Origin: a virus
Virus record (IMG/VR): IMGVR_UViG_3300041956_000050
Location: 1 to 64,000 of that record
Reading direction: 5' to 3' (one strand)
Length of the DNA stretch: 64,000 nucleotides
Below, piece after piece: positions 1 through 64,000 of the stretch. A program made the translations under genes and the position numbers. The notes beneath the pieces are model-generated. The model did not search any database and was not told the DNA's origin. It saw only the letters and a list, made by a program, of their open reading frames with translations. Position 1 is the stretch's first letter, and each line of letters begins with the position of its first letter.

Positions 1-95
1 GCGAGGGTGTCTACACACGCCTGCTGCGCCAGGGAAGCCGTCGCATCGTGCGGCTGAAGCGGCCGGAGGCGTTCCTCTACGGCGACGTGCGCTAG
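1..95 (+). CDS. Partial gene, C-terminal end only
   Basis: An open frame runs from the window edge to a TAG at 93-95 and encodes 30 residues ending in FLYGDVR. The piece is basic (many Arg) and too short to identify. It lies 15 bases before the next gene, in the same direction, and directly upstream of head-tail connector genes. The capsid protein would be expected near here, but nothing in this fragment confirms that. Confidence 0.6.
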   Translation, partial: EGVYTRLLRQGSRRIVRLKRPEAFLYGDVR

Positions 96-110
96 AAGGG
101 AGGTGACAAC

Positions 111-815
111 ATGGGTTACAAGGTTCTAGTGGACGAAGTGACTGTCCACAAGACGATCAACAAGCTCCCGCAGCCGGATGGCTCGGTGATCTACCAGAAC
201 GGCCTCGGCCAGACGTACTACCGGGACGAGGTGGTTCCGGACGACCAGTTCGCTGAGGACTGGGCGGAAGCGCTCGAATCGGGCGAAGGTCCGCTCGGTG
301 AGTCGCTGAGCAAGCGGTTCGAGAAGGTCAGTGGTGACGGCAGTGGTGACACCGGCAAGCGCCTCGGTGCTCCGTTCGCGGGCTACGACGACATGGATGA
401 GGACGACGTTCTCAATGCCATGAAGATGTTGCCCTCGGCCGCGATCCAGCGGATCAAGGAGTACGAGGAGCAGCGCGACGATCCGCGTGAGCGCATCACT
501 GGCTACAACGTCGGCTACGGGGAGTCTGCTGTGGATCGCCAGGAGGGACGTGTCTCAAGCGATCCGCAGGACAGCGACCCGGAGAAGGCGTCTGCTCGCA
601 TCTCGACTCGCGAGGTGCCGGAGGACGGGCCGGTCGTGGCCGGTGAAGGTGTCACCGGTACTGGTGACCCGCAGGTTCCCTACGGCTCACGCGAGGACGA
701 CGAGAAGGGCGACATCAAGGGCAGCGGCAGCCCGCGCCGCCGTGGCCGTCGCGACCGACAGCCGAAGCCGCAGGAGGGCGGGGCCGACCCGTCTCTTGCC
801 AAGGCGAACGAGTAG
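111..815 (+). CDS. Uncharacterised head-region protein, 234 aa
   Basis: The ATG at 111 follows a strong ribosome site (GGGAGGTGACAAC). The product is hydrophilic and acidic. Residues 1-55 look folded and include a YYRDEVVPDD stretch. The middle contains a short MDEDDVLNAMKMLPSAAIQRIKEYE helix-rich part. The last 90 residues are low complexity and end in a basic SPRRRGRRDRQPKP patch. No catalytic motif or membrane segment is seen. Its place just before connector genes suggests a virion head or head-tail joining protein; that is inference from position only. Confidence 0.7.
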   Translation: MGYKVLVDEVTVHKTINKLPQPDGSVIYQNGLGQTYYRDEVVPDDQFAEDWAEALESGEGPLGESLSKRFEKVSGDGSGDTGKRLGAPFAGYDDMDEDDVLNAMKMLPSAAIQRIKEYEEQRDDPRERITGYNVGYGESAVDRQEGRVSSDPQDSDPEKASARISTREVPEDGPVVAGEGVTGTGDPQVPYGSREDDEKGDIKGSGSPRRRGRRDRQPKPQEGGADPSLAKANE

Positions 816-818
816 ACG

Positions 819-1328
819 ATGGCGCTCGCTGATTCACCAATAGCGTTGGCAGCACGCGACGAACTCCCTGAGACATGGGACAAGCTGTTGCAGGCACCGA
901 CGTTCGGTGAAGAAGCGCTGCAACGTCGTCTCGACGTTCTGACCTACCGGGCGTTTGGCGCAAGCCTCGATGAAGATGAGCAGGAGTTGCTTGATCCTGT
1001 TCTTGTCAGCTATCTTGGCAAGCGTCTGGCGCTCGACCTGATCATCCCCGGCATCGACTACTGGTCGAAGCAAGCGCTCTCGCTTTCCGCTGGGGAGCGG
1101 GAGACGAAGGCATACAAGGACCGTGCGGAGGACTTGAAGGAACTCCGCAAGCTCCTTCTGGAAGACACGAGCAAGATGCTTCCAGAGGTTGTGCTGCCGC
1201 AGATCCCACGGCCCGCAGCGGATACCGTTCGCGTGCTGGAGTCGGGATTCTCGACAGTACACGTGACAGCGGACCCGATGGGCTTCCCGCCTCTCTATGG
1301 TCCGCCCGAGGAGACGACGACAGGATGA
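819..1328 (+). CDS. Putative head-tail connector, 169 aa
   Basis: It begins three bases after the previous stop and overlaps the next gene by four (ATGA). The protein is mostly alpha-helical in character: several Leu/Glu-rich stretches around residues 20-110, then a proline-rich tail (PEVVLPQIPRPA, PLYGPPEE). Size, helicity and position between the capsid region and the tail tube gene fit the adaptor proteins of siphophages that sit under the portal. I recognise no specific family motif, so the role is inferred from gene order. Confidence 0.6.
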   Translation: MALADSPIALAARDELPETWDKLLQAPTFGEEALQRRLDVLTYRAFGASLDEDEQELLDPVLVSYLGKRLALDLIIPGIDYWSKQALSLSAGERETKAYKDRAEDLKELRKLLLEDTSKMLPEVVLPQIPRPAADTVRVLESGFSTVHVTADPMGFPPLYGPPEETTTG

Positions 1329-1960
1329 GTCCGTACCTGTCTGAAGAACTCGTCGGCACCGAGGAACTGCTCGACATGATCGAGTCGGCCATCATCCGCG
1401 AAGTGAACGAAGCGCTGGAAGTCGTTTACGAGCGGAGGGTGCCACGCGATAAGGCGCGAGCGGATCTCCGAGGTGAGGAGTACGTGCCCTTGGAGTACGA
1501 GGACGTACCGGCCAGCCATGTGTGGGCCGGGAACTTCCCGTCAACAGTGTTGGAGGAGGTTGGACCGGAGGCTTACCCGTACATCGCCATCACCCTTGAC
1601 GATACGATCCCTGACTCGGAAGACCTGATGCTGGATCACGTGAACGTGTACCGAAACGGATTCACGCTTCACGCGCTGGCAAAGTGCGAGCCTCAGGGTG
1701 ATGTCAACGGTAACGGCATCGACGGTGCGTCGGACATCGTGCTCCGGCGTGCCATCCGAATGTCCGAGGCGTTGCATCTGGTGATTCACCACGATCCGGC
1801 CGTCAGTCGCCTCATCAGCGGCGCATCGAACCCGACACGCGGCCAACACTCGCTGCCGTGGACGTATCAGCATCAGGGCGTGGGACCGAACTTCTGGTTC
1901 CAGGCTGTCGGTACTACTTACGCAATCAAGAGCTACTCATCTCCCTACGGGTCTGAGTAG
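1325..1960 (+). CDS. Putative neck or tail-completion protein, 211 aa
   Basis: The start overlaps the preceding stop (ATGA). The N-terminal 60 residues are charged and helical (DMIESAIIREVNEALEVVYE). The middle is richer in beta-forming segments (AYPYIAITLDDTIP, VNVYRNGFTLHALAKC). In siphophages the genes between the adaptor and the major tail protein encode the head-closure ring and tail terminator, and this protein occupies that slot. No catalytic residues or membrane segments are visible. Confidence 0.55.
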   Translation: MSPYLSEELVGTEELLDMIESAIIREVNEALEVVYERRVPRDKARADLRGEEYVPLEYEDVPASHVWAGNFPSTVLEEVGPEAYPYIAITLDDTIPDSEDLMLDHVNVYRNGFTLHALAKCEPQGDVNGNGIDGASDIVLRRAIRMSEALHLVIHHDPAVSRLISGASNPTRGQHSLPWTYQHQGVGPNFWFQAVGTTYAIKSYSSPYGSE

Positions 1961-1990
1961 CTAGTGTTGAAACGAGAGGAGGTGAAGTAG

Positions 1991-2674
1991 ATGGGCACGT
2001 TCTTCCGGGGTCGGCACCCGATCACCTACGAGCGTGGCTTCGTCCAGGGCGCGGGACGGATTCTGTATGCGCCCGCCGGGTCTGCCTGGCCGGACGACAT
2101 CAGTGACATCATTGATGTCGATGACTCGGCTCCGACGGCCTACGACCTCAAGACACCGTGGGTCGAGATCGGCTTCACGAAGACCGGCATCAACATCACC
2201 CGCAACAACGCCGAGGAGGATTTCGACGTTGATCAGGTGAGCGGGTCGATTCGTCGCCGTCCGACCAACTGGGAGATGTCAGTCGGCACCCAGCTTGCCG
2301 AGGCAACACTGGAGACATTCCAGCTAGCCTGGGAGTTGGGACCGATCAACGACGCCACCGTGGCCTCACCGCAACTTGGCGAGCGGCACATGGGGCTGGG
2401 CGCTCCCACGTCGTACACGGAGCGGATGATCGCTGTGCTGTTCCAGTTCCCGCCCGAGCCTTCGGGCGCGAGTCCTGGGACGGCGGCGCTGATCCGTGCA
2501 TGGGTCTTCCGGCGCTGCCTGCGTGCGGCGCAGGAGTCGGGGCTGACCCTCCAGAAGACCGGCGAGCAGGTGTCGCTGCCAGTGCGGTGGAACGCACAGG
2601 CCGACACCAGTGTTCCCATCGATGAGCAGTTCGGGGAGATGTTCGAGCAGGTTCCCGACACTGTGACTCCGTAG
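1991..2674 (+). CDS. Major tail protein (tail tube), probable
   Basis: The ATG at 1991 is preceded by a strong ribosome site (GAGAGGAGGTGAAGTAG), as expected for a highly made structural protein. The 227-residue product resembles actinophage major tail proteins: an early GAGRILYAP segment, then VEIGFTKTGINITRN with a following acidic EEDFDVDQ stretch, and later SVGTQLAEATLETFQLAWEL. It sits between connector genes and the gp10-like and chaperone genes, the normal position for the tail tube subunit. A strong hairpin terminator follows, a common arrangement that limits expression of the genes downstream. The family call is by pattern, not search. Confidence 0.8.
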   Translation: MGTFFRGRHPITYERGFVQGAGRILYAPAGSAWPDDISDIIDVDDSAPTAYDLKTPWVEIGFTKTGINITRNNAEEDFDVDQVSGSIRRRPTNWEMSVGTQLAEATLETFQLAWELGPINDATVASPQLGERHMGLGAPTSYTERMIAVLFQFPPEPSGASPGTAALIRAWVFRRCLRAAQESGLTLQKTGEQVSLPVRWNAQADTSVPIDEQFGEMFEQVPDTVTP

Positions 2675-2744
2675 TCAACGGGCATGACAGACTGAGCAAA
2701 GGCCAGTCACATCAGCAAAGGCGATACTCATGCATACGACAACT

Positions 2745-2801
2745 AACACGACATCAGCAGGGCGAGGGTTCTGATAGGGCCTTCGCCCTGTCGTGTTTCT
2801 T
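2745..2801 (+). terminator. Strong Rho-independent terminator after the tail tube gene
   Basis: AACACGA (2745) pairs with TCGTGTT (2791-2797), and inside it CAGGGCG (2758-2764) pairs with CGCCCTG (2784-2790). A T-rich tract TTTCTT follows. The next start codon, ATG at 2802, lies directly behind the T tract, so the downstream tail genes must be reached by readthrough. Confidence 0.8.
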
Positions 2802-3314
2802 ATGGCCAGAACCAAGTACGTAACCATCAAGCTTGAGGGAGAGGAGAAGATCTCGGCTGCTCTGCGCTCGCACGAAGAGCGTGGCTCGGCGCAGCTTCGA
2901 GAACTGGTTGATGATCTGGCCGATGTCGCGGGGATTGCGCTCATCGCGCACGTTCCTCGTGGCAGCAGTGACTACATCTTGGAGCATGTTGACCGAGATG
3001 GCCCGTTGTGGATGCCTGGTGGCGCAGGTGGCAGCGGTGAGTGGAAAGCCATCGTCGGCATCAAGAAGGGGCACAGCAGGCACCCGATCTACGTCGAGGA
3101 GGGCACCGGCATCTACGCCGGTCGCAGCGAGTGGGGCGGCAGGCCGATGCCGATGACCAAGGCGTTCCCCGAGTCCGATCCCGGTGGCCCTGCCTCCAAG
3201 ACCAAGTTCCGCCAGTACGTCAAGGGCCAGAGGCCGCAGAAGTACTTCTACATGACGTGGCGGACGCTCAACGCCGTCGTGGCAGCACGCATCGCAGCAC
3301 GGAAGATCCTGTAA
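2802..3314 (+). CDS. HK97 gp10-like tail completion protein
   Basis: This 170-residue protein (start MARTKYVTIKLEGEEK) contains the pattern of the HK97 gp10-like family: an N-terminal helix followed by HVPRGSSDYILEHV, then HPIYVEEGTGIYAGR, and a C-terminal KGQRPQKYFYMTW segment. Family members help complete the tail or neck. ATG 2802 is chosen over GTG 2793 because the latter lies inside the terminator stem. No Shine-Dalgarno sequence is present, since the hairpin ends at the start codon. Confidence 0.75.
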   Translation: MARTKYVTIKLEGEEKISAALRSHEERGSAQLRELVDDLADVAGIALIAHVPRGSSDYILEHVDRDGPLWMPGGAGGSGEWKAIVGIKKGHSRHPIYVEEGTGIYAGRSEWGGRPMPMTKAFPESDPGGPASKTKFRQYVKGQRPQKYFYMTWRTLNAVVAARIAARKIL

Positions 3315-3337
3315 CTGCTCATCGAAGGAGAGCAACA

Positions 3338-4027
3338 ATGGCTACACCTACCAAGCAAAGGCCCCCGTCGAAGATCCCGTCAGCGCAAGACGACGGGGCG
3401 ACTGACGAACAGGTCAAGGAGGCCGAGGCGGCGCTGGAGATCCTTGAGCCTCAGGTCGAGGCCAAGCGCTGGATCATTGGCAAGCCGCCCGAGCAGGGTG
3501 GCAAGGACACTGAGTACAGTGTTTACACACAGCAGGCGCTCGGATACATGGCCCGTAACCGGTTGTTCTCGCTGATCGGGCGCACGTTCTCGCTGGCGAT
3601 CAAGGCGACCGGTGGCAGTGTTGGCGGAATGGATGACATCTTCGGGTCAGGCGGTGGCACGCTGATCGAGCGAGGGCGTAGGCTCGGCTCACGCGACTTC
3701 CAAGATGCATCGTCGTTCTTCGCGCTCGCGATGGAACTGGTTGGCTACGCTCCGGACTTCCTGTCCGACTTCTATGCCATCATTCTTGACGTTCCGGTGG
3801 GAGAGCGCGGGTGGTTCCGCGAGGTCATCGAGCAGCCGCGCAGGCCCGACGATGACAAGTGGGGTCTGTCTGAGGACGACGGCATCCTGATGATCGAGAT
3901 CTTCATCGATCAGAACTACGAGGACATCCGTCGTTTTTTTACGGAGAGGCTTCCGAGGATCGGTCGCCGCGCTTCGCAGAGGGAACAGGAGCACAAGAAG
4001 GACCGCGAATCCGCGTCACAGCAGTAG
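3338..4027 (+). CDS. Tail assembly chaperone, short form
   Basis: ATG 3338 is preceded by GAAGGAGAG. The 229-residue product lies between the gp10-like gene and the tape measure gene, the standard place for the G-type tail assembly chaperone that coats the tape measure during tail building. It is mainly helical (residues 70-200). Near its 3-prime end is a run of seven T at 3934-3940, where the ribosome can slip into the -1 frame to make a longer product. The short form continues to the TAG at 4025-4027. Confidence 0.85.
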   Translation: MATPTKQRPPSKIPSAQDDGATDEQVKEAEAALEILEPQVEAKRWIIGKPPEQGGKDTEYSVYTQQALGYMARNRLFSLIGRTFSLAIKATGGSVGGMDDIFGSGGGTLIERGRRLGSRDFQDASSFFALAMELVGYAPDFLSDFYAIILDVPVGERGWFREVIEQPRRPDDDKWGLSEDDGILMIEIFIDQNYEDIRRFFTERLPRIGRRASQREQEHKKDRESASQQ

Positions 4028-4533
4028 AGGTCGTAGAGAAGATCTGGTCAAACGGAGGAGGCGACAAGCTAGACGACATACTTAGATGGCCTGCCAAGCG
4101 TGTTGAAGGCTTCTACAAGGCCATCGTCACGCGGGAGGCTGTCGAGTCGATAGAGCAGCAGCGCCGGGACATGATCTCGGCGTGTTACTCGAATCCGAAC
4201 TGGGACGGCAAGGACAACGCAAGCAAGCGCGAGGAATACCTCAGAGACATCAACAGGCACTTCAATGAAGCAATCACCGCGATCTACTACCCCGAAGAAC
4301 ACAAGGCTCAGAAGGTGGACTGGAGCAACCCGTTCTTCGCGGCACACAAGCGCGAGATGTTGCGGACGAAGAAGCTGTTCGAGCAGGCCACCGGCCGCAC
4401 GTTGGGCGATGTCATCGAGGAAGAAGACAAGAGTGGTGTCGATCAGGTGCAGAACGGGAGCACCAACGGCCACGCTCGCGGCAGGGACTATGACCAGATC
4501 CCTGACGAAGACAAGATCCCGAGGAATACATGA
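3338..4533 (+). CDS. Tail assembly chaperone, frameshifted long form (GT-like)
   Basis: A -1 shift on T TTT TTT (3934-3940, codons CGT TTT TTT) moves the ribosome into a frame that is open, without stops, from there to the TGA at 4531-4533. The extension adds about 198 residues, including EVVEKIWSNGGGDKLDDILRWPAKRVEGFY and YLRDINRHFNEAI. The two-frame layout directly upstream of the tape measure gene matches the conserved G/GT chaperone system of siphophages. The extension has no good start of its own (first ATG 4171, no ribosome site). Confidence 0.85.
3934..3940 (+). promoter_or_regulatory. Programmed -1 frameshift slippery site
   Basis: Seven T in a row give the heptamer T TTT TTT in the zero frame of the short chaperone. 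Both tRNAs can re-pair after slipping back one base. The site lies about 90 bases before the zero-frame stop, and the -1 frame stays open to 4533. Confidence 0.85.
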
Positions 4534-4555
4534 CAACAGTGAGAAAGGAGGTGAG

Positions 4556-4771
4556 ATGGTTACCGCGAAGTTCAAGGTCAGTCGCCGCAACGACATGGGT
4601 TGGGCGACCGAGGTCGAGTTGACTCCCGACTACGCCGATGGGCGCAACAAGGAGTGGGCTGAGGCCACCCCGGCAGGCATGTGCCGGATGACGATCAAGA
4701 ACGAACTCGCTGCGAAGCAGTTCAGGGAGAACCAGCCGGTCACTCTGACGTTCAGCTTCGATGACGAGTAG
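4556..4771 (+). CDS. Small conserved tail-region protein, 71 aa
   Basis: It has an excellent ribosome site (GAAAGGAGGTGAG before ATG 4556). The sequence resembles a small phage family that I recall as common near tail genes: an N-terminal AKFKVSRRN, a middle WAEATPAGMCRMTIKN and a final QPVTLTFSFDDE, probably a small beta-rich fold. It separates the chaperone pair from the tape measure gene. The function of this family is not known to me. Confidence 0.75.
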   Translation: MVTAKFKVSRRNDMGWATEVELTPDYADGRNKEWAEATPAGMCRMTIKNELAAKQFRENQPVTLTFSFDDE

Positions 4772-4825
4772 CGGTACGGCTGAGGATAAGGGTGTCCGGA
4801 CCCAGCTACACCGTCTCAAGTTGTC

Positions 4826-7800
4826 ATGAATGAAGTCGAATACATTCTGAGGATCGTCCTCAAGGCTCGCGATGAACTGGCGACCGCGCTCAAGCGTGCG
4901 CGGGAGGAACTGCGGCTGTTTGCCAACGCTGCTGGCGATAACCAGAAGAAGATCGACGCATTCAACACGTCCGTCGAGAAGATGAACGTGAATATTGACA
5001 ACATCACGGACAAGTTCCGTGAATGGCGAGCCGTCATCCAAGGGACGAGTGATGGCACTGAGAAAGCACGCAAGTCCTTCGGTGATCTCGCCAAGGATGT
5101 TGACGAGGCAGGCAAGGCGACTAAGCGCTCGGCCGATGCGGCAGAGAAGCACGCCGTAGCGCAAGACAAACTTCTCAAGTCTGCTGACAAGCTCCGTAAC
5201 GAGTACCGGAAGCTGCACGAAACCGAGGGCGAGATCGACAAGGATCGCGAGTACTCGGTCTTCCGCCTGAAGGAAATCGGGGTGCAGCTAGAGTCGATCT
5301 CCAAGAAGGTCGCTGACCCGAAGATCCAGCGCTTCTACTTCAACTGGGCCAGAGACGCCAAGAGTGCTGCTAACTCTATCATCGCGGAGCAGAAGCGGAT
5401 CACTGCTGCTGAGGAAGAGGAAGCCAAAAAGCGCGTCGATGCTGAAGAAGCCGCGCTCAAGTTCGCGGAGAAGGCAGAGAAGGATTCTTTCGCACGGCGA
5501 GCAAAGGCGCACGAGAGCGCCGTCAAGACTTATAACAACATAGTCGCCAGAGGACTCCAGCAGCAGATCGCGGAGGAGGAAGCTGCTGCCAAGGAGAGCG
5601 TCAGGATCGAGACGGAGAAGGCTAGGCGCAAGGAGCAGATCAACCAGCGTGAGTCCGAGCGCTACCGGGCCTTTGTGAACCAACGGGCCGCGCTTCAGCG
5701 CCTTACTTCCGGCGATGCTGACTTCATTGATGTCGGCAGGGCGCGCGAAACCGTTACTGAGATGCGCAAGGTCGCGAATCAGTACAAGGACACCTCGAAG
5801 ACTTATCGCGAACTCAAGGACGGAGCTATTGCGCTTGAGCATGCGCTGCGCGGCGTCAATCGCCAGGGCGACGAGAGCAACCATGTCTTCAGCAGACTGT
5901 TCCGCGCGTTCAGGAACAATTCAGATAGCATCGCCACTCTTGATAATCAGCTTCGTGGCATGGGGCTGTTGCTGGTTGTCGGCTTCGCGCAGCAACTGAT
6001 CACAGTCCTCGGTGGCCTCGGTGGAGCATTCGTCTCGGTGGCATCGTCGGCAGCGATGGCAGGCGGCGCAATCGGTGGCATCTTTGTCGCTGGTATTGTC
6101 CAAGCGATCCCGGCCATCGGCCTTCTCGGTGCTGCTCTGGCTCGTGTCAAGAGTGTTATGGAGGCGGTGCAAGCTGCTCAGGCGGCGGATCAGCAGAACG
6201 CGACTCAAGCGGCGACGGCTCATCGTCGGGTGGCAGACGCGGCCGACACGTTGCGCGAGGCGCAGGAGCGGCTCAGCAAAGCGCGCAAGGATGCACGAGA
6301 GGAGATCGAGGATCTGATCGACGCTGAGCGCGAGGCTGAGCTAGCGGCAATAGGCGCGACGCTTTCTCAGCAGGAGGCTCAGGAAGCGCTTCGAGAAGCT
6401 GTCGCCAGTGGCGAAGGCGTAGCTCGCGCACAGCTTGGCGTGCTGGAGGCGAACGCAGCCAAGCAGGAGGCCATCGAGGATCGTCAAGATGCACGACGAA
6501 AGTCGCGTCAGGCACAACGCGGCGGCGTTGAAGCAATGCCGGGCGTCGTGCAGGCGAACCAGCAGCTTGAGACGGCCAAGCGCAATGCGCAGGAGGCAGC
6601 AGCCGGTACTGAGACGGCGGTGGCAAAGCTCAATTACCTGATCGCACAGTTGTCACCTGCTGAGCGACGGCTGTACGAAGCGGTCACGAACTTCCAGAAC
6701 CTGTTCAAGCAGGGCGTCTACCGCGAGATCACTGACAACCTTGTAAACAGCTTCGCCCGCAGCGTCGAGAAGATCACGAAGATCATCCAGATGCCGGAGG
6801 TTCTCGGCCTGGCCAAGCGCACGTCGAAGACGCTGGCGAGCACGATGAACAACGTCTTCGATTCGTTCACGACGAAGCCGATGCTCGACCAGTTCGTGCG
6901 GATCGGTGAAGCAGGCCGCAAGAACCTCAAGCCGCTTGGCGGAATCCTCACCGATGTTGGCAAGATTATTCTCAACATTGCTGAGGCGGCAGGCCCGTCG
7001 TTCCGGCGCTTCATAGGGTTCGTCGGGGATCTGGTCGGCAAGTTCCTCGATCTCACCGATAACCGCAAGGCGATGACGGCGTTCTTCGATGAGGGCGAGA
7101 AGCATCTTGAGGCGTGGATCGAACTGTTCGTGGCAGTCATCGATCTGTTCGCTGCTCTGACCGGCGCGGGTGGTGCTGAGTCCGGGCTGAAGACGATTGA
7201 AGACGCTACCAAGGCTATTGACGATCTAGCGGAGAAGGTCAGGGACAACCGCAAGGATGTTGCCAAGTTCTTCGAGGATGCTCGCGACATTGCATATGAA
7301 GTCGTCGGCGTTCTCGTTGAGATTGCGAAGGCGCTCGGGCGAACGTTCACGCCGGAGCGTGTCCACAGGTTCGCTGACTTCATCAAGAAGGTCATCATCC
7401 CGGCGCTTGAGAATGTGATCGACTTCTTGGGCCAGATCACCGACAAGCTTGTTGAGTTTGCTGACACGCCAATCGGCGGGGAGATCATCAAGGGTCTTGT
7501 CGCCTTTGTTGTCTTGCAGCGCATCTTGGGTGGCGTGCTCGGTTCGCTCAAGCTGATCACCACCTTCGTCGGTCCCATTGCGGAAGCGTTGATCAGCGTT
7601 GGAAGCAGCGCTGGCGCATGGGAGAAGATCGGCCAGGTGCTGCTCCGGTTCGGCAGGTTCGGTGGTCCGATTGCGATTGCGATTGGGCTTATCGTCCTCC
7701 TGCTGGACAAGCTCGGGCTGCTCGATGACGCCTGGGAAGCTGTCAAGAGTGGATTCAACGAGTTCTGGAAGCTCGTTCAGCCTTCGCTCAAGCAGTTCTT

Positions 7801-10800
7801 CAGGTCGATCAAGCAAGCGTGGGAAGCAGTCAGAGATGGTAAGGGTGCGTTCGGTCTGATACTCGACGTGCTCAAGCCGATCATGAAGGTGCTGATCGAC
7901 ATCGGCGGCATCTTCTTCCGTGTGTTCGGTCGTTTTCTCGGTCGCATCATCAGTGGTGCATTGGACATCCTCAGCGGCTTCATCGATGTTGTCATCGGAA
8001 TCCTGACAGGCGACTGGTCAAAGGCGTGGGAGGGTGCCAAGCGCATTGTCAGGGGATTCATCCGTGGCGCGACGGCGATCTTCCGTGCATTCCCGGAGTT
8101 CATTTGGGAGATCATCAAGAAGCTGCCTGGCCTGTTCCGCAAGCTCGTGCCGCTGATCAAGGATGCAGCGAAGGCGATCTTCCACGCCATTGTTGACTTC
8201 TTGGAGAAGCTCCCCGAGCGGATGAAAAAGCTTGGCAAGACTGTTGGCGAAGCTCTGATCGATGGCATCGTTGCGGCGATCAAGTCGGGCGCTTCACTTG
8301 CCAAGGATCTTGCCAATGCTCTGATCGACATCCTCAACAAGCTGCTACCGAACAAGATCCCGATCCCCGGCGCTCCGGATATCGATCTGCCCGACAATCC
8401 GATTCCGCATCTGGCTGAAGGTGGCCCGTCTGGCAAGGGTAGCTCCAGCGGCTTCCTGGCTGTCCTGCACCCGGATGAGCACATCTGGACAGCAGCGGAG
8501 GTGCGCGCAGCCGGTGGCCACGATGCAATGTTCGCGATGCGGCGCTACTACGGTGGCGGTGGCCAGGGCAGAGGTTCCTACAGGGATGGTGGTCAAGCTA
8601 CTTCTCCGTCAGGAGCGTTGACAGTTACGTTCATTGGCGAGGGCATGGAAGAGTTCACAGTGCTGTGGCGACAGTTCTGGAACGTCATCGTGCTGCTCGC
8701 CATCCAAGGCACCACTCGCGTCGAGCAGCAGTTCCGCGACATGCGTGCTGTCATCTCGCGGAATGTGAACCGGATGTACCGAGATGTCCGTGATGCGCTA
8801 GTCGCCATGGACCGCTCCTTCGAGCTTCGTGGCAAGAGGATTGTCGAGTCTTGGTCGGATACGTGGCTGTCGCTGATGAAGGTCACGCATCAGGGCCTGT
8901 TCTACATCGGCCATGAGACGAACCAGGGGCTGCGCGGCCTCGGTGAGAAGTCGATCAACTTCGGGTTCACGGAACCGAAGAAGAGTGATGGCAAGGCTGG
9001 TGGCGGCTGGATCGGGATGCAAGGCCAGCGCGGACAAGATCGCGGCCTCTATCCGCTCGGTGACGGCGAGGCGGTGCTGAACTGGCAGCACCAGAAGTAC
9101 GTCGAACCTGCCATGAATGCTTACTACGGTCATGGCTTGGCATCGATGTTCGACCGCGTGCATGGCTACCACGCGGGCATCGGTGGATCTGGCTACGCCT
9201 CCGGCCGTCCGCCGCAGTTCTCACCGATCCCCGGTTTCCCGATGGAGGAAGCCAACACGCGCATCATCCCGCTGCTCGTCCGGCTGATGAAGCAGTACAA
9301 GTTCATCCCGACCGATGTGTATGACCGCGACCGCAGCGCCGGTCACAAGTCGCCGGGGCACAATGTCACCGGTACTGCGCTCGATGCTGTTCCTGGCCCT
9401 GGTGGTAGCTGGGCATTGATTGAGGCGATGGGCCGCTGGGCAGTTGGCCAGGGAATGACTGTTGGCTATGGCGCTGGCGTTCCCGGCTCGCAGGCGTGGC
9501 CGGGACACGGATATGGCAACCATATTCACATCGAACTTGGCGGCGATCCGGGTGTTGCTGGCACGGTCTTGGAAACGGTCGCGAAGGTTGGCCGTCCGCT
9601 CATCACTGGCGGGGGCAAGCTCGCGGAGATGGTGCAGGCTGCCTTCGACATGGTGCTCAAGGCAGCCAATGCGGAACTGACTGCGACATTCGATCCTGTC
9701 AGCGGTACTACCAGCTTCAAGCTCGGGCCTGGTGGTGCAGCACAGAAGGTGTTCGACTTCTTCACTGCGCGTGGCCTGAGCGATGCGATTGCCGCTGGAT
9801 TCGTCGGCACGTTCCAGAAGGAGTCCAACTTCGTCACTACTGTTCAGAACGCTGCTGGCAGCGGCGCAACTGGACTGGCGCAGTGGCTCGGTGGTCGTCT
9901 GACAGCACTTCAGGCATTGCCCAACTGGACTAGCCTGGCAACGCAGTTGAACTACGTGTGGAAGGAGTTGCACAGCACGGAGTCAGCGGCGTTCTCAGCG
10001 ATCAAGGGTGCGAGCACGCCGGAAGAAGCGGCATATCTGATCGACAGCAGGTATGAGCGCTCTGACAATATTCTTTCGGCTCCGCAGTACGCGAGAGCAG
10101 CATACGAGCGCTTCCATCACACCGGCCCGCGCAAGCAGTACGCTGAGGGCGGCGAGATCCCCGGCCCGCTCGGTCAGGCGATCCCGATCCTGGCACACGC
10201 GCAGGAGTGGATCGTCAATCCGACGCAGCAGGCGCGGCTGGCAGCACTGACCGGACTCAGCCGCTACGGCTTGAAGTCGATGCTCGGCTTCTACGGTGGC
10301 AAGGGTAGTTACCAGGGAGGTGGTGCTCCTGGCGACACAGAGGTCACTAGGCTGTCAGACAAGGATGTCAAGGGGATTGATAATGCACGGCTGCGGCGGA
10401 TTATCGTCGCATTGCGTAATCTCGGAACACGGCTGGATAGGATGGCCGAGGCGATCCGTCCGGCTGAACGCTTTGTCGATGGACTTGACAAGACGATGGA
10501 CAATCTTGGGCGTCTGTCGCATCGCATCAACCGCGTGCGCGACAAGTCGGATCGCAGGACCGGCGTGCGCGGCTTCCTCGATGCGATGGAGAATCTGACT
10601 GGCGACACTGGCCTCTTTGCCAAGCTGCGCGAGTCGATTGAGCGCCGCACTGAGCGCTTTGGCAGGCGGTTGGTGCGAGATCGCTTCACTGTCAGCGGCC
10701 GTCGTGGTGCTCGTGTTGTCGCCAGGGCACAGGACGACGTGCAAGAGGCGCGAGCCGAACTTGCTGAGCAGCAGCGCCAGCGCACCGATCTGGTGGCTGA

Positions 10801-11923
10801 GCGGGATGCGCAGAGGCGCGCGCTCAATCAGGTTCGGCGTCAACAGAGGCGAAAGGGCCTCACCGATCTCCAGCGTAGGCGCTTGCAGGCGCAGGAGAAC
10901 TTGTTGCAGACGAGCCTTGACGAGTCGCGCCAGCGGATCGTTGACAACACTCAATCCATATTTGATGCACAGCAGAATGTTGCTGACGCGGTGGCGGCGC
11001 AGCAACAAGCCATCATTGATGCCCAAGAGAAGCTAGTCGAGTCCCTACGAGATCAGGTGGACAAGATCAATGCTGCTGCATCGCGCCGCCTCGGTGCCCT
11101 TGACTTGGTTACTCGCATGCATGATGCCCTGGGCACTATTGGCCTTAGTGGTGTCGTTGCTGCTGGAGGGACTGCGCTCTCGCGCAGCGGAGTCTTTACA
11201 GCGCGTGGCGCGGCCCTTGCGTCACAGCGCGCGCAGCTTCAAGGGGTGCTGGGGCGTGCTCGGGGTCAGAAGGGCGCTGAGGAGCTAATCGCTGAGCTTG
11301 AGGACCAGATCAACGAGCTTACTGTCGCGATTGCTGAGAACACGAAGGCTGCGTTCGACGCCAGGATAGAGGATGTCAATACTCGTGCGAGCACTGCGCT
11401 CACCTTCAACGACCTGAACAAGCAACTGATCGAGCTTGACGGCCAGATCGCCGGGAACACAGATCAGGCAGCGCTGTTGCTGAAGTCTCAGGAGCGACAG
11501 GCGATCTTGGTGCGGCAAGGCAACGAGTTGTCTGCATTGTTGGCGCAGGCTACCCCCGGTTCACAGACGTATCAGGATCTCCAGATCGCGGTGCTGGAGA
11601 ACACGATTGCGCAGAGACAGAACACCATTGCCACGAACGAACTCACTGGAGCCACGGCTTCGCCGCAGACATTCACCTCGACGGCGTGGTCGCGTTTCCG
11701 CGAGGCGATCTTCTCTGGTATGGGCCAGGTGCTCCCGCAGTACAACCCGACCAACCTGATGGGCGGCATCAACACTGGTGCTCAGATCATTCCGATGGGC
11801 GGTGGCATCAGCAGCAGCCGGATCAGTGGCGATACCAACATCAATCTTTACGAGTCCGGCCGTGATCCTGACCTGAACGAGATCTCGGCAGCGATTACAT
11901 TCGCCAGCAAGACAAGCCAATGA
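4826..11923 (+). CDS. Tape measure protein with M15-like peptidase and tail-lysozyme domains
   Basis: The 2365-residue product is the longest in the window and follows the chaperones. Residues 1-360 are charged coiled coil. Residues 375-440 are hydrophobic and Gly/Ala-rich, followed by more coiled coil and amphipathic helices to about 1160. Residues about 1490-1575 carry SPGHNVTGTALDAV and GHGYGNHIHIE, the metal-binding pattern of M15 (VanY-like) peptidases. Residues about 1640-1765 (AAGFVGTFQKESNF, GATGLAQWLGGRLTAL) match the phage tail lysozyme family, with a probable catalytic Glu in KESN. The last 500 residues are coiled coil. It sets tail length and probably opens peptidoglycan during DNA entry. 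At roughly 0.15 nm per residue (a general rule) the tail would be near 350 nm. ATG 4826 lacks a Shine-Dalgarno site. Confidence 0.93.
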   Translation: MNEVEYILRIVLKARDELATALKRAREELRLFANAAGDNQKKIDAFNTSVEKMNVNIDNITDKFREWRAVIQGTSDGTEKARKSFGDLAKDVDEAGKATKRSADAAEKHAVAQDKLLKSADKLRNEYRKLHETEGEIDKDREYSVFRLKEIGVQLESISKKVADPKIQRFYFNWARDAKSAANSIIAEQKRITAAEEEEAKKRVDAEEAALKFAEKAEKDSFARRAKAHESAVKTYNNIVARGLQQQIAEEEAAAKESVRIETEKARRKEQINQRESERYRAFVNQRAALQRLTSGDADFIDVGRARETVTEMRKVANQYKDTSKTYRELKDGAIALEHALRGVNRQGDESNHVFSRLFRAFRNNSDSIATLDNQLRGMGLLLVVGFAQQLITVLGGLGGAFVSVASSAAMAGGAIGGIFVAGIVQAIPAIGLLGAALARVKSVMEAVQAAQAADQQNATQAATAHRRVADAADTLREAQERLSKARKDAREEIEDLIDAEREAELAAIGATLSQQEAQEALREAVASGEGVARAQLGVLEANAAKQEAIEDRQDARRKSRQAQRGGVEAMPGVVQANQQLETAKRNAQEAAAGTETAVAKLNYLIAQLSPAERRLYEAVTNFQNLFKQGVYREITDNLVNSFARSVEKITKIIQMPEVLGLAKRTSKTLASTMNNVFDSFTTKPMLDQFVRIGEAGRKNLKPLGGILTDVGKIILNIAEAAGPSFRRFIGFVGDLVGKFLDLTDNRKAMTAFFDEGEKHLEAWIELFVAVIDLFAALTGAGGAESGLKTIEDATKAIDDLAEKVRDNRKDVAKFFEDARDIAYEVVGVLVEIAKALGRTFTPERVHRFADFIKKVIIPALENVIDFLGQITDKLVEFADTPIGGEIIKGLVAFVVLQRILGGVLGSLKLITTFVGPIAEALISVGSSAGAWEKIGQVLLRFGRFGGPIAIAIGLIVLLLDKLGLLDDAWEAVKSGFNEFWKLVQPSLKQFFRSIKQAWEAVRDGKGAFGLILDVLKPIMKVLIDIGGIFFRVFGRFLGRIISGALDILSGFIDVVIGILTGDWSKAWEGAKRIVRGFIRGATAIFRAFPEFIWEIIKKLPGLFRKLVPLIKDAAKAIFHAIVDFLEKLPERMKKLGKTVGEALIDGIVAAIKSGASLAKDLANALIDILNKLLPNKIPIPGAPDIDLPDNPIPHLAEGGPSGKGSSSGFLAVLHPDEHIWTAAEVRAAGGHDAMFAMRRYYGGGGQGRGSYRDGGQATSPSGALTVTFIGEGMEEFTVLWRQFWNVIVLLAIQGTTRVEQQFRDMRAVISRNVNRMYRDVRDALVAMDRSFELRGKRIVESWSDTWLSLMKVTHQGLFYIGHETNQGLRGLGEKSINFGFTEPKKSDGKAGGGWIGMQGQRGQDRGLYPLGDGEAVLNWQHQKYVEPAMNAYYGHGLASMFDRVHGYHAGIGGSGYASGRPPQFSPIPGFPMEEANTRIIPLLVRLMKQYKFIPTDVYDRDRSAGHKSPGHNVTGTALDAVPGPGGSWALIEAMGRWAVGQGMTVGYGAGVPGSQAWPGHGYGNHIHIELGGDPGVAGTVLETVAKVGRPLITGGGKLAEMVQAAFDMVLKAANAELTATFDPVSGTTSFKLGPGGAAQKVFDFFTARGLSDAIAAGFVGTFQKESNFVTTVQNAAGSGATGLAQWLGGRLTALQALPNWTSLATQLNYVWKELHSTESAAFSAIKGASTPEEAAYLIDSRYERSDNILSAPQYARAAYERFHHTGPRKQYAEGGEIPGPLGQAIPILAHAQEWIVNPTQQARLAALTGLSRYGLKSMLGFYGGKGSYQGGGAPGDTEVTRLSDKDVKGIDNARLRRIIVALRNLGTRLDRMAEAIRPAERFVDGLDKTMDNLGRLSHRINRVRDKSDRRTGVRGFLDAMENLTGDTGLFAKLRESIERRTERFGRRLVRDRFTVSGRRGARVVARAQDDVQEARAELAEQQRQRTDLVAERDAQRRALNQVRRQQRRKGLTDLQRRRLQAQENLLQTSLDESRQRIVDNTQSIFDAQQNVADAVAAQQQAIIDAQEKLVESLRDQVDKINAAASRRLGALDLVTRMHDALGTIGLSGVVAAGGTALSRSGVFTARGAALASQRAQLQGVLGRARGQKGAEELIAELEDQINELTVAIAENTKAAFDARIEDVNTRASTALTFNDLNKQLIELDGQIAGNTDQAALLLKSQERQAILVRQGNELSALLAQATPGSQTYQDLQIAVLENTIAQRQNTIATNELTGATASPQTFTSTAWSRFREAIFSGMGQVLPQYNPTNLMGGINTGAQIIPMGGGISSSRISGDTNINLYESGRDPDLNEISAAITFASKTSQ

Positions 11924-11950
11924 CCTGTAGCATGAACATACTTGAGGTAG

Positions 11951-13072
11951 GTGAGAACGATATCGCGTGATTCCTTTCAGATGACGATTGCCGCACCGGA
12001 TGTGTCAGGATCATTGAAGGCGCTTGCCGGTGTTCAGGTAGTCGTCAACAAGAGAGACACAAGCACTGGTGTGCCGATCTTCCAGCGCCACGATGGAACG
12101 GCACAAGGGCCGACTGCTGAGTCCGGCGCTTCCGGAGGCCCGAACCCGTTCCTGACAGGGGCGTCGGGCGTGGTCGAGTTCTGGAGCGAAGGACCGGCCG
12201 AACTCGACATCGCCATCTCTGATACAGCAGCGCCCGCCAGAATCGCTCCGCGCGTGATTGGCTGGAACTGCATGCCCGCTGCCAACGGGTCACTCCCCGG
12301 CGATCTGCTGGCTTCTGACGCCAGTATTGATCTCACGAACCTGGGTTCCGACATTCTGCGCCAGTTGCATCAGGTTGGCGAGGTGATCGACTGGTGGCGT
12401 CCGGCTGACTCGGTGCCGATTCCCAGTGGATTCGAGATCTGCGACGGGCGCTTGATCCCGGCAGGACAGCACGACTTCCCCGGATTGTCAGCATCAGCGA
12501 TCAACCTGCCGGATCTGCGCAATGCCTTCATCCTCGGTGCTGATCCGACGAAGGCGCGTGGGACGGGTGCCAATCAGGGCAATGCGGGGACGGACGGTCC
12601 CGGTGTGGCTGGGTCAGGTGGCAGTAATGCTGCCAAGAACCTCCAGGCGGATCTCGCGCATACCCACAAGATTCCGGATCACTCGCACGCACTCTCCGGT
12701 AGCGCTACGTCGGCTGGGGCGCACACGCATCCGGCATCGTCGGCAGGCTGGCGTTACATCATTGCTGACGGCAGCATCTCGACGGCGGATGCAACATCGC
12801 ACTCCCCGGCGATTGTCAACCACGTTCCGTACACGGTGCCTGCATGCGGCGTTATTTTCGGCAGCTTCGGGACGGCGCGGACATACGAGGACGTGGCGGC
12901 TACGGGGTCGGGTGGTGCGCATACGCATCCGCTCAGCGGTACAGCGGGAGCGGGCGCAAATGCAAACACGAATCCGGCAACACAGGCGGCAAACTGGGGA
13001 TCTGCTCCCGGTAGCGATCTGCGTCCGCAATACGTCGGCCTGATCAAGCTGATGAAGGTCCGGCGCTCATGA
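11951..13072 (+). CDS. Tail collar-like fibre protein with HxH motifs
   Basis: The 373-residue protein has an N-terminal beta-rich part (to about 135), then a segment typical of phage tail collar domains: GEVIDWWRPADSVPIPSGFE, CDGRLIP and INLPDLRNAFILGA. Three His clusters follow (AHTHKIPDHSHAL, AHTHPASS, AHTHPLSG), like the metal-binding HxH needles of long tail fibres, and it ends in RPQYVGLIKLMKV, also typical of collar proteins. Start: GTG 11951 sits behind GAGGTAG; ATG 11981 is an alternative without a ribosome site. It overlaps the next gene by ATGA. Its position between tape measure and distal tail gene is unusual for a fibre. Confidence 0.75.
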   Translation: MRTISRDSFQMTIAAPDVSGSLKALAGVQVVVNKRDTSTGVPIFQRHDGTAQGPTAESGASGGPNPFLTGASGVVEFWSEGPAELDIAISDTAAPARIAPRVIGWNCMPAANGSLPGDLLASDASIDLTNLGSDILRQLHQVGEVIDWWRPADSVPIPSGFEICDGRLIPAGQHDFPGLSASAINLPDLRNAFILGADPTKARGTGANQGNAGTDGPGVAGSGGSNAAKNLQADLAHTHKIPDHSHALSGSATSAGAHTHPASSAGWRYIIADGSISTADATSHSPAIVNHVPYTVPACGVIFGSFGTARTYEDVAATGSGGAHTHPLSGTAGAGANANTNPATQAANWGSAPGSDLRPQYVGLIKLMKVRRS

Positions 13073-15837
13073 CAGCAATCGGTGCATCCGGCTTCAGCAT
13101 CAACACGCTGCTCGGCTCGACCACTGGTCTTGCCATCGGTGATGCTGGCAAGATTCTTCCGGGCACCGGCGTTGATGGCAACCGTGCTGGCACTTCGGTT
13201 CCTGGCGGCATCGAGTCGGTGCTGGAGTACAACGGCATCTATCTCAATGTCCGTGATTGGATAGACACTTATCTTGTCACTATCATCGGTGGCCTCGATG
13301 ATGCTGATGTGCGTGATACTCGCGAGGTCAACCCTGGCTTCCACGGAGAGACGGCGTTCCCGGCCTACTACGGCGGGCGCACGATCACGCTGACTGGCAA
13401 GATCATTGCGCATACCCTGGCCAAGCTGCGCGACATGCAGCGAGGGCTTCGGCAGGCGTTCTCGGAGATCGACCACGAGCTTCCCCTGATCTTCCGTACA
13501 CCTGACCCCGATCTTGACATGATGATCATGTGCAAGAAGTCGCAGCCGATCCAGATGACGGAGGAGCAGCGCACGGCCAATCACTTCGAGCGCGCGTTCC
13601 TGATCACGTTGCGGGCGAGCAATCCACGCTTCTTGAGTGTCAGCGAGGTTTACAACTCGACGAAGTTTGCCGATGTGTCCGCTTTTGGCATTCCTGATCA
13701 GGTCACCACCGAAACCTTTGACTCTCCCGGCATCTTCACTCAGTACAACGAGCGCGGTCATGGATTCGTCATCACTGGCGGCAAACTGACGTATGACACC
13801 AGCCTGCCCGCTGACAACTTCGTGAACCTGATCGCGGAGCCGGACTTCCAAGAAATCGATTACCAGAGCCATCCCACGACCATCGTGGTCACGAACGGCA
13901 TACTGGAAATTGCCAACTCTGGTGGCGTTTTGGACAACGGTAAGCACGGCGTTCTCCGGAACCCGGTGGCAGCTTCCGTCATCTCGGCGCGGTGGGACGT
14001 GAATGGCATCGCGCCGGGGGCATACTCAGCGATTGGGTACATGCGCTCTCCCTTCAGATCACGCCAGGGGCGGCTGATGGTCGAGTGGCTCGATGCTTCC
14101 AACAACATTCTTGGCTCTCAGTACACGGAGATCACGACGACCGGCCTCTGGCAGAAGCTCAGCATCCAGGGAGCCATCGCACCGGCAGGAACGGCGAAGT
14201 CCCGCTGGTATCTTCTTGTAAACTTTGTTGATGCGAACGAGGAGCACCACATCGACAAGATGCTCGTCGTCGGTGGGAATGTGTTCCCTCCGGAGGGCTA
14301 CTTCGACGGCAGCAATTCGCTGGCCGACTGGACAGACGAGGGCAACTTGATCATCTCGGGCAGCACTTCCAAGCAGCCCCAGTACAGCATCCTGACAACT
14401 TCGCGGAGCTACAAGAACGCCATGCAGGTTGTCAAGTTCACGACTCCGGCAACACTCCCCACTCCGCGCGTGGGCGAGATCCGCCTGGTCATGAGCTATC
14501 TCAATGACGACAACTACGTTTACGCTTACATCGGGGAGAAGGGTGTGAGCGGGCCTCCTCCGAGCGGCAGGCTCTACATGGGCTTCAAGCAAGTCCTGAA
14601 TGGCGTCGATGACTTCACTGACGCGGCGCTGGGCGACTTCCTTCTCGATCCCAGTACGACGTACTGGTTCCTGGCGTACCTCAAGGACGACGTGATCCAC
14701 GCTGAGGTCACTGACCTTGACCCCTACACCAGAGATGTCTCCTATACTAACATCGACCACTCCACCAGCAGCTTGTTCTTCCTCACGCCGGAGTTGAAGG
14801 CGATCTACAACAGCCTCACTCCGATGCAACTAGTAGTGATGGAGAAGGGTGCGCGGATTCCGGTTGAGGAGTGGATCTATCAGCCGCTCGAAGCCCCGAG
14901 CGGTTGGGCGCACAAGTACCCGGTGAGCTACATCCGGTACGACACGATTTGGGTCAGAGGCGGCAGGATCGTCCCGCTCGGTGTGAAGGGTCCGCTGCTC
15001 GTGCGCAGCGATCTTCCCTACAACGTCGAAAACGGGCGCATCTCGGCCAAGATCAGACACAACGGAATCCCGACTGACCTGAATGTCACGTGGGGAATAG
15101 CTGTCAAGGTTCTTGGTGCAGAAGATTTCATTGTCGGGCAGATGGAGTACACGGCCACCGCCACACCGGCCATTCAGGTCCGGCTGACGCGGTGGAACGA
15201 AGGTACCCCCTTCGGCAGTAGCCTTGGCACCGCTGCTGTGACGCCAGCCAACTTCCCCGCGAACACCGATGCGTGGATCGCGGTTGTCATCAATGGCGAT
15301 CAATTCACGCTTGAGTTCTGGAAGACCGATCCCGCGCTCGGTGGTGCAGCTACGCACACAACCGGCGCGATCACGCTGTCCGGCGCGAACAAGACGAAGT
15401 ACGGCGCTGGCATCAAGGGCCAGGTAGGGATCATCTACGACGCGCCCAAGGCAGCCAGGGCGATCTCGATTGACGACTTCAAGATCGAGCAGCAGAGCTT
15501 CGATGACACTGCCTTCCTTATCTCCAATGATGGCAACTTCTCTGCTCAGCCTGAGATTCACATCATCGGGCCGATGACAAACCCGGTGATCGTCAACGAA
15601 TCCAATGGCGACTGGATGTCCATCCCAACTACCATCCCTGTTGATGAGGAGTGGATCATCGACATCGAGGGGCGCAGGATGTACCGCAAGAGTGATGACG
15701 CGAATCGCTTCCGGTATCTCGATGCGAACTCCGACTGGCTGGAGATCGAGCCAGGAACGAACTACATCAGCCTGACAGCCACTGGGATGACGGCGACATC
15801 TCAGATGGACATGCGCTTTCACCACACGGTGATGTGA
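13069..15837 (+). CDS. Distal tail (Dit-like) protein with carbohydrate-binding-like domains
   Basis: The 922-residue protein starts with a domain resembling Dit/siphovirus tail component proteins: GIYLNVRDWIDTYLVTIIGG, a GFHGE turn, GGRTITLTGKII and a following helix (KLRDMQRGLRQAF), ending near NPRFLSV at about residue 190. The rest is beta-rich, with jelly-roll-like segments (for example WQKLSIQGAIAPAGTAK near 365 and NVTWGIAVKVLGAEDF near 675). Such added domains in Dit proteins usually bind sugars. It would form the hub ring at the tail tip and help recognise the cell surface. Confidence 0.75.
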   Translation: MTAIGASGFSINTLLGSTTGLAIGDAGKILPGTGVDGNRAGTSVPGGIESVLEYNGIYLNVRDWIDTYLVTIIGGLDDADVRDTREVNPGFHGETAFPAYYGGRTITLTGKIIAHTLAKLRDMQRGLRQAFSEIDHELPLIFRTPDPDLDMMIMCKKSQPIQMTEEQRTANHFERAFLITLRASNPRFLSVSEVYNSTKFADVSAFGIPDQVTTETFDSPGIFTQYNERGHGFVITGGKLTYDTSLPADNFVNLIAEPDFQEIDYQSHPTTIVVTNGILEIANSGGVLDNGKHGVLRNPVAASVISARWDVNGIAPGAYSAIGYMRSPFRSRQGRLMVEWLDASNNILGSQYTEITTTGLWQKLSIQGAIAPAGTAKSRWYLLVNFVDANEEHHIDKMLVVGGNVFPPEGYFDGSNSLADWTDEGNLIISGSTSKQPQYSILTTSRSYKNAMQVVKFTTPATLPTPRVGEIRLVMSYLNDDNYVYAYIGEKGVSGPPPSGRLYMGFKQVLNGVDDFTDAALGDFLLDPSTTYWFLAYLKDDVIHAEVTDLDPYTRDVSYTNIDHSTSSLFFLTPELKAIYNSLTPMQLVVMEKGARIPVEEWIYQPLEAPSGWAHKYPVSYIRYDTIWVRGGRIVPLGVKGPLLVRSDLPYNVENGRISAKIRHNGIPTDLNVTWGIAVKVLGAEDFIVGQMEYTATATPAIQVRLTRWNEGTPFGSSLGTAAVTPANFPANTDAWIAVVINGDQFTLEFWKTDPALGGAATHTTGAITLSGANKTKYGAGIKGQVGIIYDAPKAARAISIDDFKIEQQSFDDTAFLISNDGNFSAQPEIHIIGPMTNPVIVNESNGDWMSIPTTIPVDEEWIIDIEGRRMYRKSDDANRFRYLDANSDWLEIEPGTNYISLTATGMTATSQMDMRFHHTVM

Positions 15838-15838
15838 C

Positions 15839-16240
15839 ATGACTGCTGTCAAAAGACGTGTGAAGGTGAAGATTCCGAGAAAGCGCTGCAAGTGTGGCCG
15901 CTTGATCAAGACTCGGGCCAAGATGTGCCAACGGTGCAACCGGAACCAAGTGGCCGCGTGGCGAAAGGCCAATCCGGAAGTCATCCTCGCTTCGAATCTG
16001 AAGAAGTATGGCATCACTCTTGCTGAGTACGAGCGGTTGCTGAAGAAGCAGAAAGGCGTCTGCGCAATCTGTAAGAAGCCCGAATACGATGCTCGCCAGC
16101 GGCGACTCAGTGTCGATCACGACCATGAGACTGGCAGAGTTCGTGGACTCCTCTGTGCGCGCTGCAATCGGGCGCTGGGAATGTTCAATGACAACCCTGA
16201 ACTGTTGCGATCAGCAGCACGCTATCTCCGGGTCATGTGA
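15839..16240 (+). CDS. HNH endonuclease, recombination endonuclease VII family
   Basis: The 133-residue protein has a basic N-terminus with a CKCG/CQRC zinc pair (C18, C20, C30, C33), then the endonuclease VII pattern: YGITLAEYERLL, C75 and C78, the catalytic DHDH at 93-96 (VDHDHETGRVRGLLC), C106 and C109, and N118 in FNDNPE. These bind zinc and cut DNA. It is wedged between two tail genes, starts one base after the previous stop and ends on the next start, like a mobile free-standing HNH gene. It could be a homing endonuclease or a structural-DNA debranching nuclease. Confidence 0.85.
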   Translation: MTAVKRRVKVKIPRKRCKCGRLIKTRAKMCQRCNRNQVAAWRKANPEVILASNLKKYGITLAEYERLLKKQKGVCAICKKPEYDARQRRLSVDHDHETGRVRGLLCARCNRALGMFNDNPELLRSAARYLRVM

Positions 16241-17412
16241 TGCTGTGGAAATTCATTCTTGTCAACAGCAATGATCTCTCGCATATAGGCGAGCTTTCAC
16301 AGGCGCGCAGCAAGCATCTTGAGGTCGTGCTCGGCAAGCCCGGAGCAGCATCGTTCACGTATCCGATGGACGCGGACTATGCCGAGTCTGTCCAGGCGTA
16401 CAAGAGCGGAATCAAGGCGATGCGCTGGAACCGCAAGGCGACCGAGGCAGCCGGTCATGACGTGTGGGATTGCCACTGGTCCGGCTATGTGCTGCCGATT
16501 GACGAGACTGTTGACCAGAATCGGATGACTGTCTCGTGCGTTGGGTGGCAGCAGCGCCTGGCCAAGCGGTTCGTGCGCCGCGACAAGATCTACGCGGCTG
16601 CCGATGATGGCGCAATCGTGCAGGATCTGCTTGCCGAGGTGAACCTGACGACTACGCCTGCACCGGATAGCTACCCGGTCCCGGTCCCAGCAGGCTCAAC
16701 TCCTAACACGCCAACATGGCTGTCATGGGGTGGGGTGCAGCCGAACGAGGGCGCGGGTGGCGCGACGGCCTATGTGGATCTGACGACCATCGGGGCGGGC
16801 CGCAACAAGACGGTGCAGAAGTACACCTACGTCGGCTCAGCCATCGATGAACTGATGGGGATCGAGTACGGTGGCGATCTCGTAGTTGACCCTCTGACAA
16901 GATCAGTGACATGGCACCGAAAGTACCGGCGCATCCGCGACGATGTGGTGATCGGCTTCCAGTGGGGTCCGCAAAATGCGAGAGCTTTTAGCCGCAATTT
17001 GGAGGCTGACAGCCAGGTCAACTACCTCGTCGCCTCTGGAGCGCCCGGAACAACGCCGCAGTACGCACACGATGCAACACAGCAGAGCCAGATCGGCTTG
17101 ATCGAGGAGAGCGTCGTCCTCTCCGACGTGAAAGACAACAGTGTTCTACTGGCTTACGCTGGCGGCGAGATCCTGATTCGTAACAACGGCCTGATCACCT
17201 ACACGATCCAGCCGTTCCCGCTGCCCTATGACCGTCCGAGTAATGTGCCTGAGGCGTTCCTTGACTACCGCGTCGGTGACCAGATCCGGATCACCGCTGT
17301 GCATCCTCCCCGCGTCGGTATCCGCAACCAGGCGGTGCGACTGTTCGGCATGACGATTGACATCAATGACGACGGAGTTGGTACGCTCGGCCCGCTACAG
17401 GTGGCTCCATGA
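16240..17412 (+). CDS. Baseplate/tail hub protein, ReqiPepy6 Gp37-like
   Basis: The 390-residue protein begins WKFILVNSNDLSHIGEL and shows the layout of actinophage minor tail proteins related to the ReqiPepy6 Gp37-like family: an RSKHLEVVLGKPGAASFTYP segment, WSGYVLPIDE, CVGWQQRLAKRFVRR, a YVGSAIDELM helix and a C-terminal DYRVGDQIRITA domain. These are known from hub proteins that follow the distal tail gene. ATG 16240 overlaps the HNH stop; GTG 16237 is an alternative. It overlaps the fibre gene by ATGA. Confidence 0.75.
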   Translation: MLWKFILVNSNDLSHIGELSQARSKHLEVVLGKPGAASFTYPMDADYAESVQAYKSGIKAMRWNRKATEAAGHDVWDCHWSGYVLPIDETVDQNRMTVSCVGWQQRLAKRFVRRDKIYAAADDGAIVQDLLAEVNLTTTPAPDSYPVPVPAGSTPNTPTWLSWGGVQPNEGAGGATAYVDLTTIGAGRNKTVQKYTYVGSAIDELMGIEYGGDLVVDPLTRSVTWHRKYRRIRDDVVIGFQWGPQNARAFSRNLEADSQVNYLVASGAPGTTPQYAHDATQQSQIGLIEESVVLSDVKDNSVLLAYAGGEILIRNNGLITYTIQPFPLPYDRPSNVPEAFLDYRVGDQIRITAVHPPRVGIRNQAVRLFGMTIDINDDGVGTLGPLQVAP

Positions 17413-19268
17413 CCGACATCACCACTCCTAGCCATACCCTTGTCGTCCGGCCTGACCGGATGGCGATGCTGACGGAGAAGGATCGCGTTACTGATCGCCT
17501 CGACCGGCTTGAGCGCGCGGCGGCAGGAGGTCTACTCGGCGGCGGCGGTGGCGGTGGCCTCGGTACTGAGATGGCGATGTCGCTCGGTGCAGGCTCTAAC
17601 GTTTCTGTCGCTAGTGCTTATACAAAGCTACCCGCCGGAGCAGTTACTAAGCAGTCTACTGATACGAGCGGTTTGCGCTACAACGCCGATGGCACGATCA
17701 CGATCCTCAAGGATGGCTGGTGGCAAGTTGGCGGGTCGATGCAGACTGCCAATATCACTACTGCTGCTGGATGGGTGTTCGCGATCTGGTACACGACGGA
17801 CGATACGGCACCAACGAATCCTAACCAGTTCTTGCTTTATCAAGAGGCGCAGAGCGGTGCCAATACGAATCGAGCCGAATCGATGTCGTTGCCGCTATGG
17901 CTGACAGCTAACACGCGCTTCGGTGCTGCTGCTTACAACCGAGGCACAGCGCTCAACTGCTCCTGCCAGAAGCTGGTGGCAGTGCGGCTTGCTACAGGGG
18001 CGACGGGAGCGCAAGGTGCGCAAGGGCCTTCCGGTGCAGCAGGCCCTACCGGCGCGGCTGGCGACCAGTGGTTCACAGGCACTGTCGCTCCATCAGCATC
18101 TGCTCCGTCTGGTGCCAAGATTGGCGACTACTACCTGAACACGACCAACGGGAACTACTACGAGAAGGTCGATGTAGCAGATCCCGGCGCATGGCTGCTG
18201 ATCGGAAATCTCAAGGGACCGCAGGGAGATCTTGGTCCGCCTGGCCCGCAGGGCACTCAGGGTCCGGCAGGCTCGGCAGGTGCGCGCTGGTATTCCGGTA
18301 CGGGAGCACCGTCGAGCGGCCTTGGTCTTATTGGCGACTGGTACTTGAATGACGCTAATGGCGACATATACGAGAAGACCGGGACAACAGCGTGGACGCT
18401 ACGCGACAACCTCACCGGCCCGCAGGGCATTCAAGGAACTCAGGGCATCCAAGGCATACAGGGGGTTCAGGGTCCGCAAGGTCCGACTGGCGCGACTGGC
18501 CAGGCCGAGGGGTGGCTGAGCGGCACTGGTATCCCCGGTGGTGCGACCGGCAATGTCGGTGACTGGTATCTGCGCACGACCAATAGTGATGTCTACGAGA
18601 AGACAAGCGCTGGTGCGTGGACGCTGCAAACCAACATCAAAGGTACGGCGGGCGAGAAGTGGTTCTCGGGTGCGTACAACCCGAACGGCTCCTTTTTGGT
18701 CGCCGCAATCGGTGACTGGTTCCTGCGCACGGATACCGGCGATGTCTACGAGTGTACTGACACCACTGGCGGCGGTGTTTGGGCGCTACGTGCCAACATC
18801 AAGGGATCGCAAGGCATTCAAGGGCCAACTGGTCCTTCAGGCGTTGCCGTGCAAGCGGCGGCTCCATCGTCTAGCTCGTATCAGGTGTGGGTGGACCCCG
18901 ATGAGCCGGACCCGGACCCGCTCACGGCTGAGGCCGTCCACCTGCTCAACACGGCAGGTGAGCCAGCACTAGCGACAAACTGGGCGTTGTACGCAGCGGG
19001 TTGGCAGGCTCCCGGTTTCTACAAGGACAACCAGAGCCGCGTGTTCCTCCAGGGGATGATCAAGAAGACGATTGCCGTTGTCAATGGCGAGGTGTTGTTC
19101 ACTCTGCCGGTTGGCTATCGGCCGCTCGGCCAGAGCTTGTTCGTGGTTTACAGCAATAGTGCTGCTGCACGAATCGACGTGATGCCCAACGGCCAGGTGG
19201 TGGCCAGCACCGGCGTCAATGCTGCCTGGGTGTCGCTGGCCGGTATCAATTTCCGGGGTGAGCAGTGA
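17409..19268 (+). CDS. Collagen-like tail fibre with fourfold beta repeat
   Basis: The 619-residue protein has an N-terminal helix (RLDRLERAA), a glycine run (GGGGGGG), a globular domain to about 195, and then alternating collagen-like Gly-X-Y stretches and a 35-50 residue unit repeated four times. Each unit has the form W-(Y/F)-x-G...G-D-(W/Y)-(Y/F)-L...Y-E-(K/C)...W-x-L (unit centres near 18140, 18355, 18580 and 18735). Gly-X-Y stretches such as GPQGIQGTQGIQGIQGVQ trimerise in phage fibres. A C-terminal domain (about 520-619) may be the receptor-contacting tip. It overlaps both neighbours by ATGA/GTGA. Confidence 0.85.
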   Translation: MTDITTPSHTLVVRPDRMAMLTEKDRVTDRLDRLERAAAGGLLGGGGGGGLGTEMAMSLGAGSNVSVASAYTKLPAGAVTKQSTDTSGLRYNADGTITILKDGWWQVGGSMQTANITTAAGWVFAIWYTTDDTAPTNPNQFLLYQEAQSGANTNRAESMSLPLWLTANTRFGAAAYNRGTALNCSCQKLVAVRLATGATGAQGAQGPSGAAGPTGAAGDQWFTGTVAPSASAPSGAKIGDYYLNTTNGNYYEKVDVADPGAWLLIGNLKGPQGDLGPPGPQGTQGPAGSAGARWYSGTGAPSSGLGLIGDWYLNDANGDIYEKTGTTAWTLRDNLTGPQGIQGTQGIQGIQGVQGPQGPTGATGQAEGWLSGTGIPGGATGNVGDWYLRTTNSDVYEKTSAGAWTLQTNIKGTAGEKWFSGAYNPNGSFLVAAIGDWFLRTDTGDVYECTDTTGGGVWALRANIKGSQGIQGPTGPSGVAVQAAAPSSSSYQVWVDPDEPDPDPLTAEAVHLLNTAGEPALATNWALYAAGWQAPGFYKDNQSRVFLQGMIKKTIAVVNGEVLFTLPVGYRPLGQSLFVVYSNSAAARIDVMPNGQVVASTGVNAAWVSLAGINFRGEQ

Positions 19269-19870
19269 CGACAGCACTCTACTATGACGGGGCGACTTGG
19301 AAGCCCGTAAGCGGTATTGTCGGCCCACGTGGTCCGCAGGGGCCGATGGCTTCGGCACGTGCGCCGAGCGGAGCCGCAGGCGGTGATCTCACCGGCACGT
19401 ACCCCAATCCGGGTGTTGACAAGACAAAGGTCGGCGGGTTGCTCGCCGTCCAGCGTCTGAACGGTACGATTGCCGGTTATCGCGCGATTGTCAACGGCCA
19501 GAAGTTCTTCGTGGACGCCGGAGTGACACCGCTCCAGATCGCCTACACGCCACCGGTTCCCTGCTGGTGGGAGGTTGAGCTTCAGGTCGGCATCTTCAAC
19601 AAGACTGATGCCAACTACCACATGGGCGCGGTCAACATTACACTGTCTCCGGCTGATGCCGATGGTATTGACAACGCGGGCAATTGGAAGACGCAGCACG
19701 CGGCGGTCCAGCAGTATGGCTTCCACAACGTAATTCGCACATTCCGTCTGAATGCCGGTGTGGCCTACATCGCTTATGGCAGCTTCGGCCAGCTTGCTAC
19801 GTCCGGAACATGGCAATATCATCAACAGCGCGAGTATCTGAGCATCATGGGGCGAGCATGGGCGGTCTGA
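19265..19870 (+). CDS. Tail tip protein, paralogue 1 of 3
   Basis: The 201-residue protein starts at GTG 19265, overlapping the fibre stop. It opens TTALYYDGATWKPVSGIVGP, has a short GPRGPQGP stretch, a GDLTGTYPNPGVD motif, LLAVQRLNG, IAYTPPVPCWWEVELQ, then LSPADADGIDNAGNWKTQH and a C-terminal ISMGRAWAV-like end (SIMGRAWAV). The same order of motifs recurs in the next two genes, so all three arose by tandem duplication. The Gly-Pro stretch and TYPNP motif resemble phage fibre-attached heads; a receptor-binding role is inferred. Confidence 0.75.
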   Translation: MTTALYYDGATWKPVSGIVGPRGPQGPMASARAPSGAAGGDLTGTYPNPGVDKTKVGGLLAVQRLNGTIAGYRAIVNGQKFFVDAGVTPLQIAYTPPVPCWWEVELQVGIFNKTDANYHMGAVNITLSPADADGIDNAGNWKTQHAAVQQYGFHNVIRTFRLNAGVAYIAYGSFGQLATSGTWQYHQQREYLSIMGRAWAV

Positions 19871-20439
19871 AAGTTTGGGATGGCTCTCAGTGGGTGGCCG
19901 TCAGCCGGGTGCCTGGCCCGGTTGGGCCGGTTGGTGACGTTGCTACTGACACGTCTCCGGCAGGACCCGCAAGCGGGCATCTGCTAGAGCGCTACCCAAA
20001 CCCGAAGGTCAACCGCATCCTGGCCGGGACGTTGCTTGGCGCTCAACGTATCAATGGTCCTGCCAGCACGTCAACTGCTGTGGCCATTGCTGACAATGGC
20101 ACAATCCTATCGATGTCCTACACGCCACTAGTTGATTGCTGGTGGGTGGTCGAGTGCTGGCTTGGTTACTTGCAGAAGATGGATGCTGCCTACAACACGT
20201 GCTACATGAACCTCAACTTGTCCCCGGCTGATGCTGACGGTTGGACGGATCGATTCGCGATCAAGTCCCAGCATTCCGGCGTGCAGCAATTCGAGCACCG
20301 CACGATACGTCATGTCTTCAATCTTGTCGGTGGGACGACGTACACGGCGGCGATGAAGATTCAGATCAACGGAGGGACTTGGAACTACAACTCGCTGTGG
20401 AACTTCGAGCATATGACCGGGAAGGCGTGGGCGAAATGA
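19858..20439 (+). CDS. Tail tip protein, paralogue 2 of 3
   Basis: The 193-residue protein starts at ATG 19858, inside the last codons of paralogue 1. It repeats the family plan: LKVWDGSQWVAVSRVPGPVG, ERYPNPKVN, LLGAQRINGP, MSYTPLVDCWWVVECW, LSPADADGWTDRFAIKSQH and a final MTGKAWAK. Compared with paralogue 1 the collagen-like stretch is shorter (GPVGPVGD). It is translationally coupled to the third copy (ATGA). Confidence 0.75.
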   Translation: MGGLKVWDGSQWVAVSRVPGPVGPVGDVATDTSPAGPASGHLLERYPNPKVNRILAGTLLGAQRINGPASTSTAVAIADNGTILSMSYTPLVDCWWVVECWLGYLQKMDAAYNTCYMNLNLSPADADGWTDRFAIKSQHSGVQQFEHRTIRHVFNLVGGTTYTAAMKIQINGGTWNYNSLWNFEHMTGKAWAK

Positions 20440-21035
20440 CTGCGCCGAAAGTGTGGGACGGCACGCAGTGGATCACCGTCCGCGCGCTCGCTGGTCCGCA
20501 GGGGCCAAAGGGACCGCAAGGCGTCGGTGCCCCGCCGAACGGCGCGGCCGGTGGTGCGCTGGCCGGAACCTACCCGGACCCGACTGTCAAGCGCGAGAGT
20601 GCCGGTGGATTGATGGCGGTCCAGCGCAAGTGGGGCGCGAACGAGGCGTGGCGAGCGATCCTCACTGGCGCTGACATCTTTGTTGACGCTGCGGGGACTG
20701 ATCGTCTTCAGATCAGTTACACGCCAAGCGTGGACTGCTGGTGGGAAGTCGAAGCCAACTGCATGTACTGGAAGACTGATGCCGCCTATCACTATGGTTA
20801 CCTGTTTCTCAATCTCAGCCCAAACGATCAGGATGGGCTGTCTACGCGCGGTGCGATTGAGACGCAGCACAAGGACGTGCAGACGTTCGTCGCCCGCCAG
20901 GTGTCGCAGTGGTATCGGCTTGCTTCTGGTGTCGCGTATACTTGCAAGACAACAACTTCGTTCTCGGGTGGTACGTGGAGCGTCCACCAGGGTCACGACT
21001 ACATGTGGATGAGTGGTCGGGTGTTTGCTCAATGA
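20436..21035 (+). CDS. Tail tip protein, paralogue 3 of 3
   Basis: The 199-residue protein follows the plan of its neighbours: APKVWDGTQWITVRALAGPQ, GPKGPQGV, AGTYPDPTVK, LMAVQRKWG, ISYTPSVDCWWEVEAN, LSPNDQDGLSTRGAIETQH and a final MSGRVFAQ. Conserved Cys-Trp-Trp and the QH(x)1-2VQ motif occur in all three copies. The divergence between copies suggests that they are kept for different functions or receptors rather than being a fresh duplication. Confidence 0.75.
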   Translation: MTAPKVWDGTQWITVRALAGPQGPKGPQGVGAPPNGAAGGALAGTYPDPTVKRESAGGLMAVQRKWGANEAWRAILTGADIFVDAAGTDRLQISYTPSVDCWWEVEANCMYWKTDAAYHYGYLFLNLSPNDQDGLSTRGAIETQHKDVQTFVARQVSQWYRLASGVAYTCKTTTSFSGGTWSVHQGHDYMWMSGRVFAQ

Positions 21036-21049
21036 GGAAGCAATGAGGC

Positions 21050-21346
21050 GTGTCAATACTGGCTGCCCTAGATATCGCAGCGATCCTTCCGCTGGCTATT
21101 GGCATTCTCGGCCTGGCTGGACTCGTGTTCACAGCGCTGCGGTTCCGGCGCGACGATACGACAGCAATCGTAACGCAGCAGAGCACAATCCTTGGCAACA
21201 TGAAGACGCTCAACGACGAGCTTCGTCTGTCAGCCGAGAACCTGCGTGTCGAGCGCGACAAGCTTGCAGAGGAGATCGTCGGCCTCAAGGGGCAGATCGA
21301 GGCTCTGCGTGTCGAACTGCGTGAGGCGATGGGGAAGTCTGCATGA
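21050..21346 (+). CDS. Small membrane-anchored coiled-coil protein, 98 aa
   Basis: It starts at GTG 21050 behind GAGG. Residues 9-32 (IAAILPLAIGILGLAGLVFTAL) form one membrane segment. The rest (about 40-96) is a strict heptad-rich coiled coil (NMKTLNDELRLSAENLRVERDKLAEEI). It overlaps the next membrane gene by ATGA and opens a block of four coupled membrane-protein genes behind the tail tip genes. It could be a lysis accessory, an exclusion protein or a scaffold; the sequence does not decide. Confidence 0.7.
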   Translation: MSILAALDIAAILPLAIGILGLAGLVFTALRFRRDDTTAIVTQQSTILGNMKTLNDELRLSAENLRVERDKLAEEIVGLKGQIEALRVELREAMGKSA

Positions 21347-21705
21347 GCATCATCAACCCTCCCGATATCGAAATTACTGATGACAAAATTGCGGAGCAAA
21401 TCCGCGAGCACACCGACACGATCATCGCCTACTTGCGCAAGCGCTTCCTGCTGACGTGGCTGTTCATGGGAATGCTGGCAGTGATGACTGGATCAGCGCT
21501 GTATCTAGAGTCGCAGAGTAGCGACAAGATAGACGACAATGCACAGCGTCTGAACAATGCCATTGGCGCGGCGTGTGAGGTTGGTCTGGCGTCAGATGCG
21601 AATGAACCGAGGGTGCTCGACAGGCTTGCCGCTGGTGGCGATGAAGTCATTCACAAGGTTTGCTTGGAAATCGTTGAACGTGTCAAGGGTGATAACGGTG
21701 GCTGA
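21343..21705 (+). CDS. Membrane protein of the RKRFL-TWL family, copy A
   Basis: The 120-residue protein has a short cytoplasmic N-terminus with basic residues just before one membrane segment (LRKRFLLTWLFMGMLAVM, about 32-56), predicting N-in, C-out topology. The outer part has two cysteines (C78, C107) in AACEVGLASDANE and VCLEIVERV. The same anchor and the same cysteine-bearing outer pattern recur in the gene at 22456, and the same anchor in the gene at 21698. The function is unknown. Confidence 0.7.
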   Translation: MSIINPPDIEITDDKIAEQIREHTDTIIAYLRKRFLLTWLFMGMLAVMTGSALYLESQSSDKIDDNAQRLNNAIGAACEVGLASDANEPRVLDRLAAGGDEVIHKVCLEIVERVKGDNGG

Positions 21706-22459
21706 TGAGAAAAAGACAGAGATTGATCTGATCTCTGATCAGTTGACGCAGCAGGCTTCGACCAATCTGCATTACTCGCGGTCGCGGTTCCTGGCTACGT
21801 GGTTCGCGCTTGCGCTGCTGGCGATCCTGACGGCGATTGCGCTGTTGCTCGGCTTGCGCGGATTCAACAACGACAATGCGCAGAACCGTACATTGGCTGT
21901 ACGAGCGTCTGATCGGGCAGACGTTGCCAACGATAAAGGCAACAACATTTACTACTTCCTGCGCGGTCAGCGCGGGCTGCCGGGAGTTCCCGGAGCGGAT
22001 GGCGAGGACGGCTCACCGGGACAGCCTGGCTCGAACCCGGCCCTGCTACCGCCAGGCCCAAAAGGCGATACTGGGCAAGCTGGCCCTGCCGGTCCCGCTG
22101 GGGCAACTGGATCTATCGGTCCTGTTGGCAGCAGCGGCCCTATGGGTCCGGTCGGTCAAGCTGGCAACACTGGAGAGAAAGGTGACACAGGAGCACAAGG
22201 AGAGGCTGGGCCTGCGGGCGCAGCAGGTGAAGATGGCGTTGATGGTGCCACCGGTGCTGACGGTCCTGCTGGTCCGCAGGGCAATATTGGTCCGCAAGGT
22301 CCGGAAGGCCCAAGAGGAGAGACTGGAGCGACTGGCGCTCAGGGACCGCCCGGTCCAGCAGGGCCGTCGTGTCCGGCAGGGACCGCCCTGTCAACCATTG
22401 ACGTACACATGCGGAATCCTGAGGGCACGGCGACCATCGTCGTGTGCGTAATGCCGTGA
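21698..22459 (+). CDS. Membrane-anchored collagen-like protein
   Basis: GTG 21698 follows AAGGGTGA and overlaps the previous stop by eight bases. The 253-residue product has a 30-residue cytoplasmic N-terminus, an anchor ([18 protein letters not shown], 27-53) like those of its neighbours, a linker, and about 140 residues of Gly-X-Y repeats (about 92-230, [19 protein letters not shown] onward) ending in a short domain with two cysteines (SCPAG and VVCVM). The positive-inside rule puts the collagen outside the membrane. It may instead be a virion fibre with a hydrophobic N-terminus, but the shared anchor favours a membrane protein. Confidence 0.75.
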
Positions 22460-22794
22460 GTAATGACCCTCTTCAGGCCACGTTGATGACTGTGCTGGAA
22501 TATTCGCGCAAGCGATTCCTGTGGACGTGGCTTGTGATTGCCCTGCTGGCGACGGGGGTCGGGCTGGAGTTCGCTCGCGCTCAGAATCAGCGAGACATCA
22601 ATACTAAGCACAACCAGCAATTGTCAACGGTGGCTGGCGTGTTGTGTGAAGCGATGCTCGCGCCTGATAGCGATGAGCGCGAGATCCTCATCACTCTTGC
22701 CGAGTCAGGCTCGTTCTCGGAGCAGAACCCGTCCGGCGACATCTCCGAACCCCTCTGTGTCAAGATTGTCAACAGGCTTTCCGATGATCACTAA
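22456..22794 (+). CDS. Membrane protein of the RKRFL-TWL family, copy C
   Basis: The 112-residue protein starts at GTG 22456, overlapping the previous stop (GTGA). The anchor YSRKRFLWTWLVIALLATG spans about 16-40. The outer part (LCEAMLAPDSDEREIL with C64, and CVKIVNRLSDD with C101) aligns with copy A: a Cys-Glu, Leu-Ala-x-Asp, a Leu-Ala-x-x-Gly and a Cys-(x)-x-Ile-Val-x-Arg. A and C are therefore paralogues flanking the collagen gene, which replaces this outer domain with Gly-X-Y repeats. A terminator hairpin follows. Confidence 0.7.
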   Translation: MSNDPLQATLMTVLEYSRKRFLWTWLVIALLATGVGLEFARAQNQRDINTKHNQQLSTVAGVLCEAMLAPDSDEREILITLAESGSFSEQNPSGDISEPLCVKIVNRLSDDH

Positions 22795-22804
22795 AGTGTC
22801 AAAA

Positions 22805-22827
22805 GCCTGGGACGCCACCTCCCAGGC
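22805..22827 (+). terminator. Hairpin closing the tail and membrane-protein operon
   Basis: GCCTGGGA (22805-22812) pairs perfectly with TCCCAGGC (22820-22827) across a 7-nt loop. It lies 10 bases after the last gene of the operon. No T tract follows; the next structure starts immediately. Confidence 0.6.
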
Positions 22828-22891
22828 GTGCGCCCGTAAGAGCGCTCCGGCAAGGGATCGCCACCTTACCGTTGCAGCGCTCCGGGCGCAC
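22828..22891 (+). ncRNA. Structured 64-nt hairpin, possible regulatory RNA
   Basis: Three stacked helices fold on one axis: GTGCGCCC (22828-22835) with GGGCGCAC (22884-22891), AGCGCT (22841-22846) with AGCGCT (22876-22881), and GGCAAGG (22849-22855) with CCTTACC (22864-22870, one mismatch). Interior loops separate the helices. It is noncoding, lies between a terminator and a promoter, and its 3-prime half contains the -35 region of that promoter. It could be a second terminator, an operator-like cruciform or a small RNA. Confidence 0.5.
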
Positions 22892-22899
22892 GATATGCT
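22872..22899 (+). promoter_or_regulatory. Candidate promoter TTGCAG - 16 - TATGCT
   Basis: TTGCAG (22872-22877) and TATGCT (22894-22899) are separated by 16 bases. It is the first promoter-like sequence after the operon-ending hairpins and faces the gene at 22960. Confidence 0.4.
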
Positions 22900-22959
22900 T
22901 ACCGTTTCTGATGCCTGGAAATCGAGAAGGGATGAACCCACAATGCGTCACCAATCCTG

Positions 22960-23184
22960 ATGGAACTCCACCCATCACCCCAAGCACGACAGGTCTACAA
23001 CATGATGGTCACTCGTGCTGACAACAACGACGGCGAACTACACTTGACACTGGCCAACTCGATAGCGCTGAGTTGCACGCTCCAGCGCAGAGGCGAGGAC
23101 GGCCAGGCGATGTCGGCGGTGACCGAGCTACAGGAAGCCAACTGGATCGCCCCGGTGGCGGACGGCGGCTGGCGATTGGGCTAG
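22960..23184 (+). CDS. Small winged-helix-like protein, 74 aa
   Basis: Residues 25-74 (LTLANSIALSCTLQRRGEDGQAMSAVTELQEANWIAP) read like a compact winged-helix fold, with a probable recognition helix in GEDGQAMSAVTELQEANW, so DNA binding is likely. The start is uncertain: ATG 22960 has no ribosome site, and ATG 23002 or 23005 would shorten it by 14-15 residues. A 36-codon frame at 22911-23021 overlaps its beginning. The gene ends just before a leaderless-type promoter. Confidence 0.55.
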   Translation: MELHPSPQARQVYNMMVTRADNNDGELHLTLANSIALSCTLQRRGEDGQAMSAVTELQEANWIAPVADGGWRLG

Positions 23185-23185
23185 C

Positions 23186-23214
23186 TTGCTGGGATCATAC
23201 TGGGCTGGTATCTT
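23186..23214 (+). promoter_or_regulatory. Promoter TTGCTG - 17 - TATCTT, leaderless type
   Basis: TTGCTG (23186-23191) and TATCTT (23209-23214) are 17 bases apart, and the -10 is preceded by TGG (extended -10). GTG 23222 begins 7 bases after the -10, so transcription would start at or next to the start codon. Confidence 0.6.
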
Positions 23215-23221
23215 GTTCGGA

Positions 23222-23650
23222 GTGCCGCACGTCGTCCACACGATCCCGGTCAACGACCTGATCGAACACCTCACCAACGGTGAGGACTGCCCCTGCGGGC
23301 CGACGGTGAAGCCGCTCCAGCGTGAAGATGGCTCGATTGGCTACCAGTACCTGCATCACTCGCTCGACGGTCGCGAGTTCCGCGAGCACGAGTTGTCGAT
23401 CACGTGCCCGGTCTGCAAGATGACGAGCTACCACCCGAAGGACGTTGAGCACGGATACTGCGGCAACTGTCATGCGTTCACAAGAGGAGAGGTAAATGTC
23501 ATGACGGTTGATGAGACTCCAAGCGTCATGGAGCAGATCGCGACCAACAACTGGGAATGGTTGCCGTGGCCTGCCAAGGTTGTTGTCGTTGTGGTTCTGT
23601 TCCTGCTGGTAGTCGGCCTGTTGTGGTTGCTGATCTTCGGGGAAGTCTGA
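23222..23650 (+). CDS. Zinc-ribbon protein with C-terminal membrane anchor
   Basis: Start GTG 23222 is chosen because a promoter places the RNA start there; TTG 23186 would lie inside that promoter. The 142-residue protein joins three parts: VVHTIPVNDLIEH...CPCGPTVKPL...YLHHSLDGREFREH (about 1-65), a zinc ribbon CPVCKMTSYHPKDVEHGYCGNCH (about 68-90), and a C-terminal tail anchor (WPAKVVVVVVLFLLVVGLLW, about 118-140). The HHSLDGRE and CPxC...YCGNCH segments are, from memory, usually found as separate short actinophage proteins, so this may be a fusion. Function unknown. Confidence 0.75.
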   Translation: MPHVVHTIPVNDLIEHLTNGEDCPCGPTVKPLQREDGSIGYQYLHHSLDGREFREHELSITCPVCKMTSYHPKDVEHGYCGNCHAFTRGEVNVMTVDETPSVMEQIATNNWEWLPWPAKVVVVVVLFLLVVGLLWLLIFGEV

Positions 23651-23874
23651 TGGTCTACACGCACTGGTCTGAGAAGCCGAAGCGCAAGCCACCGCGCTAC
23701 TACAAGCTGCGCACGGTGGCATCACTGCTGCCAGACAGGTGGCTGCGCTGGATCGGCCGCAGGTGGAAGCTCGACTACGACCCCTCGGATGGGTGGACGT
23801 TCTGGCTGGACGCCAGCTACGTGAAGTACTGCCGCGTGGAGGAACGGCGTGCGAAGCGTTCCCGTTATTGTTGA
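23650..23874 (+). CDS. Small basic protein, 74 aa
   Basis: ATG 23650 overlaps the previous stop (TGATG). The product is rich in Arg, Lys, Trp and Tyr (KPKRKPPRYYKLRTVASLL, RWLRWIGRRWKLDYDPSDGW) with no membrane segment. Its end overlaps the helicase start by 26 bases. A nucleic-acid-binding role is possible from the charge only. Confidence 0.6.
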   Translation: MVYTHWSEKPKRKPPRYYKLRTVASLLPDRWLRWIGRRWKLDYDPSDGWTFWLDASYVKYCRVEERRAKRSRYC

Positions 23875-25360
23875 CAACAAGCTGCGGCTCGACGGCAACC
23901 TCGTCGGTCACGATCTCGCCAACGAGATCTTCGATGAGCTTACGATTCATAACCACGCTCGTGATATCGCTGAGCGCATGGATCGCTGGGGCTGGCAGGA
24001 TCTGCCGGAGGACTTTCTGCTCGGAGAACTTGATGGCGACACTGTTGTCATGCCTCGGGGCTACGCCTACCAGTTGAAGACGCTGCTGCGCGAGAACGGC
24101 CTGCGTGTGCAGTGGGTGGACCGGCGTCAGTGGCAGGCGGGAGCTTGGTTCGGCAACAACGGGTTGAAGCTCAAGGAACACCAGTGGCGTGCGGTGTATG
24201 AGATGGCCAAGCACCAGCAGGGCATGTACGAGGCTCCCACTGGTTCTGGCAAGACTATTTCCTGCATCGGCTTCATCCATCATCGTCGCCCGAAGTGGAC
24301 GCTGATCCTCGTTGACAAGCTCGATCTGTTGCACCAGTGGCGCAAGGCGCTCGCGAAGTGGCTGGGGCTGGAACTTGACGACATCGGCATCATCGGTGAT
24401 GGCAAGTGGGAACTGGGGCGGCGGATCACTGTCGCCACTGTTCAGACGCTGACGAAGATCCTGCGCGAAGGAGAGATGCCTGACGCCTTCTTCGAGGTGT
24501 GGGACGCCGTGATCCTCGATGAGTGCCATCACGTGACCGCAGAGACGATCAGGGTGCTTCTCAGCCGCTTCTACGCCAAGTACCGGCTCGGGGTGTCAGC
24601 GACGACGGATCGCCAGGACGACAAGTTCGAGTTCGCACTCAATGTGCTGGGCGAGGTGTTCCATCAGGACAACGAGGAGGAGCTACGCGAGGCAGGAGTG
24701 TTGATGCGGCCTCGGGTGCAGGTGGTGCGCACCGAGTTCGACATGGCGTACTGGCCGGATCATGAGTCCGACGAGGACGACAAGTGTCTTGTTCCAGGCT
24801 GCAAGCTCTCTGGCCAGCGTCCGCATCGGCACCGCAACAACTACCAGAACGTCAAGAGCGCTCTGGTCGAGGACAGCGAGCGCAATCAGCTTGTCTGTGA
24901 CATCGTGATCGATCAGGTCAGGACCGGCGATCACCATCACTTGATCGTCTCCAACGAGATCCGGCAATTGGATGCGCTCTACACGATCCTCCTGAGCACC
25001 CTGAGCCACGCAGAGGGGCTTCCAGCCGTCTACGTGATGACCGGCAAGGTCAGGGGCCAGAAGCGCGCTCAGATCAAGGCAGAGATCGAGGCGGCGTCGA
25101 GCGCGATTATCTTCGCCACGGTGGCCAAGGAGGGACTGGATATCCCTCCTGTTGACAGGATCTACCTGCCGTTCCCGGAGAACAACGCCAAGGCGACTCA
25201 GCAGAAGATCGGCCGGGGTACGCGGATCTCCGAGGGGAAGACTGACACTATTGTTTTCGACTTCTTTGATGTGCTGATCAGTGTGTTCCGCAAGCAGTTC
25301 AGGAACCGTCGCTATAAGTGCTATGACGCACTCGGCCTCGACGTGGATCTCGGCGTATGA
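23849..25360 (+). CDS. SF2 DNA helicase (XPB/UvsW-like)
   Basis: The 503-residue protein has all landmarks of a superfamily 2 helicase: LKEHQWRAVYEM (Q-like region), Walker A APTGSGKT (about 129-136), motif II LDECHH (about 222-227), SAT (about 249-251), and in the second RecA domain IIFATVAKEGLDIP and QQKIGRGTR (about 450-458). An insert with CLVPGC and HRHR lies between the two domains. It probably unwinds branched or annealed DNA during replication or recombination. Start GTG 23849. It is the last rightward gene before a leftward pair, with a hairpin in between. Confidence 0.88.
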   Translation: MRSVPVIVDNKLRLDGNLVGHDLANEIFDELTIHNHARDIAERMDRWGWQDLPEDFLLGELDGDTVVMPRGYAYQLKTLLRENGLRVQWVDRRQWQAGAWFGNNGLKLKEHQWRAVYEMAKHQQGMYEAPTGSGKTISCIGFIHHRRPKWTLILVDKLDLLHQWRKALAKWLGLELDDIGIIGDGKWELGRRITVATVQTLTKILREGEMPDAFFEVWDAVILDECHHVTAETIRVLLSRFYAKYRLGVSATTDRQDDKFEFALNVLGEVFHQDNEEELREAGVLMRPRVQVVRTEFDMAYWPDHESDEDDKCLVPGCKLSGQRPHRHRNNYQNVKSALVEDSERNQLVCDIVIDQVRTGDHHHLIVSNEIRQLDALYTILLSTLSHAEGLPAVYVMTGKVRGQKRAQIKAEIEAASSAIIFATVAKEGLDIPPVDRIYLPFPENNAKATQQKIGRGTRISEGKTDTIVFDFFDVLISVFRKQFRNRRYKCYDALGLDVDLGV

Positions 25361-25364
25361 CTGC

Positions 25365-25398
25365 GCTGGGCGGCTTATTAGCCGGTCGTCGCCCCAGC
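25365..25398. terminator. Hairpin between converging genes
   Basis: GCTGGG (25365-25370) pairs with CCCAGC (25393-25398), enclosing CGGCT-TATT-AGCCG (25371-25384). It lies between the helicase stop and the end of the leftward gene at 25474, so it could stop transcription from both sides. There is no T tract on either side. Confidence 0.4.
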
Positions 25399-25473
25399 AC
25401 TGTCATGTATACTCCAAATGGGCGCGCGTTGAGAGAGGTTTCCGTGACTGGTTGCTCGCTCGGCGCGTGCCCT

Positions 25474-25932
25474 CTAGGCGACCGCCATCTCCTCTTTGGC
25501 GGTGATGTGCTCGATGTCTTCGACCAGGCGACTGATCATCGTCTCTGTCCGTCGAGCCAGCTTGCCTTCGATGGAGTTGCCGTGAGTGACGCGACTTCCG
25601 GTGCTTGCGATCATCAACACAGTTTGCAACTGCGTCTGAATCGTGCGCTGCCGTCTCAGCACCCACTCAGCGATCAAGCCAGGGTCGCTAGTGATGGTGT
25701 ATGCCCACTGGCTGTTGGCGGCTGGCAGGCAGACGAGTGCTCCATCCGAATCCGAGATCTCGTTGCGGTGGTACTGCACGGCGCGGTGTGCGTATCCGAC
25801 AGGAATGACGACACCGTAGAGGCGAGAGAGCTTCTTCTGGATGTAGCCGATTGTCACCCACTCTCCCCACAAGAACGCTTCGAGAGCTTCGGCAAGCTCC
25901 TCGATCTCTGGATACTTCCGTGGTGGTGCCAA
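25474..25932 (-). CDS. Putative winged-helix protein, 152 aa
   Basis: The TTG start at 25932 is supported by an excellent upstream site on the minus strand (GAAGGAGGCGGTGC). Residues 1-75 (LAEALEAFLWGEWVTIGYIQ, KKLSRLYGVVIPVGYAHRAV) look like a winged-helix or restriction-like N-terminal domain; the C-terminal half is helical (LLAEWVLRRQRTIQTQLQTV-like). It is the second gene of a two-gene leftward unit inside an otherwise rightward region, a layout typical of phage regulators. DNA binding is inferred. Confidence 0.7.
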   Translation of the reverse strand: MAPPRKYPEIEELAEALEAFLWGEWVTIGYIQKKLSRLYGVVIPVGYAHRAVQYHRNEISDSDGALVCLPAANSQWAYTITSDPGLIAEWVLRRQRTIQTQLQTVLMIASTGSRVTHGNSIEGKLARRTETMISRLVEDIEHITAKEEMAVA

Positions 25933-25965
25933 AGCACCGCCTCCTTCGGTTGTGACTGGTTGGGG

Positions 25966-26628
25966 TTACTGCTCTGTGTCGGTCAGGTTGGCGAGTTCGC
26001 TGTCCCAATCGATGTCTGTTTCGCCAACAATGGCGATACTTATGAGTTCAAGAGTGTTGCGGATATTGGCAATTTGCCCCATCAGAGCTTCGACGTGTTC
26101 TTCGTCGTCAATCGTGTCGTGACGGGTGAGCAAGAGCGCGTTGCGCAACCGGTTCCTCGCCTGGATCAACTCGAACTCAAGATCGTTGTAAACACCGTTT
26201 CTGATTCTTCGCTTCTCCTTGGGTCGATGGGATCTGGTGCGCCTGTTGACGCGCGCTGTACGAGCGTCTTCCTCGATGCCCTCCAAGTCATCGTCGCCAA
26301 GCTCATCGAGAGTCGTGCGACGTTGTTCGGGGTGGCGCAGGATGTTCTTGGCGTGGCTGCGCGCAGAGCGAGTTCCTGCCTGCTCGTCCATCGTAAACGG
26401 TGTTTGCGCCTCGTAGTCGGACTTACGCCACTTGAGGAGCTTGCTCACTGTCGTCGGCGTAACTTGCAAGTTACGAGCCACCTTCGCTTGCGAGTCATTC
26501 GTCTCTTCGATGTGAGCAGCGATCTCCTCGGCGGCATGGCGGTACGCTTCTCGCTTGGCGTTTGCACTTTCAGCGATGATGAGGTATTCGCGCGCACGCT
26601 TGAGGCGCATGCTCTCTCCGTTGTCCAT
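25966..26628 (-). CDS. Helix-turn-helix DNA-binding regulator candidate, 220 aa
   Basis: Residues about 35-70 (AAEEIAAHIEETNDSQAKVA, RNLQVTPTTVSKLLKWRKSD) form a clear helix-turn-helix, with TPTTVSKLLKW as the recognition helix. A linker with basic patches (RRTRSHRPKEKRRIR) and a long helical segment follow (YNDLEFELIQARNRLRNALL), perhaps for oligomer formation. Its ATG at 26628 lies 6 bases from a -10 TAGGAT with no ribosome site, so the mRNA is probably leaderless. It is the promoter-proximal gene of the leftward pair and the best repressor candidate in the window. Confidence 0.75.
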   Translation of the reverse strand: MDNGESMRLKRAREYLIIAESANAKREAYRHAAEEIAAHIEETNDSQAKVARNLQVTPTTVSKLLKWRKSDYEAQTPFTMDEQAGTRSARSHAKNILRHPEQRRTTLDELGDDDLEGIEEDARTARVNRRTRSHRPKEKRRIRNGVYNDLEFELIQARNRLRNALLLTRHDTIDDEEHVEALMGQIANIRNTLELISIAIVGETDIDWDSELANLTDTEQ

Positions 26629-26634
26629 AGGATG

Positions 26635-26643
26635 ATCCTACCA
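26635..26643 (-). promoter_or_regulatory. Extended -10 promoter of the leftward regulator pair
   Basis: On the minus strand TGG-TAGGAT (26643 to 26635) lies 6 bases before the ATG at 26628. There is no recognisable -35 and no ribosome site, as in the other leaderless-type promoters of this window. Confidence 0.55.
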
Positions 26644-26674
26644 TGAATCGGCAATTCGACTACGGAGGTTGACC

Positions 26675-26998
26675 TTGGAGTCTGAACAGGACATGCTGTT
26701 GACAAAGCCTGAGCAGGATGTGATCCAGGCGATGCGCGGTGGTGCGAAGCTCAAGCGCTTGCGCGATGACCTGTGCGACATCGAAGCCACGCTCAAAATG
26801 TACGACGTGCCGATCATCAGTCCGCTGTCGGACGCCGTGCTGATGGTGTGCGAGCGCAATGAGCGGCTGGAGGATCTGCTGCAACAGTGTTACAAGGTCG
26901 TCGGTAACGATGACCTGGCGAAGAGAATCGAGGAGGTGCTGAGCGATGATATGTCCGAAGTGCGGGCTGCCAATGGAACCGAACGACGAGCACGGTGA
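26675..26998 (+). CDS. Uncharacterised helical protein, 107 aa
   Basis: TTG 26675 sits 6 bases behind GGAGG (26664-26668). The product is almost all charged helix (MLLTKPEQDVIQAMRGGAKL, LRDDLCDIEATLKMYD, ERNERLEDLLQQCYKVVG). There are no membrane or catalytic motifs. It overlaps the following zinc-ribbon gene by 53 bases in another frame. It is the first rightward gene after the regulator pair, so it may be an early gene. Confidence 0.6.
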   Translation: MESEQDMLLTKPEQDVIQAMRGGAKLKRLRDDLCDIEATLKMYDVPIISPLSDAVLMVCERNERLEDLLQQCYKVVGNDDLAKRIEEVLSDDMSEVRAANGTERRAR

Positions 26999-27137
26999 GC
27001 CGCAACTGTTCTGCAACCCGCTGCGCTCTCCGGACTGCTGGAAGGTTGTTGGCAGGGCGACGGCTCCGCATCCCCTGACCGGCGCTCAGCACATGCTCAC
27101 GGTGATCGAGGGAGGCAAGGGTGCCGACGAAGCCTGA
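26946..27137 (+). CDS. Small zinc-ribbon protein, 63 aa
   Basis: ATG 26946 is behind GAGGAGGTGCTGAGCG. The sequence MICPKCGLPMEPNDEHGEPQ then FCNPLRSPDCWKVVG gives a CPKC knuckle (C3, C6) and a second Cys pair (C23, C30), a likely zinc site. Several such mini zinc proteins are scattered through this phage; their partners are unknown. It overlaps the next start by 17 bases. Confidence 0.65.
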   Translation: MICPKCGLPMEPNDEHGEPQLFCNPLRSPDCWKVVGRATAPHPLTGAQHMLTVIEGGKGADEA

Positions 27138-27585
27138 TCGCGAGTACCCCGATCTCGGCCATCAGGACCGCAAGCTTGACAGCATTATTGTCGGATTCAC
27201 TGGAACCCGCGAGGGGATGACGGAGTTCCAGAAGAACGCGATCCGGCAGATGTTCCGCGACGTGCGCGTCATCATGGGTCACCACGGCGACTGCATCGGT
27301 GGCGATGAGGAGTTCCACTACATCTGCCACGACTTCGACGTGCCGGTGCATCTGCATCCGCCAGACGATCCACGGCTGCGCGCGTTCTGCCCCGACGCCT
27401 ACATCGAAGATCCCCCACGCCCATTCCTCATCCGCAACCGGATTATCGTCAACAGTGTCAACTTGCTGGTCGCCTGCCCCAAGGAGGACTTCGAGCCGAT
27501 GGCGGCTCGGGGTCAGGGCACATGGTCAACCGTCCGCTATGCGCGCCAGGTACGGCGGTTGCTGCGGATCGTGTGGCCGGAGTGA
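27121..27585 (+). CDS. SLOG/YspA-like Rossmann nucleotide-binding protein
   Basis: GTG 27121 follows GAGGGAGGCAAG. The 154-residue protein shows the core of the SLOG (DprA/YspA-like) fold: GFTGTREGMT (25-34), a helix, VRVIMGHHGDCIGGDEEFHY (48-67, the nucleotide-binding loop with GGDE), a VPVHLHP strand, and a C-terminal RNRIIVNSVNLLVACP. SLOG proteins bind nucleotides or NAD derivatives and are frequent in phages and defence systems. It neighbours an RNase H gene and lies 3 kb from a NADAR gene. Confidence 0.75.
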   Translation: MPTKPDREYPDLGHQDRKLDSIIVGFTGTREGMTEFQKNAIRQMFRDVRVIMGHHGDCIGGDEEFHYICHDFDVPVHLHPPDDPRLRAFCPDAYIEDPPRPFLIRNRIIVNSVNLLVACPKEDFEPMAARGQGTWSTVRYARQVRRLLRIVWPE

Positions 27586-28070
27586 ACACGGCGGTGGTGC
27601 ATATCGACGGCGGGTGCCGCCCGATCAACCCTGGCCACGCTGGTATCGGTGTTGTCATCTTGCTTGGCGGGGAGGAGTTCATCCTCTCGCGCTACCTCGG
27701 CTGGCCGCGCTCCAACAACTTCGCTGAGTTCACCGCGCTGATCGTCGCCATCAAGTATGCGCGTCACCTCGGAGCCGAAGCGCTTGAAGTAGTCAGTGAC
27801 TCGAAGCTTGTTGTGGAGCAGGTGCATGGTCGTTGGCGTCTGCGTTCCGCCGAGTTGAAGCCCCTTGTCATGGAGGCTCGTGATCTTCTGTTCCGGCATT
27901 TTCCTCATCGCTGGGAGTTGAACTGGTCAGCCAGGGCAAACAACGTCAAGGCTGATTACTACTGTGGGCTTGCCATCGAAGCCGGTCGTAACCGCAATCC
28001 TTGGCATCGTCCTCAGAAAGAAGGAAAGATACTTGATCCTTTCTCTCTCAGCACTACGGTCAGTACCTGA
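27582..28070 (+). CDS. Ribonuclease HI
   Basis: GTG 27582 overlaps the previous stop (GTGA). The 162-residue protein carries the RNase HI acid residues in order: D9 (AVVHIDGGCRP), E49 (NNFAEFTAL), D73 (VVSDSKLVVEQV) and D125 (NNVKADYYC). It cleaves RNA in RNA-DNA hybrids and probably removes replication primers, in keeping with helicase and primase genes downstream. A 28-residue C-terminal tail follows the core. Confidence 0.88.
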   Translation: MNTAVVHIDGGCRPINPGHAGIGVVILLGGEEFILSRYLGWPRSNNFAEFTALIVAIKYARHLGAEALEVVSDSKLVVEQVHGRWRLRSAELKPLVMEARDLLFRHFPHRWELNWSARANNVKADYYCGLAIEAGRNRNPWHRPQKEGKILDPFSLSTTVST

Positions 28071-28185
28071 CTAACGCTTACCGTATCTTCCCCTGGCCTA
28101 AACACAAAAACTGAAAACCGACATCCCCGCCACTACCGCCCCTCAGCCTACTGGCCTTGTCAAAATCCCTGCACCTTCCGACCTC

Positions 28186-28194
28186 TGGTATGAT
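28186..28194 (+). promoter_or_regulatory. Extended -10 promoter TGG-TATGAT, leaderless type
   Basis: TATGAT (28189-28194) is preceded by TGG and lies 7 bases before ATG 28202, which has no ribosome site. The 115 bases before it (28071-28185) are AT-richer than their surroundings and hold no gene that I can support. Confidence 0.6.
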
Positions 28195-28201
28195 CTCACC
28201 C

Positions 28202-28804
28202 ATGGCACCAAGGATAAGAGTTCGCAGACCACCGACACGCGAGTCCGGACGTGTCTACATTGATGAGCTTGCAAAGATCGTTGACCGGCAGATGGGAACG
28301 ATCCGCAAGTGGGAGCGCACGGTGCTCCCAAAGCGCCTATATAGCAAGCGTGGCTACAGAGGCTGGCGCTACTGGACCGACGCGCAGGTGTGGGGTGACA
28401 GAGGGATCATCGCCTGGATGAACGAGAATGACATGCGTCCTGGCAACTTGGTCAGTCATCCTTCCAAGGAGGCGCAGCACGTCAGGAATCTGCGAAAGCC
28501 CAAGTATCTTGACGGCTACCACATCCGCTCGGCTCGGACCTTCGCTGAGCAAGGACGATCACGTGACGAGATCATCAGAATCCTGTACCCTCGCACGCGC
28601 TATGCTCGGCCGGAGAACCTAGAAGCCGCGCTGGTCAAGCTGTTCAAGCAGGAAGGGTGGTACTTCCCGCCCTCGCTCGGCAAGATCCAGATCCTGCCTG
28701 ATAGGGTCGAGCGAAACCTCAAGAAGATGGAACGGGTGGTCAACAAGTTCGAGCTTCGCCAGGAAGCTCGGGAACGTACTCGCAACATGCGACAGTCAGC
28801 ATAG
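28202..28804 (+). CDS. MerR/excisionase-like DNA-binding protein, 200 aa
   Basis: ATG 28202 is chosen because the upstream extended -10 predicts RNA start at the codon; ATG 28157 lies upstream of that -10. Residues 17-80 (GRVYIDELAKIVDRQMGTIR, KWERTVLPKRLYSKRGYRGW, RYWTDAQVWGDRGIIAWM) match the winged-helix plan of MerR/excisionase proteins. The rest is basic and helical and holds a second helical unit (IRSARTFAEQGRSRDEIIRI). It opens the replication operon and may regulate it or help at the origin. Confidence 0.75.
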   Translation: MAPRIRVRRPPTRESGRVYIDELAKIVDRQMGTIRKWERTVLPKRLYSKRGYRGWRYWTDAQVWGDRGIIAWMNENDMRPGNLVSHPSKEAQHVRNLRKPKYLDGYHIRSARTFAEQGRSRDEIIRILYPRTRYARPENLEAALVKLFKQEGWYFPPSLGKIQILPDRVERNLKKMERVVNKFELRQEARERTRNMRQSA

Positions 28805-28816
28805 GAGACACAAGGG

Positions 28817-29266
28817 ATGCCTCAAATCAAGCGGCGTGTAGCGCGCGTCGAAGACTCCGAGAGCGCCGGTCACGGCCGGACTGCGAAACTCGCGGATCAT
28901 CGTGGTACTGCAACAGTGATGTCAAACGGTAACGTCGAGATCGCGGTCCAACTGAGCGAACTCGTTCCGGTGGCGCAGTACGCAAACGTCACAGTCGGCC
29001 CGGTGCTCCTGCGGTGGCAGGCAGAGAACCCCGGCATCGAGAAGCTCGGCACGGTGGACTGGGACGCAGATGACATGACTGCTGAGCAACAGGCGGTCTA
29101 CGACACGGTGCGCGGGTGGCTGCGCGCAACGTCGCGCCTGATCGAGCACAGCATCGCGGAGGATCGCGGGCTGATCGAGGAGTCCGTCCGGCTCCACAAC
29201 GAGCGCGAGGCTGAAGAGGAAGCTGCCAAGGCCAAGAAGTCCTCCTCACCGCGCCGACGCAGGTAA
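28817..29266 (+). CDS. Uncharacterised protein, 149 aa
   Basis: ATG 28817 lies behind AGGAGACACAAGGG. Residues 35-75 are beta-like (GTATVMSNGNVEIAVQLSEL, VPVAQYANVTVGPVLLRW); the C-terminal half is a charged helix ending in a KKSSSPRRRR basic tail. I recognise no family. Position before the DnaB-like helicase suggests a replication or loader accessory. Confidence 0.65.
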   Translation: MPQIKRRVARVEDSESAGHGRTAKLADHRGTATVMSNGNVEIAVQLSELVPVAQYANVTVGPVLLRWQAENPGIEKLGTVDWDADDMTAEQQAVYDTVRGWLRATSRLIEHSIAEDRGLIEESVRLHNEREAEEEAAKAKKSSSPRRRR

Positions 29267-29270
29267 CACT

Positions 29271-30545
29271 GTGGACATAGAGAGAGCGCTGCTGAGCAAA
29301 GCTCTCGCGACTGGAGAGCTTGCCGAACTGGTCGCTCGTGGTATCGAGTACGACCACTTCGCTGACGAGGATCTAGGCGACCTATACGACTGGGCCACTG
29401 ATGTCATGGCCAAGCACGTGCATCCGCCGTCGATGGCTGCCTCCCGCGAGGAGTTCCCTGACTTCAAACCATTGTTGACAAAGGACCCGCTGTCCTGGCA
29501 TATCGAGCGCTTCGTGCGCCGCGTCAAGGAGCGGATGGCTGTCGAACTGGTACGCAACTACCACGACCAGCTAGAAGACCCGAATGAGATCGATGAGATC
29601 GAGCTACGGGCGCTGGAGATGGCGCGACAGTTGACAGAGGTTGTGCCGTCACCGAAGGCTCGCCGCTTCTCCGAGGGCAAGGCGCGCAAGGAGGAGTACG
29701 AGCGGCGCAAGAAGAAGGACATCATTCATGGCATCCCGCTCGGCATCCCGACGTTCGACAAGCTGACGCTGGGCACGCAGCCGCACGAACTGGTGATTTG
29801 GGGTGGCCCACCTGGCGGCGGCAAGACCACCGGCCTCCAGTACTCCTCGATGCACGGTTACATGCATGGTGAGACGGTGCTGTTCGTCAGCCTGGAGGTT
29901 GAGGCAGAGCAGATCCTCCGGAAGTTCGACACAATGTTGACAAACATCCGCTACCACGCGCTCAAGGCGCTGGATCTGAACCCGGATGAGGAGGAGAAGT
30001 GGCACGAGATCCTTGAGCGTGCCGAGGAGGAGAAGGCGCACCGGGACATCATCATCGTTGACGATATCCGCAACTGCACCGTGGACAAGGTTGCCGCACA
30101 GCAGATCCGCTACAAGCCTGGCCTCGTCGTCGTTGACTACCTTGAGGAGATGCGCACACCGCGCAACGTGGCCGGTTGGGAGGGCGTGGCAGCCAATGGT
30201 CGCGGCCTCAAGCAGCAGGCGCGCACGACCCGCACGCCGTACATCACGGCCACTCAGCTAAACCGTGAGGGCGAGACGGCGTATCAGAGCGCGCAGAAGA
30301 TTGCGGACATGCTCATAGTGTTGGTGCCTCCGGACGAGGACGACGAAGATCCGACGACGATGAAGCTGCTGCTGCGCAAGTACCGCGACGGCCCGTCCCG
30401 CAAGACCGTCAACATGCACTGGGATCTCAACATCATGGACATCCATGAGGCGGATGCTACGACCAACGGGCGCTTCGCTCCGCGCAAGCTCGGGGATCTC
30501 AAGAAGCAGAAGATCAACCCCTGGACGGCGAAGGCCGGACGATGA
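29271..30545 (+). CDS. DnaB-like replicative helicase
   Basis: The 424-residue protein has an N-terminal helical domain (MDIERALLSKALATGELAEL...) like DnaB, a linker, and a RecA-type ATPase domain: Walker A GGPPGGGKTTG (about 178-188), FVSLEVEAEQILRKF (the conserved Glu after Walker A), a Walker B LVVVDYLEEM (about 284-293), and TRTPYITATQLNREGE with the sensor Gln. It unwinds the replication fork. GTG 29271 has only a weak ribosome site. A tRNA-like element lies directly downstream. Confidence 0.88.
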   Translation: MDIERALLSKALATGELAELVARGIEYDHFADEDLGDLYDWATDVMAKHVHPPSMAASREEFPDFKPLLTKDPLSWHIERFVRRVKERMAVELVRNYHDQLEDPNEIDEIELRALEMARQLTEVVPSPKARRFSEGKARKEEYERRKKKDIIHGIPLGIPTFDKLTLGTQPHELVIWGGPPGGGKTTGLQYSSMHGYMHGETVLFVSLEVEAEQILRKFDTMLTNIRYHALKALDLNPDEEEKWHEILERAEEEKAHRDIIIVDDIRNCTVDKVAAQQIRYKPGLVVVDYLEEMRTPRNVAGWEGVAANGRGLKQQARTTRTPYITATQLNREGETAYQSAQKIADMLIVLVPPDEDDEDPTTMKLLLRKYRDGPSRKTVNMHWDLNIMDIHEADATTNGRFAPRKLGDLKKQKINPWTAKAGR

Positions 30546-30549
30546 CCAA

Positions 30550-30620
30550 GCCCGCTAGCACGAAGGTGTGTGCCTCCCCGTTGCTGGGGAGGAGGCAGGA
30601 TTCGATCTCCTGAGCGGGCA
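30550..30620 (+). tRNA. tRNA-like gene with 6-nt anticodon loop, isotype not assignable
   Basis: A full cloverleaf can be drawn with only Watson-Crick pairs: acceptor GCCCGCT/AGCGGGC (30550-30556, 30613-30619), D stem GCAC/GTGC (30558-30561, 30570-30573) with GG in the loop, anticodon stem TCCCC/GGGGA (30575-30579, 30586-30590), five variable bases, and T stem CAGGA/TCCTG with loop TTCGATC (30596-30612) directly joined to the acceptor. Departures from a normal tRNA: the anticodon loop is 6 nt (GTTGCT), one base is missing between acceptor and D stem, the 53-61 pair is A-T, and no CCA is encoded (A then TTG). It may be a degenerate tRNA or a tRNA mimic. Confidence 0.6.
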
Positions 30621-30625
30621 TTGCA

Positions 30626-31405
30626 ATGACTATTTACGTCGATCAGTTTCCTGAGGGTTGGGGCCGCTGGACAGGCGGTGGGCACATGCTCGGCACCGAC
30701 CTTGACGAGCTACACGCCATGGCGGCGCACCTGGGCCTTCGTCTAGCTTGGTTTCAGGACAAGACGTTCGCGCACTACGATCTGACGCGCAGCAAGCGCG
30801 ACAAGGCACTGGCAGCCGGTGCGGTGGCAATTGACTTCTACGATGAGCGCATCCCCGATGGTGTGCTGATGAAGAATGGCGACGGCACTTACGAGACGCA
30901 CGGAGAGAGAATGGCGAGAAGGAATCCGGAGACTTGGTTCACGAAGAGGGAAGGCGGAAAGACAGTTCACAATTGGCCGTCCAACTTCTTCATCGAGCCG
31001 GACGGGACGGATGTCGAGCACGAGTATCAGGCTGAGAAGCATCGCGGCCATCCGTGGCGCGTGAAGACGATCATGTGCGCTCGCACTCCCGGCCAGGCGA
31101 AGCGGCTGGGACGGCGCTGGAAGCTCAACCGCTACCAGAAGATGGAATGGGACAACCGCCGCAATCAGGCGATGTACGAGTTGGTCCGGCGCAAGATCGA
31201 GGACCATCCGGAGATCGCCTTCGCTCTTGTCTGCACTGATGACGAGGTTTTGGTCGAGAAGAACTGGTGGCACGACAACTACTGGGGCGACTGTACTTGT
31301 CTCCAGTGTTTCCGTACTGGCGAGAACATTCTCGGCTACATCCTGATGGCGATCCGCGACGAGTTCAATGCCACGTTCTCTGAGCAAAACGCTCGCGCGG
31401 CTTGA
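30626..31405 (+). CDS. DUF4031-NADAR fusion protein
   Basis: The 259-residue protein joins two domains. Residues 1-80 (MTIYVDQFPEGWGRWTGGGH, LDELHAMAAHLGLRLAWFQ, HYDLTRSKRDKAL) follow the DUF4031 pattern. Residues about 112-255 follow the NADAR (YbiA-like) pattern: NWPSNFF, VEHEYQAEKH, TPGQAKRLGRRW, a W-x-x-x-x-x-x-M-Y helix, LVCTDDEVLVEKNWWHDNYW and GENILGYILMAIRDEF. NADAR enzymes break N-glycosidic bonds of ADP-ribosylated nucleotides or related riboflavin intermediates. A role against ADP-ribosylating host defences is a hypothesis. It overlaps the primase start by 38 bases. Confidence 0.75.
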   Translation: MTIYVDQFPEGWGRWTGGGHMLGTDLDELHAMAAHLGLRLAWFQDKTFAHYDLTRSKRDKALAAGAVAIDFYDERIPDGVLMKNGDGTYETHGERMARRNPETWFTKREGGKTVHNWPSNFFIEPDGTDVEHEYQAEKHRGHPWRVKTIMCARTPGQAKRLGRRWKLNRYQKMEWDNRRNQAMYELVRRKIEDHPEIAFALVCTDDEVLVEKNWWHDNYWGDCTCLQCFRTGENILGYILMAIRDEFNATFSEQNARAA

Positions 31406-32525
31406 GCGCGGTGGTGGGCGCAAGCGGAAGGACTCGTTCAACCGCTGGCGTCAACACATCAACGTTATTGACTTCCTAGAGAACCTGAACATCGCCAACA
31501 TCAGCCAGGCGACGGCCGATGAGGTGCAGTTCTCGTGCCCGTTCCCCGACCACACGCACGGCGATGAGACGCCGAGCGCATCGATGAACGACGGCACCAA
31601 GGACCCGATGCTGACGAGCGCGTGGACGTGCTACGGCTGCAAACGTGGCGGCAATGCTGTCACCTTTCTGTCCGACTACGAGAACATCAGCAATCAGGAA
31701 GCCAAGAAGATCCTCAAGGCCCATTATGCGCGCGGGTTCATCTCCCCGAAGTACGGCTCGATCAGCCGCGAGTTCGAGACGCGCTATAAGGCGTCCAAGG
31801 AACGCCACATACCGCAAACACTGTTGGCGATTGAATGGAGCTTGGCCGAGCAATTCGAGGTCGAGTGGAGTCATTACGCCGAAAACTACCGGGATTCTCC
31901 CGATGTTGCCTTCATGCTTGACAGAGGCTTTTCCCCTGCTGTGCTGGAGGAATGGGGAATCGGCTACGACGACAGTTCTCAGCGCATCACGATCCCCGTC
32001 TGCGACCCGCACGGCAACCTCGTGGGGTTCAAGGGGCGCGCGTGGAGGAAGCACGCCAGGCCGAAGTACCTCGTCATGGGCAACAAGGGTGAGCGCAAGC
32101 GCTACGACTTCAACGTCTATGACAAGTCGCTTGTCGTCTTTGGCCTGGATCGGTGGGGCGAAGTAGATCGCTACGTGTTGGTCGAGGGCGAGCTAGACGT
32201 GATCGCGCTGTGGTGCATGGACATCCCGGCGATCTCCTGCGGCGGCAGCACCATGAGCGTGGAGCAGGCCAAGCTGATCCGGCAGTATTGCGACGAGGTG
32301 GTCCTGTTTTTTGACAACGATGCTGCCGGGAAGATCGGAGTCTACGGGCGCGAGGACAAGCACGGCGAGCACCACCCTGGAATCCTCGAACTGCTGGAGC
32401 CGCACCTGCGCGTCCGTGTCGTCGGCAAACACCGCTACGACGCCAACGACTACCTGCGGCGCGGTGAGCAGGCTCGGTGCCGTGATCTGATCGCTAGCGC
32501 AAAGTCCAGCCATGCGCTAGTATGA
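31368..32525 (+). CDS. DNA primase (DnaG-type)
   Basis: The 385-residue protein has an N-terminal zinc-binding domain (C57, H62/H64, C88, C91 in FSCPFPDHTH and WTCYGCKRGG) followed by a TOPRIM domain with VEGELDVIALW (about 273) and LFFDNDAAGK (about 312), the acidic residues that bind metal. RNA-polymerase-core features (RITIPVCDPHGNLVGFKGRA) lie between. It primes the fork opened by the DnaB-like helicase. The C-terminal helicase-binding domain of DnaG is short or absent. It starts inside the NADAR gene. Confidence 0.88.
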   Translation: MPRSLSKTLARLERGGGRKRKDSFNRWRQHINVIDFLENLNIANISQATADEVQFSCPFPDHTHGDETPSASMNDGTKDPMLTSAWTCYGCKRGGNAVTFLSDYENISNQEAKKILKAHYARGFISPKYGSISREFETRYKASKERHIPQTLLAIEWSLAEQFEVEWSHYAENYRDSPDVAFMLDRGFSPAVLEEWGIGYDDSSQRITIPVCDPHGNLVGFKGRAWRKHARPKYLVMGNKGERKRYDFNVYDKSLVVFGLDRWGEVDRYVLVEGELDVIALWCMDIPAISCGGSTMSVEQAKLIRQYCDEVVLFFDNDAAGKIGVYGREDKHGEHHPGILELLEPHLRVRVVGKHRYDANDYLRRGEQARCRDLIASAKSSHALV

Positions 32526-32526
32526 T
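32521..32526 (+). promoter_or_regulatory. Candidate -10 TATGAT at the primase end
   Basis: TATGAT overlaps the primase stop and is followed by CGC, as is the -10 at 54743. It would serve the ssDNA-binding gene 80 bases downstream. No convincing -35 is seen. Confidence 0.35.
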
Positions 32527-32602
32527 CGCAGCGCTACGGAGAGCGACCAAAGCGACCAGAGCGAACAGAGCGATGAAAGCAACCAACAGCAAGGAGCAGT
32601 GA
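32522..32602 (+). CDS. Possible 26-aa basic peptide across the repeats
   Basis: ATG 32522 overlaps the primase stop (ATGA) and its frame ends at TGA 32600-32602, overlapping the next ATG. The peptide would be basic and repetitive (RRATKATRANRAMKAT). It may be a coupling leader for the ssDNA-binding gene or an accident of the 9-bp repeats, which divide evenly into codons. Confidence 0.3.
   Translation: MIAALRRATKATRANRAMKATNSKEQ
32541..32585 (+). repeat. Five tandem 9-bp repeats, iteron-like
   Basis: The units are GAGCGACCA, AAGCGACCA, GAGCGAACA, GAGCGATGA and AAGCAACCA, head to tail with a strict 9-base period. They lie between primase and ssDNA-binding genes. Tandem iterons of this kind are used at some replication origins. 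A coding explanation (repeated Arg/Lys-Ala-Thr codons) is equally open. Confidence 0.6.
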
Positions 32603-33501
32603 TGGCAGCGCCAAGCAGGCGTCGGCGTACCTCCAGCAGCGGCGGACGCGGCCTCGGCAACGTCGAGGAGAACATCAAGAAGTCCGCCCGCAAGTTCAAG
32701 AAGCCCGACTGGGTGACCATCGAGGACGGCGGATCAACGGTCGTGCGCGTCGTGGACGTGGGCGACGACTTCCGTGATGGATTCGTGCATCCGGTCGAGT
32801 TCTCGCCCAAGCGGGGCAAGAGCTTCACACGAGATGTCATGTGTCTTGACCAGAACGACGACGGTACGCCGTGTCCCGGCTGCCGCGACGATCTGGAGCG
32901 CCGGTACAAGTTCTGGTGCCGCGTGATCGAGCGCGAAGCTGAAGTCCAGAACGACTCCGGCAAGACCACCGGCTACGAGGATCGCGTCAAGATTCTTTCC
33001 AGCGGCAAGCGGCTGGCCGGTGCGCTGAACAAGAAGCAGAAGAAGCACGATCTGTCTGAGCGCGATGTCGAGATCGAGCGTGAGGGCACCGGCTGGGATA
33101 CCGACTACGCTGTCGAGTGGGTTGATGACAAGGATGTTCCGCTCACCGACGAGGAAGTCCAGATGATCGAGGACTCCGACATCGATCTGGACCGATATGC
33201 CAGCATTCCTGACTTCGACGACTTCTACGAGTTGCCGGATCGGGACAGCGACAGCGATGACGAAGACAAGCCGAGCGCCAACGCGCGGCGGCGTGGCTCG
33301 GCGTTCGCCGGTCGCAAGGGCCGTTCCCAGCGAACTAGCAGGAATGGCGACAGCGATGACGACGACGATGACGACGATGACGAGCGTCCGCGTCGGCGTC
33401 GGGCGGTAAAGCCTCGGGGCGGGCTTGCCGATATCAAGAAGCGCAAGCAAGCGGGTGGTGGCGACAGCAAGCCCGCGATTCGTCGTCGGCGCTCACGCTG
33501 A
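32602..33501 (+). CDS. ssDNA-binding protein, gp32-like with zinc site
   Basis: ATG 32602 follows AAGGAG. The 299-residue protein has a basic N-terminus, a core with FVHPVEFSPKRGKSFTRDVM and CLDQNDDGTPCPGC (C81, C91, C94, and C106 in YKFWCRVI), a possible zinc knuckle, followed by a helical part. The C-terminal third is low complexity, with a run of at least nine Asp (about 252-261), then Arg-rich tails. Acidic tails in ssDNA-binding proteins recruit replication partners; here basic segments flank the acidic run. It sits among primase, helicase and polymerase genes. Confidence 0.7.
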   Translation: MAAPSRRRRTSSSGGRGLGNVEENIKKSARKFKKPDWVTIEDGGSTVVRVVDVGDDFRDGFVHPVEFSPKRGKSFTRDVMCLDQNDDGTPCPGCRDDLERRYKFWCRVIEREAEVQNDSGKTTGYEDRVKILSSGKRLAGALNKKQKKHDLSERDVEIEREGTGWDTDYAVEWVDDKDVPLTDEEVQMIEDSDIDLDRYASIPDFDDFYELPDRDSDSDDEDKPSANARRRGSAFAGRKGRSQRTSRNGDSDDDDDDDDDERPRRRRAVKPRGGLADIKKRKQAGGGDSKPAIRRRRSR

Positions 33502-33503
33502 CG

Positions 33504-33509
33504 TATACT
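33504..33509 (+). promoter_or_regulatory. Candidate -10 TATACT
   Basis: TATACT lies 28 bases before GTG 33537, which also has a good ribosome site (GAAAGGAGC). The -35 region is poor. Confidence 0.4.
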
Positions 33510-33536
33510 CTCACGCTCTCTGAAAGGAGCACCGAA

Positions 33537-33989
33537 GTGGCCCAGTCAAACATCTACGCACAGAAGGAGAACGGCGATCTCCGGCTCATCGCAGAGATCG
33601 AAGGTCTGAGCGATCCCGCGATGGCCGTCGATGCCCTGCTCGATGAGATGCCGCGCCTCAAGCAGCGCGAGTTCATCGTCATCGATCTTGACAACGTGAT
33701 GCTGGTCGAGGCGGGCGACGAGATCGTCCAGCCGCGTCGGCAGATCGTCGTCAGCAATGGCGGCAATATCTCAGGCGCTGCGGTGGCTGCGCCGGAGGAG
33801 GACGAGACGGAGCCGGAGGAGGAGCCGGAGGCCGAAGCTCCCCCGAAGCCCGCGCCCAAGCGCCGTCAGAGCGGGCGTTCGCGCGCCAAGCCCGCCAGCA
33901 ATGGCAAGACCACGGCTCGACGCGGCAGTGGCAGCCGTCGCCGGGGCGGTGGGTCGGCGTTCAAGAAGAACGCGGCCTCGGCTGACTGA
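33537..33989 (+). CDS. Protein with acidic middle and Lys/Arg-rich tail, 150 aa
   Basis: GTG 33537 follows GAAAGGAGCACCGAA. Residues 1-75 look folded (NIYAQKENGDLRLIAEIEGL, FIVIDLDNVMLVEAGDEI). Residues 83-100 are strongly acidic (EEDETEPEEEPEAEA). The last 50 are Pro/Lys/Arg/Gly-rich (APKRRQSGRSRAKPASNGK), a typical nucleic-acid-binding tail. I do not recognise the family. A hairpin follows. Confidence 0.65.
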   Translation: MAQSNIYAQKENGDLRLIAEIEGLSDPAMAVDALLDEMPRLKQREFIVIDLDNVMLVEAGDEIVQPRRQIVVSNGGNISGAAVAAPEEDETEPEEEPEAEAPPKPAPKRRQSGRSRAKPASNGKTTARRGSGSRRRGGGSAFKKNAASAD

Positions 33990-34009
33990 TCGTCGTCAAC
34001 ATGGCTGAC

Positions 34010-34041
34010 AAGGGCGTTGCTTCTCAGGAGGCAGCGCCCTT
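34010..34041 (+). terminator. Hairpin, possible terminator
   Basis: AAGGGCGTTGC (34010-34020) pairs with GCAGCGCCCTT (34031-34041), with one G-T pair and a 10-nt loop. It lies between two genes of the same direction; there is no long T tract, so termination would be partial. Confidence 0.5.
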
Positions 34042-34062
34042 CGTCGTTCTGAAAGGGATGAT

Positions 34063-34401
34063 ATGGCAACACGCTTGCTAGAAACGAAGAAACCAACGCC
34101 GCTGAGCACGCACGCGCTGGCAGCATTCATGACGTGGAAGCAGTTCGATCTCCTCCTGCTGCTCAAGACCGAGGGTCCGGCAGTGACAGGGCCGTTGTCA
34201 GAAGATCTGGAGGAGATCCTGAAGTACGACCAGAAGCACGGTGGTGCGTTCTACGCGAGCGCTTCCTGGGACTCCACGTACTCGTGCCTGTCAACACTGC
34301 ACAAGCGCAGGCTCGTTGACAAGTACATCAATGATGCCACGAACTACGTCGAGTGGGCGATCACCGACCGTGGCCGCAAAGCGCTGGCGGGTCTGGAATG
34401 A
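34063..34401 (+). CDS. Winged-helix-like protein, 112 aa
   Basis: ATG 34063 lies behind AAAGGGATGAT. The sequence FMTWKQFDLLLLLKTEGPAV then YSCLSTLHKRRLVDKYIND and VEWAITDRGRKALAGLE has the layout of a winged helix: a helix, a recognition helix in TLHKRRLV, and a wing ending in the TDRGRKAL motif of PadR/MarR-like transcription factors. It overlaps the next gene by ATGA. A DNA-binding regulatory role is likely. Confidence 0.7.
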   Translation: MATRLLETKKPTPLSTHALAAFMTWKQFDLLLLLKTEGPAVTGPLSEDLEEILKYDQKHGGAFYASASWDSTYSCLSTLHKRRLVDKYINDATNYVEWAITDRGRKALAGLE

Positions 34402-34565
34402 GTGAGCGTCATGAGGTGGCAGTCAAGCTCGACCGCGAGGAGCTTCACTTGCTCGTTACGTGGGGCTATGCCATCCGTAGTGCTGACACTGACAGTTTCA
34501 GTGAGGCTGAGCACAAGCTGCTTGGTAAGCTCAAGGCACTGCGGGACGAGAGACTGGTGCTCTGA
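34398..34565 (+). CDS. Small helical protein, 55 aa
   Basis: ATG 34398 overlaps the previous stop. The product (SERHEVAVKLDREELHLLV, FSEAEHKLLGKLKALRDER) is two charged helices without a recognisable motif. It is coupled at both ends (ATGA before, TGATG after), which supports it as a real gene. Confidence 0.55.
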   Translation: MSERHEVAVKLDREELHLLVTWGYAIRSADTDSFSEAEHKLLGKLKALRDERLVL

Positions 34566-34783
34566 TGATTGAGGAACCGACCCCTGACGGTGTTCCTTGT
34601 CGCCACTGTGGACAACCGATCTTTTGGGATGAGGTCTGCTGGGTCCATGACAATGGCTTCGCTGACTGTGGCCTGGTGATCCAGGGCGGGATGCGCTTCG
34701 GCTCGGTCATACTCGACCCGCAGATGGACGTGCAAGGCCCTCACGCCGGAAAGCGTGCAGAGCCGGTGGGGGATTGGTCATAA
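34565..34783 (+). CDS. Small zinc-binding protein, 72 aa
   Basis: ATG 34565 overlaps the previous stop. VPCRHCGQPIFWDEVCWVHD carries a CRHC knuckle and a Cys/His pair; a further Cys follows in FADCGL. This resembles other short zinc proteins of the window. Function unknown. Confidence 0.6.
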   Translation: MIEEPTPDGVPCRHCGQPIFWDEVCWVHDNGFADCGLVIQGGMRFGSVILDPQMDVQGPHAGKRAEPVGDWS

Positions 34784-34790
34784 TGCGCGC

Positions 34791-34934
34791 ATGCAGTCCA
34801 ACGGAAAGCCCGAACGAACCCTAGAATCCAAGATCGAGACGCACGTCTTGCCCTTCCTCTACGCTGTTGCAGTAGTGTTGGCATGTCTGTTGTTGCTGGC
34901 GCTCGTCGTGATGGCGTGGAAGGAGGCGTTGTGA
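34791..34934 (+). CDS. Small single-span membrane protein, 47 aa
   Basis: The frame from ATG 34791 encodes a 23-residue hydrophilic start and one membrane segment (FLYAVAVVLACLLLLALVVM). Its stop overlaps the next GTG (GTGA), and the ribosome site of that gene lies inside it, supporting translational coupling. The upstream ribosome site is weak. Function unknown. Confidence 0.55.
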   Translation: MQSNGKPERTLESKIETHVLPFLYAVAVVLACLLLLALVVMAWKEAL

Positions 34935-35179
34935 GCGGAGTTCCCTACCATCTGCTGCGCTGTCCAACCTGCGGCGGCATCATGGGTCATGAGGTGCGGT
35001 GGTACGAGGACAACGACGAGTCGTGGATGCTTGTGGGTGCGCTCTCCAGAGAGGTGATCACGTCACACAGGTTCCCATACTTGACATGTTGTCACGGACA
35101 CCGTTGGACGATCAAGCAGATCACTCGATCTGACAATGCTCCTGACGAGGTTCTACTGGGGGAACTGATCTTTGATTGA
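34931..35179 (+). CDS. Zinc-ribbon protein, 82 aa
   Basis: GTG 34931 follows AAGGAGG. YHLLRCPTCGGIMGHEVRWY and LTCCHGHRWTIKQI give a CPTC knuckle and a CCHGH cluster about 47 residues later, a zinc-ribbon layout. It overlaps the polymerase start by 8 bases and may be made with it. Confidence 0.65.
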   Translation: MSGVPYHLLRCPTCGGIMGHEVRWYEDNDESWMLVGALSREVITSHRFPYLTCCHGHRWTIKQITRSDNAPDEVLLGELIFD

Positions 35180-38100
35180 CTACGCCGGTCACTTCCACAC
35201 GCACGACGAGTACTCGCCGCTCGACGGCGCTGGTACGCGCAACCAACTGACCTACCAGGCCGCTCGGCACGGCCAGACCCATCTCGGCATCACCAACCAC
35301 GGCAGGCTCGGCGGCGTGCTGGAGCACGTGGAGGCGTGTCGTCATCCAGAGAAGTACGAAGACCCGCTTGAAGGCGGGCAAAGAAGTAAAGAGGAGCGAC
35401 TTATCCCGATCCTGGGGATGGAGGCGTTCTACCGGCCGGATCGCTTCATGGAGTGCGATTCCACGTGGGCCAACCATCTGTGCCTGCACGCGGCCTCCCT
35501 GCGCGGCTGGCGCACGCTGATGCGGCTGAGCAGCAAGTCGTGGATCAAGCGCGAGAAGGGTGGCGGTTTCTACGGTAAGGCTGTCATCGACCTTGACATG
35601 CTGGAGTGGGATTGCGAGGACATCATCATCTCGACAGCATGCTTGGCATCACCGTTGTCGCAGTTGATCCTGGCTGGGGATGAGAGCGGCGCTCGCGCAT
35701 GGATCATGGACATGAAGGATCTGACTGGCGACCGGCTGTGGCTGGAGATCATGCCGCACGATCTGGAGGAGCAGCGGATCGTCAACATCGGCCTTGCCAA
35801 CCTCGGGGAAGATACGTCAACAGGATTGATGGTCACTGGCGACGTGCATATCCCGTTCCGTAACTGGAAGCGCACGCACGCTGTCCTGCGGATGGCGAGC
35901 TACAAGCAGACGTTCTCCAAGCGCGACACGAAGAAGCTGGCCGGTGAAGATGTCTACACGGAGGACATCGATACGGTGTTCCTGTCGTCGGCGGACGAGT
36001 TGATCCAGATGTTCGGTGAGTATCACCCGGATCTGCCGAGCGACATCGTTGCGGAGGCGCTTGGCAATACGCGCGAGTTCGCCCGTCAGGTGCGCTGGTA
36101 TGTGATCGGCAAGACCACGAAGGCCCCGAAGGTCGGCGTCGATGCCGTCGCCATGGTCGAGAAGTGGATGGACGATGGCTGGGAGGAGATTCTTGACAGC
36201 TATCCTGACAGCCATTGGGAGAAGTGGCCGCAGGAGCAGTACCTGAGCCAGATGGAGTTCGAGTTCGGCGTGCTCAAGGAGAAGGATGTCCTCGACTACT
36301 TCTACATCGTCGGTGACTTCGTGCGGTGGGCCAAGAGCGATCTACCGCTTCCTGTCAGGATGCCTGATGGATCGCTGTACTTCCCGCCTGGCGAGAAGAA
36401 GAAGCCGATCCGAGTGGGCCTGGGGAGGGGCAGCGCCGCAGGCTGCATCATCTCGCGGCTGATCGGCATCACTGCCATCGATCCGATCCCGCACAAGCTC
36501 AGCTTCGAGCGCTTCATGAACCCGGATCGTGAGGGCTACCCTGACATCGATATTGACTTCGCTTCCGGTGGCCGCGATCTCGTCAAGGAATACCTGCGCG
36601 TCGTCTACGGCCATGACCACGTGGCCGACATCATTGCTTACCAGACGTTCGCACCGAAGATCACGATCCGCGACATCGGCGTCGTCTATGACGTGGACTA
36701 CGGCAGGCTGAACACGATCACTGAAAGCATTGGCGACACCGAGCGCGGCCTGGAGAAGATCGCAGAGAACAACGAGCTTGTCGCCGCCTTCAAGCGTGAC
36801 TTCCCAAAGCCGTGGCGCGACATGTGCCGTCTGGAGCACCAGATCCTGCGCGACACCCGGCACGCTGGTGGCGTCGTAATCACCGACCGGCCGATCAACT
36901 ACTACGCGCCGACACAGACCGGCAAGGATCAGGAAACAATTGTGACAGCTTGGTCGGACAGGATCGAGTTCCCGATCATGTCCAACTACGGCTTCCTCAA
37001 GTACGACATCCTAGGTGTCACTAGCCTCGACAAACAGGATTACGCCATCGATCTGATCCGTGAGCACTACAACGAGGACGTAGAGCCGAACGATCTGCCG
37101 TTCCTGCGCGATCCCTACGATGTGGACGGCCCGGTGATGGACGCCTTTGTCAAGGGCCTGACGTGGGGCATCTTCCAGTTCTCCGGCCGGGGCATCACGC
37201 AGTTCCTCCGTCATGTCAAGCCTGAGAATACGGTCGAGATCGCCGCCTGCAATGCGCTCTACCGGCCGGGTGCGATGAAGTACGCCTTCGAGTACGGCGA
37301 CCGCAAGAAGGACCCGCGCAAGATCACCTACGCTCACGAGTCGCTGGAGCCAGTGTTGTCAGAGACGCTGGGGCTGATCGCCTTCCAAGAGCAGGTGATG
37401 GAGATCTGCAAGGTCGTCGGCAACTTCACCGGGGCGCAGGCCGACTTCATGCGCAAGGCCGTCAGTAAGCTTTACCGTCTCGGCAAGGAAGAGGCGCAGG
37501 CCGAGATGGCTCCGTTCAAGGAGCAGTTCATGCAGGGCTGCCGCGACAACGGTATCAAGGATGCTGACGGCGAACTGATGTGGAGCTACATCCTTGAGTG
37601 GGGCGGCTACGGATTCAACCGCAGCCACAGCGATTCCTACGGCCTCCAGGCATGCCAGGACATGTGGCTCAAGATCAACTTCCCGCTCGCGCTCTACGCA
37701 TCGGTGCTGACGACGGACAGCAAGGCCAAGAAGGAGGAGCAGCGCCGGTTCCTCAAGAATGGTCTGCGCGAGGCGGCATACTTCGGCATCGAGGCGCTCG
37801 GTCCTGATGTAAACAGAAGCGACGTGGGGTGGACGATTGACAATGGGAAGCTTCGCTACGGACTCGTATCGGTTACCGGCATGGGAACTGGACTGGCGCA
37901 CGACATCATCGACAACCGTGCATACAACGACTACGACGATTTTATCGAGCGCATGCCGACCGGATTTGGTGCTGACAAGATGGTTGCCTTGGCCCAAGGT
38001 GGAGCGTTCGATGGCATCGAGGATCGGGAACTACTTCTTTCGCTGACTCGCCAGTGGGGCGATAACGTCTCCAAGCTCAAGGCCACGATGTCGTGTGGGT

Positions 38101-38771
38101 GTGTCAAGCATCGCACCGTCAAGGCCAAGAAGCCGGAGGACGTGCTGGAGAAGATGGTCGAGGAGGTGATCGCCAAGCTGAACTGCCCCAACCATCCCGA
38201 TGCGACTGTCGAGAAGCTTGTCATGCTTGACGATCTGTACCCGGTGGCACGGTACTTCAAGGACCACCAGAACGGCCACGTGCCGGATATTGTCAGCACT
38301 CCTTCCAAGGCCGAGATCTCCGACATGGAACTGAACGCGCTCAATGTCTCCCTGACACAGAGTGCGTGGTTGCTAAAGTTCAAGCCATTCCTAGACGAGC
38401 GGATCTTTACCGACGAGGAGATCGAGGCACTGCCGGAGCATCCGCAGCGCAAGGGCAAGAAGCATGGCAACTACTGCGATTGCAGCGCGTGTGTGAAGGC
38501 GGCGTGTGTCGTTGGCGGCGAGATCATCGATCTGAAGGTGATCAAGACCAAGAAGGGCGACTCCATGGCGTTCGTGGATCTCGCCTACGAGGCCAATCAA
38601 TACTCTTGCACGTTTTTCCCTCACACATATGAGGAGTATGAGGAGCTTCTGAAGGGACAGTCGCTAGTGATGATCGGTGGGTACAAAGACGACCGAGGTC
38701 AGATCGTGGCAACAGAGATGGCAGACGTGTTCAGCGTGGCGGAGGAGCAGGGATGGACGCCGACGACATGA
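35172..38771 (+). CDS. dnaE: DNA polymerase III alpha subunit
   Basis: The 1199-residue protein starts at TTG 35172. Residues 5-50 (GHFHTHDEYSPLDG, ITNHGRLGG) form the start of the PHP domain. The C-family catalytic core has GRGSAAGC (419-426) and PDIDIDF (457-463), which bring the metal-binding Asp residues, followed by the fingers and a helix-hairpin-helix region. An OB-like domain is near the end (VVGGEIIDLKVIKTKKGDSM, about 1115 onward). A Cys-bearing insert (SCGCVKH near 973, LNCPNH near 1003) may bind zinc. It replicates the genome with the helicase and primase encoded upstream. No clamp or clamp-loader gene is in view, so host parts may be used. Confidence 0.93.
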   Translation: MIDYAGHFHTHDEYSPLDGAGTRNQLTYQAARHGQTHLGITNHGRLGGVLEHVEACRHPEKYEDPLEGGQRSKEERLIPILGMEAFYRPDRFMECDSTWANHLCLHAASLRGWRTLMRLSSKSWIKREKGGGFYGKAVIDLDMLEWDCEDIIISTACLASPLSQLILAGDESGARAWIMDMKDLTGDRLWLEIMPHDLEEQRIVNIGLANLGEDTSTGLMVTGDVHIPFRNWKRTHAVLRMASYKQTFSKRDTKKLAGEDVYTEDIDTVFLSSADELIQMFGEYHPDLPSDIVAEALGNTREFARQVRWYVIGKTTKAPKVGVDAVAMVEKWMDDGWEEILDSYPDSHWEKWPQEQYLSQMEFEFGVLKEKDVLDYFYIVGDFVRWAKSDLPLPVRMPDGSLYFPPGEKKKPIRVGLGRGSAAGCIISRLIGITAIDPIPHKLSFERFMNPDREGYPDIDIDFASGGRDLVKEYLRVVYGHDHVADIIAYQTFAPKITIRDIGVVYDVDYGRLNTITESIGDTERGLEKIAENNELVAAFKRDFPKPWRDMCRLEHQILRDTRHAGGVVITDRPINYYAPTQTGKDQETIVTAWSDRIEFPIMSNYGFLKYDILGVTSLDKQDYAIDLIREHYNEDVEPNDLPFLRDPYDVDGPVMDAFVKGLTWGIFQFSGRGITQFLRHVKPENTVEIAACNALYRPGAMKYAFEYGDRKKDPRKITYAHESLEPVLSETLGLIAFQEQVMEICKVVGNFTGAQADFMRKAVSKLYRLGKEEAQAEMAPFKEQFMQGCRDNGIKDADGELMWSYILEWGGYGFNRSHSDSYGLQACQDMWLKINFPLALYASVLTTDSKAKKEEQRRFLKNGLREAAYFGIEALGPDVNRSDVGWTIDNGKLRYGLVSVTGMGTGLAHDIIDNRAYNDYDDFIERMPTGFGADKMVALAQGGAFDGIEDRELLLSLTRQWGDNVSKLKATMSCGCVKHRTVKAKKPEDVLEKMVEEVIAKLNCPNHPDATVEKLVMLDDLYPVARYFKDHQNGHVPDIVSTPSKAEISDMELNALNVSLTQSAWLLKFKPFLDERIFTDEEIEALPEHPQRKGKKHGNYCDCSACVKAACVVGGEIIDLKVIKTKKGDSMAFVDLAYEANQYSCTFFPHTYEEYEELLKGQSLVMIGGYKDDRGQIVATEMADVFSVAEEQGWTPTT

Positions 38772-38947
38772 TTGTGGGACCGGCCAGCCTGCCCTGCGAG
38801 CTAGGCTGCAAGGTGCCCGATGGCGCGAAGCTTGTGCCGGTGCCGATGCCACGTCATACTTGGAGCGATGTTCTGGTTTGTCCTAACAAGGGGTGTGGTC
38901 GAGCGTGGCTCGTGATCGTGGAGGACGACGGTGCCGGTGAACCCTGA
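38753..38947 (+). CDS. Small zinc-binding protein, 64 aa
   Basis: ATG 38753 lies behind GAGGAGCAGG and overlaps the polymerase end by 19 bases. ASLPCELGCKVPDG and VLVCPNKGCGRAW supply two Cys pairs (C15, C19; C43, C48), fitting a zinc site. It overlaps the RecA-like gene start by 17 bases. Confidence 0.6.
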   Translation: MDADDMIVGPASLPCELGCKVPDGAKLVPVPMPRHTWSDVLVCPNKGCGRAWLVIVEDDGAGEP

Positions 38948-40148
38948 GAATCGTGCTGAGTTCCGTGAGTGGGTGGTCGAGCGCGGCAGCGGCACGAAGA
39001 TCTACGATGGCGAGGATGGTGTTGCCCGCATCCCTTTCCTGTCACCGCTGATGACATGGGCGACAACCGGAGGAGTGCCGGTCGGCCATATCGCTCGGTG
39101 GTATGGACCCGAGGGAAGTGGCAAGAGCCTTTCCAATTGGGGCTTGACCTACTGCGCACAGAACTATCCGCGCATCATGTCCGAGTTGTACGAGCTTGAG
39201 ATCAAGTTCTACGAGGCTCGCCGACAGAAGCTCAAGGCTGTTGTCGCCAAGCGCAAGCTCAACCGCGCACTCAAGCGCTTCCCGGACGGCATGAGCGTTC
39301 TGCTGTTCGACACCGAGCAGCGTGCTGAGCTTGACTTCGCAGCCAAGCTTGGTGTCAACACTCATCCCGACAACCTACTGATCCTCGAAGAGAACATCAT
39401 CGAGGAGATCATCGAGGAGATGATCGGCGCTGTGGACGCCTACCACATCCACATCATTGACAGCGCCAGCAACGCGCAGAGCTACGCCGAGGCCAACCTT
39501 GATCCCGGCGAGTACGAGCGCGGCACGGCAGCGGCGGCGTGGAAGCGTCTGCGCAAGGTGCGCAAGCAGATGGACCGGCAGGAGAACACGATCATCATCG
39601 TGGATCAGGTGCGCACGCAGGGCCTGGGTGGCGCTGGTAAGTACTCCGGCCCGGAAGTCGCTCCCCCGAACATCCGCTTCCTCCGTCACAATGCCAGCAT
39701 TGCTGTCGCATACTCAGGCGGCAAGCGCATGTATCTCAACGGTGAGGGACAGCTTGTCGATGACCGCAAGAAGGCGAGTCACGACTTCATGGCGCTCGGC
39801 TCAGACGGCCCGGAGGTGGCCGGGATCGAGATGCGCTGCAAGATCGACAAGAACTCGACCGGTAAGCCGTTCCGCAACTCGATCAGCCGCTTCAAGTTCG
39901 ACGTTGCCGATGCGCGCAGTGGCGAGATTGTGCAGGAGATGGGCTTCGACCAGGGCTTCGAGCTACTAGTGACAGGTGAGCACTTCCACATCATCGAGTC
40001 AGCCGGTGGCGGCATGTTCTACGCGCTCGATGAGAAGTTCCAGCGCACCAAGCAGAAGTGGAAGGGCGAATGGCGGGCCATCGAGGGCATCCTTGACGAC
40101 CCCGGCCTGTCAGAACGGATTCTGTCAAGACTAAGGATGGCTACGTGA
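38931..40148 (+). CDS. RecA-like recombinase (ATPase)
   Basis: The 405-residue protein starts at GTG 38931. It has a RecA core: ARWYGPEGSGKSLSNWGLTY with Walker A GPEGSGKS (59-66), VLLFDTEQRAELDF (the conserved Glu region), HIHIIDSASN (Walker B, about 171-180), an NTIIIVDQVRTQGLGG loop and an RFLRHNASIAVAYSGGKRMY segment. The arrangement fits phage RecA/UvsX-like proteins that pair homologous strands. Neighbouring genes are polymerase and Cas4-like nuclease, together a recombination-replication module. Confidence 0.85.
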   Translation: MPVNPENRAEFREWVVERGSGTKIYDGEDGVARIPFLSPLMTWATTGGVPVGHIARWYGPEGSGKSLSNWGLTYCAQNYPRIMSELYELEIKFYEARRQKLKAVVAKRKLNRALKRFPDGMSVLLFDTEQRAELDFAAKLGVNTHPDNLLILEENIIEEIIEEMIGAVDAYHIHIIDSASNAQSYAEANLDPGEYERGTAAAAWKRLRKVRKQMDRQENTIIIVDQVRTQGLGGAGKYSGPEVAPPNIRFLRHNASIAVAYSGGKRMYLNGEGQLVDDRKKASHDFMALGSDGPEVAGIEMRCKIDKNSTGKPFRNSISRFKFDVADARSGEIVQEMGFDQGFELLVTGEHFHIIESAGGGMFYALDEKFQRTKQKWKGEWRAIEGILDDPGLSERILSRLRMAT

Positions 40149-40396
40149 AGGAGAACCCATGGAGGAAGAAGGTCGCCCGCTCTACTGCGCCTTCTCCAAG
40201 CCCTGGCCTGGCGCAGATGCGCGAGAGCCGCGATCCGGACAAGATCAGGGAGAAGCTGTTCGCAGCGGGGTGGAAGCCGAGCATGGCGGGCCTGCCGGTC
40301 ACAGACGGGAAGATCCGCAAGCTGCTGCTGGAACTGAACGAGGCCAACCGCCAGAAGACAAGGCGCGCGATACGGCGGTATGAACGATCTCGTTGA
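40145..40396 (+). CDS. Small basic protein, 83 aa
   Basis: GTG 40145 overlaps the RecA-like stop. The product (PDKIREKLFAAGWKPSMAGL, KIRKLLLELNEANRQKTRRA) is helical and basic. A different frame (40159-40383) is also open but has less natural composition. Function unknown; it may work with the recombinase. Confidence 0.55.
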   Translation: MKENPWRKKVARSTAPSPSPGLAQMRESRDPDKIREKLFAAGWKPSMAGLPVTDGKIRKLLLELNEANRQKTRRAIRRYERSR

Positions 40397-40664
40397 CACG
40401 CTCCCCTGGCCACAGACGCCGGAGGACATGCATGCGCTGCTGAAGGTCGAGAGCTTCATCAAGGGCATTGACGGCTTCACGCATCGCAGCATTCATGGAT
40501 ACGTGTACTCAATAGTGTTGGAAGGAGGTGAACGTGGGTCTTTCAAGGGGCGAGTTCTTTTCGCGCATCGGAATGATGCGGGAGGTGGAGCCATTGACGG
40601 CTGCCGCCTATCGGTTCTCCGAGCTTCTGGAGGCAGAGAAGCCGCGACAGGGGCATCAGCATGA
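40380..40664 (+). CDS. Uncharacterised protein, 94 aa, long overlap with the next gene
   Basis: ATG 40380 overlaps the previous gene by 17 bases. The first 55 residues (MNDLVDTLPWPQTPEDMHAL, VESFIKGIDGFTHRSIHGYV) look protein-like. The last 40 overlap the Cas4-like gene in another frame for 131 bases, which is unusual here. The strong ribosome site of the nuclease gene lies inside this frame. Confidence 0.45.
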   Translation: MNDLVDTLPWPQTPEDMHALLKVESFIKGIDGFTHRSIHGYVYSIVLEGGERGSFKGRVLFAHRNDAGGGAIDGCRLSVLRASGGREAATGASA

Positions 40665-41646
40665 CGCGCCATGGCATGTGTCTTTCCATGGCTCGGCGTT
40701 CCCTGGCGACAATGAGCGAGCCTGCCCGCGCAAGGCGCTCTACACGATGATGGACATCCCGCGCGGCGGATTCTCCCGGCGAGCACGCCAGCGAATGGAC
40801 GCAGGCAAGGATCTGGAGCGCCAGCTAGTGACCCGCTGGTGGCAGGCGGGCATGCTCCTGAGCGCGCCTCCGGACGCTGAGCAGCAGACCCAGTTCGAGG
40901 ACCCGGAGCACTGGCTCACCTGCACTGTTGATGCAGTTCTGCTCAAGCCGCGCTCGATGCGCCCGTTCGTGGCGGAAGTCAAGAACATTGACTGCGACAC
41001 GCTCGATGAGATGCTGCGCCTGATCAGAGGCCCGCACGAGGATTACGTGCGCCAGGTCAAGACGGAGATCGCGATGGCGCACGAGCATGGTCCGTGGACG
41101 GTCCTGCGTTGTGTGAACAGCGGGCGGCTGGCGCTCAACATGGGTCCGGGTGCGAACGGGCACGCCCACACCCTGAATCTGATGATGTGCCCCGAGCACG
41201 GTGGCGACAAGTGTCTTGAGGCGCAGACGATCCCGCCCGTCGAGTACGGATACCTGTACTACGCCTCGCGCAACGACCCGGACATCACGCGCGAGTTCTA
41301 CTTCGAGTACGACCCCGCGTTCATGGAGGCAGGGCGCAAGCGTCTTGCCATCTGGCGGGAGTACTGGGAGCAGGGGCTACTCCCGCAGACGCACTTCGAG
41401 GGCAAGCATCCGTTCGGCTGGAACTGGACTACTGATGACAGTCCGTGCAAGTGGTGCGGCTATGGCCCTGCTGGCAGCTATGTTTGCAGGGAGGACCACC
41501 AGGAAGCTGTCAAGCGCGGCGAACAGATCACGCTGGCCGAGAGCCTGGCGGTCGAGGAGGCAGAGCAGGCTCGGCCGGAGTACAATCTGGATCTAGTCCG
41601 AGCAGCCGTGGCGGCTCGCTGGGGAGCAGACCGTCTAGAGTCTTGA
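40534..41646 (+). CDS. Cas4/RecB-like PD-(D/E)XK exonuclease
   Basis: GTG 40534 follows GAAGGAGGTGAAC. The 370-residue protein has the Cas4-family layout: an N-terminal Cys (ACPRKALY, about C64), the nuclease core with CTVDAVLL (Asp about 132) and VAEVKN (about 146-151), a helix with the Q-motif-like YVRQVKTEIAMAH, and a C-terminal cysteine trio (SPCKWCGYGPAGSYVC, C305, C308, C317), which in Cas4 and AddB proteins holds an iron-sulfur cluster with the N-terminal Cys. It probably resects DNA ends for the RecA-like protein. No Cas1 or CRISPR array is nearby. Confidence 0.82.
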   Translation: MGLSRGEFFSRIGMMREVEPLTAAAYRFSELLEAEKPRQGHQHDAPWHVSFHGSAFPGDNERACPRKALYTMMDIPRGGFSRRARQRMDAGKDLERQLVTRWWQAGMLLSAPPDAEQQTQFEDPEHWLTCTVDAVLLKPRSMRPFVAEVKNIDCDTLDEMLRLIRGPHEDYVRQVKTEIAMAHEHGPWTVLRCVNSGRLALNMGPGANGHAHTLNLMMCPEHGGDKCLEAQTIPPVEYGYLYYASRNDPDITREFYFEYDPAFMEAGRKRLAIWREYWEQGLLPQTHFEGKHPFGWNWTTDDSPCKWCGYGPAGSYVCREDHQEAVKRGEQITLAESLAVEEAEQARPEYNLDLVRAAVAARWGADRLES

Positions 41647-41654
41647 CGGCCCTG

Positions 41655-41671
41655 TACCCCCTCCGGGGGTA
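41655..41671 (+). terminator. Short GC-rich hairpin before a promoter
   Basis: TACCCCC (41655-41661) and GGGGGTA (41665-41671) form a perfect stem with a 3-nt loop, 9 bases after the nuclease stop. No T tract follows. It probably separates two transcription units. Confidence 0.5.
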
Positions 41672-41680
41672 ATCTCCAGC

Positions 41681-41709
41681 TTGATCCCAGCGGCTAAAGC
41701 TGCTAGGCT
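41681..41709 (+). promoter_or_regulatory. Promoter TTGATC - 17 - TAGGCT with extended -10
   Basis: TTGATC (41681-41686) and TAGGCT (41704-41709) are 17 bases apart and TGC precedes the -10. The RNA would start near 41716, leaving a 45-base leader with the ribosome site AAAGGAGGGCACA for GTG 41762. Confidence 0.6.
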
Positions 41710-41761
41710 GCCTGGCCGACAACTGGGGAGAACCCCGACGACAGCCCAAAGGAGGGCACAA

Positions 41762-42685
41762 GTGGCACAGCAGTTGGAAGGACTCAAGCTCAGCGAGGAC
41801 CAGGCTGAGGCGATCATCGAGAAGGGCATCGAGTACGGCGCGTACAGCGACGAGATGCCCGACACGAAGAAGGCCAAGCTCGCGGCAGCGGACGAGATCG
41901 TCGCGTTCTCGGTTGACGCCTACGTCAACGACGAGATCAGGAGTGATGACGACGACCCGCAGGTGGCCGAGTCTGGCGAGCAGATCGAGGAGATCCTCGA
42001 AATGGCCGGTGTCGAGATCGATGACGACGGCACCGTGACCTATGGCGAGCCGGAGGAGCCGAAGGGCAAGAAGTCCGGTGGCAAGAGTGGCGGCGAAGCC
42101 CCCTTCGACCCGGATGACTACATCGAGGGCTACTCCGAGCTTTCGGTCGTGACCAAGCTCAAGAAGGTCAAGGAGCTTGACCCCGAGGACGACGACGACG
42201 CCGCGATCCTGAACGCGCTGCGCGACTGGGAGAACGAGCAGGACAAGCCGTCTTCCCGCGTGCTCAACTGGATCGATGAGGCGCTGCCGGAGGGCGAGGG
42301 CGACGACAACGGTGGCGACGAAGGCGAGGCCACCGAGGAGCCGTGGGAGGACTACGACAAGGCGTCGGCGGCGGACATCCGCAAGATCCTCAAGGGTGCC
42401 CTGGAGGACGAGGAGGACCCGCTCACGGCCGATCAGGTCCAGTACGTGCTCGACTACGAGCAGGGCCGCAAGGCTCCGCGCAAGCGCGTCATCGACTACT
42501 GCAACACGCTGCTGGAGGAGTTCGGCAACGGTGGCAAGGCCGATGACGAGCCGGAGGAGAAGCCCAAGCGCGGGCGTGGCGCGGCGAAGAAGGAGGAGCC
42601 GAAGTCCGAGAACGGTGTGATCGTGCTCACCCGCGAGCAGATCCTGACCGCGCTCGACAGCGGCGAGGTCACCATCGAGGTCTGA
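41762..42685 (+). CDS. Acidic multi-segment protein, 307 aa
   Basis: GTG 41762 lies behind AAAGGAGGGCACAA. The protein is very acidic, with at least two helical segments that look related (VVTKLKKVKELDPEDDDDAA, ASAADIRKILKGALEDEEDP, each followed by an RV(L/I)(N/D)(W/Y) motif: SSRVLNWIDEALP and RKRVIDYCNTLLE). These suggest an internal duplication around residues 125-170 and 205-255. It ends in GVIVLTREQILTALDSGEVTIEV. No known family is recognised. It is first in its own transcription unit. Confidence 0.65.
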   Translation: MAQQLEGLKLSEDQAEAIIEKGIEYGAYSDEMPDTKKAKLAAADEIVAFSVDAYVNDEIRSDDDDPQVAESGEQIEEILEMAGVEIDDDGTVTYGEPEEPKGKKSGGKSGGEAPFDPDDYIEGYSELSVVTKLKKVKELDPEDDDDAAILNALRDWENEQDKPSSRVLNWIDEALPEGEGDDNGGDEGEATEEPWEDYDKASAADIRKILKGALEDEEDPLTADQVQYVLDYEQGRKAPRKRVIDYCNTLLEEFGNGGKADDEPEEKPKRGRGAAKKEEPKSENGVIVLTREQILTALDSGEVTIEV

Positions 42686-43344
42686 TGGCACTACCGGCCA
42701 AGCGTGTTGACAGGCGCGGGGGTGGCAACGCTGCCCCTGCGTCTGACGGCGCGCTGAGCGATGACGATCTCCGCAGGCTCGTTCCATCAGGGCTTGCGGG
42801 GTCGCTCGTCAAGAGCAAGCTTCATGACAAGAGGCTTGCTATTGCTGGTTTGGGGGAGCCAGAGGACTGGTCCGGTGCGATGCCGGATCTGCCCCGCGAC
42901 ATCGCGGCGTTCGATCACAGCCAGATGTCAGCACTGTTGGGAGACTTCGCGAATGCGCTGAGCACGTCGTTGTGGCAGGCGAGCAAGGCGTACATCGAGG
43001 CAGATGCCTACGACCAGATCGCGGAGTACCTTGAGGATGTCGCTACTCTTGATGCTGATGAAAGCAACGAGCAGAAGCGCAAGGCGCAGGCTCGCACCGA
43101 CGAGCGGGTGGTTGCTGCGCGTGCGCTCCAGCGGCAGTCCTACCACGACTACGTGCGCTTTCGCGACCTGGCGAGAACCATTGAGGTCCGCTGGCGCACG
43201 ATCAGCCGCATCGGTGGCTTCGTAGGCGACGAGGTGGAAGCTGAGGCGGCAGGAGCGATCAAGGCCAGCACGCGAGGGAGCGCGGCTGGCAATGCGCGAG
43301 GTACTGGCCGGGGAGAGATTCGCCGGTCACGCCGTAGTAAGTAG
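42685..43344 (+). CDS. Uncharacterised helical protein, 219 aa
   Basis: ATG 42685 overlaps the previous stop (TGATGG). Residues 70-190 are long charged helices (QMSALLGDFANALSTSLWQA, SKAYIEADAYDQIAEYLEDV, RTDERVVAARALQRQSYHDY), probably a helical bundle or coiled coil. The last 25 residues are basic (RGTGRGEIRRSRRSK). No motif gives a function. It is coupled to the acidic protein before it, possibly a partner pair with opposite charge. Confidence 0.65.
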   Translation: MALPAKRVDRRGGGNAAPASDGALSDDDLRRLVPSGLAGSLVKSKLHDKRLAIAGLGEPEDWSGAMPDLPRDIAAFDHSQMSALLGDFANALSTSLWQASKAYIEADAYDQIAEYLEDVATLDADESNEQKRKAQARTDERVVAARALQRQSYHDYVRFRDLARTIEVRWRTISRIGGFVGDEVEAEAAGAIKASTRGSAAGNARGTGRGEIRRSRRSK

Positions 43345-43346
43345 TA

Positions 43347-43523
43347 GTGACAGGCCAGGGGCGGGATAACGGTGGGCCGCGCCCTGGTCTGTTTCAATCA
43401 GGTGGTGAGACTCTTGTCACTTTCCTGATCTGGTTAGTCTTGGCTGTGGCGTTCGCTCCTGTACTGGGAGCTTGGGGCCACGTGATGTATCTACTGTTCA
43501 AACTGGGATGGGACCTGATCTGA
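43347..43523 (+). CDS. Small membrane protein, 58 aa
   Basis: GTG 43347 starts two bases after the previous stop. The product has a hydrophilic start and two hydrophobic stretches (TLVTFLIWLVLAVAFAPVLG and HVMYLLFKLGW). The first part overlaps a hairpin-forming stretch (ACAGGCCAGGGGCG at 43350 with CGCCCTGGTCTGT at 43380-43392, then TTTC), which may instead be an untranslated terminator. If so, only the later codons would be free. Function unknown. Confidence 0.5.
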   Translation: MTGQGRDNGGPRPGLFQSGGETLVTFLIWLVLAVAFAPVLGAWGHVMYLLFKLGWDLI

Positions 43524-43541
43524 TGGAGGACAAAGATCGTC

Positions 43542-43919
43542 ATGAATGACGAAACAACCTGGCAGGAAGACTGGGATCGAGATCCGCAGACTCAGGCATA
43601 TGTGCAGCACTTCATTGACAACGTGCTGCCGGAGATCGACAAGTCAGCGATGGCGGTCAGCGTCGTACCGAACAAGAAGCGCAGCCAGCATGGCAACGGT
43701 GATGTCAAGTACTGGGTCGAGCTTGGCGCGATGATCATGTTCGACAAGCCCATCATCTGTGTTGTCGATCCCGGTATGCGCAGTGAGATGCCGGAGCACC
43801 TTGTGCGGGTGGCCGACTACATCGTGGAGGGCGACATCACGACGCTGGAGGGCCAGACGAAGATCGCTGAGGCGATGTCGGTGATCGTCACGAAGATCGA
43901 GGAGGGCGAGGGGCCATGA
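43542..43919 (+). CDS. Uncharacterised protein, 125 aa, alpha/beta
   Basis: ATG 43542 has GGAGGA 15 bases upstream. The sequence DKSAMAVSVVPNKKRSQHGN, YWVELGAMIMFDKPIICVVD, RVADYIVEGDITTLEGQTKI reads as alternating strands and helices, somewhat like a nucleotide- or TIR/NDT-like Rossmann fold (strand MIMFDKPIICVVDPG). I cannot assign a family. It overlaps the next small gene by ATGA. Confidence 0.6.
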   Translation: MNDETTWQEDWDRDPQTQAYVQHFIDNVLPEIDKSAMAVSVVPNKKRSQHGNGDVKYWVELGAMIMFDKPIICVVDPGMRSEMPEHLVRVADYIVEGDITTLEGQTKIAEAMSVIVTKIEEGEGP

Positions 43920-44035
43920 AGGAATGGATCGCGATCCTGCTGTGGTCGATCACCAAGAAGCGCAGCATCGCTGTCAAGATGCTTGGCGAGAAGCGCGTCA
44001 AGGAGATCGAGGAGAGCCAGGGCCTCTTCTCGTGA
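43916..44035 (+). CDS. Tiny helical protein, 39 aa
   Basis: ATG 43916 overlaps the previous stop and its own stop overlaps the next GTG (GTGA), so it is coupled on both sides. It has a mildly hydrophobic start (WIAILLWSI) followed by a basic helix (KKRSIAVKMLGEKRVKEIEE). It could be membrane-associated. Confidence 0.5.
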   Translation: MKEWIAILLWSITKKRSIAVKMLGEKRVKEIEESQGLFS

Positions 44036-44316
44036 TCGAGTACAGCGACCTACGCAGGGCGCGCTCAAGCGTGATCAGGCAGGCCGGTGCAAAGGCACCG
44101 GGGCGCGGCTCGATGGACACCACGACGCCGATGGTCAGGCTCGGACTTGAGGTGGTCGAGTTCGACGTTTCTGACACAGTGCAATTCGCTGGCGAGATCA
44201 CTAGCAAGAATCTTTACAGGATCAAGGTGGCTCAAGGCAACTATGCAATCGATCTCTTCACCGCCGCAATCTGCTCCGGAATCACCTACGGAGCCGCCGC
44301 CGAACGACGGCGATAA
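44032..44316 (+). CDS. Uncharacterised small protein, 94 aa
   Basis: GTG 44032 overlaps the previous stop. The C-terminal half is beta-like (LGLEVVEFDVSDTVQFAGEI, NLYRIKVAQGNYAIDLFTAA). No motif. The next gene probably begins within it at 44243. Confidence 0.55.
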   Translation: MIEYSDLRRARSSVIRQAGAKAPGRGSMDTTTPMVRLGLEVVEFDVSDTVQFAGEITSKNLYRIKVAQGNYAIDLFTAAICSGITYGAAAERRR

Positions 44317-44470
44317 GCGATGGGCCGTCATCGCTATTGACTGGAGCAGGCCGAACGTGATCGCCTGGTTCTTGTCCGAGGAGGATGCCGACAAGGCGGC
44401 AGACGGCTACGACTCCCTGGCATTACGCGCGATAGCGGTGCCCGAGGGGCACCCGATGATCAAGGAGTAA
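44243..44470 (+). CDS. Uncharacterised small protein, 75 aa
   Basis: ATG 44243 is the last in-frame start before the folded part; the ribosome site is weak. After a Pro/Ser-rich lead the sequence KRWAVIAIDWSRPNVIAWFL and SEEDADKAADGYDSLALRAI suggests a small alpha/beta fold. It overlaps the previous gene by 74 bases; a later unseen start is possible. Confidence 0.45.
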   Translation: MQSISSPPQSAPESPTEPPPNDGDKRWAVIAIDWSRPNVIAWFLSEEDADKAADGYDSLALRAIAVPEGHPMIKE

Positions 44471-44472
44471 CC

Positions 44473-44628
44473 ATGGATGACGAACTGAAGGAAGCTGCCG
44501 ACAACTTGGCAGCCAACGTGAAGTCATTCCTGTCGTCGCTCCCGTTCGTAGCTCCAGAGCAGATCGAGTTCCAGGCTCAGGTCAAGCTACGCGAGCCGCT
44601 TGAGGAATATGAGAACGTGCGGAATTGA
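44473..44628 (+). CDS. Small helical protein, 51 aa
   Basis: ATG 44473 lies behind AAGGAGTAACC. The product (DDELKEAADNLAANVKSFLS, PEQIEFQAQVKLREPLEEYE) is acidic and helical. It overlaps the resolvase start by 20 bases, providing that gene with its ribosome site. Confidence 0.55.
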   Translation: MDDELKEAADNLAANVKSFLSSLPFVAPEQIEFQAQVKLREPLEEYENVRN

Positions 44629-45091
44629 CATCGGTAGTGCTAACTACAGGGCTATAGCGCTCGTCGTCAATGGCGCTCCAGTTCGCGCTGCTGTTTGGAA
44701 GCCACCCGACAAACGTGACAGCAGGGCTATCATCTTGGAGCACTCGTTCAAGTGGTTTCAACGGTGGCTACATATATTCAACCCTGATGTAGTCAGTGTT
44801 GAGCAACTTGTGGTGTTCCACAACAAGAAAACGATTCGCGCACTGTCGCACCATGAAGGCGTTGCCCTGCTCGCGGCGAAGCGCAGTGGGGCCATAGTGC
44901 TGAATCCGTCACCGAGCCAGTCGCGTGCTGTAGTCTTCGCCAACGGACGACTCTCCAAAGACGACGCATGGGTGGCCTTCAAGAAAATGTACCCCGATCT
45001 CAAGCTGCTCGCCAAGAACAGCGGAGGGTCCGACCAGATGGATGCGTACACGCACGCACTGGCGGCTCCGACTGTTCTTGAGCGAAGGTGA
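44609..45091 (+). CDS. RuvC-like Holliday junction resolvase
   Basis: ATG 44609 is preferred over TTG 44600 because GAGG lies just ahead. The 160-residue protein has the RuvC/RNase H-fold acids in order: D7 (CGIDIGSANY), E65 (VVSVEQLVVF), and D142/D145 (SGGSDQMDAYTHA). These bind the two metal ions that cut four-way junctions. It would resolve branched DNA before packaging, and indeed the terminase genes follow 0.7 kb downstream. Confidence 0.8.
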   Translation: MRTCGIDIGSANYRAIALVVNGAPVRAAVWKPPDKRDSRAIILEHSFKWFQRWLHIFNPDVVSVEQLVVFHNKKTIRALSHHEGVALLAAKRSGAIVLNPSPSQSRAVVFANGRLSKDDAWVAFKKMYPDLKLLAKNSGGSDQMDAYTHALAAPTVLERR

Positions 45092-45738
45092 CAAGACGCA
45101 AGGCGAAAAACCCGCAAGGGCCGTTGCCCCTTGTCTGGCGCGGATATCGCAACTGCGACCGCTGCACGGCCTGGCGTCCTGTTAGTGACTTTACTGTTTA
45201 CCAGACGCGCACCGGCTACGAGCAGATCAAAGGGACGTGTGATGCGTGTAAGCGCCAGGTCGAGCGCGACCGCTACAACAAGCTGTCTCCGGCGCAGAAG
45301 AAGCTCAAGGGAGTCAAGGCCAACAAGCAGGCGCAGAAGCGCCGCGACAAGGCACTCATCTACATCGAGAGACAGCGCGCCATTCTTGACAAGCAGAACG
45401 ACAAGATCGAGCGGCTGGAGAAGAAGGTTGAAGTCGCTCGTTCGCGGGTTCTACATGAGGAGAATGGCAGCGAAACGTATGTTGACGCAATACCGTTCAG
45501 GATGTGGCTGCTGCGCCGACATCGCGAGAGTGGTTACAACGTCTCTGATCTGGCCGACGAGATCGGTTTCGATCACTCTCAGGTGACCAGTTGGCTCAAC
45601 GGATACAAGTGGAATGGAGCCGGTCGTGATCCTGCGCCGATGCGGTCAATCAAGCTCAGCACTGTTGACGAGGTAGCAGTGGCGTTGGGTGACCCCGGCC
45701 TCGTGGAAAGACTGTACCCACTGCTGGTAGAGGACTGA
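45088..45738 (+). CDS. Zinc-ribbon, coiled-coil and HTH protein, 216 aa
   Basis: GTG 45088 overlaps the resolvase stop. Domains in order: a zinc ribbon (RNCDRCTAW and GTCDACKRQ, about 22-54), a coiled coil (LIYIERQRAILDKQNDKIER, about 90-125), and a Cro/C1-type helix-turn-helix (ESGYNVSDLADEIGFDHSQV, TSWLNGYKW, about 150-180). It probably binds DNA as a dimer. Its position just before the late promoter and terminase suggests a late-gene regulator or a packaging-site binding protein. Confidence 0.72.
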   Translation: MTRRKAKNPQGPLPLVWRGYRNCDRCTAWRPVSDFTVYQTRTGYEQIKGTCDACKRQVERDRYNKLSPAQKKLKGVKANKQAQKRRDKALIYIERQRAILDKQNDKIERLEKKVEVARSRVLHEENGSETYVDAIPFRMWLLRRHRESGYNVSDLADEIGFDHSQVTSWLNGYKWNGAGRDPAPMRSIKLSTVDEVAVALGDPGLVERLYPLLVED

Positions 45739-45743
45739 TCCGG

Positions 45744-45749
45744 TAGAAT
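45744..45749 (+). promoter_or_regulatory. Late promoter candidate CCGG-TAGAAT, leaderless type
   Basis: TAGAAT ends 9 bases before ATG 45759, which has no ribosome site. It is in the only gap before the terminase-portal-lysis genes, so it may drive the late genes. The -35 region is weak. Confidence 0.5.
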
Positions 45750-45758
45750 GCCCTGCAA

Positions 45759-46451
45759 ATGGGTGGCACAGATATCGCCAGGGCTGACGAAGTTGGCCTC
45801 ACAGACCGCCAGATAGGCGCGCTGGGCCGATTGCACCGGCTCGGAGCTAAGCCTCGCATCGAGGGCGAGGTGTACGACTCAGACCCGCAGATTCGCGCTC
45901 TGCAACTGGTCTACGAGGGCAAGATGGGTGGCAAGGGCCTGGGGCAAGGTCGGCCTCGAACCGGCGTGGATCGCAAGGCTCGCGCGGCTGAGGTGATTGC
46001 GGCTGAGATCCGCGAGCGCTTTACCGGCAGGATGATCAGGGCTATTGACAGAGCCTTGAAGAAGGACGCCGGAACCCGCGCTAATCTTGATGCAGTGAAG
46101 CTGGCGCTCGACATCGAGAACCGCGAGGCAGCGCTGGCACTGAAGGAATACGAGGCCGAGTTCGACACCGCCACAAAGGAGCAGCTAATTGCCACCCTCT
46201 TCGAGCTTGTCGCGGAACCGCAGACAGCGGCAGCTATCGAAGGAACAGCCTGGGACATCACAGACGCGGAGGTCGTTGAAGATCCATCCGCTTCTGGAGA
46301 GAGTGGGGGTAACGGAAGTGCCCCCAGTGTTGGCAGCAATGGGGATCACTCCGGAGACTCTGGATCAGTTAGAGCCGTCCGACTTGCGCGACATCGTAAG
46401 CAGAGTGAAAACCCTTTCACGAAGGCTGCAATACGAAGGGCCGAGCAATGA
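45759..46451 (+). CDS. Terminase small subunit, putative
   Basis: The 230-residue protein precedes and overlaps the large terminase. Residues 55-140 hold QIRALQLVYEGKMGGKGLGQ, a basic PRTGVDRKARAAEVIAAEIR and helical segments (MIRAIDRALKKDAGTRANLD), as in DNA-binding small terminases. The C-terminal 70 residues are Ser/Gly-rich. ATG 45759 is predicted from its leaderless-type promoter. The assignment rests on position and general character, since small terminases share little sequence. Confidence 0.6.
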   Translation: MGGTDIARADEVGLTDRQIGALGRLHRLGAKPRIEGEVYDSDPQIRALQLVYEGKMGGKGLGQGRPRTGVDRKARAAEVIAAEIRERFTGRMIRAIDRALKKDAGTRANLDAVKLALDIENREAALALKEYEAEFDTATKEQLIATLFELVAEPQTAAAIEGTAWDITDAEVVEDPSASGESGGNGSAPSVGSNGDHSGDSGSVRAVRLARHRKQSENPFTKAAIRRAEQ

Positions 46452-48213
46452 CGATGAGCTTCACGCCTGGATCAAGAAGAACATCGGTGTTGACATCCCT
46501 CGTGAGCCGGTCTGTGAAGATCACGTAGCACCCTTTCAGTTCCTGGCAGATCTCTTCTTCGAGCGCGTGCCCTCGGCGCTTGCGCTGGCGAATCGTGGTG
46601 GCTCCAAGACTTTCATCGTCGCGCTGCTCCACTACCTCAACTGCACGTACAAGGCCGGATGCGGCTGCCTGACCTTCGGGGCGACGGAGGCTCAGGGCAA
46701 TCGCTGTTATGGCAATATTGAGGACTGGTGCTACGTCCACGACGAAGATACTGGCAGGCGTACTGACACAGTTCTGCCGTTCATCAGGGAAAAGCCGAAG
46801 AAGTCACAGACGGTGTGGAAGACCGGCTCGGTGGTCGAGGTCGTGGCCGGGTCTGAGAATGCCGTCTCTGGCCCGCACCCGGCGAAGGCGCATGCCGACG
46901 AGATTGATCAGATGGAACGGCCGGTGTGGAACCAGAGCCGTGGTATGGCCGTCACTAATCGTGCCACTGGGCCGTTGCCGCTGTGGATGCAGAAGTACGA
47001 GGGAATGATCCCGCCGCAGGACATCGCTACGAGCACGCGCAACTCGACCAAGGGGCTGATGCAGGAGCTTCTGGATGAGATCGAGCAAGATGTCAAGGAT
47101 GGAAACATCGCACAGTTTGCGCTCTACACGTGGTGCATTTGGGAGACGATCAAGGAAGTCCCGAACTGCCGCTGTGTTGACAAGCGCCTGCGGCGGAAGC
47201 GCCTCAAGCAACTCGACATGGATGTTGACTCCCTCTGCGAGTGCAACCGCGTTGTGAAGGGCCGTTTGCCAAGTGGCAAGCCGAGGACCCTGGAGTCCAT
47301 CTGTAAGGGCAAGGCGTTCCGCTCGCGCGGCTGGAAGCCGTATGTAGATCTCGTGATGACGTTCAAGCGCAACACTCCTGGCACGTGGACGTTGCAGCAT
47401 GAGTGCCGCCACGGCATTGACGAGAACAACTACATCCAAGACTGGTCGCTGAACCTGTACGGCATCCGCCACTACGAGCCGCATCCGATGTACGGGCCGA
47501 TCTACCGGGGCGTTGACTGGGGATCGACGCACCCGGCCTGTGTGCTCTACTTCCAGTACCTGACAGCAGAGGTGCCAGCACTCGGGTTCGACTACGAGCC
47601 GATCTGGCTGGAGTCCGGGATCTATGTGCTGTTCCACGAGATCTACATCGCGGGCAGCGACAGCCAGACGCTCGCCAAGCGTGTCGTCATGGTTGACGAG
47701 CAGTACCGCAAGGAGTACGGCGGCGCTTGGAAGGTCAAGGCTACGTTCTGTGACCCGCAGGGAGCCGGTGACCGGATCATCTTCAACAATCACGGCATCC
47801 CTTCCATCTGGCCCGTCAAGACGCGCAACAAGATCCGCTTCATCGAGACAGTGCAGAACCTCGTCATTGATGACAAGTTCGCCGTCGATGTCGATGCCGC
47901 TCCGATGTTCTGCGAAGAGGTCGAGGGCTGGCAGAAGGACCCACGTACTGGCAAGGAGCTTGACAAGTACAACCACGCGATGGCGGCATGGCGCTACGGC
48001 ATCTCCAACGCCGAAGTGATCGAGAGCCACCGCAGCCAGAAGAAGAACAAGGCAGTCCAGTCCAATGGCGCACAGCCTCAGCGGCAGGCAGTAGTGAGCC
48101 GTCGCACACCGATGGCGGCTGAAGCTGGCGAGATCGTCTACGGTTCGATAGCATCGCGCGGAGGTTCGGCAGTTCCGCTCGACCCGCGCTTCACCCTCAA
48201 CGTGGACAAGTGA
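46303..48213 (+). CDS. terL: Terminase large subunit
   Basis: The 636-residue protein has an ATPase domain with a Walker A variant ANRGGSKT (about 96-103), a Walker B HADEID (about 197-202), and a C-terminal nuclease domain with YRGVDWGSTHP (about 401-411), DPQGAGDRI and the final MAAWRYG region. It packages and cuts DNA at the portal. Start is uncertain: GTG 46303 (behind GGAGA) or GTG 46318 both keep the folded part (PPVLAAMGITPETLDQLEPS). Either way it overlaps the small subunit by over 130 bases. Confidence 0.88.
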   Translation: MGVTEVPPVLAAMGITPETLDQLEPSDLRDIVSRVKTLSRRLQYEGPSNDDELHAWIKKNIGVDIPREPVCEDHVAPFQFLADLFFERVPSALALANRGGSKTFIVALLHYLNCTYKAGCGCLTFGATEAQGNRCYGNIEDWCYVHDEDTGRRTDTVLPFIREKPKKSQTVWKTGSVVEVVAGSENAVSGPHPAKAHADEIDQMERPVWNQSRGMAVTNRATGPLPLWMQKYEGMIPPQDIATSTRNSTKGLMQELLDEIEQDVKDGNIAQFALYTWCIWETIKEVPNCRCVDKRLRRKRLKQLDMDVDSLCECNRVVKGRLPSGKPRTLESICKGKAFRSRGWKPYVDLVMTFKRNTPGTWTLQHECRHGIDENNYIQDWSLNLYGIRHYEPHPMYGPIYRGVDWGSTHPACVLYFQYLTAEVPALGFDYEPIWLESGIYVLFHEIYIAGSDSQTLAKRVVMVDEQYRKEYGGAWKVKATFCDPQGAGDRIIFNNHGIPSIWPVKTRNKIRFIETVQNLVIDDKFAVDVDAAPMFCEEVEGWQKDPRTGKELDKYNHAMAAWRYGISNAEVIESHRSQKKNKAVQSNGAQPQRQAVVSRRTPMAAEAGEIVYGSIASRGGSAVPLDPRFTLNVDK

Positions 48214-50861
48214 ACATGGCTGATGTGAATGTCAAGATAGATGAGGGCGGCGTCGAAGAGGAAGACGTTGCCAAGATCGAGAAGTCCGTCAAGGGTCTTG
48301 ACCAGGCCCCGACGACTGCTCAGCAGACACCGACTCAGGATCAGTGGACGGCGTTCAGTACAGCGCTCGGCCCACCGTTCGACTCTGAGCGCGTCACGCT
48401 GTATCAGATGCGGCAGATGCGCAAGGATGCGATGATCGCCTTCGGCCTGCACTACATCAAGGTGCCATTGGTAAGGGCAGAATGGCACATCGAGGCGCGC
48501 GACAAGGACGGCCCGAACGCACAAGTTGCCGCGTTTGTTGACGCCGCGCTGCGTCCGATCTACGCCAGGTACATGTTCCAGCGGATGCTCGCGCTCGACT
48601 TCGGCTTCCAGGCGATGACGAAGCGCTTCATCATGAAGAACCCCGGAGGGATCTATAGCGATCCCACAGAGGCCGACGAGACGCGCCAGATCAAGCCGAT
48701 TTGGGACGAGGGCAGCATCGATCCGGTGATCTGGAAGGCTCCTGTCCCGCTGCGCCCCGAACTTGTCAAGCCTGTTTTCGATGACAAGACTGGTGAGTTC
48801 GCCGGGATGACCTACGACGCTCCGCAAGTGCAGCGCCAGTCCACGAAGACGAGCCGTGGCAAGTCCAAGGGCCTGATGGAGATGGACGTGTACCACAGCC
48901 TGTGGGGCACGAACGCCAAGGACGACGAGCACGGCTCGATCTACGGCTTCCCGCGCACCGGCCATGCGAGGGACTACTGGTGGGCCTACAAGTTCCTGTT
49001 CCAGCTTTCCAACCGTGGCTACGAGCGCGTGGCGATCCCGCCCGTCGTGGCCTACCACCCCGAAGGCAGCAGCGTCATTGATGACACAACCGGTGAGACG
49101 CAGCCGAACTGGCAGATTGCGCTTGAGATGGCAGACCGGCTCCGCAGCAACGCGGTCGCGGCCGTGCCGTCAACAATGGCGGAAGCCGGACTGGGGGAAG
49201 CGTCCAACTCGCAGCGTGCGTGGGACTTCAAGTTCCTAGAGACGCCGTGGCAGTCACTGTCATCATTCGATACGCGCTTCAATTACCTGAACGTGATGAA
49301 GCTGCGCTCGGTGTGGGTGCCCGAGCAGGCTTTCATCGAGGGCGAGGGCGGCACAAGCTCGCGCAACGTCGCTTCGCAGATGGCCGAGATCTTCCAAGAG
49401 TCGCAGGCACTGTTGATGGAAGAGGCCGACGACGAGATCAATCGCTACATGATCCCGCAGCTTCTGATCGTCAACTTCCCGGAGTTCATCAACAATGGCG
49501 GCATTGCTCGCAAGGTGTCACACGGCTTCCGCAAGGAGGACATCGAGTTCTACAAGCAGGTGCTCCAGTTGATCGGCCAGAGCACGCCGGAGAAGCTGGC
49601 CGACGAGGTGGACGTGACCGAACTGCTGCGCCGGATGGGAGCGCCCCTGCGTGACGCCCGCGTGCTGGAGCGCGAGCGCCAGAAGCTCCAGGCACAGAGC
49701 GCGCTCGGATCGCCGCCTCTTGTCAACGGTGGTTCCGGCAACGTCAGCGTGATCGCCAATCCGAACGTCAACCCTGGCTTCCAGAATGGCGGCTCGGTTC
49801 CGTCACCGCGTGGCGGCGGCGCTGCGTCGGCGGCGGCTGGGTTCGCAGACCCGATGTATCAGCAGGCCACGATCTACATGCAGCCGCCGCCCCACATGGA
49901 CGCCTGGCTCGGAGACGCCGACGACTTCATCACGTCGCTACCTGTCAGCAAGCACTACACTGACAAGACGATTCGCTCGCTGTCGCTGCAACTGCGGCGT
50001 GTGTGGGAGGCCCACTTCCGGCGTCTGTATCCCGACTTCGCCAAGTACGTCAATGGGCTTGACACGCTCGAACTGGCCGATGGCAAGCGCGTGCGCATCA
50101 CCAAGAAGACGGCTGAGGCAGCGGCGCGCAAGATCATGGACAAGTGGGGCGTGGCCAGCGAGGAGATGGACAAGCTGGCCAAGCGCTCGGCAGAGATCAT
50201 CCGCAAGATGGTTGACAGGGGAGCCAAGCTCGATCAGAAGCGGACGCGGATCGATGCCGACCTTGACGAAGATGACATCGAGAGCTTCGTCGGAGAACAG
50301 GTGGGGCGATTGATCCGGCTCACAGATCGCACGTTCAAGGAGGAGATGCGTGGATTCGTCACCGACGCCATCCGAGATGGCCAAGGCCCTGGCGAGATTG
50401 CAGACGGCATTACGGCACATTTCGAGGGCTTTCCGACGACTCGCGCGGATCGTATTGCGCGTAGCGAGACTCGTGATGCGGTCAACGCTGCCACACTGTT
50501 GTCTGGTCAGGCATCCGGTATCCGCTACGTCCGGGCGACGGACGGCGAGGAGTTCGATGAGGACTGCAAGAATCGCAATGGGCGGCTATACACCGTTCGC
50601 GAGGCTTGGCGTGAGATGCGCAAGGAACACCCCAACGGCACGCTCGGGTTCGATCTCATCCCGCGAGCGAACTTCTCGGTCGAGTACGTGGCGCAGATGC
50701 CTGACGGAGCGCCCGATGACTCCCTTGCCTTCTACGATTCGGACTCAGAGACGGCCTTCGTAGTCTTCAACAGTGATGGCACTGACCAGTACCTGTCGGA
50801 ACTGGGCGAGTGGTTGATCCGCGAGGGCAGCAATGGCAACGGGGCGCATGCCAACGTATGA
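48210..50861 (+). CDS. Portal protein fused to MuF-like head protein
   Basis: The 883-residue protein starts at GTG 48210 (ATG 48216 is possible). Residues about 40-480 have portal character: RQMRKDAMIAFGLHYIKVPL, LALDFGFQAMTKRFIM, WWAYKFLFQLSNRGYERVAI, and a long stem-like segment to SHGFRKEDIEFYKQVLQLIG. Residues about 560-850 carry a MuF (SPP1 gp7-like) domain: ARSETRDAVNAATLL (about 750), then EEFDEDCKNRNGRLYTVREA (about 780) and EHPNGTLGFD. Portal and MuF are usually separate neighbours. Here one chain holds both, with a Gly/Pro linker (VPSPRGGGAASAAAG). Confidence 0.85.
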   Translation: MNMADVNVKIDEGGVEEEDVAKIEKSVKGLDQAPTTAQQTPTQDQWTAFSTALGPPFDSERVTLYQMRQMRKDAMIAFGLHYIKVPLVRAEWHIEARDKDGPNAQVAAFVDAALRPIYARYMFQRMLALDFGFQAMTKRFIMKNPGGIYSDPTEADETRQIKPIWDEGSIDPVIWKAPVPLRPELVKPVFDDKTGEFAGMTYDAPQVQRQSTKTSRGKSKGLMEMDVYHSLWGTNAKDDEHGSIYGFPRTGHARDYWWAYKFLFQLSNRGYERVAIPPVVAYHPEGSSVIDDTTGETQPNWQIALEMADRLRSNAVAAVPSTMAEAGLGEASNSQRAWDFKFLETPWQSLSSFDTRFNYLNVMKLRSVWVPEQAFIEGEGGTSSRNVASQMAEIFQESQALLMEEADDEINRYMIPQLLIVNFPEFINNGGIARKVSHGFRKEDIEFYKQVLQLIGQSTPEKLADEVDVTELLRRMGAPLRDARVLERERQKLQAQSALGSPPLVNGGSGNVSVIANPNVNPGFQNGGSVPSPRGGGAASAAAGFADPMYQQATIYMQPPPHMDAWLGDADDFITSLPVSKHYTDKTIRSLSLQLRRVWEAHFRRLYPDFAKYVNGLDTLELADGKRVRITKKTAEAAARKIMDKWGVASEEMDKLAKRSAEIIRKMVDRGAKLDQKRTRIDADLDEDDIESFVGEQVGRLIRLTDRTFKEEMRGFVTDAIRDGQGPGEIADGITAHFEGFPTTRADRIARSETRDAVNAATLLSGQASGIRYVRATDGEEFDEDCKNRNGRLYTVREAWREMRKEHPNGTLGFDLIPRANFSVEYVAQMPDGAPDDSLAFYDSDSETAFVVFNSDGTDQYLSELGEWLIREGSNGNGAHANV

Positions 50862-50973
50862 CGGAAACCTCTTGACGCTGGACCTCGACATCACTGTATT
50901 TGGTGTTGTCATAAAAGTCGCTGGCACCATAGAGGTGCTGAACGTCCGAAGGCGTGTCAATGCGCCCACGTAG
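50848..50973 (+). CDS. Possible tiny protein, 41 aa
   Basis: ATG 50848 lies inside the portal end in another frame. The peptide (TYDGNLLTLDLDITVFGVVI, KVAGTIEVLNVRRRV) is beta-rich and fills the only gap before the next gene. The ribosome site is weak. It overlaps the next start by 14 bases. Confidence 0.4.
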   Translation: MPTYDGNLLTLDLDITVFGVVIKVAGTIEVLNVRRRVNAPT

Positions 50974-51223
50974 GACACACAACACCACCCGCACACTGTC
51001 GCTCCGGGGAGGCACGGAGGACAACGATCTGTGGGTGTACGACCTCCCTGACGGCGACGGTCGGCATGTGATCGCCTCGGTGTGGGAGCCATCCGACGAG
51101 GAACGCAAGGCCATCGCTGAGGGCGAGAACGTGCGTCTGCTGGTGTGGGCCATCCGGGGCACCCAACAACCTGTCGCTATTGACACCACCGACGAGCTAC
51201 TGGGGAAGCCGCCGAATGAATGA
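50960..51223 (+). CDS. Uncharacterised protein, 87 aa
   Basis: ATG 50960 has a weak GAAGG seven to twelve bases upstream; GTG 50954 is possible. A basic start (RPRRTHNTTRTLSLRGG) leads into a beta-like part (NDLWVYDLPDGDGRHVIASV, NVRLLVWAIRG). It overlaps the next gene by 8 bases. Its place behind the portal fusion suggests a virion or assembly role, not shown by sequence. Confidence 0.55.
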   Translation: MRPRRTHNTTRTLSLRGGTEDNDLWVYDLPDGDGRHVIASVWEPSDEERKAIAEGENVRLLVWAIRGTQQPVAIDTTDELLGKPPNE

Positions 51224-51938
51224 GATCTGGCTGTCAGACAATGGCGAGCCGCCGATCATGCTCGCTGTCAGAAAACCTGGCCAGGTGGCGGCGCAGCCTG
51301 ATGCCTCCGGCGCTGTTGTCAGGCGTGGTGCTGCCTCTGGCAACCCGAACTTCGATCCGGTCACCGGCAAGTTTGCGGGCAAGAAGCTCAGGGCGCTCAA
51401 GGATGGCCTGGAGGTGGTCGCTCAGACTGTGCAGCAGGGCGCGCTTCCAACGCAGAGCGGCGTCCCTACCGGCGTCGATGCCGATGCGTGGGCGCGCAGG
51501 CTGGCGGCAGTGCGTGACGCTGGCCGGACACTCGATGACCTGACGGCTGAGACGCTGACCGCATTCCTGCGGGCAAGGGTGCTGGATGTCAATCAAGTTG
51601 ACATTGGTCAGTTCCTGTCAGACGTGCAGTGGCAGCGGATCGCGGATCTGGCAGACGCGCTCCAGCAGAAGCACAAGGAGAAGGGCTTCGTCCGGATCGA
51701 TGCGACGAGTGGCTGGATCAAGAAGGTCTTCAACAACCTCGACGGCCCGATGGCCGGACATCTTGTCAAGATTCTTGAAGGAAGGGGATGGAGCCAGGAC
51801 GAGATCAAGAACAACATCATCAAGCGTGTCAAGAACAAGGAGATTCGGGGCTACCTCGAAACCCTCTATGGCACGCCGCTAGAGCAGGGCAAGGAAGAGA
51901 AGCCCCAAAAGGAAGAAGAGGTAAAGAGTGGCGTCTAA
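51216..51938 (+). CDS. Uncharacterised protein, 240 aa, scaffold-position
   Basis: ATG 51216 lies behind GGGGAAG. Residues 1-70 hold MLAVRKPGQVAAQPDASGAV and GNPNFDPVTGKFAGKKLRAL, with the pattern NPNFDPVTGKF that I associate with phage head-module proteins. The rest is helical (DAWARRLAAVRDAGRTLDDL, QRIADLADALQQKHKEKGFV) and ends in an acidic KEEEVKSGV tail. In many siphophages the protease or scaffold lies behind the portal; no protease triad is visible here. It may be an assembly factor. Confidence 0.6.
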   Translation: MNEIWLSDNGEPPIMLAVRKPGQVAAQPDASGAVVRRGAASGNPNFDPVTGKFAGKKLRALKDGLEVVAQTVQQGALPTQSGVPTGVDADAWARRLAAVRDAGRTLDDLTAETLTAFLRARVLDVNQVDIGQFLSDVQWQRIADLADALQQKHKEKGFVRIDATSGWIKKVFNNLDGPMAGHLVKILEGRGWSQDEIKNNIIKRVKNKEIRGYLETLYGTPLEQGKEEKPQKEEEVKSGV

Positions 51939-52605
51939 CGGTAGGCTCCCGGCTAGTTCACTAGGGGCGATCCCTGGTGGTCGGCTGGAGAAGCATGCAG
52001 CCAATTCGTGGCTACGGCTGCGCGCATACATCGGCAAGAAGGCGAACGTCTGGATCTGTCCTACATCCAGCAGGACTGCTTACAGGACGTATGCAGAGCA
52101 GCAGTACTTCTGGAACCTCTACATCCATGGCCACGGCGCTCTCGCCGCACGGCCTGGCACGAGCAACCACGGCTGGGGCGTTGCTGTGGATGTTCCGCAA
52201 ACAGTGATGGCGGCACTGATCAACCGCTACGGTGCGGACTTCGGATGGCAGAAGCGCTGGAGTGATGCGCCGAGCGAGTGGTGGCACTTCAAGTACGCGC
52301 CGCAGTACGACAAGCACAAGGGCGAGAAGCCCGGTGGTGTCAAGCCCAAGCATCCGGCTCACTACCTGATGCGAGACGAGAAGCACTGGCGCGCGGTGCT
52401 TCGGCGCGAGCGCAGGCTGGCCAGAAAGGCTGGCGGCTGGGACAAGGTTGGTGATGATCATCGCACCATGGCCAAGCGCGCAAAGGCATGGCTGCGTCGG
52501 CGCATGACGCATATCAAGAAGGCTGCCAACTCCGAGAGTGGCGGCTGGAAGAAGCATCACCGCCGTGTCCGCTACAACTACATCAAGAAGGTTGTCGATG
52601 GCTGA
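51928..52605 (+). CDS. M15 peptidase endolysin (D-Ala-D-Ala carboxypeptidase type)
   Basis: The 225-residue protein has the M15/VanY zinc-peptidase motifs SNHGWGVAVD (79-88, with H81 and D88 as ligands) and SEWWHF (116-121, catalytic E117 and ligand H120). It cuts the peptide part of peptidoglycan. There is no signal peptide, so release through a holin is expected. The C-terminal 90 residues are basic (RRERRLARKAGGWDKVGDDH, AWLRRRMTHIKKA) and may bind the wall. GTG 51928 overlaps the previous gene by 11 bases. Confidence 0.85.
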   Translation: MASNGRLPASSLGAIPGGRLEKHAANSWLRLRAYIGKKANVWICPTSSRTAYRTYAEQQYFWNLYIHGHGALAARPGTSNHGWGVAVDVPQTVMAALINRYGADFGWQKRWSDAPSEWWHFKYAPQYDKHKGEKPGGVKPKHPAHYLMRDEKHWRAVLRRERRLARKAGGWDKVGDDHRTMAKRAKAWLRRRMTHIKKAANSESGGWKKHHRRVRYNYIKKVVDG

Positions 52606-52930
52606 GAACGAAGTCACTGAGTCGCCGGTCATGCAGACCGAGGACCATCTGGAAGAAGCGGTCCCCACCACAGAGGTGACAACAACGGTGTCAGACATCC
52701 CGGTGGACTACGGGAACCCTGGCGTTGCCGACATCGCTGACCCGGCGTTCGATGACGTGGAGGACGAGGACGACATGCCTGGTCCCGGCGAGCCGAAGGA
52801 CGACGACGAAGAGATCGAGGACGACGAGGACGAGATGGACGAAGAAGAGGAGCCGGTCGTTCCGCCTGGCATCGAGGAGGGCCAGACGGCCGAGCCGGAT
52901 TCCGAGTACGACCACGACCCGCAAGACTGA
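52598..52930 (+). CDS. Highly acidic protein, 110 aa
   Basis: ATG 52598 overlaps the peptidase stop by 8 bases. Over a third of the residues are Asp or Glu (FDDVEDEDDMPGPGEPKDDD, EEIEDDEDEMDEEEEP), with no hydrophobic core, so it is probably disordered. It lies between two lysis enzymes and overlaps the second (TGATG). It might bind the basic tail of the neighbouring peptidase; this is inference. Confidence 0.65.
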   Translation: MAENEVTESPVMQTEDHLEEAVPTTEVTTTVSDIPVDYGNPGVADIADPAFDDVEDEDDMPGPGEPKDDDEEIEDDEDEMDEEEEPVVPPGIEEGQTAEPDSEYDHDPQD

Positions 52931-53670
52931 TGACTCTTCCTCTGACTCCGAACAAGACGATCCCGTCATCGCTCCGCAGGGGTGATATGGGATGGCCGGT
53001 GTATGGCCTCCAGACGGGCCTCGACAAGCTCGGCCATGACTTGACGTTCGATGGCGACTTTGGGCCTGCAACCGATCTGGCTGTGCGCAACTTCCAGATC
53101 AAGCAGAAGCTCACCGTCGATGGCATCGCCGGTATTACTACCCAAGCTCGGATCGTCACGCTGATCGATGCCAAGACTCACGACAATCACCCTAGGCTGC
53201 CAACCGGTCTGCTGCGTGGGTTTGCGGAGTCAGAGGGAGGCAACAACCTCGGCGCTGTCAACTGGTCTGTCAAGGGTGGCGTCGATTGCGGAGTTGTGCA
53301 AATCCGCTGCTATGGCCCGCCGTACAAGTCGGAGGAGATGTACGCCGCCTATCACCCCGGCGTGGCGATGGAGCGGGTGGCAGTCACGTTCCTGGCGCGG
53401 ACGCTCAGCTATAGCGAGATGAAATACGCCAAGAAGCATCCCATCGCTTTCTCACAGCGGTGTGCAGCCTTGTCATGGAACTGGCCCTTCGCAGCACAGG
53501 AGTACGCCGTGAATGGCGCGCTCCCCAACCCCAACAGGATTGCTGACTGGGCGGTCGGTATCAAGTTCCCCGATGGAACACCTGTCCGGACATGGAAAGA
53601 CTGGGCACAGTTTTACGCCATGGGAGGCCCACACGGCGAGGGCAGAGTCACTCGCTACGTCCGCTGGTGA
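52930..53670 (+). CDS. Lysozyme-like endolysin with peptidoglycan-binding domain
   Basis: The 246-residue protein has an N-terminal peptidoglycan-binding type 1 domain (residues about 16-80: RRGDMGWPVYGLQTGLDKLG, FDGDFGPATDLAVRNFQ, VDGIAG) and a lysozyme/transglycosylase-like C-terminal domain with GLLRGFAESEGGNNLGAVN; the Glu at 100 or 102 is the likely catalyst. It ends in a Trp-rich part. With the M15 peptidase it would cut both sugar and peptide links at lysis. No signal peptide. Confidence 0.83.
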   Translation: MTLPLTPNKTIPSSLRRGDMGWPVYGLQTGLDKLGHDLTFDGDFGPATDLAVRNFQIKQKLTVDGIAGITTQARIVTLIDAKTHDNHPRLPTGLLRGFAESEGGNNLGAVNWSVKGGVDCGVVQIRCYGPPYKSEEMYAAYHPGVAMERVAVTFLARTLSYSEMKYAKKHPIAFSQRCAALSWNWPFAAQEYAVNGALPNPNRIADWAVGIKFPDGTPVRTWKDWAQFYAMGGPHGEGRVTRYVRW

Positions 53671-53681
53671 AAGGAGTATTG

Positions 53682-54080
53682 ATGGGAGGACTCACACAAG
53701 GAGAGCGCCCGGCGATCACGCCGCCACAGATCGTGGCGATGATCATCGCTGGCATTCCCCTTGCCGCGCAGTTCCTGCATGGTTTCGGGATCTACGATCT
53801 CTCGGCCGAGTCGCAGGAAGCCCTCAACAATGCTGTCACGTGGGCTGGTGTGTTTGCTGGCTCGCTGATCGGCGGCGATGCGGTGCTGAGGACAGGCCGC
53901 AATCTGCGCAAGGGCAAGGTCGAGGCTGTCCTGGCCGAAGGCGGCGAGGCTCACACGCTGGAGATCGTGCAGGACAGCATGCTCGTTCCGGCCAGCAAGC
54001 CGGTTGTCGCTACTGGCGGCACCCTCCAGGGCGGTGATCCGTCAACCAAGACCGGGTTCGAGGAGCCTCCGAAGCTATGA
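53682..54080 (+). CDS. Holin, putative
   Basis: ATG 53682 follows AAAGGAGTATTG. The 132-residue protein has two membrane segments (QIVAMIIAGIPLAAQFLHGF, about 16-36; AVTWAGVFAGSLIGGDAVL, about 51-69) separated by a short turn, then a hydrophilic tail. Directly behind two endolysins this matches a class II holin, which opens the membrane for the lysins. The long charged C-terminus is slightly unusual. Confidence 0.7.
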   Translation: MGGLTQGERPAITPPQIVAMIIAGIPLAAQFLHGFGIYDLSAESQEALNNAVTWAGVFAGSLIGGDAVLRTGRNLRKGKVEAVLAEGGEAHTLEIVQDSMLVPASKPVVATGGTLQGGDPSTKTGFEEPPKL

Positions 54081-54319
54081 CTCTGCGCGGGCACGAAGAT
54101 CTCAAGCCAAAGGCCATCGTCGGCTTCGACATGGGGTTCGCCCTGGTTGACTGCGGCGGTGAGGTGAAACGCTACCGGCTCGCTGTCGGGGCCATGGGCA
54201 ACCTGATGGCAGCGCCGGTCGATGAGGCGGCGCTGAATGGAGTCGATCAGCTAGGATCACTGACCGATCCCGGTCTTCGTGCCCCGCGTAGGCACACCAC
54301 AGTAGACCAACGGATGTAA
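54077..54319 (+). CDS. Uncharacterised protein, 80 aa
   Basis: ATG 54077 overlaps the holin stop (ATGA). Residues 12-50 are beta-like (KAIVGFDMGFALVDCGGEVK, RYRLAVGAMGNLMAAP). No membrane segment or motif. It may be a lysis accessory from position only. Confidence 0.55.
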   Translation: MTLRGHEDLKPKAIVGFDMGFALVDCGGEVKRYRLAVGAMGNLMAAPVDEAALNGVDQLGSLTDPGLRAPRRHTTVDQRM

Positions 54320-54328
54320 GGAGTATTG

Positions 54329-54631
54329 ATGGCAGATAACCACCCACGGCTGGTGCAGAACTCGAAGGGAGTGCGTTGTCAGCGCTGCACCGGCATTCAT
54401 GAATACCTGACACGCCTCAGTGACGACACCCGAGACTGCTCCACCCCAGTCGCCTTCGGTCCAGACAAGGCGCTCAAGATGGCAACCCTACTCGCCAACG
54501 GCGCTGAAGATGTGGTTCGTATTCCTGATGACACTATTGTCGTTATGGATGACAGCGCTCGTCGGCTGCCACGGTCAGGCACAGGGACCATCCGGCTCGC
54601 ACAGTTCACCACCGTCACACGTTCAGCGTGA
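54329..54631 (+). CDS. Small protein with a possible zinc knuckle, 100 aa
   Basis: ATG 54329 follows AAGGAGTATTG, the same 15 bases (to ATGG) as before the holin. KGVRCQRCTGIHEYLTRL supplies a CQRC pair, with a later Cys in RDCSTP. The remainder is mixed. Function unknown. Confidence 0.6.
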   Translation: MADNHPRLVQNSKGVRCQRCTGIHEYLTRLSDDTRDCSTPVAFGPDKALKMATLLANGAEDVVRIPDDTIVVMDDSARRLPRSGTGTIRLAQFTTVTRSA

Positions 54632-54643
54632 GCACTGAAGCAG

Positions 54644-54733
54644 GTGGATGATGTCGTTATTCTTTTCGTCTGCCTGCTGTGTCTCTTCCTCATCGCCATC
54701 GTCTGGATTATCACGGCGCTGCCTGGGATCTAG
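54644..54733 (+). CDS. Tiny membrane peptide, 29 aa
   Basis: The frame GTG 54644 to TAG 54733 encodes almost nothing but a membrane span (VVILFVCLLCLFLIAIVWII). It fills the gap between the lysis cluster and the next promoter. The ribosome site is weak. Small hydrophobic peptides at this place can assist or restrain holins. Confidence 0.4.
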   Translation: MDDVVILFVCLLCLFLIAIVWIITALPGI

Positions 54734-54742
54734 CTAGTCGGG

Positions 54743-54748
54743 TATGAT
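54743..54748 (+). promoter_or_regulatory. Promoter -10 GGG-TATGAT, leaderless type
   Basis: TATGAT ends 6 bases before ATG 54755, which has no ribosome site. The sequence TATGATCGC also occurs at 32521. Confidence 0.55.
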
Positions 54749-54754
54749 CGCGTC

Positions 54755-55297
54755 ATGAGCTTCCTATCTGACCGCGATCTGATGGTGCTCGGGCCGACGC
54801 TCGTGACGCCGTTCGATCCTGAATGCGTAGGTCCGGCGAGCATCGACCTCCATCTGTCCGAGGAGTTCGCGGTGCCGGACATGAACGCACGGCTGGCCTA
54901 CATCGATCTCGATGGCCCTGCCTCCTTCACCCGTCCTATCGTGCGGGCGTCGGCTGAGGACGGCTTCGTCTTGCACCCCGGCGAGTTCGTGCTCGGCGTC
55001 ACCGTTGAACAGGTCAGCCTTCCCGACAACATCGTTGGCAGGATCGAGGGCAAGTCATCGCTCGGGCGGCTCGGCCTGATGGTTCACATCACGTCGGGCT
55101 TCATCGATCCCGGCTTCAAGGGCTGCCTGACGCTACAGATGACAAACGTCCTGCGCATCCCCATCGTGCTGCGACCTGGCAAGCGCATCTGCCAGGCGGT
55201 GTTCGCCTACCTCACCAATCCTGCCATGAATCCTTATGACAAGGGTCGTGTCTACAACTCCGAAAGTGTTGTTCCCTCGAAGGGTGTGACGGCATGA
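54755..55297 (+). CDS. dCTP deaminase/dUTPase-family protein with altered active site
   Basis: The 180-residue protein has the trimeric dUTPase/Dcd family motifs: GPASIDLHL (26-34), GKSSLGRLGL (99-108), HITSGFIDPGFKG (111-123) and GKRICQAVF (142-150). Dcd makes dUMP or dUTP from dCTP for thymidylate synthesis. In known enzymes the strand after the DPG motif carries the catalytic Glu (E. coli Glu138, in VLEF); here the matching place reads LTLQMTN, with Gln at 128. Deaminase activity is therefore doubtful. Start from a leaderless-type promoter. Confidence 0.8.
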   Translation: MSFLSDRDLMVLGPTLVTPFDPECVGPASIDLHLSEEFAVPDMNARLAYIDLDGPASFTRPIVRASAEDGFVLHPGEFVLGVTVEQVSLPDNIVGRIEGKSSLGRLGLMVHITSGFIDPGFKGCLTLQMTNVLRIPIVLRPGKRICQAVFAYLTNPAMNPYDKGRVYNSESVVPSKGVTA

Positions 55298-55506
55298 TCT
55301 ACTGCGGGAAGTGCGCAAACTCGCGCAACTACCCCACGTCGTCAATGCGGACAAGTCGTGGCTCGTGTGAGATCTGCGGTGGCTTCGATCAGATCCAAGT
55401 CAAGAGTCGCGACGGAATCTCGACCCGCAACCTGCCGAATTTCTCCTACCCCGACAACCTGTTGCCGTCAATGGTCGAGACAGAATCGGAGGAAGAAGTT
55501 GGCTAG
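55294..55506 (+). CDS. Small zinc-binding protein, 70 aa
   Basis: ATG 55294 overlaps the previous stop. MIYCGKCANSRNYPT and GSCEICGGFDQIQVK supply CGKC and CEIC pairs about 20 residues apart, a compact zinc ribbon, followed by an acidic C-terminus that overlaps the next start. Confidence 0.65.
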   Translation: MIYCGKCANSRNYPTSSMRTSRGSCEICGGFDQIQVKSRDGISTRNLPNFSYPDNLLPSMVETESEEEVG

Positions 55507-55714
55507 GGTCCTCGTCACTTACTCCAAGCCGGTGCCAGGCTGGCGGGATCTCGACTGCTCGGAGCCGTTCCTTGAGCGCGGCACGACGTTCTCGTTCTAC
55601 GGCGCGGTGCCGGAGCTAGGCATCGAGGAAGTCAAGTGTGACGACATTCCTGTCGAGCACGCCTACATCAAGGATGAGGTGCTGTACGTGGAGGGGTATG
55701 CCAACTTCGGGTGA
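55499..55714 (+). CDS. Uncharacterised protein, 71 aa
   Basis: TTG 55499 is chosen because GGAGGAAGAAG lies just ahead. The product (ARVLVTYSKPVPGWRDLDCS, TTFSFYGAVPELGIEEVKCD) is probably a small beta-rich fold. It overlaps the next gene by 17 bases. No family recognised. Confidence 0.5.
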   Translation: MARVLVTYSKPVPGWRDLDCSEPFLERGTTFSFYGAVPELGIEEVKCDDIPVEHAYIKDEVLYVEGYANFG

Positions 55715-56102
55715 GATCGGGCGGGGCCTGGAGGAACGGATCGCGAAAGCGCTCGGTGGCACGTTCGTCAAGCAATCCGGTGGCGGCAGGTTCGAGAAAC
55801 TCGATGTCAAGGATGCTGCCAAGTTCGTGTACTTCGCCAGAGCGACGACCCGGATGAGCGATGCCGGGTTTCGTGCGCTGTGGAAGATGTGGTCAGAGAC
55901 GATCCGTGGCACGCGGGGACCGGCTGGCCACGGCAACGATGCGAAACCGGCGATGGTGTTCGAGATGAACGGTGAACTGCTAGTGACAATGCGCTTGGCA
56001 GATCACGTGGCGTTGGCGACTGAGGAGATTGCCCCCTACGTCCAGACAACCAAGGCCCAAGAGCGAAGGGCGCGGGCATTACAGAATCCGAGGGAACGCT
56101 GA
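55698..56102 (+). CDS. Possible small nuclease-like protein, 134 aa
   Basis: ATG 55698 lies behind GTGGAGGGGT. The start LEERIAKALGGTFVKQSGGG followed by RFEKLDVKD resembles the opening of small PD-(D/E)XK or resolvase folds (helix, Gly-rich strand, then an acidic strand). The later VFEMNGELLVTMRLADH could hold the second acidic element, but no complete catalytic set is clear. The call is tentative; it may be structural. Confidence 0.55.
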   Translation: MPTSGEIGRGLEERIAKALGGTFVKQSGGGRFEKLDVKDAAKFVYFARATTRMSDAGFRALWKMWSETIRGTRGPAGHGNDAKPAMVFEMNGELLVTMRLADHVALATEEIAPYVQTTKAQERRARALQNPRER

Positions 56103-56425
56103 TGCGCGCATTCATCACGATCAACCTCAAGAAATCCACGAACGACAAGCCGGAGAGTCCAGTGCGGAGCATCGAGCTTCCGTACCTGACAAAGAATGGA
56201 TTGCCTGTCTTCACCCTTGACACAGAGGAACCGTTCTTCATTGGCACCGATTTCATCCAGATCGATGCGGTTCCCGGCATGATCGGTATCGCTCAGAAGG
56301 GTGACCAGATCTACTGTGTTGACAGCCATGAGGAGGTGCAGGCTCTCCCCCTCCGCATCATCACACAGAAGCAGTACGAACGCTTCCAGCACCTCGAAGA
56401 GTCGTTCGTGAAGGAGACGGTCTAA
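56102..56425 (+). CDS. Uncharacterised beta-rich protein, 107 aa
   Basis: ATG 56102 overlaps the previous stop (TGATG). The sequence is mostly short strands (RAFITINLKKSTNDKP, GLPVFTLDTEEPFFIGTDFI, QIDAVPGMIGIAQKGDQIYC), ending in a helix (QKQYERFQHLEESFVKE). No motif is recognised. Confidence 0.6.
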   Translation: MRAFITINLKKSTNDKPESPVRSIELPYLTKNGLPVFTLDTEEPFFIGTDFIQIDAVPGMIGIAQKGDQIYCVDSHEEVQALPLRIITQKQYERFQHLEESFVKETV

Positions 56426-56426
56426 A

Positions 56427-56717
56427 ATGCCCAGGCGTAAGCGAAAGTCAACATCATCGTCAAGGAGGAGAAAGCGCGGGACGCCGAGGCCGAAGAAGCG
56501 CTCGACGGCCAAGGGCGTGAAGAAGCTCAAGGCGAGCAGCTTCGCGTATCCGAAGACCCGCAAGTACCCGATCAACACCAAGAAGCGCGCTCGTGCGGCG
56601 CTGGCTTACGCGGCACGCAGCGACACCGCTGGCAGCTACTCACATGTCGCCAAAGCTGTCAGAAAGAAGTACCCCGGCATCAAGATCGGCGGAAAGAAGA
56701 AGACAAGGAGGAAGTAA
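56427..56717 (+). CDS. Basic protein with helical domain, 96 aa
   Basis: ATG 56427 starts one base after the previous stop. The N-terminal 30 residues are nearly all Lys, Arg and Ser (RRKRKSTSSSRRRKRGTPRP). A folded part follows, FAYPKTRKYPINTKKRARAA with SYSHVAKAVRKKYPGIKI, resembling the small KYPI-xx-x-x-RA-x-x-AL domain that I recall from actinophage proteins. A DNA-binding or DNA-condensing role fits the charge. Confidence 0.65.
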   Translation: MPRRKRKSTSSSRRRKRGTPRPKKRSTAKGVKKLKASSFAYPKTRKYPINTKKRARAALAYAARSDTAGSYSHVAKAVRKKYPGIKIGGKKKTRRK

Positions 56718-56720
56718 GCA

Positions 56721-56876
56721 GTGCCGACAAAGAAGCCACTCCACCCCAAGCTGCGCGAGAACTCCGAGCGCCTCAAGCGCGGAGAACCACTGCACAGCAA
56801 GCGCAACGCGCCCACATCGGCCGGTGCCCCTCCGGCGCGGCCGAAGATCCGTTCAGCCAAGGCCAGAAAGGGGTAG
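56721..56876 (+). CDS. Very basic small protein, 51 aa
   Basis: GTG 56721 follows GGAGGAAGTAAGCA. About a third of the residues are Lys or Arg (PTKKPLHPKLRENSERLKRG, RPKIRSAKARKG). It sits between two other basic proteins. It is likely a nucleic-acid-binding peptide. Confidence 0.6.
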   Translation: MPTKKPLHPKLRENSERLKRGEPLHSKRNAPTSAGAPPARPKIRSAKARKG

Positions 56877-56880
56877 AGAC

Positions 56881-57042
56881 ATGCCTGGTGCCGCGAGCAA
56901 GATGCGCAGCCACCTGTCAAGGCAGGGCAAGAAGGGCAATCGCAAGATGAAGAAGAACTCCAGCCGCAAGCAGAACGCTGCCAACAGTCGTGTCGGCGGC
57001 TATGCCGGGGCGAACTTCAGCAACGACATTGGCCGTCGCTAG
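56881..57042 (+). CDS. Very basic small protein, 53 aa
   Basis: ATG 56881 lies four bases after the previous stop. The product (AASKMRSHLSRQGKKGNRKM, KKNSSRKQNAANSRVGG) is basic and ends GANFSNDIGRR. It is third in the run of basic proteins and abuts the next ATG without a gap. Confidence 0.6.
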   Translation: MPGAASKMRSHLSRQGKKGNRKMKKNSSRKQNAANSRVGGYAGANFSNDIGRR

Positions 57043-57300
57043 ATGGACGACGCCGACCTTGAGCGAATTACGCGCATCGCCAAGGGCGGGCTTGAGAGCG
57101 CGAGAGAGGAGCCGGACGAAGACGAGCACGATCTGCACCTAGATACTTTCGCCATTGTTGGCGTGTGGGCCTGGAAAGACGATGAGGGCAATGACTGTGA
57201 GGGGTACAGCATCTGGTCTGAAACGCGCCGGACCCACGTACAGGCAGGAATCCTCGTCGCTGGCTTGCAGCGCTTGTCAGAGGGCGGGGGAAAGAACTAA
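57043..57300 (+). CDS. Uncharacterised protein, 85 aa
   Basis: ATG 57043 follows the previous stop directly. It has an acidic helical start (DDADLERITRIAKGGLESAR) and a strand-rich end (LDTFAIVGVWAWKDDEGNDC, GYSIWSETRRTHVQAGILVA). From memory such WAW...EGYSIW proteins occur in other actinophages, without known function. Confidence 0.6.
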   Translation: MDDADLERITRIAKGGLESAREEPDEDEHDLHLDTFAIVGVWAWKDDEGNDCEGYSIWSETRRTHVQAGILVAGLQRLSEGGGKN

Positions 57301-57322
57301 CAACAATCACGACAGGAGCATC

Positions 57323-57562
57323 ATGGGAGACGAGGAGAAGGACGAGGGCCAGGAGCAGGAGCAGGGACCGATCCGCGAAGGTTCCGATCAGGTCGCGGGC
57401 GACCCGCGTGGCAACGCCATCGAGGGTGGCGCTGCCCCGAGCATCGGCGGCGGTGTCGCGAGCAGCGGCACGCCTGCCGGAGAGGACGTTCCCGAGCCTG
57501 GTGAGGGCCAGGGACCAGGGCAGGGTGAGGGTGCCCGAGAGGGCAAGTCCTCGCAGGAGTAG
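57323..57562 (+). CDS. Acidic, Gly-rich disordered protein, 79 aa
   Basis: ATG 57323 lies behind CAGGAGCATC. The composition is Glu, Gln, Gly and Pro (GDEEKDEGQEQEQGPIREGS, PEPGEGQGPGQGEGAREGKS) with no hydrophobic core. It is probably unstructured. Function unknown. Confidence 0.55.
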   Translation: MGDEEKDEGQEQEQGPIREGSDQVAGDPRGNAIEGGAAPSIGGGVASSGTPAGEDVPEPGEGQGPGQGEGAREGKSSQE

Positions 57563-57628
57563 CGACACCGGCCCATGGCTGAGATCGTCATACGCATACC
57601 AATCGAGATCCCCGAACTGGAGGTACTG

Positions 57629-57931
57629 ATGGCACAGATCGATGACGTTGCCGCACAGGTCCAGCAACTGACCGAGGCGGTGCGTGGCTTCATGAACAGG
57701 CAGGCCGACATCATCGGCCAACTCAACGCCGAACTGTCAGCACTGAAGGCTGACGACGACGTGGAGAACTCCAAGCTGGAGGGCCTGTCCGGCGTCATCC
57801 AGAGCCTCACTGACGAGGTGAACAGGTTCGGCCAGAACACCGAGGTGCCGGTCGATCCCGCCGATCCGGGAGGCGAGGTGGAGCCGATCCAGCCGGACCC
57901 GGTGCCCGAGCCGGAAGAACCGGCCGAGTAG
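57629..57931 (+). CDS. Coiled-coil protein with proline-rich tail, 100 aa
   Basis: ATG 57629 is chosen because GGAGGT lies five bases ahead; ATG 57575 would add 18 residues but lacks a ribosome site. Residues 1-70 are heptad-rich (VAAQVQQLTEAVRGFMNRQA, DVENSKLEGLSGVIQSLTDE). The last 30 are acidic and proline-rich (VEPIQPDPVPEPEEPAE). It resembles small fibre or decoration proteins that trimerise by coiled coil. Confidence 0.6.
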   Translation: MAQIDDVAAQVQQLTEAVRGFMNRQADIIGQLNAELSALKADDDVENSKLEGLSGVIQSLTDEVNRFGQNTEVPVDPADPGGEVEPIQPDPVPEPEEPAE

Positions 57932-57965
57932 AACTGTCAACACTCAGGACCAAGGAGGGATAGAA

Positions 57966-58772
57966 GTGCTACGGCCTCTCGCAGCCACGGCGCTGATCGC
58001 GCTATCGGTGCCGCTGGCTGCGTATGCCGGTGGAGGGACGACATCGGAACACAAGGTGGCGATCTGTCACAAGGGCATGACGCTCTCCGTGGACAAGAGC
58101 GCGGTTCAAGCGCATCTCAACCATGGTGACACGTTGGGTCCGTGTGAGTGCCCGAAGTTCAAGCACAAGCATTCGTCGCATCACCACGGCAAGCGCGTTC
58201 ATGGCCATGGGCACCGCAAGCACCACAAGCCGCATTGCCCGAAGCCACACCCGACGCCAACACCGACTCCGACACCAACGTCAACACCGACGGCAACTCC
58301 AACGGCAACACCCACAGCAACACCGACGGCAACGCCAACAGTGACGCCAACTCCGACACCGACGCCAGTGGTTGGGCCTCCCGGACCCCCTGGTCCGCCT
58401 GGCCCTCCGGGACCGCCTGGACCTCCCGGCCCGCCTGGTCCTCCTGGCAAGGATGCACCCGTCTCATGCCCGAAGGGAAGCATTCGAGTCGCCAAGTGGC
58501 GCGTTGTTGTCAATCGTGGTCACAGAGTGACCTCGTTCAAGGCGACGTTCAACGGTGAGAAGGCCCAAGTCAAGCGCACACGCACCAAGAGCGGTCGTCG
58601 GATGTTCGTCATCCGTATTGACATGCGCGGACTGACGAAGGGCATCTACAACGCGCGCATCCGTTACAAGTTCGCCGGAGAGACGCGCAAGTTCCCGCAC
58701 AGCAAGGTCCATCTGTACCGGGCCTGCGGTGGCAAGGACTCGCTCAACGAGAAGTCCATCATCACCATCTAG
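57966..58772 (+). CDS. Secreted collagen-like protein with His-rich and Thr-Pro regions
   Basis: GTG 57966 lies behind AAGGAGGGATAGAA. The 268-residue protein has a signal peptide (ATALIALSVPLAAYA, cleavage after about residue 21); a domain KVAICHKGMTLSVDKSAVQA with HLNHGDTLGPC, a pattern seen in secreted bacterial proteins; a His/Lys-rich stretch (KHKHSSHHHGKRVHGHGHRK); 40 residues of Pro-Thr repeats; a GPP collagen stretch (about 138-163); and a C-terminal beta domain ending LYRACGGKD. The GPP triplets are the most collagen-like possible. It may decorate the cell or the virion. It is likely acquired from a host-type secreted protein. Confidence 0.75.
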   Translation: MLRPLAATALIALSVPLAAYAGGGTTSEHKVAICHKGMTLSVDKSAVQAHLNHGDTLGPCECPKFKHKHSSHHHGKRVHGHGHRKHHKPHCPKPHPTPTPTPTPTSTPTATPTATPTATPTATPTVTPTPTPTPVVGPPGPPGPPGPPGPPGPPGPPGPPGKDAPVSCPKGSIRVAKWRVVVNRGHRVTSFKATFNGEKAQVKRTRTKSGRRMFVIRIDMRGLTKGIYNARIRYKFAGETRKFPHSKVHLYRACGGKDSLNEKSIITI

Positions 58773-58786
58773 GAAGGAGTAGTGAC

Positions 58787-59050
58787 ATGGCCGGACTCAC
58801 TGTCAAGCAGACGCCGCTCAAGAAGGCAGGCGGTTACACAACCACGACGCCGACGCTCTCGCCGGGAGCGGGGCACCTCAAGCCGTTCGGCGGCGGTGTG
58901 CCCGACAGGCGTCCGGCCAGCCACGCGGTGGCCTCCCCCTACCACCGTGGGCGCAAGGGCCGCAACAAGGACACGGAGGCGCTGCTCAAGAACGTCCCGC
59001 GCACCGTCGTGACCGACGCCGCCCCGCCGCCCCCGGAGGAAGAGGAGTAG
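58787..59050 (+). CDS. Uncharacterised Pro/Gly-rich protein, 87 aa
   Basis: ATG 58787 lies behind AAGGAGTAGTGAC. The product (LTVKQTPLKKAGGYTTTTPT, PGAGHLKPFGGGVPDRRPAS) is low complexity and ends in PPPPEEEE, so it is probably disordered. It is the last rightward gene before the terminator cluster. Confidence 0.55.
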   Translation: MAGLTVKQTPLKKAGGYTTTTPTLSPGAGHLKPFGGGVPDRRPASHAVASPYHRGRKGRNKDTEALLKNVPRTVVTDAAPPPPEEEE

Positions 59051-59068
59051 CAGTTGTCATGTAGCTGA

Positions 59069-59102
59069 CCAGGCGGATCGAGTTAGCGCAAGATCCGCCT
59101 GG
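59069..59102. terminator. Terminator hairpin 1 between converging operons
   Basis: CCAGGCGGATC (59069-59079) pairs perfectly with GATCCGCCTGG (59092-59102) across a 12-nt loop. It stands 19 bases after the last rightward gene and can act from either side. Confidence 0.75.
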
Positions 59103-59115
59103 CGGCTGCGTTCTG

Positions 59116-59137
59116 GCTCTCCAGCGTTATGGAGAGC
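59116..59137. terminator. Terminator hairpin 2 between converging operons
   Basis: GCTCTCCA (59116-59123) pairs perfectly with TGGAGAGC (59130-59137) across a 6-nt loop, 14 bases behind the first hairpin. Confidence 0.7.
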
Positions 59138-59143
59138 GCTCGC

Positions 59144-59184
59144 GCCCGGAGCGGAGCATGGACGGTGACCCGTCTGCTCCGGGC
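59144..59184. terminator. Terminator hairpin 3, nested
   Basis: GCCCGGAGC (59144-59152) pairs with GCTCCGGGC (59176-59184), enclosing GACGG-TGAC-CCGTC (59161-59174). It ends five bases before the stop of the leftward gene at 59189. Confidence 0.65.
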
Positions 59185-59188
59185 ATTC

Positions 59189-59425
59189 TCAGTCGCAACA
59201 CGACTGCACTGTTGTCATGCAGCGTGGACACGTCCAGTGTCCGTGGATGCGGATCAGCGTCACGTGGTGTAAACATGCAGGACACTTCGTCACGTCTTCC
59301 CCCTGCCATTCCCTCTCGCATGGACATTCCGGGTCGATCTCTCCCAAGATGCAGGCCCTGGTGTGCGTGTAAACAGTAGCGCCCGAAGCAGAAGGAGAGG
59401 GGAAGGGATTCTGCTCCGGGCGCAC
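59189..59425 (-). CDS. Small zinc-finger protein, 78 aa
   Basis: GTG 59425 lies 12 bases after the stop of the upstream leftward gene; no ribosome site is seen. After a low-complexity start the sequence DPECPCEREWQGEDVTKCPA then CLHHVTLIRIHGHWTCPRC gives CPAC and CPRC pairs 18 residues apart, a classical zinc ribbon, with two more Cys ahead. It is the last gene of the leftward operon. Confidence 0.6.
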   Translation of the reverse strand: MRPEQNPFPSPSASGATVYTHTRACILGEIDPECPCEREWQGEDVTKCPACLHHVTLIRIHGHWTCPRCMTTVQSCCD

Positions 59426-59437
59426 CGTTAGAGGGTA

Positions 59438-60058
59438 CTACTTGCTGCGCATCTTGACGCGCCCGGTGCTGCGGCGCGTCGAAGCGGCGGGCTTGCTGGC
59501 CGCGCCACGGCGGGTGCCGGTCGAGCGCGTGCCCCGCGTCGAGGGGCGGGTCGTCGCCTTCGCGCCGGACGCGCGCTTGGCGGGAGCCTTCTTGGTAGCA
59601 GTCTTGCCGTTGCCGCTGGTCACGCCCTCGCGCTCCGCGAACTCGCCCATCTTGTAGAGCCACTGGCGGGAGATGCCGGACTCGTCGGCCACCTTCGCCA
59701 TCGAGACGCCTTCTGCGATGGCCTCACGCGCGGCGTCGTGGAGAGCGTTGATCGACTCCTTGTGCTCGATCTCGGCCTTCGTGCGGCGCTCACCCGCCTT
59801 GGCGACGGCCTTGAGCAGACGCGCCTCGGTGCGAGGATCGACGCCCTTGCTCGCACGCCGGACGGGACCGTCGCCGTTGCCATTGGTCTTGGCAGCAGCA
59901 GCGGGCTTGCTGCGGGCAGGAGCACGCTTGGTAGGAGCGGTGCCCTTGCGGGTCGTGGCCTTGCGTCCAGCGGGCTTGGTGCTGCGGGTGCTACCGCGCT
60001 TGGCGGGAGCGGGCTTGTCCTCGGTCTTGGTGCCTCGGACCTTGATCTTGACTGGCAT
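59438..60058 (-). CDS. Histone-tailed helix-turn-helix DNA-binding protein, 206 aa
   Basis: ATG 60058 is set by a strong minus-strand ribosome site (CCAGGAGGTCAAACAAC). Residues 1-65 and 150-206 are Lys/Arg/Ala/Thr/Pro-rich, like histone H1 or actinobacterial HU tails (KRGSTRSTKPAGRKATTRKG, KKAPAKRASGAKATTRPSTR). Between them lies a helical region with a helix-turn-helix, VSMAKVADESGISRQWLYKM (about 116-135). The combination suggests a sequence-reading protein with DNA-compacting tails, made from its own promoter. It could silence host genes or organise phage DNA; both are inference. Confidence 0.75.
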   Translation of the reverse strand: MPVKIKVRGTKTEDKPAPAKRGSTRSTKPAGRKATTRKGTAPTKRAPARSKPAAAAKTNGNGDGPVRRASKGVDPRTEARLLKAVAKAGERRTKAEIEHKESINALHDAAREAIAEGVSMAKVADESGISRQWLYKMGEFAEREGVTSGNGKTATKKAPAKRASGAKATTRPSTRGTRSTGTRRGAASKPAASTRRSTGRVKMRSK

Positions 60059-60101
60059 GTTGTTTGACCTCCTGGGTCGGGTTGTTGTGCTTGTTGCCGT
60101 C

Positions 60102-60130
60102 ATGATAGCAGACGGCAAGAGGGTTGTCGG
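60102..60130 (-). promoter_or_regulatory. Promoter CCGACA - 17 - TATCAT with extended -10
   Basis: On the minus strand CCGACA (60130-60125) and TGC-TATCAT (60110-60102) are 17 bases apart. It faces the histone-tailed gene, leaving a leader of about 37 bases. The -10 lies in the loop of a perfect hairpin, TTGCCGTC/GACGGCAA (60094-60118), and a second hairpin (60128-60144) overlaps the -35. Confidence 0.55.
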
Positions 60131-60152
60131 CAGGAATGCTGCCGGACTTGAG

Positions 60153-60281
60153 CTAGAAGGCGATGATGATCGCGAGTACGATCAGAATCAGCGGGAACAC
60201 CTGGATTTTGCTCAAGGCGTGATCCCTTTGCTCCTTGCGCTTCTTTCCTGCCAGGTACTCCTTGTATTCCTCGGTCGTCAT
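60153..60281 (-). CDS. Small single-span membrane protein, 42 aa
   Basis: ATG 60281 overlaps the stop of the upstream gene (ATGA) and the frame ends at TAG 60153. A basic, helical start (TTEEYKEYLAGKKRKEQRDH) is followed by one membrane segment at the very end (VFPLILIVLAIIIAF). This is a tail-anchored layout with its charges inside. Function unknown. Confidence 0.65.
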   Translation of the reverse strand: MTTEEYKEYLAGKKRKEQRDHALSKIQVFPLILIVLAIIIAF

Positions 60282-60820
60282 TCGTCGCCTTCCTTGTCGT
60301 CGATGTTGTCGTTCTTCTTCTCGCGCTTCTTACGGCGCGCTTCCTTCTCGGCCTCCTCCTGCATGCGAAGCTTCTCGTCATGCGTGGGGATGCCGCGTGC
60401 CTTCATCTCGATCTCGACTCGGGCGATCAGGTTGCTAGCCATCTCGACCTGGCCGATATGCGTACCGAGCGCGAGAGCCACCCACGCCGGTTCCTTCATG
60501 TACCCGCTGCGCCCTTCCACGTCGTGCATCCACGAGCCGTAGCGGTTGTGCATCGTGTACGTGATGTCGTTGTTGCTGACATCGATCATCCAGTAGCCGT
60601 TCTCCTGCACCACGTTGCCGTAGCGCAGACCCCCGACCGTGAAGTCGCGGGTGGCACTCTGCTTAGCGAGCTTGCGAGCCTTGATCCCGGCAAGGCTGTT
60701 GTCGGGAGGCTCAGGCGCGAGCACGATCACCTGCGCTTGCTTGCGTGCGCGAAGTTCGGCAAGCGTCTTGGGCTTGCTGCGTTCCCGCCGACGCTTGTCG
60801 CGCACATCCCGCAATCCCAT
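60278..60820 (-). CDS. Uncharacterised protein, 180 aa
   Basis: The start ATG 60820 lies behind AGAAGGGATGACAG on the minus strand. The N-terminus is a basic helix (RDVRDKRRRERSKPKTLAEL). The middle is strand-rich (FTVGGLRYGNVVQENGYWMI, DVSNNDITYTMHNRYGSWMH), and the C-terminus is a highly charged helix (QEEAEKEARRKKREKKND). No family is recognised. It may bind nucleic acid through both ends. Confidence 0.6.
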   Translation of the reverse strand: MGLRDVRDKRRRERSKPKTLAELRARKQAQVIVLAPEPPDNSLAGIKARKLAKQSATRDFTVGGLRYGNVVQENGYWMIDVSNNDITYTMHNRYGSWMHDVEGRSGYMKEPAWVALALGTHIGQVEMASNLIARVEIEMKARGIPTHDEKLRMQEEAEKEARRKKREKKNDNIDDKEGDE

Positions 60821-60823
60821 CTG

Positions 60824-61252
60824 TCATCCCTTCTGGTAGTAGCCGTAAACACACCTGCTACCGTCACGGCTTGGGTTGTGCATGTCATGTATGACGCCAT
60901 CGATCACGGCTGTCACGTGCTTGCTTACGGCGACGACCAACCGGCCACCCGGTAGCTCGTCCTCGCGCAGATGCACGGTGCAGCCCTGGCCGATCTGCAT
61001 CGTCGGCGTCCACACCCAGCCGAGATCGATCAGGTACGGCTCGTAGACGTTGCGGAACACACCGCTGCGGGCGCTCCTGACACCGCGTGTGCGATGCTTG
61101 CCACGGCTGAGCTTCATGCCGAGCGCGAGCGCTTCGTAGACATCCCCATATGGGACGCCAGTGGCAATGGCAATGCTGCGCGTCACGCAGTCGCCAGCAG
61201 TGCCGACATAGCCAGCGTCGGCGCGGCCACCGTCGTCCTGCACGAACTTCAT
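60824..61252 (-). CDS. Papain-like cysteine-peptidase-fold protein, 142 aa
   Basis: The sequence GTAGDCVTRSIAIATGVPYG (18-37) supplies a Cys at the start of a helix (C22); KHVTAVIDGVIHDMHNPSRD supplies H112 and D123 on the following strands, in the order Cys-His-Asp of papain-like folds. The intervening part has a GRLVVAVSKH strand. Similar short proteins with GDC and SxHxxAVxDG motifs occur, from memory, in actinophages. It may be a peptidase, amidase or deubiquitinase-like enzyme, or an inactive fold. It overlaps the upstream gene by ATGA. Confidence 0.7.
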   Translation of the reverse strand: MKFVQDDGGRADAGYVGTAGDCVTRSIAIATGVPYGDVYEALALGMKLSRGKHRTRGVRSARSGVFRNVYEPYLIDLGWVWTPTMQIGQGCTVHLREDELPGGRLVVAVSKHVTAVIDGVIHDMHNPSRDGSRCVYGYYQKG

Positions 61253-61479
61253 CCCTTGTCCTTCCGTGGTTGCTTGACGTTGGGCTTGGCCTTGCGCTGG
61301 AAGCGGCCGAAGCGGTTGAGGATGTAACCGCTCTCCTGCATCTCCTTGTGGATCGTCTTGTCGGAGTGGAGTCCGGCAGTGACGACGGCTGCGTCCAGCG
61401 CTTCCTTGCGCTTGGCGTTCTGCGCCTCGACGTGCTGTTGGCGGCGGCGCTTGCGTTGGCGCTGTTGACGGCTGTTCAT
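61249..61479 (-). CDS. Small basic protein, 76 aa
   Basis: ATG 61479 lies 6 bases after a perfect -10 (TATAAT) and has no ribosome site, so a leaderless mRNA is likely. The product is basic and helical at the start (NSRQQRQRKRRRQQHVEAQN) and basic at the end (RFQRKAKPNVKQPRKDKG). It is the first gene of a leftward unit that continues with the papain-like gene. Confidence 0.6.
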   Translation of the reverse strand: MNSRQQRQRKRRRQQHVEAQNAKRKEALDAAVVTAGLHSDKTIHKEMQESGYILNRFGRFQRKAKPNVKQPRKDKG

Positions 61480-61485
61480 CCTGGG

Positions 61486-61491
61486 ATTATA
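61486..61491 (-). promoter_or_regulatory. Perfect -10 TATAAT, leaderless type
   Basis: On the minus strand TG-TATAAT ends 6 bases before the ATG at 61479. No clear -35 is seen. It is the closest match to the bacterial consensus in the window. Confidence 0.65.
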
Positions 61492-61502
61492 CAGGATCTC
61501 CG

Positions 61503-61814
61503 TCAGGAGTCCTGGCGACCCGCGTGCAGCCCGATGGTCATGCCGTCGATGGACAAAGCCGTCAGCGCAGGCATCAGGTTGTCGATCTCCGGTGACAGGC
61601 GGATCGCCGTCTTCTCGGTGCGCGAGAGTGCTCGCGGGTCTTGCCCGTCAAGAATCATGGCGGCTCGTAGCGCACGCTGCTGAGCGACGTACACCAGGCC
61701 CTCGGGGTCGGTGTTGAGCAGGTTGGCTACCCAGCCCTGGTCGTCGCCTGCATACTCGTCGCTGAGCGCATCCATGTACCTCGCGGACAGGCTCAGGTCG
61801 TCTTGTCCGATCAT
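61503..61814 (-). CDS. Uncharacterised helical protein, 103 aa
   Basis: ATG 61814 overlaps the upstream stop (ATGA). The product (MIGQDDLSLSARYMDALSDE, GLVYVAQQRALRAAMILDGQ, RTEKTAIRLSPEIDNLMPAL) is amphipathic helix throughout. No motif is seen. Confidence 0.6.
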   Translation of the reverse strand: MIGQDDLSLSARYMDALSDEYAGDDQGWVANLLNTDPEGLVYVAQQRALRAAMILDGQDPRALSRTEKTAIRLSPEIDNLMPALTALSIDGMTIGLHAGRQDS

Positions 61815-62329
61815 CCGTTCTCCTCGGTTGTGTTGTCGCTTGTATCGACACGAAGGCCAACTTCCTTTAGCGGCGGCGTCGTGCCATCCTCCTCGGCCAT
61901 CTCGCGGATCTCGCGGATGACCTCCTCGTGGTTGTGGAACCGCTCGGGCAGATCCTCCCGGTTCATCTCCTCCAGCCGTCCGGCGTTTTCCTCCATGAAC
62001 TTGCGGATCTCCGGATCATCCTGATCGAAGATCTCCTCGGTCGCAAAGAATGGCGACACGAAGTCCATGGCCACGTCGATGTAGCGCTCGACCGCCTTGT
62101 GCTGGCCGAGCAGCTTGATGTGCGCGAACATCCGCACGTGCTCCTCGCACGGCTCCTCGTCCTTGTGGCGGTGCATCAGACGCACACCGAGAATGTGCGT
62201 GCCCTTGGGGTCCAGCAGCTTGAACTGCGCGGGGGTCAGGTTGCGGTTGTAGCCACGACGGTGCGTATCGCGACAGATCTCGCGAAGCTCCCTCGTGTTC
62301 ATGACAAGCGTTCTGTCACTTCGTTGCAT
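61811..62329 (-). CDS. Uncharacterised protein, 172 aa
   Basis: ATG 62329 overlaps the upstream stop (TAATG) behind GGGGAAC. The N-terminal part is basic (TRELREICRDTHRRGYNRNL), the middle alpha/beta (FKLLDPKGTHILGVRLMHRH, FAHIKLLGQHKAVERYIDVA), and the end acidic and helical (HNHEEVIREIREMAEEDG). The function cannot be given. Confidence 0.6.
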   Translation of the reverse strand: MQRSDRTLVMNTRELREICRDTHRRGYNRNLTPAQFKLLDPKGTHILGVRLMHRHKDEEPCEEHVRMFAHIKLLGQHKAVERYIDVAMDFVSPFFATEEIFDQDDPEIRKFMEENAGRLEEMNREDLPERFHNHEEVIREIREMAEEDGTTPPLKEVGLRVDTSDNTTEENG

Positions 62330-62499
62330 TAGTTCCCCATGTGGTTGAGTTCATCACGCAGAAGCGCCCCGTCAAGCTCACGCTCTGCTTCGTACAGCGG
62401 GCCGTCAATGATCTCGCTCGCGCTCACTGATGCGCCAACGACTTTCGTGACGGCTTCCAGTTGTTCGCGGGTCAGATCGACCCTGATCTTGTCACTCAT
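62329..62499 (-). CDS. Small acidic helical protein, 56 aa
   Basis: ATG 62499 is set by AAGGAGCACA on the minus strand. The product (SDKIRVDLTREQLEAVTKVV, ASEIIDGPLYEAERELDGAL) resembles a small regulatory helix pair. It overlaps the upstream gene by 8 bases and the downstream one by 1. Confidence 0.6.
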   Translation of the reverse strand: MSDKIRVDLTREQLEAVTKVVGASVSASEIIDGPLYEAERELDGALLRDELNHMGN

Positions 62500-62710
62500 T
62501 GTGCTCCTTGTCTTTGTCAATCATCTTGCGCCAGCGATCCTCCGCTTCAGCGCGGCGATGGTCTGGCCAGGTATCGCCTACACCGGGCTTGCGCTCGGGA
62601 GGCTCAGGGTGTCGCCGCTTGTTCCACCAGATCTTGAAGTCGAAGATCTCGACAACGAGATAGACAATAGCAGCGACAAGCGGAATGCCTACTACTGCCG
62701 CCTCGATCAC
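62492..62710 (-). CDS. Small single-span membrane protein, 72 aa
   Basis: ATG 62710 overlaps the upstream stop (ATGA). Residues 2-24 (IEAAVVGIPLVAAIVYLVVE) form a membrane segment at the very N-terminus, followed by a basic, Pro-rich tail (WWNKRRHPEPPERKPGVGDT) that should stay in the cytoplasm. Function unknown. Confidence 0.65.
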   Translation of the reverse strand: MIEAAVVGIPLVAAIVYLVVEIFDFKIWWNKRRHPEPPERKPGVGDTWPDHRRAEAEDRWRKMIDKDKEHNE

Positions 62711-62901
62711 TGGTAGGGCGGTTCAGGCTGCGGGTTCATGCCGGTGACTTTCATGAAGCAGTCCCAGCAGTAACCGTTGTCAGCGGCCTTCTCCTCGGGC
62801 GGGAACCCGGAGGGGTGGAAGTAGTCCTCGTTCGGTGTGCATTGGTACTCCTTGCAACAGTCTGCACACTTGACATCTGCCCAGCGTAGATCAATCGCCA
62901 T
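62707..62901 (-). CDS. Small cysteine-rich zinc-binding protein, 64 aa
   Basis: ATG 62901 lies inside the end of the methyltransferase gene. VKCADCCKEYQCTPNEDYFH then NGYCWDCFMKVTG supply CADCC and CWDC clusters, enough for one zinc site. It resembles the other mini zinc proteins of this phage. Confidence 0.6.
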   Translation of the reverse strand: MAIDLRWADVKCADCCKEYQCTPNEDYFHPSGFPPEEKAADNGYCWDCFMKVTGMNPQPEPPYQ

Positions 62902-63352
62902 TTGCTTTCGCCATTCTGTCGTAGAGCACGACGTTGACTGCTGCACCCAGGTTCAGGCAACGCACCACTGGGATACGCACGAAGCGATGACACACCGTTC
63001 GCACGCCCTTTGGCACCTCGCCATCCTCCGGGCCGAACACGTACAGCGCTCGCTCGGGATGCTCGAACTCGATCAGGTTCTCGGCTGAGTCAAGAACCTC
63101 GACACATACAGGAACGAATCCCTGCGCCGTGAACAGTTCAACAGGGCGGTCAGGATCATTGGCTGCGCCGAAGTCAACACGCCTGCGATATTCGCGCAGA
63201 CGCTCCTCGCGTGGCAACCGAGCTTCGGCATCGCGCGCACCGCGCCAGCCGGTCCACCGAACCTGCGGCACGCCGAACTCAGCAGCAGCACGCACGACTG
63301 CGCCCAGGTTGTGGCCGTACTTGGGGTCGATCAGCAGGACAGCAGCACTCAT
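62891..63352 (-). CDS. SPOUT-family (TrmH/SpoU-like) RNA 2-prime-O-methyltransferase
   Basis: The 153-residue protein has the three knot motifs of SpoU/TrmH enzymes: HNLGAVVRAAAEFGV (about 14-28), ALYVFGPEDGEVPKGV (about 101-116) and RFVRIPVVRCLNLGAAVNVV (about 123-142), where the last two build the S-adenosylmethionine pocket. The Asn of the HNLGAVVRAA motif is present, while the usual catalytic Arg helix is kept. It would methylate a ribose in tRNA or rRNA. It is uncommon in phages. It overlaps the zinc protein downstream by 11 bases. Confidence 0.8.
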   Translation of the reverse strand: MSAAVLLIDPKYGHNLGAVVRAAAEFGVPQVRWTGWRGARDAEARLPREERLREYRRRVDFGAANDPDRPVELFTAQGFVPVCVEVLDSAENLIEFEHPERALYVFGPEDGEVPKGVRTVCHRFVRIPVVRCLNLGAAVNVVLYDRMAKANGD

Positions 63353-63355
63353 GAC

Positions 63356-64000
63356 TCACCTCGTGAACTCGAAGGCACGCTTGACCGGCTTGATCGGTGC
63401 GTCCTCCGGCCCCTTCATATACGGACTGATCCAGATCTGCCGGTAGGCATTCGGATCACCGACCTCACCGAGCGTGCCGTAGTATTGATTGCGCCAGTGC
63501 CCGCGCACCACCCACTGCCACTTGTACTCGATGTCGCTTTCGCCATGGTCGAGTTCGTGCGGCTGGCGTTGTCTGCGAAGAGTGATGACAGTCACGTCTT
63601 CGGTGCGGTAGTGGCGCTTTCGGTCACGCCGTAGCTGCCGGGGAAGCGTCTCCTTGACCGGCACGATTTGTCGTGATAGACGCCAGAACGACTGGAGTAG
63701 GAGCCACGTCCTGGCCCGAAGGTCGATCTCGTTCTCGTGGTCGGGATCATTCTTGGCCATCGCCTGCCAGTCCTCCAGCATGCCGAACGGGATGTAGCCG
63801 GAGAACAGGATGACCCACGTTCCCAGCGCTTCCCAGGAGGCGCGCTCTCGGGCATCCATGTCAGGGCGGTTGAAGTCGTCCATGTCATCGATGTGCGACC
63901 ACAGTGTGTACCACACGCCGTCTGGAGCCTTGTCCTCGCTCCACTCGACCTCTCCGGTGCCAGCCGGAATCCACGAGATCCCTCGGAACGAGATCTTGTT
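63356..64000 (-). CDS. Partial gene: conserved phage protein with VRGHWR motif
   Basis: The frame is open to the window edge, so its start lies beyond 64000; at least 214 residues are seen. The C-terminal part WQWVVRGHWRNQYYGTLGEV then YRQIWISPYMKGPEDAPIKP matches a pattern that I recall from actinophage and plasmid proteins (a GHWR motif, then WI-x-PY-x-KGPE). The N-terminal part has helices rich in Trp. Function unknown. It is upstream of the methyltransferase in the same leftward operon. Confidence 0.7.
   Translation of the reverse strand, partial: NKISFRGISWIPAGTGEVEWSEDKAPDGVWYTLWSHIDDMDDFNRPDMDARERASWEALGTWVILFSGYIPFGMLEDWQAMAKNDPDHENEIDLRARTWLLLQSFWRLSRQIVPVKETLPRQLRRDRKRHYRTEDVTVITLRRQRQPHELDHGESDIEYKWQWVVRGHWRNQYYGTLGEVGDPNAYRQIWISPYMKGPEDAPIKPVKRAFEFTR

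Follow-up and report, generated by a model that had tools for sequence, protein, structure and literature searches.

Canonical class I tRNAs (Rfam RF00005) carry U8 and a second linker base, A14, A21, a G53-C61 pair and a 7-nt anticodon loop with U33, and it is their acceptor/T half that is bound by RNase P, the tRNA 3' endonucleases, the CCA-adding enzyme and EF-Tu. The tRNA-like domain of tmRNA keeps the acceptor and the T arm and has no decoding anticodon. Animal mitochondrial tRNAs that lack the D or the T arm tolerate these losses and function (PMC2797822); such minimal tRNAs still decode, their anticodon loop being normal, and mitochondrial tRNAs located between genes mark cleavage sites. 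Finally, the phages MeganTheeKilla and Weasels2 contain decayed, tRNA-derived sequences that were overlooked by annotators.

The tRNA-like element described here lies in a 64,000-nt stretch of viral DNA (hereafter the window), which comprises bases 1-64000 of the 108,063-base record G000. The record belongs to a tailed phage (terminase, portal and replication module are present, according to Pfam and PHROG matches), uncultured and of soil-type source. The element resembles class I tRNAs in its TTCRA T loop, 5-nt variable region and D-loop GG, and is nearest to a tRNA-Lys(CTT) (L130), with which it shares the acceptor, the discriminator A and 4 of the 5 T-stem pairs. It differs from class I tRNAs in its 6-nt anticodon loop, the single linker base, the absence of U8, A14 and A21 and the A-T pair at 53-61, and from tRNA-Lys(CTT) in its D and anticodon arms, which are unrelated; it has no Rfam match. 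Unlike tmRNA, it possesses complete D and anticodon stems, spans only 71 nt and has no tag reading frame, and the ARAGORN tmRNA scan revealed no tmRNA in the window. It lies between genes, as mitochondrial tRNAs do, but its cleavage is a prediction, and what it has lost is precisely the anticodon loop that the mitochondrial minimal tRNAs keep. In contrast to the decayed tRNAs of MeganTheeKilla and Weasels2, in which the acceptors are broken, all its stems are intact.

Anatomy of the element and its place in the phage genome

The element and its neighbors are as follows:

29271..30545, + strand: DnaB-like replicative helicase gene (open reading frame; Pfam DnaB_C, 5e-25; PHROG 19, 4e-59)
30550..30620, + strand: whole tRNA-like element, including the discriminator A at 30620 (cloverleaf; relaxed ARAGORN; covariance model)
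30550..30556, + strand: acceptor stem, 5' strand GCCCGCT, pairing 7/7 with 30613-30619
30557..30557, + strand: linker, single base A (one deletion in the covariance-model alignment)
30558..30573, + strand: D arm, GCAC / loop GAAGGTGT / GTGC, with GG retained and A14 and A21 not
30574..30590, + strand: C26 and anticodon arm, TCCCC / GTTGCT / GGGGA, with a 6-nt loop (relaxed ARAGORN agrees)
30591..30595, + strand: variable region GGAGG, 5 nt
30596..30612, + strand: T arm, CAGGA / TTCGATC / TCCTG, with a consensus T loop
30613..30620, + strand: acceptor stem, 3' strand AGCGGGC, then the discriminator A; CCA is absent, and TTGCA and ATG come next
30626..31405, + strand: DUF4031-NADAR fusion gene (Pfam DUF4031, 5e-15; NADAR, 6e-19)

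The cloverleaf comprises 21 Watson-Crick pairs of 21, with zero G-U (acceptor 7/7, D 4/4, anticodon 5/5 and T 5/5), and every anatomical statement of the original prediction holds, including the 7/4/5/5 stems, the 6-nt loop, the single linker base and the A-T pair at 53-61. The upper half is that of a canonical tRNA, with a 7-bp acceptor, a 5-bp T stem, a TTCRA loop and the T arm joined directly to the acceptor. The anticodon loop GTTGCT is not the 7-nt loop with U33 of a canonical tRNA, and the tertiary bases also deviate, with A8, G14, T21 and A53-T61 at the positions occupied by U8, A14, A21 and G53-C61. The mismatch-laden stems of a pseudogene are likewise not found, with all 21 pairs intact. 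The absence of CCA, which the original prediction observed correctly, turned out to be ordinary and not a peculiarity of the element, because only ~13 of the 31 viral tRNAs called by ARAGORN among the loci of an acceptor/T-arm pattern scan encode it.

The element occupies 71 of the 80 bases between the helicase stop and the NADAR start (TGA-CCAA-element-TTGCA-ATG), with the stop 4 nt on its 5' side and the start 5 nt on its 3' side. A Shine-Dalgarno-like AGGAGG at 30590-30595 is located 30 nt upstream of the NADAR start, and the DUF4031-NADAR gene has no Shine-Dalgarno sequence at normal spacing; in G000 as a whole many genes carry one and many others do not.

The minimum-energy fold of the element (-38.7 kcal/mol, z ~ -3.2, with 0-3 of 200 shuffles equally stable) compares with z -3.0 for L130, a real tRNA with the same acceptor. 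This fold retains the acceptor, anticodon and T arms, with the D arm moved by a few bases in favor of a variant with a 4-nt loop; the anticodon stem can be extended to 6-7 bp via C26-G44, and has 7 bp in the minimum-energy structure.

Neither ARAGORN with default settings nor the Rfam RF00005 thresholds report the element, while ARAGORN with relaxed thresholds, the permissive search proposed in the original prediction, arrives at an identical cloverleaf, to which it assigns the 2-letter anticodon 'tg' (tRNA-?(Gln|Ala)). With permissive filters the sole Rfam match (whalefall-1) was judged to be due to chance. A covariance model built from 15 canonical tRNAs (R1) and used with filters off scored the element at 28.3 bits (rough E 7e-6), with 11.5 bits for the next best site of the window; because the training set was partly composed of tRNAs picked for a GCCCGC acceptor, and is thus biased towards the element, this score is support for a non-chance origin rather than proof.

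Independent of this bias are simulations on order-2 random sequence (740 Mb, composition of the window), which gave 9 cases of a TTCRA loop enclosed by a perfect T stem and acceptor (0.0026 per genome of the size of G000), none of them together with D and anticodon stems. The latter contribute a further factor of ~0.0015, hence the expectation is ~4e-6 such elements per genome, and across the G000 record a comparable structure score is found at 30550-30620 only. Chance origin of the cloverleaf, already considered unlikely in the original prediction, is thus ruled out.

The junction in related phages and similar elements in other records

The relatives of the helicase are found in G003 (68%), G001 (62%) and G004/G005 (48%), and the nearest one in G006 (88% over the first 76 residues, where the contig ends inside the helicase gene). 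A 21-bit covariance-model match in G006 (L076 5339-5377) reaches the beginning of a coding gene, and we set it aside as a chance match. The element was seen at the helicase-NADAR junction in none of these records: in G001 the two genes overlap and are thus joined directly, and in G003 they are separated by 700 bases that contain a small gene and, just before NADAR, a rod hairpin instead of a cloverleaf (L032:7910-7975, very stable, z -6.1, possibly inside a small open frame). The junction is therefore an insertion spot. The NADAR proteins of G001 and G003 also lack the N-terminal DUF4031 of the window fusion; DUF4031 and the tRNA-like element may have entered the window locus jointly.

A DNA-similarity search of phages revealed no homologues of the element, and its exact T-arm/acceptor pattern has no match in the viral contigs. 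In bacterial genomes the relaxed pattern identified three tRNA-Lys(CTT) genes only (L130-L132, from soil MAGs). With L130 the element has an identical acceptor and discriminator and 21 of the 3' 25 bases in common. An attP copy of a host tRNA 3' half would show a long exact match and a nearby integrase; the match to L130, the best among bacterial tRNAs, is not exact.

The element of the window is nevertheless not alone, which is the main addition of this work to the original prediction. An acceptor and T-arm pattern scan of viral contigs yielded 36 loci, most of them canonical tRNAs according to ARAGORN; L114 is near-normal and Asp-like, and L121 is a chance match. At least six further elements with a similar upper half and no usable anticodon arm were identified in three other viral records, at least three of them in the relative G001 and the others in unrelated viral contigs:

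G001 83623-83696, - strand: perfect acceptor and T arm, additional bases 5' of the D stem, bulged anticodon arm, 1-nt variable region; called Gln(ttg) by ARAGORN
G001 47004-47074: acceptor and T arm intact, D stem not clear
G001 45868-45946 (L021:365-443): acceptor, 8-nt T loop, GAGA-tetraloop hairpin replacing the anticodon arm
G012 14477-14539 (L120:5986-6048; contig 3300021142_000062): 63-nt cloverleaf with encoded CCA, 3-bp D stem, GCAA tetraloop replacing the anticodon loop
G012 16303-16371: one long central hairpin; not canonical by ARAGORN
G013 45518: 61 nt, no D arm; not canonical by ARAGORN

According to ARAGORN, G012 has zero normal tRNAs. The G001 element at 83623 is wedged between a stop and a start codon (TGA-GTTAC-element-CT-ATG) like the one in the window, with which it shares the GCCCGC acceptor (6 of 7 pairs), the CAGG/CCTG T stem (4 of 5 pairs), the discriminator A and 20 of 25 bases in the 3' part. 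Two pairs that differ do so in a compensatory manner (7-66, T-A to C-G, and 53-61, A-T to G-C), a covariation that is thin, being drawn from these two clearly comparable sequences only. Just upstream of G001 45868 (~L021:113-165) we noticed by eye a possible D-armless tRNA-like sequence with GGGCAAG/CTTGCCC as its acceptor, CTAAGAA as a 7-nt loop and mismatches in the T stem.

The element of the window and the six listed above share an acceptor/T half that is perfect or nearly so, lack a working anticodon and are flanked by co-directional genes (wherever the neighbors were inspected); by these features we delimit a putative class of non-decoding elements. Tight spacing before a start codon is found in only 2 of the 7; the rest have a spacer of 20-60 nt, some with a Shine-Dalgarno sequence. 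These misfit tRNAs in several phages suggest that the tRNA shape is reused for a non-decoding purpose. The titles and abstracts covered by a literature search contained no description of non-decoding phage tRNA-like elements. More speculatively, and with a probability that we consider low, the elements could represent a widespread, overlooked phage class that keeps the acceptor/T half, sometimes with a GNRA tetraloop, is excised from operons by the tRNA-processing enzymes of the host, and acts either as a junction processing signal or as a stable mimic occupying tRNA-binding proteins. The usual detectors with which phage tRNAs are counted depend on a normal anticodon arm. Should many phages hold such elements, neither codon supply nor replacement of cleaved tRNAs would explain them, and a processing or decoy role would be directly testable. 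The intact upper and free lower halves name the part of the tRNA that matters.

Proposed excision from the operon and competing explanations

The explanation that we prefer, tentatively and with slightly less than even confidence, is that the element is a tRNA-derived, non-decoding RNA, whose acceptor/T half is kept for tRNA-processing enzymes and which is excised from the operon at the junction. The element would be transcribed within the helicase-NADAR operon, as it is on the same strand and there is no space for a promoter of its own, so that release of a free RNA would require excision. The intact acceptor/T half would be recognized by RNase P, a tRNA 3' endonuclease, the CCA-adding enzyme and EF-Tu, and the lower half would have been rebuilt into a stable clamp with the anticodon no longer working. 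RNase P of the host could cut at 30549/30550, immediately beyond the stop codon of the helicase, and the 3' endonuclease after A30620. A stable RNA of tRNA-like form would be released by the two cuts, and the NADAR message would begin ~5 nt before its AUG and be nearly leaderless. Leaderless messages are common in mycobacteria (PMC4633059), a possible parallel.

The analysis demonstrates the anatomy, the non-chance origin, the wedged position between genes and the existence of similar elements, and from these we infer transcription, cleavage, an effect on the NADAR message and selection on the upper half. The role of a processing signal at the helicase-NADAR boundary, one of the possibilities named in the original prediction, fits the anatomy best, since the upper half is intact and the element begins 4 nt after a stop and ends 5 nt before a start, while the excision itself is conjectural. 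Against it stand the lack of a homologue at the same locus (direct join in G001, other sequence in G003), the tight spacing in only 2 of the 7 elements and the many G000 genes that likewise have no Shine-Dalgarno sequence.

Alternatively, the element could derive from a phage tRNA gene at an early stage of decay or rearrangement, canonical at first and now functionless after the loss of two bases and of its tertiary contacts. Broken, unannotated tRNAs do occur in tRNA-rich phages such as Weasels2 and MeganTheeKilla, the acceptor and discriminator are the same as in the L130 tRNA-Lys(CTT), with 21 of the 25 3' bases in common, and the absence of the element from the locus in relatives may mean that it is recent. 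However, the 21 pairs are Watson-Crick without exception, whereas at least 7 conserved unpaired features are gone (among them positions 8, 9, 14, 21 and 26 and the loop length), and neutral change would hit the stems too; the D and anticodon arms moreover show no recognizable sequence likeness to tRNA-Lys. The same covariance model identified unannotated tRNA remnants in the isolate phages:

Rhodococcus phage Weasels2 85650-85706 (L150:251-307): D-armless tRNA remnant, unannotated, broken acceptor
MeganTheeKilla 67400-67461 (L148:3201-3262): D-armless tRNA remnant, unannotated, broken acceptor
MeganTheeKilla 66204-66268: tRNA remnant, unannotated, broken acceptor

Genuine decay in tRNA-rich phages thus breaks the acceptor stem, and the combination of intact stems and lost unpaired positions speaks for selection on shape or recent rearrangement rather than for slow decay. 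The decaying tRNA of the original prediction is therefore poorly supported and we regard it as unlikely.

Quite improbable in our opinion is a structured leader of the NADAR gene, in which hairpins hide or present the AGGAGG at 30590-30595 and folding of the T arm brings it to 13 nt from the start. The AGGAGG is partly paired in the anticodon stem, and in G003 the NADAR start is likewise closely preceded by a very stable hairpin; however, a leader hairpin has no need of a 7-bp acceptor, a TTCGATC T loop and a discriminator A, and the G003 hairpin is a rod and may sit in a small open frame.

An even lower probability is assigned to a working unusual tRNA, charged and translating with a 6-base anticodon loop (e.g. 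a frameshifting tRNA). ARAGORN with relaxed thresholds does fold the element as tRNA-?(Gln|Ala), and the armless mitochondrial tRNAs mentioned above show that reduced tRNAs can function. Nonetheless, U8, A14, A21 and the 7-nt loop are lost, and the GNRA tetraloops or missing D arms of the related elements indicate that decoding is not their common trait.

Least probable of all is a decoy that occupies a host enzyme (toxin, maturation or modification) through its acceptor/T half, or an anticodon nuclease as the original prediction proposed: cleavage of tRNAs is a common bacterial defense to which some viruses respond with their own tRNAs (PMC12409363), but nothing directly supports such a role here, and an anticodon loop of abnormal size would be an unlikely lure for anticodon nucleases.

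Record ends and interrupted phage tRNAs

Two unrelated features were noticed in the course of this work. The G000 record closes with genes (L025:3401-4102 and 4130-4636) that nearly match those with which it opens (window 111-815 and 819-1328) without being the same, as would result if an assembly had joined two strains with a circularly permuted genome.

The other concerns interrupted tRNAs. Unannotated tRNAs with an anticodon arm interrupted by ~50-75 nt were found in Microbacterium phage A3Wally (104219-104560; L156:70-411) and in MeganTheeKilla (66274-66422; L148:2075-2223); possible explanations of these interruptions are short introns and small mobile inserts. In addition, the intron mode of ARAGORN reported anticodon loops with apparent short introns (38-80 nt) for Gordonia phage Pupper (15079-15194; L152), where the interrupted gene is annotated as a two-piece tRNA-Ala, as well as for G007 (L154) and G015 (L155). 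Close to the 3' end, two adjacent A3Wally inserts have GAGCCGAAGC...GATTATCTT in common.
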